Assembly: GCA_030630935.1 (NCBI GenBank)
Contig: DAOVMD010000030.1
Coordinates: 1 to 13,316, forward strand
Length of the DNA stretch: 13,316 nucleotides
Direction: 5' to 3'
From: Candidatus Mcinerneyibacteriota bacterium
GTDB lineage: Bacteria; AUK180; JAQVHJ01
Below, piece after piece: positions 1-13,316 of the stretch (position 1 is its first letter; every line of letters starts with the position of its first letter). A program made the translations under genes and the position numbers. The notes under the pieces are model-generated. The model ran no database searches. It worked only from the letters and a program-made list of their open reading frames with translations, and was not told the DNA's origin.

Positions 1-356
1 AGCAATGAATTGCTGGGCTATTATCAATTGTCCTTACAGGACAAATATTGAAATTAAAAATATCGCAAACTCATATAACTCTATTCTCTGCCCTCGGTTT
101 TCTAATATCTACGAAGAGAACAGAGTCCCCATATTAGGAAAATTAAAAATTTATATTATAAGCCTGCTGTGAATATTATGAATAGTCCAGAAGGTCATCG
201 GGAATGCACTCCATAAACATTCCATAAGCGCTTTATATTAATAAAAAAAGTGGTCTCCTTTTATCTTGCCAATAACCATCAATCATAAATGCGGAGTAAA
301 GCGAAGCTTATATCTATAAAACGACTGTTCTCTACTCTCTGCTATCTGCTCTCTAC
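1..356. other. Left-edge intergenic region, no confident gene
   Basis: No convincing gene lies here. A frame open from the left edge (possible ATG at 5, stop at 170-172) would encode about 55 residues beginning MNCWAIINCPYR; it has no visible ribosome site and I recognise no family. Small hairpins are seen at 28-44 (TTGTCC/GGACAA) and 201-223 (GGAATG/CATTCC). The stretch 326-358 is a CT-rich run of tctctac/tctgctat units, and a similar run occurs at 5158-5184. There is no clear Rho-independent terminator for the minus-strand lipoprotein gene that ends at 357. Confidence 0.5.
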
Positions 357-806
357 TCAATCTATATCCCCTAATGCCCAATTACCTTTAATCTTGAGAA
401 AGGCAAAAAGTCGTTTCCCTGAACCGTCCCCGTCTTTGAAGGTTACTTCAAGGATATTCCACTCTCCTTCCGACTCGGACTTTACAGTATATTTAGTAAT
501 TTCATACGGTCCATAAACATCGAGGTCGCGTTTTATTCTTCTGCAGGTGTTGTCTACCCTGGTTCTTTCATTAGCATTTGAGTAGTCATAAACATCCTTC
601 CACTTTCTATCTTTATCTTTTCCGCGGTAAACTAAATATTCATCCGCCTTTGAAAAGTCTCCAGATTTACAAATTTCAAATAACTCATTTAACCTTTTCT
701 TTACCTGTTCTTCCTTACTTAGTCTTCCACCCATCATGTTACACGAAACAAAGACCAAGCTTATTAATACACCGATTACTACGATAAACACGAGCTTTTT
801 ATGCAT
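357..806 (-). CDS. Small predicted lipoprotein, function unknown
   Basis: A 149-residue protein. The N-terminus has two lysines, a hydrophobic core and a lipobox FVSC with the modified cysteine at residue 22, so it should be lipid-anchored in the envelope. The mature part is charged, begins with a helical segment (EEQVKKRLNELFEICKSGDF), and ends in beta-rich sequence with a repeated 'EVTF...LFAFLKIKGNWAL' style. This resembles the small NTF2-like/DUF4878-type lipoproteins, but I cannot assign it firmly. The ATG at 806 is preceded by GAGGTGA at good spacing. It lies at the end of the minus-strand cluster, and the stop of a metalloprotease remnant (815-817) sits just before its start. A truncated copy of its first 17 codons remains at 1021-1074, so the gene was once duplicated together with the metalloprotease. 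Function is not known. Confidence 0.8.
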   Translation of the reverse strand: MHKKLVFIVVIGVLISLVFVSCNMMGGRLSKEEQVKKRLNELFEICKSGDFSKADEYLVYRGKDKDRKWKDVYDYSNANERTRVDNTCRRIKRDLDVYGPYEITKYTVKSESEGEWNILEVTFKDGDGSGKRLFAFLKIKGNWALGDID

Positions 807-814
807 TATTCACC

Positions 815-1020
815 TCATTTATTTTTAAGTATTTTTAGTGATTTATTACAAAATTCATATTCACGGTCAAGGTCATGTATTTTATAAAATATCTTTAGGT
901 TCTCATAGCGTTCTTCCGGAGAGATCTTGGTAAGCCAGCATATCTTTTTCATACATTCAGGACAAAGCCACAATGGGTTTCTATTCATTTCAACAATACC
1001 GTTCTCCCTCGCACATATTG
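815..1020 (-). pseudogene. C-terminal remnant of a second archaemetzincin-like gene
   Basis: Read on the minus strand, this fragment matches the last 57 codons of the intact metalloprotease at 1083-2009. By my count 44 of the 57 residues are identical, starting from the EM-R-PLWLCPEC segment and ending at a stop at 815-817. The two zinc-ribbon cysteines (LCPEC) are kept. Upstream of these codons a one-base insertion relative to the intact gene breaks the frame, and the HExxH part is missing altogether. I count 14 codons with silent changes against 13 with amino-acid changes, so the copy was probably under selection as a full gene before it was lost. It is joined at about 1020/1021 to the start of a lost lipoprotein gene. 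Confidence 0.8.
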
Positions 1021-1074
1021 TAATAAACTTATCAATACACCGATTACTACGGCAGGCACGAGATTATTGTGCAT
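1021..1074 (-). pseudogene. Truncated duplicate of the lipoprotein gene start
   Basis: The sequence from the ATG at 1074 matches the beginning of the lipoprotein gene at 806, including the GAGGTGA ribosome site just upstream. The reading begins MHNNLVPAVVIGVLISL, against MHKKLVFIVVIGVLISL in the intact gene. After about 18 codons it runs into the metalloprotease remnant in another frame and stops after 27 residues. The lipobox cysteine is missing, so no lipoprotein can be made from it. The offset to the intact copy is 268 bases. Confidence 0.75.
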
Positions 1075-1082
1075 TCTTCACC

Positions 1083-2009
1083 TCACTTATCTTTAATTAT
1101 TCTTAAGGACTTATTACAAAAATCATATTCACGGTCAAGTCCATATTTTTTATAAAACCTCTTCAGGTTTTCATAACGTTCTTCAGGAGTGAGCTTGGTA
1201 AGCCAGCATATCTTTGCCATGCATTCAGGGCAGAGCCATAAGGGGTATCGATCCATTTCAGCAATATGATTACCCCCGCACATATTGCATTCGTACTTTA
1301 TACAATGATTCATTGAGAACATATGTCCCATCTCGTGTGAAGTAAGTTTCAGCACCCTGATTAGAAATTTCTTATTGATTTTTCCATCTTTAATTGGGCT
1401 GCCATAGTTCCAGAGTGAGCATACTGCAACCCGGTTCCATAGAGATGCTTCCCCGTGAACATAATTCCAGCCTGGGCCTGGCCACAACCCATCCTGTGTT
1501 ATTGCAAAGTATGCCGCTGCATCGTTCGGAATTTTTTTGAGTAAAATATCATAAAGAATATATCTTGTATTAAATTGTAGTGTTCCGTCAATAGGCGATT
1601 TCCTTCTCATTTTCTTCGGGATTTTAGAAGTGGCGATAATGTCGCCTTCTTTAACCGGGATATTAAAATATACGGCAAGGAATTCTTCGGTTATTTTTAA
1701 AATTTCCTTTTCTTGACTGGTTAACTCGCCTAATTGTGAAATGTAAAGGTATTTTTTCTTTTCTGTTGGCAGGATTGGATCTAAATCAAGGTATTCTTCG
1801 AACGTTTCTCCTGGTTCATCGTGTTTAGCCAACCAATCATGGGGTCCGGGCTTGCCGAGTTTTTTATGGAGTTTTATTAAAGAGTTTTTCTTTTTAATTA
1901 GATCATTTTTATATTCTACTTGTTTAGTTATCAAGCCCAAGTTTGATGCTGAGCTTAAAAGAATAAATACTATAAAGGAGAATATAAAAAGGGAGAAACT
2001 TTTTTTCAT
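1083..2009 (-). CDS. Secreted archaemetzincin-like zinc metalloprotease
   Basis: A 308-residue predicted zinc peptidase. Residues 1-24 form a signal peptide (two lysines, then a long hydrophobic run ending SSAS), so the enzyme is probably exported. The active site is HEMGHMFSMNHC: zinc ligands H225, H229 and H235, with catalytic E226. It is followed by C236-x4-C241-x-M243 and then C260-x2-C263, which is the archaemetzincin pattern (family consensus HExxHxxGxxHCx4CxM, about 17 residues, CxxC). The segment before it (GWNYVHGEASLWNRVAVCSL, about residues 180-199) also fits the family. One oddity is that the usual glycine three residues after the second histidine is serine (S232). The gene begins 14 bases after the zinc-ribbon gene and so is probably cotranscribed with it; no strong Shine-Dalgarno site is seen. 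A second copy was once present downstream. The substrate is unknown. Confidence 0.85.
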   Translation of the reverse strand: MKKSFSLFIFSFIVFILLSSASNLGLITKQVEYKNDLIKKKNSLIKLHKKLGKPGPHDWLAKHDEPGETFEEYLDLDPILPTEKKKYLYISQLGELTSQEKEILKITEEFLAVYFNIPVKEGDIIATSKIPKKMRRKSPIDGTLQFNTRYILYDILLKKIPNDAAAYFAITQDGLWPGPGWNYVHGEASLWNRVAVCSLWNYGSPIKDGKINKKFLIRVLKLTSHEMGHMFSMNHCIKYECNMCGGNHIAEMDRYPLWLCPECMAKICWLTKLTPEERYENLKRFYKKYGLDREYDFCNKSLRIIKDK

Positions 2010-2023
2010 TATTAATTTAATGC

Positions 2024-3085
2024 TTAGACTCCGATTCCACGGGCAAGTTTATTAAACTGTATTAGAAGTTTTGCAAGTTTCGGGTGTTGAAAAACCGTAA
2101 TATTAATTAATGCTGCAATTGCTGCTGTTGAATCGAGTATCTCATCAATCGGACCTTCAGGACCTGTCCAAATATCTTTTAACTTTTTATAAACAATTTT
2201 CTTTGCTTCGTCAGGGTCCATTTCATTTAGTTCTTTTTTTAAATAATCAACGATATCCTCAAACTCATGTTTATCTAACCAGGTTCCGTGACACTTTGGA
2301 CACCAGTCAATTACGATTGGTGAATCGCCAAATGTTGTTGCAAGAAGTTTTTCTTTCTTACAAATTGGACAATCTCTATTTGAGATAATTGCATTTGCTT
2401 TTTCAAGATTCTCAATCTCATCATCCAGCCATCTCAAGGTTTTCCAGCTATGAGCATCAATTTTATCTTTTAAATCTCTTAACTCATTTTTATCGAGCCA
2501 AAGCCCCTTACAGGATGGACAGCCTTCAATTTCGAAGCCGTGATAATTATAGGAATTAAGGAATTCCCCGCAAGCAGGGCAGTAGTGTTCTGTTTTTGAC
2601 TTTAATTCAGAACCCTTCAAAGGAAGGAGATCGGTGTCTTCTCCTCGCTGACTGCATTGAAGCCGGATTCTTTTATACCAGAGAGGGAGGTGGACATTAT
2701 TTAAGAACTCTGAGAAACCCTTCCCTTTAATAGGCATGATATCAGAGAGTTTTTTATTAATTAAATCAAGCTGACCTGCGTTTAACCAAAATCCACCGCA
2801 GTTATGACATTTGCCAAGGGTTATCTCGTCGTTCTCTATGAAATGAACTCTATCTAATTTTGCATACTTACATTTGGGACAATTTATTTCCGGAGCTTGA
2901 TCATTCTTAACTTTATCTTCTGAACAAAACTCGATATCCCCATCAACCTGATATGCCATTTTATTTAGTTCGCCTTCAGGGAGCCATAGACTTCCGCATT
3001 TCTCACAGATATGATATGTAACTTGGTTGTCCTTGATTTTGACAATATAAGTTGTCAGGCCGGATCCGCAATTTAAACAATTCAT
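2024..3085 (-). CDS. Protein with four TFIIB-type zinc-ribbon domains
   Basis: A 353-residue soluble protein with four tandem zinc ribbons of the zf-TFIIB type. The pairs are CLNCG...CEKCGSLWLPEGEL, CPKC...CHNCGGFWLNAGQL, CPACG...CPSCKGLWLDKNEL and CPICKK...CPKCHGTWLDKHEF. Each ends in the C-x2-C-x2-(L/F/T)WL-x3-E/Q-L/F signature. Proteins of this family usually have one or two such ribbons, so four is many. The biochemical role is unknown; nucleic-acid binding or a zinc-dependent scaffold are only guesses. I chose the ATG at 3085 because a strong AAGGAGGT lies six bases before it and a promoter lies just upstream. A start at 3142 would fall inside the -35 box. The metalloprotease gene follows after 14 bases. 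Confidence 0.85.
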   Translation of the reverse strand: MNCLNCGSGLTTYIVKIKDNQVTYHICEKCGSLWLPEGELNKMAYQVDGDIEFCSEDKVKNDQAPEINCPKCKYAKLDRVHFIENDEITLGKCHNCGGFWLNAGQLDLINKKLSDIMPIKGKGFSEFLNNVHLPLWYKRIRLQCSQRGEDTDLLPLKGSELKSKTEHYCPACGEFLNSYNYHGFEIEGCPSCKGLWLDKNELRDLKDKIDAHSWKTLRWLDDEIENLEKANAIISNRDCPICKKEKLLATTFGDSPIVIDWCPKCHGTWLDKHEFEDIVDYLKKELNEMDPDEAKKIVYKKLKDIWTGPEGPIDEILDSTAAIAALINITVFQHPKLAKLLIQFNKLARGIGV

Positions 3086-3091
3086 ATTATT

Positions 3092-3099
3092 ACCTCCTT
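3092..3099 (-). promoter_or_regulatory. Strong Shine-Dalgarno site that sets the zinc-ribbon start
   Basis: On the minus strand this reads AAGGAGGT, a near-perfect anti-16S match, six bases before the ATG at 3085. It decides the start against an upstream in-frame codon at 3142. Confidence 0.85.
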
Positions 3100-3113
3100 T
3101 TAAAACAATCTCT

Positions 3114-3142
3114 ATTATATCAGAAAATCTATTGTTTTTCAA
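3114..3142 (-). promoter_or_regulatory. Sigma-70-type promoter for the zinc-ribbon gene
   Basis: On the minus strand TTGAAA (3142-3137) is followed by exactly 17 bases and TATAAT (3119-3114), with a TGA just before the -10 box (extended -10). It should drive the zinc-ribbon, metalloprotease and lipoprotein genes, apart from any read-through from the membrane protein gene. Confidence 0.8.
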
Positions 3143-3193
3143 ATAATTCTTTTTAGAAAATTTAATTAAAAACTTGTCTATAAATATTTTTAA

Positions 3194-3616
3194 TTAATGC
3201 TTCCTAATCTGATCTACCTTGCTTTTAATCGAATCAATTTTTGTTTCAATTCGTTTTAAGCTTGAATGGAGAAGATTAACTCCGCCGGTAATTAGTGTTT
3301 TTAGTAATAATGCAGCAATAAATAATAGTGTGAATACTATCGCATAGATTATAATGTTTACAAATTGTTTTGGGATCTCAAGAATTACATTATCAATCCT
3401 TATTCTCCACAAACTTGAAGTCCCGGGAAATATTTCAAGAAAATTCTCGAGAGTTTTTGGATTCTCAAAGATTTCAATAATTCTGAAGAAAATCCAACCT
3501 GCAATAACAACACCAAATATAATAAGGAAGGCTCCAAGTATTAACTTAACGTTTTTACTATAATCGAAATCGCCTGCTTTCTCACTGCTGTTTCCAATTG
3601 GATTATATTGATTCAT
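3194..3616 (-). CDS. Two-TM membrane protein with C-terminal coiled coil
   Basis: A 140-residue protein with no family that I recognise. The first 24 or so residues are polar. Residues about 25-48 (LILGAFLIIFGVVIAGWIFF) and about 88-111 (IIIYAIVFTLLFIAALLLKT) are two membrane segments joined by a loop of about 40 residues. The tail after residue 118 (LKRIETKIDSIKSKVDQIRK) has the i/i+3/i+4 hydrophobic spacing of a short coiled coil, so oligomerisation or partner binding through the tail is plausible. The ATG at 3616 is preceded by AAAGGTGAT and by a clear promoter. It is the first gene of the minus-strand cluster. The next gene has its own promoter 108 bases downstream, so a functional link to it is only suggested by position. 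Confidence 0.75.
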   Translation of the reverse strand: MNQYNPIGNSSEKAGDFDYSKNVKLILGAFLIIFGVVIAGWIFFRIIEIFENPKTLENFLEIFPGTSSLWRIRIDNVILEIPKQFVNIIIYAIVFTLLFIAALLLKTLITGGVNLLHSSLKRIETKIDSIKSKVDQIRKH

Positions 3617-3634
3617 ATTATCACCTTTTTATTT

Positions 3635-3663
3635 ATTATATCATTTTAATCCGGAAATTTCAA
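3635..3663 (-). promoter_or_regulatory. Sigma-70-type promoter for the two-TM protein gene
   Basis: On the minus strand TTGAAA (3663-3658), a 17-base spacer, then TATAAT (3640-3635) preceded by TGA. The TATAAT lies about 18 bases before the ATG, so the leader is very short. Confidence 0.8.
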
Positions 3664-3693
3664 CAACTTATTATACACTCAAACTTTTTTATT

Positions 3694-3726
3694 TAACAGA
3701 GAACTAACGAGAACATAAGAGAACTA
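3694..3726 (+). repeat. Degenerate copy of the ACAGGGACT-type end repeat
   Basis: The sequence taacagagaactaacgagaa and its continuation resembles the left end of the element at 3768 (taacagggacttttacgaga). As in the solo copy at 10375, a T-rich run comes just before it. It may be an older copy of the same repeat. Similarity is partial and is judged by eye. Confidence 0.35.
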
Positions 3727-3767
3727 AAACAAAAAAACAAAGAAAAAAAAAGAAAAAAGATTTTTTA

Positions 3768-4062
3768 ACAGGGACTTTTACGAGACTTGTAAAGGACTTT
3801 TATATATTGTAAAAGTTGGAATTAATATAAGATTTTACTTAGGGAATATGTTTTTTAAGGTTTTAATTGGTAAAAAGACGAAACTATGAAATGGGATGAT
3901 TCATAGTATAGGGTTCTAAGCAAAAAGATAACCCGTTTAATTTTGCAGATAAAAACTTAAACTTTTGAGGTTGTAAAATTTCTTTGAAATCAAAAAAATA
4001 TCAATATTAAATAAAGAGAATTTGTTATTTTAATCCCTTACAAGTCTCGTAAAAGTCCCTGT
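3768..4062. repeat. MITE-like element with perfect 25-bp inverted ends
   Basis: The left end at 3768-3792 (ACAGGGACTTTTACGAGACT + TGTAA) recurs exactly, inverted, at 4038-4062. The 295-base interval between the outer ends has no reading frame of note. A small non-coding element with long perfect ends fits a non-autonomous mobile element (MITE) or a REP-like unit moved in trans. No clean target-site duplication is seen; both flanks are T-rich. Confidence 0.6.
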
Positions 4063-4208
4063 CTATTTTTTTATTTTTCTTTTCATCTCATCAATCTCTG
4101 TAAAAAATATGAATACCGATTGCCATTTTAAATATCTAAAGATTTTTATTTCAATGTATTAATTTAAAATATTGTAATTAGAGATAAATCTTGAATTATT
4201 AGTACCTG

Positions 4209-4925
4209 TTAAAAAAGGTCCCTGATAAATTTTACTTCTTCATGGAGAAGGGTCATGCTTTTCTTTTTTATGGTTTCTTCAATTATAATTGGGACATCAA
4301 GTGCGAAAACCATTTCAATTGATTTCATAAAATTACTTGTCACTGTTCTCAAGGACTGGTGATCTCTTCTTCTATAAGTTCCACTTAAATGAACTTGAGT
4401 AAGACGGTTTCCAAATTTCTTTAGGAGGCGTTTCGTCTTATCTTTCGACCACAAATATGCGTGAGCAACATCAAGACAAAAGCCCATATTTGGATATTTT
4501 TTGAAGACGTCTATTAATTTAACAATTGTAAATATCTTTACGGGAGGAAGATTTTCTGTTGACATTTTAAATTTATACTTATTAAGAATTCGGGGTTCAG
4601 GGAGCTCAGTAGGGTGAATTACTACATTTTTTGCATTAATATCTTTGTATATATCATCTATAATATCAAGTTGTTTAATCAATTCCTTTTCGTCAACCGA
4701 ACCTCTTAATAAATTAAAGGGCGCATGAATTGAAACATATTTAAGTGACTTTAGCCAATTTCTATTATCGTTTGTAATATCAAAGGCATAAACTTCTTCC
4801 TTCGTGGCAAACGTAATCTCAATCCCGTCAACCTTTAGATTTTTTGCATAATCAATTAATGCGTTCCGATTTTTTGATTTCGTCCAATTCCAAATTGTTC
4901 CAAGTGCAAAACATAACGTTTCCAA
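4209..4925 (-). CDS. TIM-barrel sugar isomerase/epimerase-like protein
   Basis: A 238-residue protein of the xylose-isomerase-like TIM-barrel (AP-endonuclease 2) superfamily, which isomerises or epimerises sugars and polyols using a bound metal, or cleaves DNA at abasic sites. Visible family landmarks in strand order are DGIEIT, SIHAPF, NVVIHPTE, STENLP, FCLDVAHA, QVHLSG and IIIEE. Together these supply the His/Glu/Asp set expected for metal binding at the barrel mouth. The length, shorter than many members, and the divergent sequence prevent a call between isomerase and endonuclease. The start is TTG, supported by AAAGGAA five bases upstream and a TTGACA promoter; there is no ATG near it. 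It is monocistronic, with repeat-rich spacers on both sides, so the context gives no substrate. Confidence 0.8.
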   Translation of the reverse strand: METLCFALGTIWNWTKSKNRNALIDYAKNLKVDGIEITFATKEEVYAFDITNDNRNWLKSLKYVSIHAPFNLLRGSVDEKELIKQLDIIDDIYKDINAKNVVIHPTELPEPRILNKYKFKMSTENLPPVKIFTIVKLIDVFKKYPNMGFCLDVAHAYLWSKDKTKRLLKKFGNRLTQVHLSGTYRRRDHQSLRTVTSNFMKSIEMVFALDVPIIIEETIKKKSMTLLHEEVKFIRDLF

Positions 4926-4930
4926 ATTGG

Positions 4931-4937
4931 TTCCTTT
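4931..4937 (-). promoter_or_regulatory. Shine-Dalgarno site supporting a TTG start
   Basis: On the minus strand AAAGGAA ends five bases before the TTG at 4925. With the promoter upstream it supports the non-ATG start of the isomerase-like gene. Confidence 0.7.
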
Positions 4938-4947
4938 CGTTTAATAA

Positions 4948-4976
4948 CTTATAACATAATTATCAGATAATGTCAA
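4948..4976 (-). promoter_or_regulatory. Sigma-70-type promoter for the isomerase-like gene
   Basis: On the minus strand a perfect TTGACA (4976-4971), a 17-base spacer and TATAAG (4953-4948), with TG one base before the -10 box. Confidence 0.8.
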
Positions 4977-5271
4977 GATTTAAATATTCAAATGTTCAAG
5001 GCATACTTTGCATGCGTTCAATAGCTAAAAGTTCAAATGTTCAAGTGTTCAATAGTTAAAGTGTTACAAACACGTTTAAATGTGCGGAAGTTGAGATGGT
5101 TAAATTGTTGAAATGTTAAACAAGTATAGAGGGTTCAACCATTGCATTTGCGCTCTATTATCTGTTCTCATCTTTCTGATCTCTGCTAAAGCAACAGAGT
5201 TGCTTTAGCATGTTTCGCATGCGTTCAAGTGTTTAAGGGTTCCCAGAGCAGAAAACAAAAAACCTAAATAT
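4977..5271. repeat. Repeat-rich spacer built of ttcaaatg / gttcaagtg units
   Basis: No gene is seen. The left part is a run of imperfect short units (ttcaaatgttcaag, gttcaatagctaaaa, gttcaagtgttcaatagtta). A 21-base motif, gcat-acttt/gtttc-gcatgcgttcaa, occurs at 5001-5021 and again at 5208-5228 with three differences. A CT-rich run lies at about 5158-5184. These look like low-complexity extragenic repeats between two divergent promoters (4948-4976 and 5272-5300). Confidence 0.6.
5185..5209. repeat. Perfect 11-bp hairpin, GCTAAAGCAAC / GTTGCTTTAGC
   Basis: A perfect inverted repeat with an 11-base stem and a 3-base loop (aga). It overlaps the start of the second gcat...gcatgcgttcaa repeat. 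It has no following T-run, so it is not a standard terminator, and no gene runs into it from the left. Confidence 0.6.
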
Positions 5272-5300
5272 TTGATTTCTTTTAAATTATGTGATATAAT
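5272..5300 (+). promoter_or_regulatory. Sigma-70-type promoter for the YDxxGN repeat protein
   Basis: TTGATT (5272-5277), 17 bases, TATAAT (5295-5300) with TGA in front (extended -10). The ribosome site AAGGAGA and the ATG at 5329 follow closely, giving a leader of about 20 bases. Confidence 0.8.
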
Positions 5301-5328
5301 ATAAATTAAAGAACTATGAAGGAGAATT

Positions 5329-6354
5329 ATGAAAAGACAAACAAAACCTGGTTTTGGTATAGAAGGATTTTCCAAATCAAAATTTAAATATGATGAAAAG
5401 GGAAATATAATAGAAGAAAAATATGTTGGTACAAATGGACAATTGAAAGAGCTTGATTATAATGGTTATGCCATAATGCGGTGTAAGTATGATGAGCGGG
5501 GAAACACTGTTGAAGAAAAATTTTTTGGTTCAGATGAGCAATTAAAAGAGCGAAGAGACATGGGGATTGCCATAATCCGCCGAAAATTCAACAACAAGGG
5601 CAAGAAAATAGAAGAGAGCTACTTCGGGTCGGATAACCAAATGAAAGAGCGAGCGGATTACTCTATTGCAATAATTAAATATAAATATGAAAATAATGGA
5701 AATGTTGAGGAGAAATATTTCGGGATTGATGAAAGTTTAAAAAACCGCAAGGATTTGGGGGTTGCCATAATACGGAAGAAATTTAATAAGCAAGGCAATT
5801 TAACTGAGGAAAGTTTTTTCGGAACCGATGACCAATTGAAGAGTTTTAAAAATTCAGGTATTGCAATAATCAGGTATAAGTATGATGAACAGGGAAATTC
5901 GATTGACCAAAGATATTACTGTAATGTTCATAAATTGAAGGAGCGTGAGGATACAGGTGTTGCTATCACTCAGTATAAATATGATGAGCAGGGAAACGCT
6001 GTAGAAGAAAGATTTTTTAATACTGATAAAAAATTAACAGAAAATAAAAAAATAGGAGCAGCTATACTCAAGTTTAAATATAATAAGAACGATCAAGTCC
6101 TGGAGTTAAGGAGTTTTGGAAAAGACGAGAAATTAATAGATATGACAGAGCCTATGGGTGGTAGTGCGATAATTTGTTTTAAATATGATAAAAATGGAAA
6201 CAGAATAGAGATAAAGTACCTGGATATTAACGGTAAATTAAAAGAAATCAAAAACGTTGGTGCTGCCATATTACGTTGGAAATATAATGAACAAGGGGAA
6301 GTAATTAAAACTCAATTTCTAAACCGAAACGAAGAAATAATTCTCAAACAGTAA
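5329..6354 (+). CDS. Protein of ten 33-residue YDxxGN repeats
   Basis: A 341-residue protein made almost wholly of repeats. About ten units of 33 residues follow the pattern (R/K)xK(Y/F)(D/N)xxGNxxEExFFGxDxxLKExxxxGxAII, with the last one incomplete. Similar 'YDERGN...YFGxDG' repeats occur in many bacterial proteins of unknown role, and they are distantly like the YD units of RHS proteins. They probably stack as a beta-rich rod or solenoid that binds other molecules. There is no signal peptide, membrane segment or catalytic domain, so it is predicted cytoplasmic unless exported by a route not seen here. ATG is preceded by AAGGAGA and a strong promoter. It is transcribed alone, and an inverted-repeat element separates it from the next operon. 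The units differ much at DNA level, so the array is old. Function unknown. Confidence 0.75.
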   Translation: MKRQTKPGFGIEGFSKSKFKYDEKGNIIEEKYVGTNGQLKELDYNGYAIMRCKYDERGNTVEEKFFGSDEQLKERRDMGIAIIRRKFNNKGKKIEESYFGSDNQMKERADYSIAIIKYKYENNGNVEEKYFGIDESLKNRKDLGVAIIRKKFNKQGNLTEESFFGTDDQLKSFKNSGIAIIRYKYDEQGNSIDQRYYCNVHKLKEREDTGVAITQYKYDEQGNAVEERFFNTDKKLTENKKIGAAILKFKYNKNDQVLELRSFGKDEKLIDMTEPMGGSAIICFKYDKNGNRIEIKYLDINGKLKEIKNVGAAILRWKYNEQGEVIKTQFLNRNEEIILKQ

Positions 6355-6359
6355 AGAAC

Positions 6360-6487
6360 ATTAAGGGACGGTGCTCCCATTTTGTCCCATTTTCCTTTAT
6401 AATTACCCATATATTGGAGCTCACGGTTTTGGTGAATTTTTGAAGTAAACATAATAATGGGACAAAATGGGAGCACCGTCCCTTAAT
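6360..6487. repeat. MITE/REP-like element with perfect 32-bp inverted arms
   Basis: The left arm at 6360-6391 (ATTAAGGGACGGTGCTCCCA + TTTTGTCCCATT) is exactly inverted at 6456-6487, enclosing 64 bases with no coding potential. Palindromes with GGGACGGT ends are often spread by IS200/IS605-like Y1 (REP-associated) transposases, but none is in this window, so that link is inference. Transcribed in either direction it would fold into a very stable hairpin, so it may also stop read-through from the repeat-protein gene into the glycogen operon. Confidence 0.75.
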
Positions 6488-6499
6488 TATTATTTAAAT

Positions 6500-6528
6500 T
6501 TGATTTTTTATTATATTTATGATATAAT
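6500..6528 (+). promoter_or_regulatory. Sigma-70-type promoter for the glycogen-phosphate operon
   Basis: TTGATT (6500-6505), 17 bases, TATAAT (6523-6528) with TGA just before. It is the same layout as the promoter at 5272, and it begins 13 bases after the inverted-repeat element. Confidence 0.8.
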
Positions 6529-6546
6529 GAACATAATAGAAAAATC

Positions 6547-6550
6547 GGAG
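6547..6550 (+). promoter_or_regulatory. Ribosome binding site before the TTG start of the debranching gene
   Basis: GGAG eight bases before the TTG at 6559. No ATG in frame is near, and the family N-terminus starts at this TTG. Confidence 0.6.
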
Positions 6551-6558
6551 ATATAAAG

Positions 6559-8529
6559 TTGTTTAATATTCCTTCTGGAGAGATGAAACATCCTGAGCAA
6601 GCGATTGAAAAAGAGTGGTTGGTAACGAATTTTCTTGGTGGTTTCGCATCATCATCAATTATTCTTTGTAATACGAGGAGATACCACGGGTTATTAAATA
6701 TATCATCCAGTCCACCGTATAACAGGTATCATACCGTTTCATCAATAGACGAAGAGATTTTAATAGACGGAAAATCATTTAAACTTGGAGTCAATCAATA
6801 CCCCGGTGTTTTTAATCCGGTCGGTTATAATTATCTTCAGAATTTTCAATTTGATCTTTACCCTTTATTTTCTTACAAGCTGGACACTGTTTATCTTGAG
6901 AAGGAAATTTTCATGGTTCCCTTTAAAAATGAAGTTATAATAAACTACAGATTTTTAAATGTATTTGAAAAAGAGTTAACGTTTTATTTTCGACCTTATT
7001 TTTCCATAAGAAGTATTCATGATTTACATTCAACTTATCTTGACGAGATAAAAGGTCCAAGAATAGAGAAAAATGAATTTAGTTTAGAGATTGATTGGTT
7101 TCTTCACCCTATCAGGGTTCGTTCAACTGCCGGGTTATGGAAGAAGAGTTTCAAAGACCTGCGGCGTGTGATTTATAAAAAGGAAGCGCAGCGAGGGTTA
7201 GAGTTTAATGAGGACTTGTATTCCCCTGCATATCTTGAGTTTTCTTCAAAAAAACAAAAAATAGAATTTTCACTCAGGGTCTCCGCTGAAGTTATTTCAT
7301 ATTTTGATCCATATCAGGAGAAGCAGAATTTTATAAATGAAAAAAATAAATTTATGAATAAGGCAGGTGCTGTTGAGGAGGTTGACAGGATTCTTCTGAA
7401 TGATGCTTCAAATTTTATTTCATTAAAAAAGATTGATCGTGAGAATTTTACAAAGACAATAATTGCCGGGTACCCCTGGTTTGAGGACTGGGGTCGAGAT
7501 ACAATGATTTCAATTCCCGGTTTATTATTAGAAACCAATCAAACAGAGACTGCGTATGAGATATTAAAAGAATTTTCTAAACGTATTAAAAAGGGATTGG
7601 TTCCAAATTATTTCAGTAATTATTCTGCGCCTTCATATAATACCGTTGATGCATCGTTATGGTTCTTTATTGCTATTTGGGAATATTACAAAAAGGTAAA
7701 TAACATTGATCTTATCCGAAAGGAATTTCTAAAACCCCTGAATGAGATAATGAAGAGTTATCTTCACGGGACTTCATTTGGAATTCATTGTGATAAATCT
7801 GACATGTTAATTTCTCAGGGTGAAGAAGGAACTCAATTAACCTGGATGGATGCCAAGATTGGGGAGAAGGTTTTTACTCCCCGAATTGGGAAGCCGATTG
7901 AGATTCAGGGTTTATGGTACAACGCATTAATGATTCTTTCCAAGTTTACTGAGGATAAAACTGTTCTTAAGCGGCTTAAGGAGAATTCAGAGAAGGTAAA
8001 GAATTCAATCTTAAAGAAATTCTGGTTAAAGGATAAAGGATATTTAGCAGATGTCATCCGAAATGATAATTCTATCGACGATTCACTACGGCCAAACGCT
8101 CTGATTGCGGTGTCTCTGCCTTTTTCATTTTTAGATTCGGAGAAACATAAACAGATGCTTCAAATTATTACAGAGAAATTATTAACCATAAATGGTCTCC
8201 GCTCTTTATCACGGGATAACCCTGAGTATATTGGTTACTATGAAGGAGACCGATATATGCGTGATTCTGCATATCACCAGGGAACAGTATGGTCATGGTT
8301 AATCGGTCCTTATATTTTTTCAATGCTGAAGTATAACAAGGATAATGATAGTATTAAAAACTTCTGCAGAAAAACAATAGATAATATTTTAATACACCTT
8401 AATGATGGTTGTTTAGGTTCGGTCTCCGAGATATTTGATGGGGAATTTCCATTCAAGGCCCGGGGGTGCTTTGCACAGGCTTGGAGTACGGCCGAATTAA
8501 TTAGAGTTAGAAAATTATTGAGAGAATAA
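6559..8529 (+). CDS. Glycogen debranching enzyme (amylo-alpha-1,6-glucosidase type)
   Basis: A 656-residue cytosolic enzyme predicted to hydrolyse the alpha-1,6 branch points of glycogen or limit dextrins, releasing glucose. The N-terminal domain (about 1-280) has the opening typical of the archaeal/bacterial GDE family (EKEWLVTNFLGGFASSS, then NTRRYHGLL). The C-terminal (alpha/alpha)6-barrel domain has YPWFEDWGRDT at 305-315, NTVDASLWF around D364, LTWMDAKIG around D431 and HQGTVWSW from H573. These conserved acidic residues form the likely active site. Length is normal for the family. The start is TTG with GGAG before it. It is the first gene of an operon: the DUF47 gene begins 39 bases after it with no promoter seen between. 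The alternative of a related GH15-like glucosidase is less likely given the N-terminal domain. Confidence 0.92.
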   Translation: MFNIPSGEMKHPEQAIEKEWLVTNFLGGFASSSIILCNTRRYHGLLNISSSPPYNRYHTVSSIDEEILIDGKSFKLGVNQYPGVFNPVGYNYLQNFQFDLYPLFSYKLDTVYLEKEIFMVPFKNEVIINYRFLNVFEKELTFYFRPYFSIRSIHDLHSTYLDEIKGPRIEKNEFSLEIDWFLHPIRVRSTAGLWKKSFKDLRRVIYKKEAQRGLEFNEDLYSPAYLEFSSKKQKIEFSLRVSAEVISYFDPYQEKQNFINEKNKFMNKAGAVEEVDRILLNDASNFISLKKIDRENFTKTIIAGYPWFEDWGRDTMISIPGLLLETNQTETAYEILKEFSKRIKKGLVPNYFSNYSAPSYNTVDASLWFFIAIWEYYKKVNNIDLIRKEFLKPLNEIMKSYLHGTSFGIHCDKSDMLISQGEEGTQLTWMDAKIGEKVFTPRIGKPIEIQGLWYNALMILSKFTEDKTVLKRLKENSEKVKNSILKKFWLKDKGYLADVIRNDNSIDDSLRPNALIAVSLPFSFLDSEKHKQMLQIITEKLLTINGLRSLSRDNPEYIGYYEGDRYMRDSAYHQGTVWSWLIGPYIFSMLKYNKDNDSIKNFCRKTIDNILIHLNDGCLGSVSEIFDGEFPFKARGCFAQAWSTAELIRVRKLLRE

Positions 8530-8568
8530 TTTATGAAAAAAATTAAAATACTATAGGAGAGAAAAATC

Positions 8569-9213
8569 ATGTTTGGTAAATTTTCAAAAGAAGACCAGGT
8601 TTATAAAAAGATTGATGAATTTTTAAACCTCGGAACAGATTGTTTAAGCAAGCTGTCAGAGACTCTTCAGTTGTATTTAGAGAATGATAAGAAGTATGTT
8701 GATTTCTCATATTCCGTTCACCGGATAGAATCAAAGGCAGATGATATTCGAAGAGAGATAGAACAGTTTCTCATGGAAGGTGCTTTTCTTCCCTTGTTCA
8801 GAGCTGATATTATCGGTTTCTTAGAGAAAACCGACGGGGTTCTGGATAAGTGCGAAAGCCTATGTGATTATTTGGTTTTATTTAAACCAAAATTTCCCGA
8901 GGGAATGGCGGGAGGTCTTCAGGAAATTCTTGATCATACGCTAAAAGGATATTCTTTTTTATGTGAAGCTTATTATATGCTGCTTAATGACTTGAAAAAG
9001 GTTAGTGAACTATGTTTGAAGATTGAAAGAGAAGAAGGAAAGGTAGATAAGATCGAATGGAATTTGCAGAAAACATTGTTCGATAATGAAAACATTGAGC
9101 TTGCTGAGAAAATTTTATTAAGAGATTTTATTTCATTCATTTCAGATATTTCTGATATCATTGAAGATAGCTCTGACAAAATTGAACTAATTCGAATGAC
9201 TAGAAACTTATAA
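8569..9213 (+). CDS. PhoU-like DUF47 phosphate transport regulator
   Basis: A 214-residue all-helical protein of the DUF47 (PhoU-like, TIGR00153) family. The ExxxD-type metal or phosphate contact region appears twice, as RIESKADDIRREIEQFL near residue 45 and as KIEREEGKVDKIEWNLQ near residue 146. The end (DISDIIEDSSDKIELI) is typical of the family. Such proteins sit beside PiT transporters and are thought to control phosphate flux at the membrane. The PiT gene follows 20 bases later, which strongly supports this role. ATG is preceded by AGGAGA. It is probably cotranscribed with the debranching enzyme. Confidence 0.9.
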   Translation: MFGKFSKEDQVYKKIDEFLNLGTDCLSKLSETLQLYLENDKKYVDFSYSVHRIESKADDIRREIEQFLMEGAFLPLFRADIIGFLEKTDGVLDKCESLCDYLVLFKPKFPEGMAGGLQEILDHTLKGYSFLCEAYYMLLNDLKKVSELCLKIEREEGKVDKIEWNLQKTLFDNENIELAEKILLRDFISFISDISDIIEDSSDKIELIRMTRNL

Positions 9214-9233
9214 TATTGTAACGAAGGAATTTT

Positions 9234-10190
9234 ATGTTAGCTTTTATTCAAAGTTTCTGGCGTTTAACATCCGGAGTCTTTTTAGGTTGGGGACTAGGAG
9301 CAAATGACGCTGCAAATATTTTTGGAACCGCGGTTTCAAGTAAACTGGTAAAATATAGAACCGCGATTATTCTCACTGCCTTTTTTGTAATCATCGGGGC
9401 TTTATTAGAAGGTTCAAAAACGTTTGATACAATTGGAAAATTATCTAGCCTAACTCTTAATACTGCTTTCATCGCATCGTTCGCTGCAGGACTTACTGTT
9501 TTGATAATGACCACCGTGAAACTTCCTATTTCTACTTCTCAAGCGATAGTTGGAGCAATTTTAGGAATAAGCATTTTTTATAGACAGGGTATCGACTTTA
9601 GTAAACTTACAAAAATTTTAATTTGCTGGGTTTTAACTCCGCTTGGTGCTGTTGTTATAAGTTTTATTCTTTACAAAATCATTGACTTTATCCTTTCAAA
9701 GATTCGCTACGGTGAAAGGAAACTTCATTTGATTGTAAAGATTGGTGTCATTCTCTCCGGATGTCTTGGAGCATATTCATTGGGTTCAAACAATGTTGCG
9801 AATGTCACAGGTGTTTTTGTTGGAATTGATGGACCCGGACAAATAACTCCGTTTATGGGAACCTTAATCGGCGGAATAAGTATTGCCCTTGGTGTCCTGA
9901 CTTATAGTAAAGCTGTTATGAGGACAGTGGGGAAGAAAATTACGACCCTAGGTCCGATCACTGCATTCATTGCGGTTCTCGGGTCTGCGATAACCGTCTA
10001 TATCTTCACTCAGGTGGGGGTGCCGGTATCAACTTCACAAGCAATTGTCGGGGCTGTCGCGGGAGTAGGCCTTGTTAAAGGAATGAACGTAATTAACTTT
10101 AGAACAATCGCGAACATTGGCGTCGGCTGGGTATCGACACCTCTTATTGCCGGTACGGTCGCTGCATTAATGTGTTTATTTATTAAATAA
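9234..10190 (+). CDS. PiT-family inorganic phosphate transporter
   Basis: A 318-residue membrane protein with about ten hydrophobic segments, in the short form common in archaea and many bacteria (E. coli Pit is much longer). It takes up phosphate, as a metal-phosphate complex or with H+ or Na+. The inverted-repeat halves each carry the family signature: GANDAANIFGT at 22-32 with PISTSQAIVGA at 98-108, then GSNNVAN at 184-190 with VPVSTSQAIVGA from 263. The second signature has SNN in place of AND, as is usual for the second half of some PiT proteins. The ATG at 9234 has GAAGGAA upstream. It is the last gene of the operon; no terminator hairpin with a T-run is seen after it. Confidence 0.93.
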   Translation: MLAFIQSFWRLTSGVFLGWGLGANDAANIFGTAVSSKLVKYRTAIILTAFFVIIGALLEGSKTFDTIGKLSSLTLNTAFIASFAAGLTVLIMTTVKLPISTSQAIVGAILGISIFYRQGIDFSKLTKILICWVLTPLGAVVISFILYKIIDFILSKIRYGERKLHLIVKIGVILSGCLGAYSLGSNNVANVTGVFVGIDGPGQITPFMGTLIGGISIALGVLTYSKAVMRTVGKKITTLGPITAFIAVLGSAITVYIFTQVGVPVSTSQAIVGAVAGVGLVKGMNVINFRTIANIGVGWVSTPLIAGTVAALMCLFIK

Positions 10191-10374
10191 ATATTAATTT
10201 TTCCTTTTAAACTTTCAGAATTATTTCCAAATATTGGAACAAATAAAATTTTATTCTCCTTTATTCCCGCCAAAAAAATCTCCGGCTGATACAAAACCTA
10301 ATAAAAATATTGACGGCGGTTTTGTCGTTGGAAATATCTTAAAATTAATGTAATTATCTAAAACAGAAGAAAAC

Positions 10375-10409
10375 TTTTTAACAGGAACTGGACAAAACTT
10401 GTAAAGAAC
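10375..10409 (+). repeat. Solo copy of the MITE-like end repeat
   Basis: tttttaacaggaactggaca and the following aaacttgtaaagaac match the left end of the element at 3768, including the T-run before it and the ACTTGTAAAGRAC tail. The middle has diverged and is one base shorter. No inverted partner was found downstream, so this may be a remnant of a decayed element. Confidence 0.55.
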
Positions 10410-10452
10410 AATAGCATCGCTTCGCTTGATGCTTTGCTCGCTAAGACGCAAG

Positions 10453-10617
10453 CTATATAACTACGCATATATAATTCGTCATTCAAGATTTTATTTTAAT
10501 ATATTTTCACGATGTCGCGAATTCGTATATACGAAATCGTGCAACTAACATTTTTAATAATTTTCAGGTACGAAAATAATGGGTTTATTGACGATAATAA
10601 TATACGCAGTTATATAG
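10453..10617. repeat. Imperfect palindromic element around TTCGTATATACGAA
   Basis: The 29-base arms at 10453-10481 and 10589-10617 are inverted copies with 22 of 29 matches by hand alignment. Near the centre lies a perfect 14-base palindrome TTCGTATATACGAA (10522-10535), itself inside CACGAT/ATCGTG (10508-10541). Weaker symmetry reaches outward to about 10415 and 10655. It looks like a decayed mobile element or a complex dyad site. Confidence 0.5.
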
Positions 10618-10672
10618 ATCTCACTTTGTTTCGATACACAAGCTCGATGCGCAATAAAAAAGTAACGATAAA

Positions 10673-11182
10673 TTACTTAAGTTTTCTAGAGCTTGAAAAT
10701 TTCTTAAAATACAAAGTTATTTTTTCCCTTTCTTCGATATGAATTCTGGGAAGCTCTATTGCTTTAGTTTTTCCATTTCTTAATTTTAACTTAACATAAA
10801 ACTTATTAATTTTAACAACATCTTCTATCTCTTCTAAAAGTATTACTTCTTTTTTATTTCGAAATTTGTGAAAAATTATTTTATCAGGACATAATGTTAA
10901 GTACGGTTTTTTTATCTTAGATATAATTAATAAAATCATTTCTAATATTCCGCCTAAAATTATAATAATAAAAGCATATTCAGACATAAACCCAAAAAAA
11001 TCATAGAAAGCCTGTTTGTTTATATGATAAAAAGAAAAGAAAGCTATTATAAATAATATTATTAAGGTTAAGATTAAAAAAATAAACCCAAGAGAAGTTG
11101 GAAGCATTATAGCGTGAAATGTCTTATTCGTTTCTTTTACGTTTTTATTATGTAATGACGTATTGTTGTTCGATATCCCCAT
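10673..11182 (-). CDS. Small two-TM membrane protein, function unknown
   Basis: A 169-residue protein that I do not recognise. Residues about 27-52 (a long I/L/F-rich run) and about 67-89 (YAFIIIILGGILEMILLIIS) are two membrane segments. The last 75 residues are soluble and beta-rich (LTLCPDKIIFHKFRNKKEVI ... VKLKLRNGKTKAIELPRI). The style recalls the PH-like domains that follow paired membrane segments in bacterial bPH proteins, but this is weak. The ATG at 11182 has no strong ribosome site. The gene begins 17 bases after the GNAT gene, so it is probably the last gene of the oxoamine synthase operon and may be translated by coupling. Confidence 0.65.
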   Translation of the reverse strand: MGISNNNTSLHNKNVKETNKTFHAIMLPTSLGFIFLILTLIILFIIAFFSFYHINKQAFYDFFGFMSEYAFIIIILGGILEMILLIISKIKKPYLTLCPDKIIFHKFRNKKEVILLEEIEDVVKINKFYVKLKLRNGKTKAIELPRIHIEEREKITLYFKKFSSSRKLK

Positions 11183-11199
11183 CTTTGAAACTTTATCTT

Positions 11200-12321
11200 T
11201 TATAATTTCTTGCCGTAGATTCGGTATGTTTTATATTTTTTTGCACCAAATACTTTTTCTGCAGTTCGATGAATAAGGACATTTTCTTCAAGTACCCAGG
11301 AAAATTCTACATATTCGTATTTATATTTTTTCGATGCTTGAAATGATTCATAAAAAAGCACGGAATCTATTCCTTGTTTTCTGTACCCTTCTCTAATACC
11401 AAGTAAAATAACTCTTGCTTTTTTTATTTTATTTCTATTTAATAAAAAAGTTAAAATTCCTAACGGTGAAAGCCGACCATTCATTTTTATAAAAACTTCA
11501 TTATAATCCGGAACGATTAAGATAAATGCAACTGGTTTTCCGTCGACAAATGCAAACCTTACCAGTTCTGGTTTTACCAGGTCTTTCAAGCCGTCAGCGA
11601 CCATGTCCATCTCTCTATCGGTCATTGGAACAAAACCCCAGTTATCACTCCAGGCATTGTTATAAACTTCTTTAATATATCCAAGTTCCCGTTTAAAATT
11701 TTTAAGGTCTACTCCCCTAGTTTCAATTTTATTTCTTTCTTTAATTTTCTTTGCAACTCGTTCCAGCTTGGGAGGAATATCAAAATCTAGTTTTGCCAAT
11801 AATGCAAACAACTCTTTATAGTTTGTTATACCACATTTTTTATATAGTTTTATATAATATTTTGGATTATATGTCATCATCAATACTGGTGGACTATCAA
11901 AACCCTCTATTAATAGACCGCACTCATCATTAGTTGATGGGTTCATCGGTCCGATCATATCTGTAAGACCTTGCTTTCTGTTCCAGTCTTCTGCTGTTTT
12001 AAAAAGTGCTTCAGAAACGTCTTCGTCATTAATTGATTCAAAAAAACCAAAATATCCGGAATTTGTCTTGCTGTGCTTTATAAAATTATCGTCCCTTATT
12101 GCAGCAATGGTTCCTGAAAATTTTCCATCTTTATATGCCATAAAAAGTTCTGCATCACCATGATCAAAGAAAGGACTTTTTTCTTTATCTAAAAGTTTTA
12201 TTTTTTCACTTATAATTGGCGGGACCCAGTTTTTATCACCCTTATAGATTTTCCAGGGAAATGTAACAAACTTTTTTAAATCACGTTTTGTTGTGACCTT
12301 TCTAATTTCTATATTTGACAT
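11200..12321 (-). CDS. YghO-like GNAT-family acyltransferase
   Basis: A 373-residue protein of the large GNAT-fold family that includes E. coli YghO. N-terminal landmarks are FPWKIYKGDKNWVPP, KSPFFDHGDAELFMAY, GYFGFFESI, GPMNPSTNDECGLLIEGFDS and MMTYNPKYY, all strongly conserved in this family as I know it. The C-terminal GNAT part has the acyl-CoA loop GIREGYRKQGIDSVLFYE. The substrate in this organism is unknown. It directly follows an oxoamine synthase with nine bases between stop and upstream GTG, so an N-acyl transfer to the synthase product is the leading idea. I chose the ATG at 12321, five bases after AAGGAG; a GTG at 12327 would overlap that ribosome site. It is probably translationally coupled to the gene before it. 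Confidence 0.85.
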   Translation of the reverse strand: MSNIEIRKVTTKRDLKKFVTFPWKIYKGDKNWVPPIISEKIKLLDKEKSPFFDHGDAELFMAYKDGKFSGTIAAIRDDNFIKHSKTNSGYFGFFESINDEDVSEALFKTAEDWNRKQGLTDMIGPMNPSTNDECGLLIEGFDSPPVLMMTYNPKYYIKLYKKCGITNYKELFALLAKLDFDIPPKLERVAKKIKERNKIETRGVDLKNFKRELGYIKEVYNNAWSDNWGFVPMTDREMDMVADGLKDLVKPELVRFAFVDGKPVAFILIVPDYNEVFIKMNGRLSPLGILTFLLNRNKIKKARVILLGIREGYRKQGIDSVLFYESFQASKKYKYEYVEFSWVLEENVLIHRTAEKVFGAKKYKTYRIYGKKL

Positions 12322-12326
12322 TTGCA

Positions 12327-12332
12327 CTCCTT
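12327..12332 (-). promoter_or_regulatory. Shine-Dalgarno site that sets the GNAT start
   Basis: On the minus strand AAGGAG lies five bases before the ATG at 12321. It shares bases with the alternative GTG start at 12327, which is therefore unlikely. Confidence 0.75.
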
Positions 12333-12335
12333 AAA

Positions 12336-13316
12336 TTAAATAATATTTAATTCTTTTCCAATTATTTCAAATGCCTTAAGTGCTTTATCCAACTGCTCTT
12401 CTGTATGAGTTGCCATAAAGCTTGTTCTAATCAATGAATCGCCTTGAGGTACAGCTGGTGGAACAACCGGGTTAACGAAAACACCGCTATCAAGCAGCAT
12501 TTTTCTCATTTTAAATGCGAGCATGAAATCACCAACTCTAATAGGGATAATCGGAGTTACTGATTCTCCTGCATCAAAACCTAGATCCTTAAAACCTTTC
12601 CTCATCTTTTCTGTATTCTTCCACAATTGTTCTCTTCTCTCCGGTTCATTTTTAATAATATCAAGAACGGCAAGGACTGTTCCTAAAGATGCCGGTGGTA
12701 AGCTTGCACTAAAAATTAATGTTCTTGAGTGATGCCTAAGGTAATGAATTACGTTTTCGGGTCCTGCAACATAACCCCCTATGGTGGCAAATGATTTACT
12801 AAAAGTATTCATTATTAAATCAACTTCATCTTCCAGACCAAAGTGTTCAGCAGTTCCACGACCATTTGAGCCTAATATTCCTACAGAATGTGCATCATCA
12901 ATTAAAATTCGAGCATTATACTTTTTCGACAGCTCAACTATATTCGGCAAATCGCATAGGTCTCCTTCCATACTGAAAACTCCATCCACAACAATAAGTT
13001 TTCCAGAGTCTCCGGCTTTTTTAAGCATTCTTTCTAAATCCTTCATATCATTATGTTTAAACTTCAAGATCCTTCCAAAGCTTAACCGGCATGCATCAAT
13101 TATACTCGCGTGATCTAATTTATCAATAATAACAAAATCTCCTCGATTTACCAAGGTAGGAATTATTCCGAGATTTGTCTGAAATCCTGTTGAGAAAGTA
13201 ATCGCGGTTTCCTTTTTCAAAAACTTCGCTAACTTCTCTTCAAGTTTCCGATGAAGATCAAGTGTTCCGTTCAAAAATCTTGAACCTGCACAGCCAACTC
13301 CATACTTCTCAAGTGC
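12336..13316 (-). CDS. Alpha-oxoamine synthase, serine-palmitoyltransferase-like (5' part beyond window)
   Basis: The visible 326 residues lack only the N-terminal portion; the frame is open to base 13316 and reads in from the family motif YGVGCAGSRFLNGT. The family is PLP-dependent and condenses an amino acid with an acyl thioester, losing CO2 (BioF, Kbl, HemA, Spt). Visible landmarks are the DHAS ring-stacking histidine, IDDAHSVGILG, and the PLP lysine in NTFSKSFATIGGYVAG (lysine codon 12795-12797, visible residue 174). Near the end is IRTSFMATHTEEQLDKAL. TFSKS at the lysine, and HHSRTLIFSASLPPA after it, are closer to serine palmitoyltransferases than to BioF or Kbl, which usually have GTLGKA. 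A YghO-like acyltransferase follows. I favour an Spt-like enzyme, but 7-keto-8-aminopelargonate synthase or glycine C-acetyltransferase cannot be excluded. Confidence 0.85.
   Translation of the reverse strand, partial: ALEKYGVGCAGSRFLNGTLDLHRKLEEKLAKFLKKETAITFSTGFQTNLGIIPTLVNRGDFVIIDKLDHASIIDACRLSFGRILKFKHNDMKDLERMLKKAGDSGKLIVVDGVFSMEGDLCDLPNIVELSKKYNARILIDDAHSVGILGSNGRGTAEHFGLEDEVDLIMNTFSKSFATIGGYVAGPENVIHYLRHHSRTLIFSASLPPASLGTVLAVLDIIKNEPERREQLWKNTEKMRKGFKDLGFDAGESVTPIIPIRVGDFMLAFKMRKMLLDSGVFVNPVVPPAVPQGDSLIRTSFMATHTEEQLDKALKAFEIIGKELNII

Follow-up and report, generated by a model that had tools for sequence, protein, structure and literature searches.

Five genes have been tied to dihydroceramide synthesis: spt, the N-acyltransferase gene aca (yghO), aasR, epi and acpR (PMC9386255). 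At the Escherichia coli BL21 locus, yghO is divergent from a row made of a fatty acyl-AMP ligase, an NAD-dependent epimerase-type gene, an acyl carrier protein and spt. In the model proposed for Caulobacter, Spt makes 3-oxo-sphinganine, bCerS N-acylates it and CerR then reduces it, the first two enzymes being cytoplasmic and CerR periplasmic (PMC11087976). This places acylation before reduction, an order that is disputed for bacterial ceramide synthesis. E. coli K-12, for its part, lacks spt. Bacterial Spt, bCerS and CerR, and the pathway that they form, are already known from many bacterial phyla; Spt-like genes have been reported from 38 phyla of one water column among MAGs of the Black Sea (PMC11334938).

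The locus studied here lies at the edge of an entire contig (C175) of 13316 bases, the whole of which was analysed and is referred to as the window. The assembly to which it belongs comprises 3.16 Mb in 471 contigs and is 80% complete. An initial annotation had proposed a ceramide-type pathway for two of its genes, and we have examined this proposal by phylogeny, structure prediction and comparison of gene order in relatives.

Results

Layout of the locus

Three genes follow each other closely on the - strand. The first, at 12336-13316, encodes an Spt-type alpha-oxoamine synthase from about residue 68 to its end, an open frame of 326 aa that runs off the contig. After 8 bases comes a gene with a GTG start (11200-12327, 375 aa) for a tandem-GNAT, YghO-like N-acyltransferase that is a candidate bacterial ceramide synthase; both genes and their spacing agree with the initial description of a synthase and a tightly linked GNAT. 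The third gene, 17 bases further on, encodes a small membrane protein of 169 aa (10673-11182, - strand) and falls just outside the interval first annotated (11200-13316). It is possibly co-transcribed with the GNAT. It had been put forward as a possible added part of the pathway, but has no relative in any fetched related locus, and we reject it as a conserved part of the operon; class members carry a receiver-domain-like gene after the GNAT in its place. Its match to the STM3941 family is weak (18.7 bits for a cut-off of 40). Elsewhere in the window, a PhoU_div (DUF47) and PHO4 phosphate transporter pair (8569-10190) comes after a glycogen debranching enzyme gene, and a 341-aa protein with RHS/YD-like repeats (TIGR01643, 52.6 bits) is encoded at 5329-6354.

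A CerR-type reductase gene, probably across a contig break

The corresponding locus of a sister genome (L031, JAQVHJ010000001.1) reads NTPase - CerR-type SDR - Spt - GNAT. Searching the window's genome with the sister SDR returned one clear orthologue, 45% identical, on another contig (C282:8180-9169), all remaining SDRs of the genome matching at E about 1e-14 or weaker. One base past this cerR gene, MTDLFEKCDKFLEARKVMK extends up to the contig end at 9228. It can be aligned to the start of the Spt of the sister genome (residues 1-19), a 19-residue match that is weak on its own (E 0.19). The Spt frame of the window starts at residue 68, and residues ~20-67, about 48 codons, are absent from the assembly. 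C282 and C175 are most likely neighbours, with spt split by the contig break and these ~48 codons missing between them, an adjacency that draws strong support from the same gene order in the sister genome. Four further members of the class (G002, G003, G005 and G006) share with the sister genome an uninterrupted cerR-spt-GNAT order. A ketoreductase gene, which was to be looked for upstream of position 13316, is seen as a CerR-type SDR gene in place in these five relatives, and in the window's genome it most likely lies there by way of C282. As a family these SDRs are generic: their best NCBIfam matches lie far under cut-off, and the same is true of the BL21 gene. In both genomes cerR is preceded by an NTPase gene whose 440-aa product weakly matches cobW/HypB (G000:C282:6850-8172, L094 171-1493; L031 4484-5806 in the sister genome).

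The synthase groups with Spt

Among NCBIfam models, the window synthase is best matched by that of the Bacteroidota-type Spt (NF047600), with 485 bits versus 382 for the next one, about 67 residues being missing from the frame. The intact orthologue of the sister genome (394 aa, 79% identical to the window gene over the shared part) scores 580 bits, versus 447 for the next family. Neither the sister Spt nor the truncated window gene reaches the curated cut-off of 640 bits, so we do not claim the narrow equivalog label for them; the cut-off of this curated model would miss this Spt. The best solved relative is the Spt of Sphingobacterium multivorum (3a2b, 392 bits), followed by a Thermus BioF/Kbl-like enzyme (292 bits) and Kbl (at most 272). 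Identity is 54-56% with the Spt of Sphingobacterium and Parabacteroides versus 30-42% with the BioF, Kbl and HemA references.

The alignment shows four catalytic positions retained: the stacking His, the Asp, a second His and the PLP lysine. The lysine lies in NTFSKSF, confirming the TFSKS motif noted initially. All five Spt references have TFSKS, and it occurs in 34 of the 78 aligned synthases; at this position the BioF, Kbl and HemA references have TFGKG, TFGKA, TFSKA, TLGKA, TLSKA or TMAKA. The motif is informative but a weak marker of Spt, given that one BioF has TFSKA, and the tree is the real test.

Phylogeny against Spt, BioF and Kbl had been set beforehand as one of the analyses that could refute the proposal. 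In a careful maximum-likelihood tree of 61 sequences, the window synthase groups with those of its own class (support 100/97), and this class groups next with the Spt of Sphingobacterium and Parabacteroides (98/95). A clade of 43 rows (100/97) joins them with the enzymes of Sphingomonas, E. coli BL21 and Roseomonas, and so holds all Spt references, BioF, Kbl, HemA and the Thermus enzyme being outside. Forcing the window's group together with Kbl (p 5e-46) or with BioF (p 9e-7) was rejected by AU tests.

An enzyme of this kind could also run the same chemistry on another amino acid, such as alanine, glycine or cysteate, the outcome being a 1-deoxyceramide or a sulfonolipid. Alanine can serve as a substrate of Spt, and both 1-deoxy and sulfur-bearing sphingolipids are reported in Black Sea bacteria (PMC11334938). 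A solved cysteate fatty acyltransferase is indeed a relative, with 278 bits to the sister enzyme, but the S. multivorum Spt is much closer, with 453 bits, and the genes on either side, CerR-type and YghO-like, belong to the ceramide pathway. We consider the use of another amino acid unlikely.

The window's genome has a second synthase (L086, G000:C1; 431 aa). We weighed it as an alternative Spt and rejected it, since its sequence is divergent, at 32-33% identity to that of the window, with an SLGKA motif and a best NCBIfam score, below cut-off, to bioF. Its gene adjoins those of a lipid kinase (DAGK_cat) and an Oxidored_FMN protein.

Full-length homology of the GNAT to YghO

Along its full length (residues 6-375) the window GNAT shares 34% identity with the YghO of E. 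coli BL21 (E 5e-78), which has been published as a candidate ceramide N-acyltransferase. AlphaFold2 models it as a confident tandem GNAT (pLDDT 91, pTM 0.88), whose best structural matches are tandem GNATs (Z about 24, rmsd 3.4, 305 aligned). N-myristoyltransferases, which have long-chain acyl-CoA as substrate, also match (Z about 16, rmsd about 5); the likeness of a predicted tandem-GNAT fold does not, however, establish function. When solved structures were searched by sequence, the single sequence gave no match and the profile only weak generic GNAT matches.

GNAT loci were retrieved with the window GNAT as the similarity query, so the linkage counts do not describe a random sample. Among 81 distinct relatives, a synthase lies within 2.5 kb of the GNAT in 43 and is absent in 23 (a class for which at least 2 kb of flank was required), and 15 are unjudgeable. 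Synthase-linked members occur in Ignavibacteriota, Bacteroidota, Bdellovibrionota, a Zixibacterium, KSB1 and others; their gene orders vary, and a CerR relative is often present. In the GNAT tree, for which YghO served as reference, Spt-linked and unlinked members are interleaved and YghO is a long branch elsewhere. The initial view of a YghO-like GNAT is borne out by the full-length relationship, but a clean ceramide synthase branch does not emerge from the tree alone. The window's own clade contains six rows, all of them Spt-linked (support 98), and its sister (84) is an unlinked clade that includes a paralogue from contig C247 of the window's genome.

As the family has members without a linked synthase, belonging to it is by itself no proof of ceramide synthesis. 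The GNAT might acylate another amine, as the C247 paralogue may too, and sit in the operon for some other reason; the mixture of linked and unlinked members and the unlinked sister clade would fit such a role. Against it, the six Spt-linked members of the lineage form one clade apart from their unlinked paralogues, and linkage between GNAT and synthase recurs across phyla, which leads us to regard a non-ceramide role as very improbable. The C247 gene itself stands in a row (L085 750-7958) with TetR-like regulator, BD-FAE hydrolase, MMPL/RND transporter, LolA-like and DUF1302 genes, which perhaps serves another N-acyl lipid and its export.

A deep lineage

When 15 named genomes are included for comparison, an rpoB tree sets the window's genome apart, together with its class, in a clade of their own (100/100). 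In this genome rpoB and rpoC form one fused frame (G000:C426:4341-11566, L187), with 2408 aa before the contig ends; the fusion is also found in class members, as in G005:C188:3417-11795 (L188), with 2792 aa. The rpoB frames of the 15 named comparison genomes are of ordinary length.

Discussion

The two genes at the end of the window very probably close a cerR-spt-bcerS operon that would, by homology, make dihydroceramide. What has been established directly for this operon is the homology of its products, the position of its enzymes in trees, the gene order in relatives, the catalytic residues of Spt and the predicted fold of the GNAT. The Spt tree, the homology to YghO and the CerR-type gene upstream all support the initial reading of an Spt and a GNAT acting in a ceramide-type pathway. 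It is scarcely credible that the synthase is instead a BioF (biotin) or Kbl (threonine degradation) enzyme beside an unrelated acetyltransferase, for although it belongs to the same superfamily and the TIGR01825, PRK06939 and bioF models match it strongly, below their cut-offs, both groupings fail the AU tests and no bio or tdh genes adjoin it, the biotin genes that would have spoken against Spt included. Its neighbours are instead genes for a YghO relative and a CerR-type SDR, an order that five relatives share.

In the dihydroceramide pathway that we propose, Spt would condense L-serine and a fatty acyl thioester into 3-oxo-sphinganine in a PLP-dependent reaction, the tandem-GNAT enzyme would place a second fatty acyl chain onto the amine, and the CerR-type SDR encoded on C282 would reduce the ketone to give dihydroceramide. 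We infer the substrates, the order of acylation and reduction, the product and the use of acyl-CoA or housekeeping ACP from sequence. As to the acyl donor, a gene for a dedicated acyl-AMP/ACP ligase was to be looked for upstream; a search at E 1e-20 gave no aasR relative in the 80%-complete window genome or in the sister genome, nor in four of five class genomes, the fifth (G004) giving one partial match. The operon of the relatives has no acyl carrier protein gene. Since no dedicated ligase was found in these searches, the window's genome being incomplete, the donor is probably acyl-CoA or a housekeeping ACP. That the deep lineage as such has ceramide-type lipids, made by a three-gene operon fed by acyl-CoA or housekeeping ACP and perhaps built on an uncommon amino acid or bearing an uncommon head group, is a proposition that we advance tentatively and with some doubt.

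The three-gene set is the standard one of bacterial ceramide synthesis, carried here by a deep lineage, and the pathway itself is known in many phyla. What is new is a deep lineage with a compact and syntenic cerR-spt-bcerS operon, which fits the reports of widespread bacterial ceramide synthesis. Such a three-gene cassette could be expressed in another host to test whether acylation or reduction comes first, a point under dispute.

Compared with the set known from Caulobacter crescentus and E. coli BL21 (spt, bcerS or aca/yghO, cerR or epi, acpR and aasR; PMC9386255, PMC11087976), the window's lineage has homologous Spt, YghO and CerR-type proteins, likewise encoded in a cluster. Identity to the BL21 proteins is 41% for the window Spt, 34% for the GNAT and 24% for the CerR of the sister genome. 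The lineage differs from this set in its order, cerR-spt-bcerS in one tight operon, in the lack of any aasR relative found in the window's genome and of an ACP gene in the operon of its relatives, and in its Spt, which is of the Bacteroidota type. The Spt of Bacteroidota (S. multivorum 3a2b, Parabacteroides) are 54-56% identical to the window synthase and fall in the same supported clade, yet in Parabacteroides spt adjoins a diacylglycerol-kinase-family gene, whereas in the window's lineage it adjoins bcerS and cerR. In this respect the locus resembles what has been described in Black Sea MAGs, where bCerS and CerR lie close to Spt in many uncultured lineages (PMC11334938).
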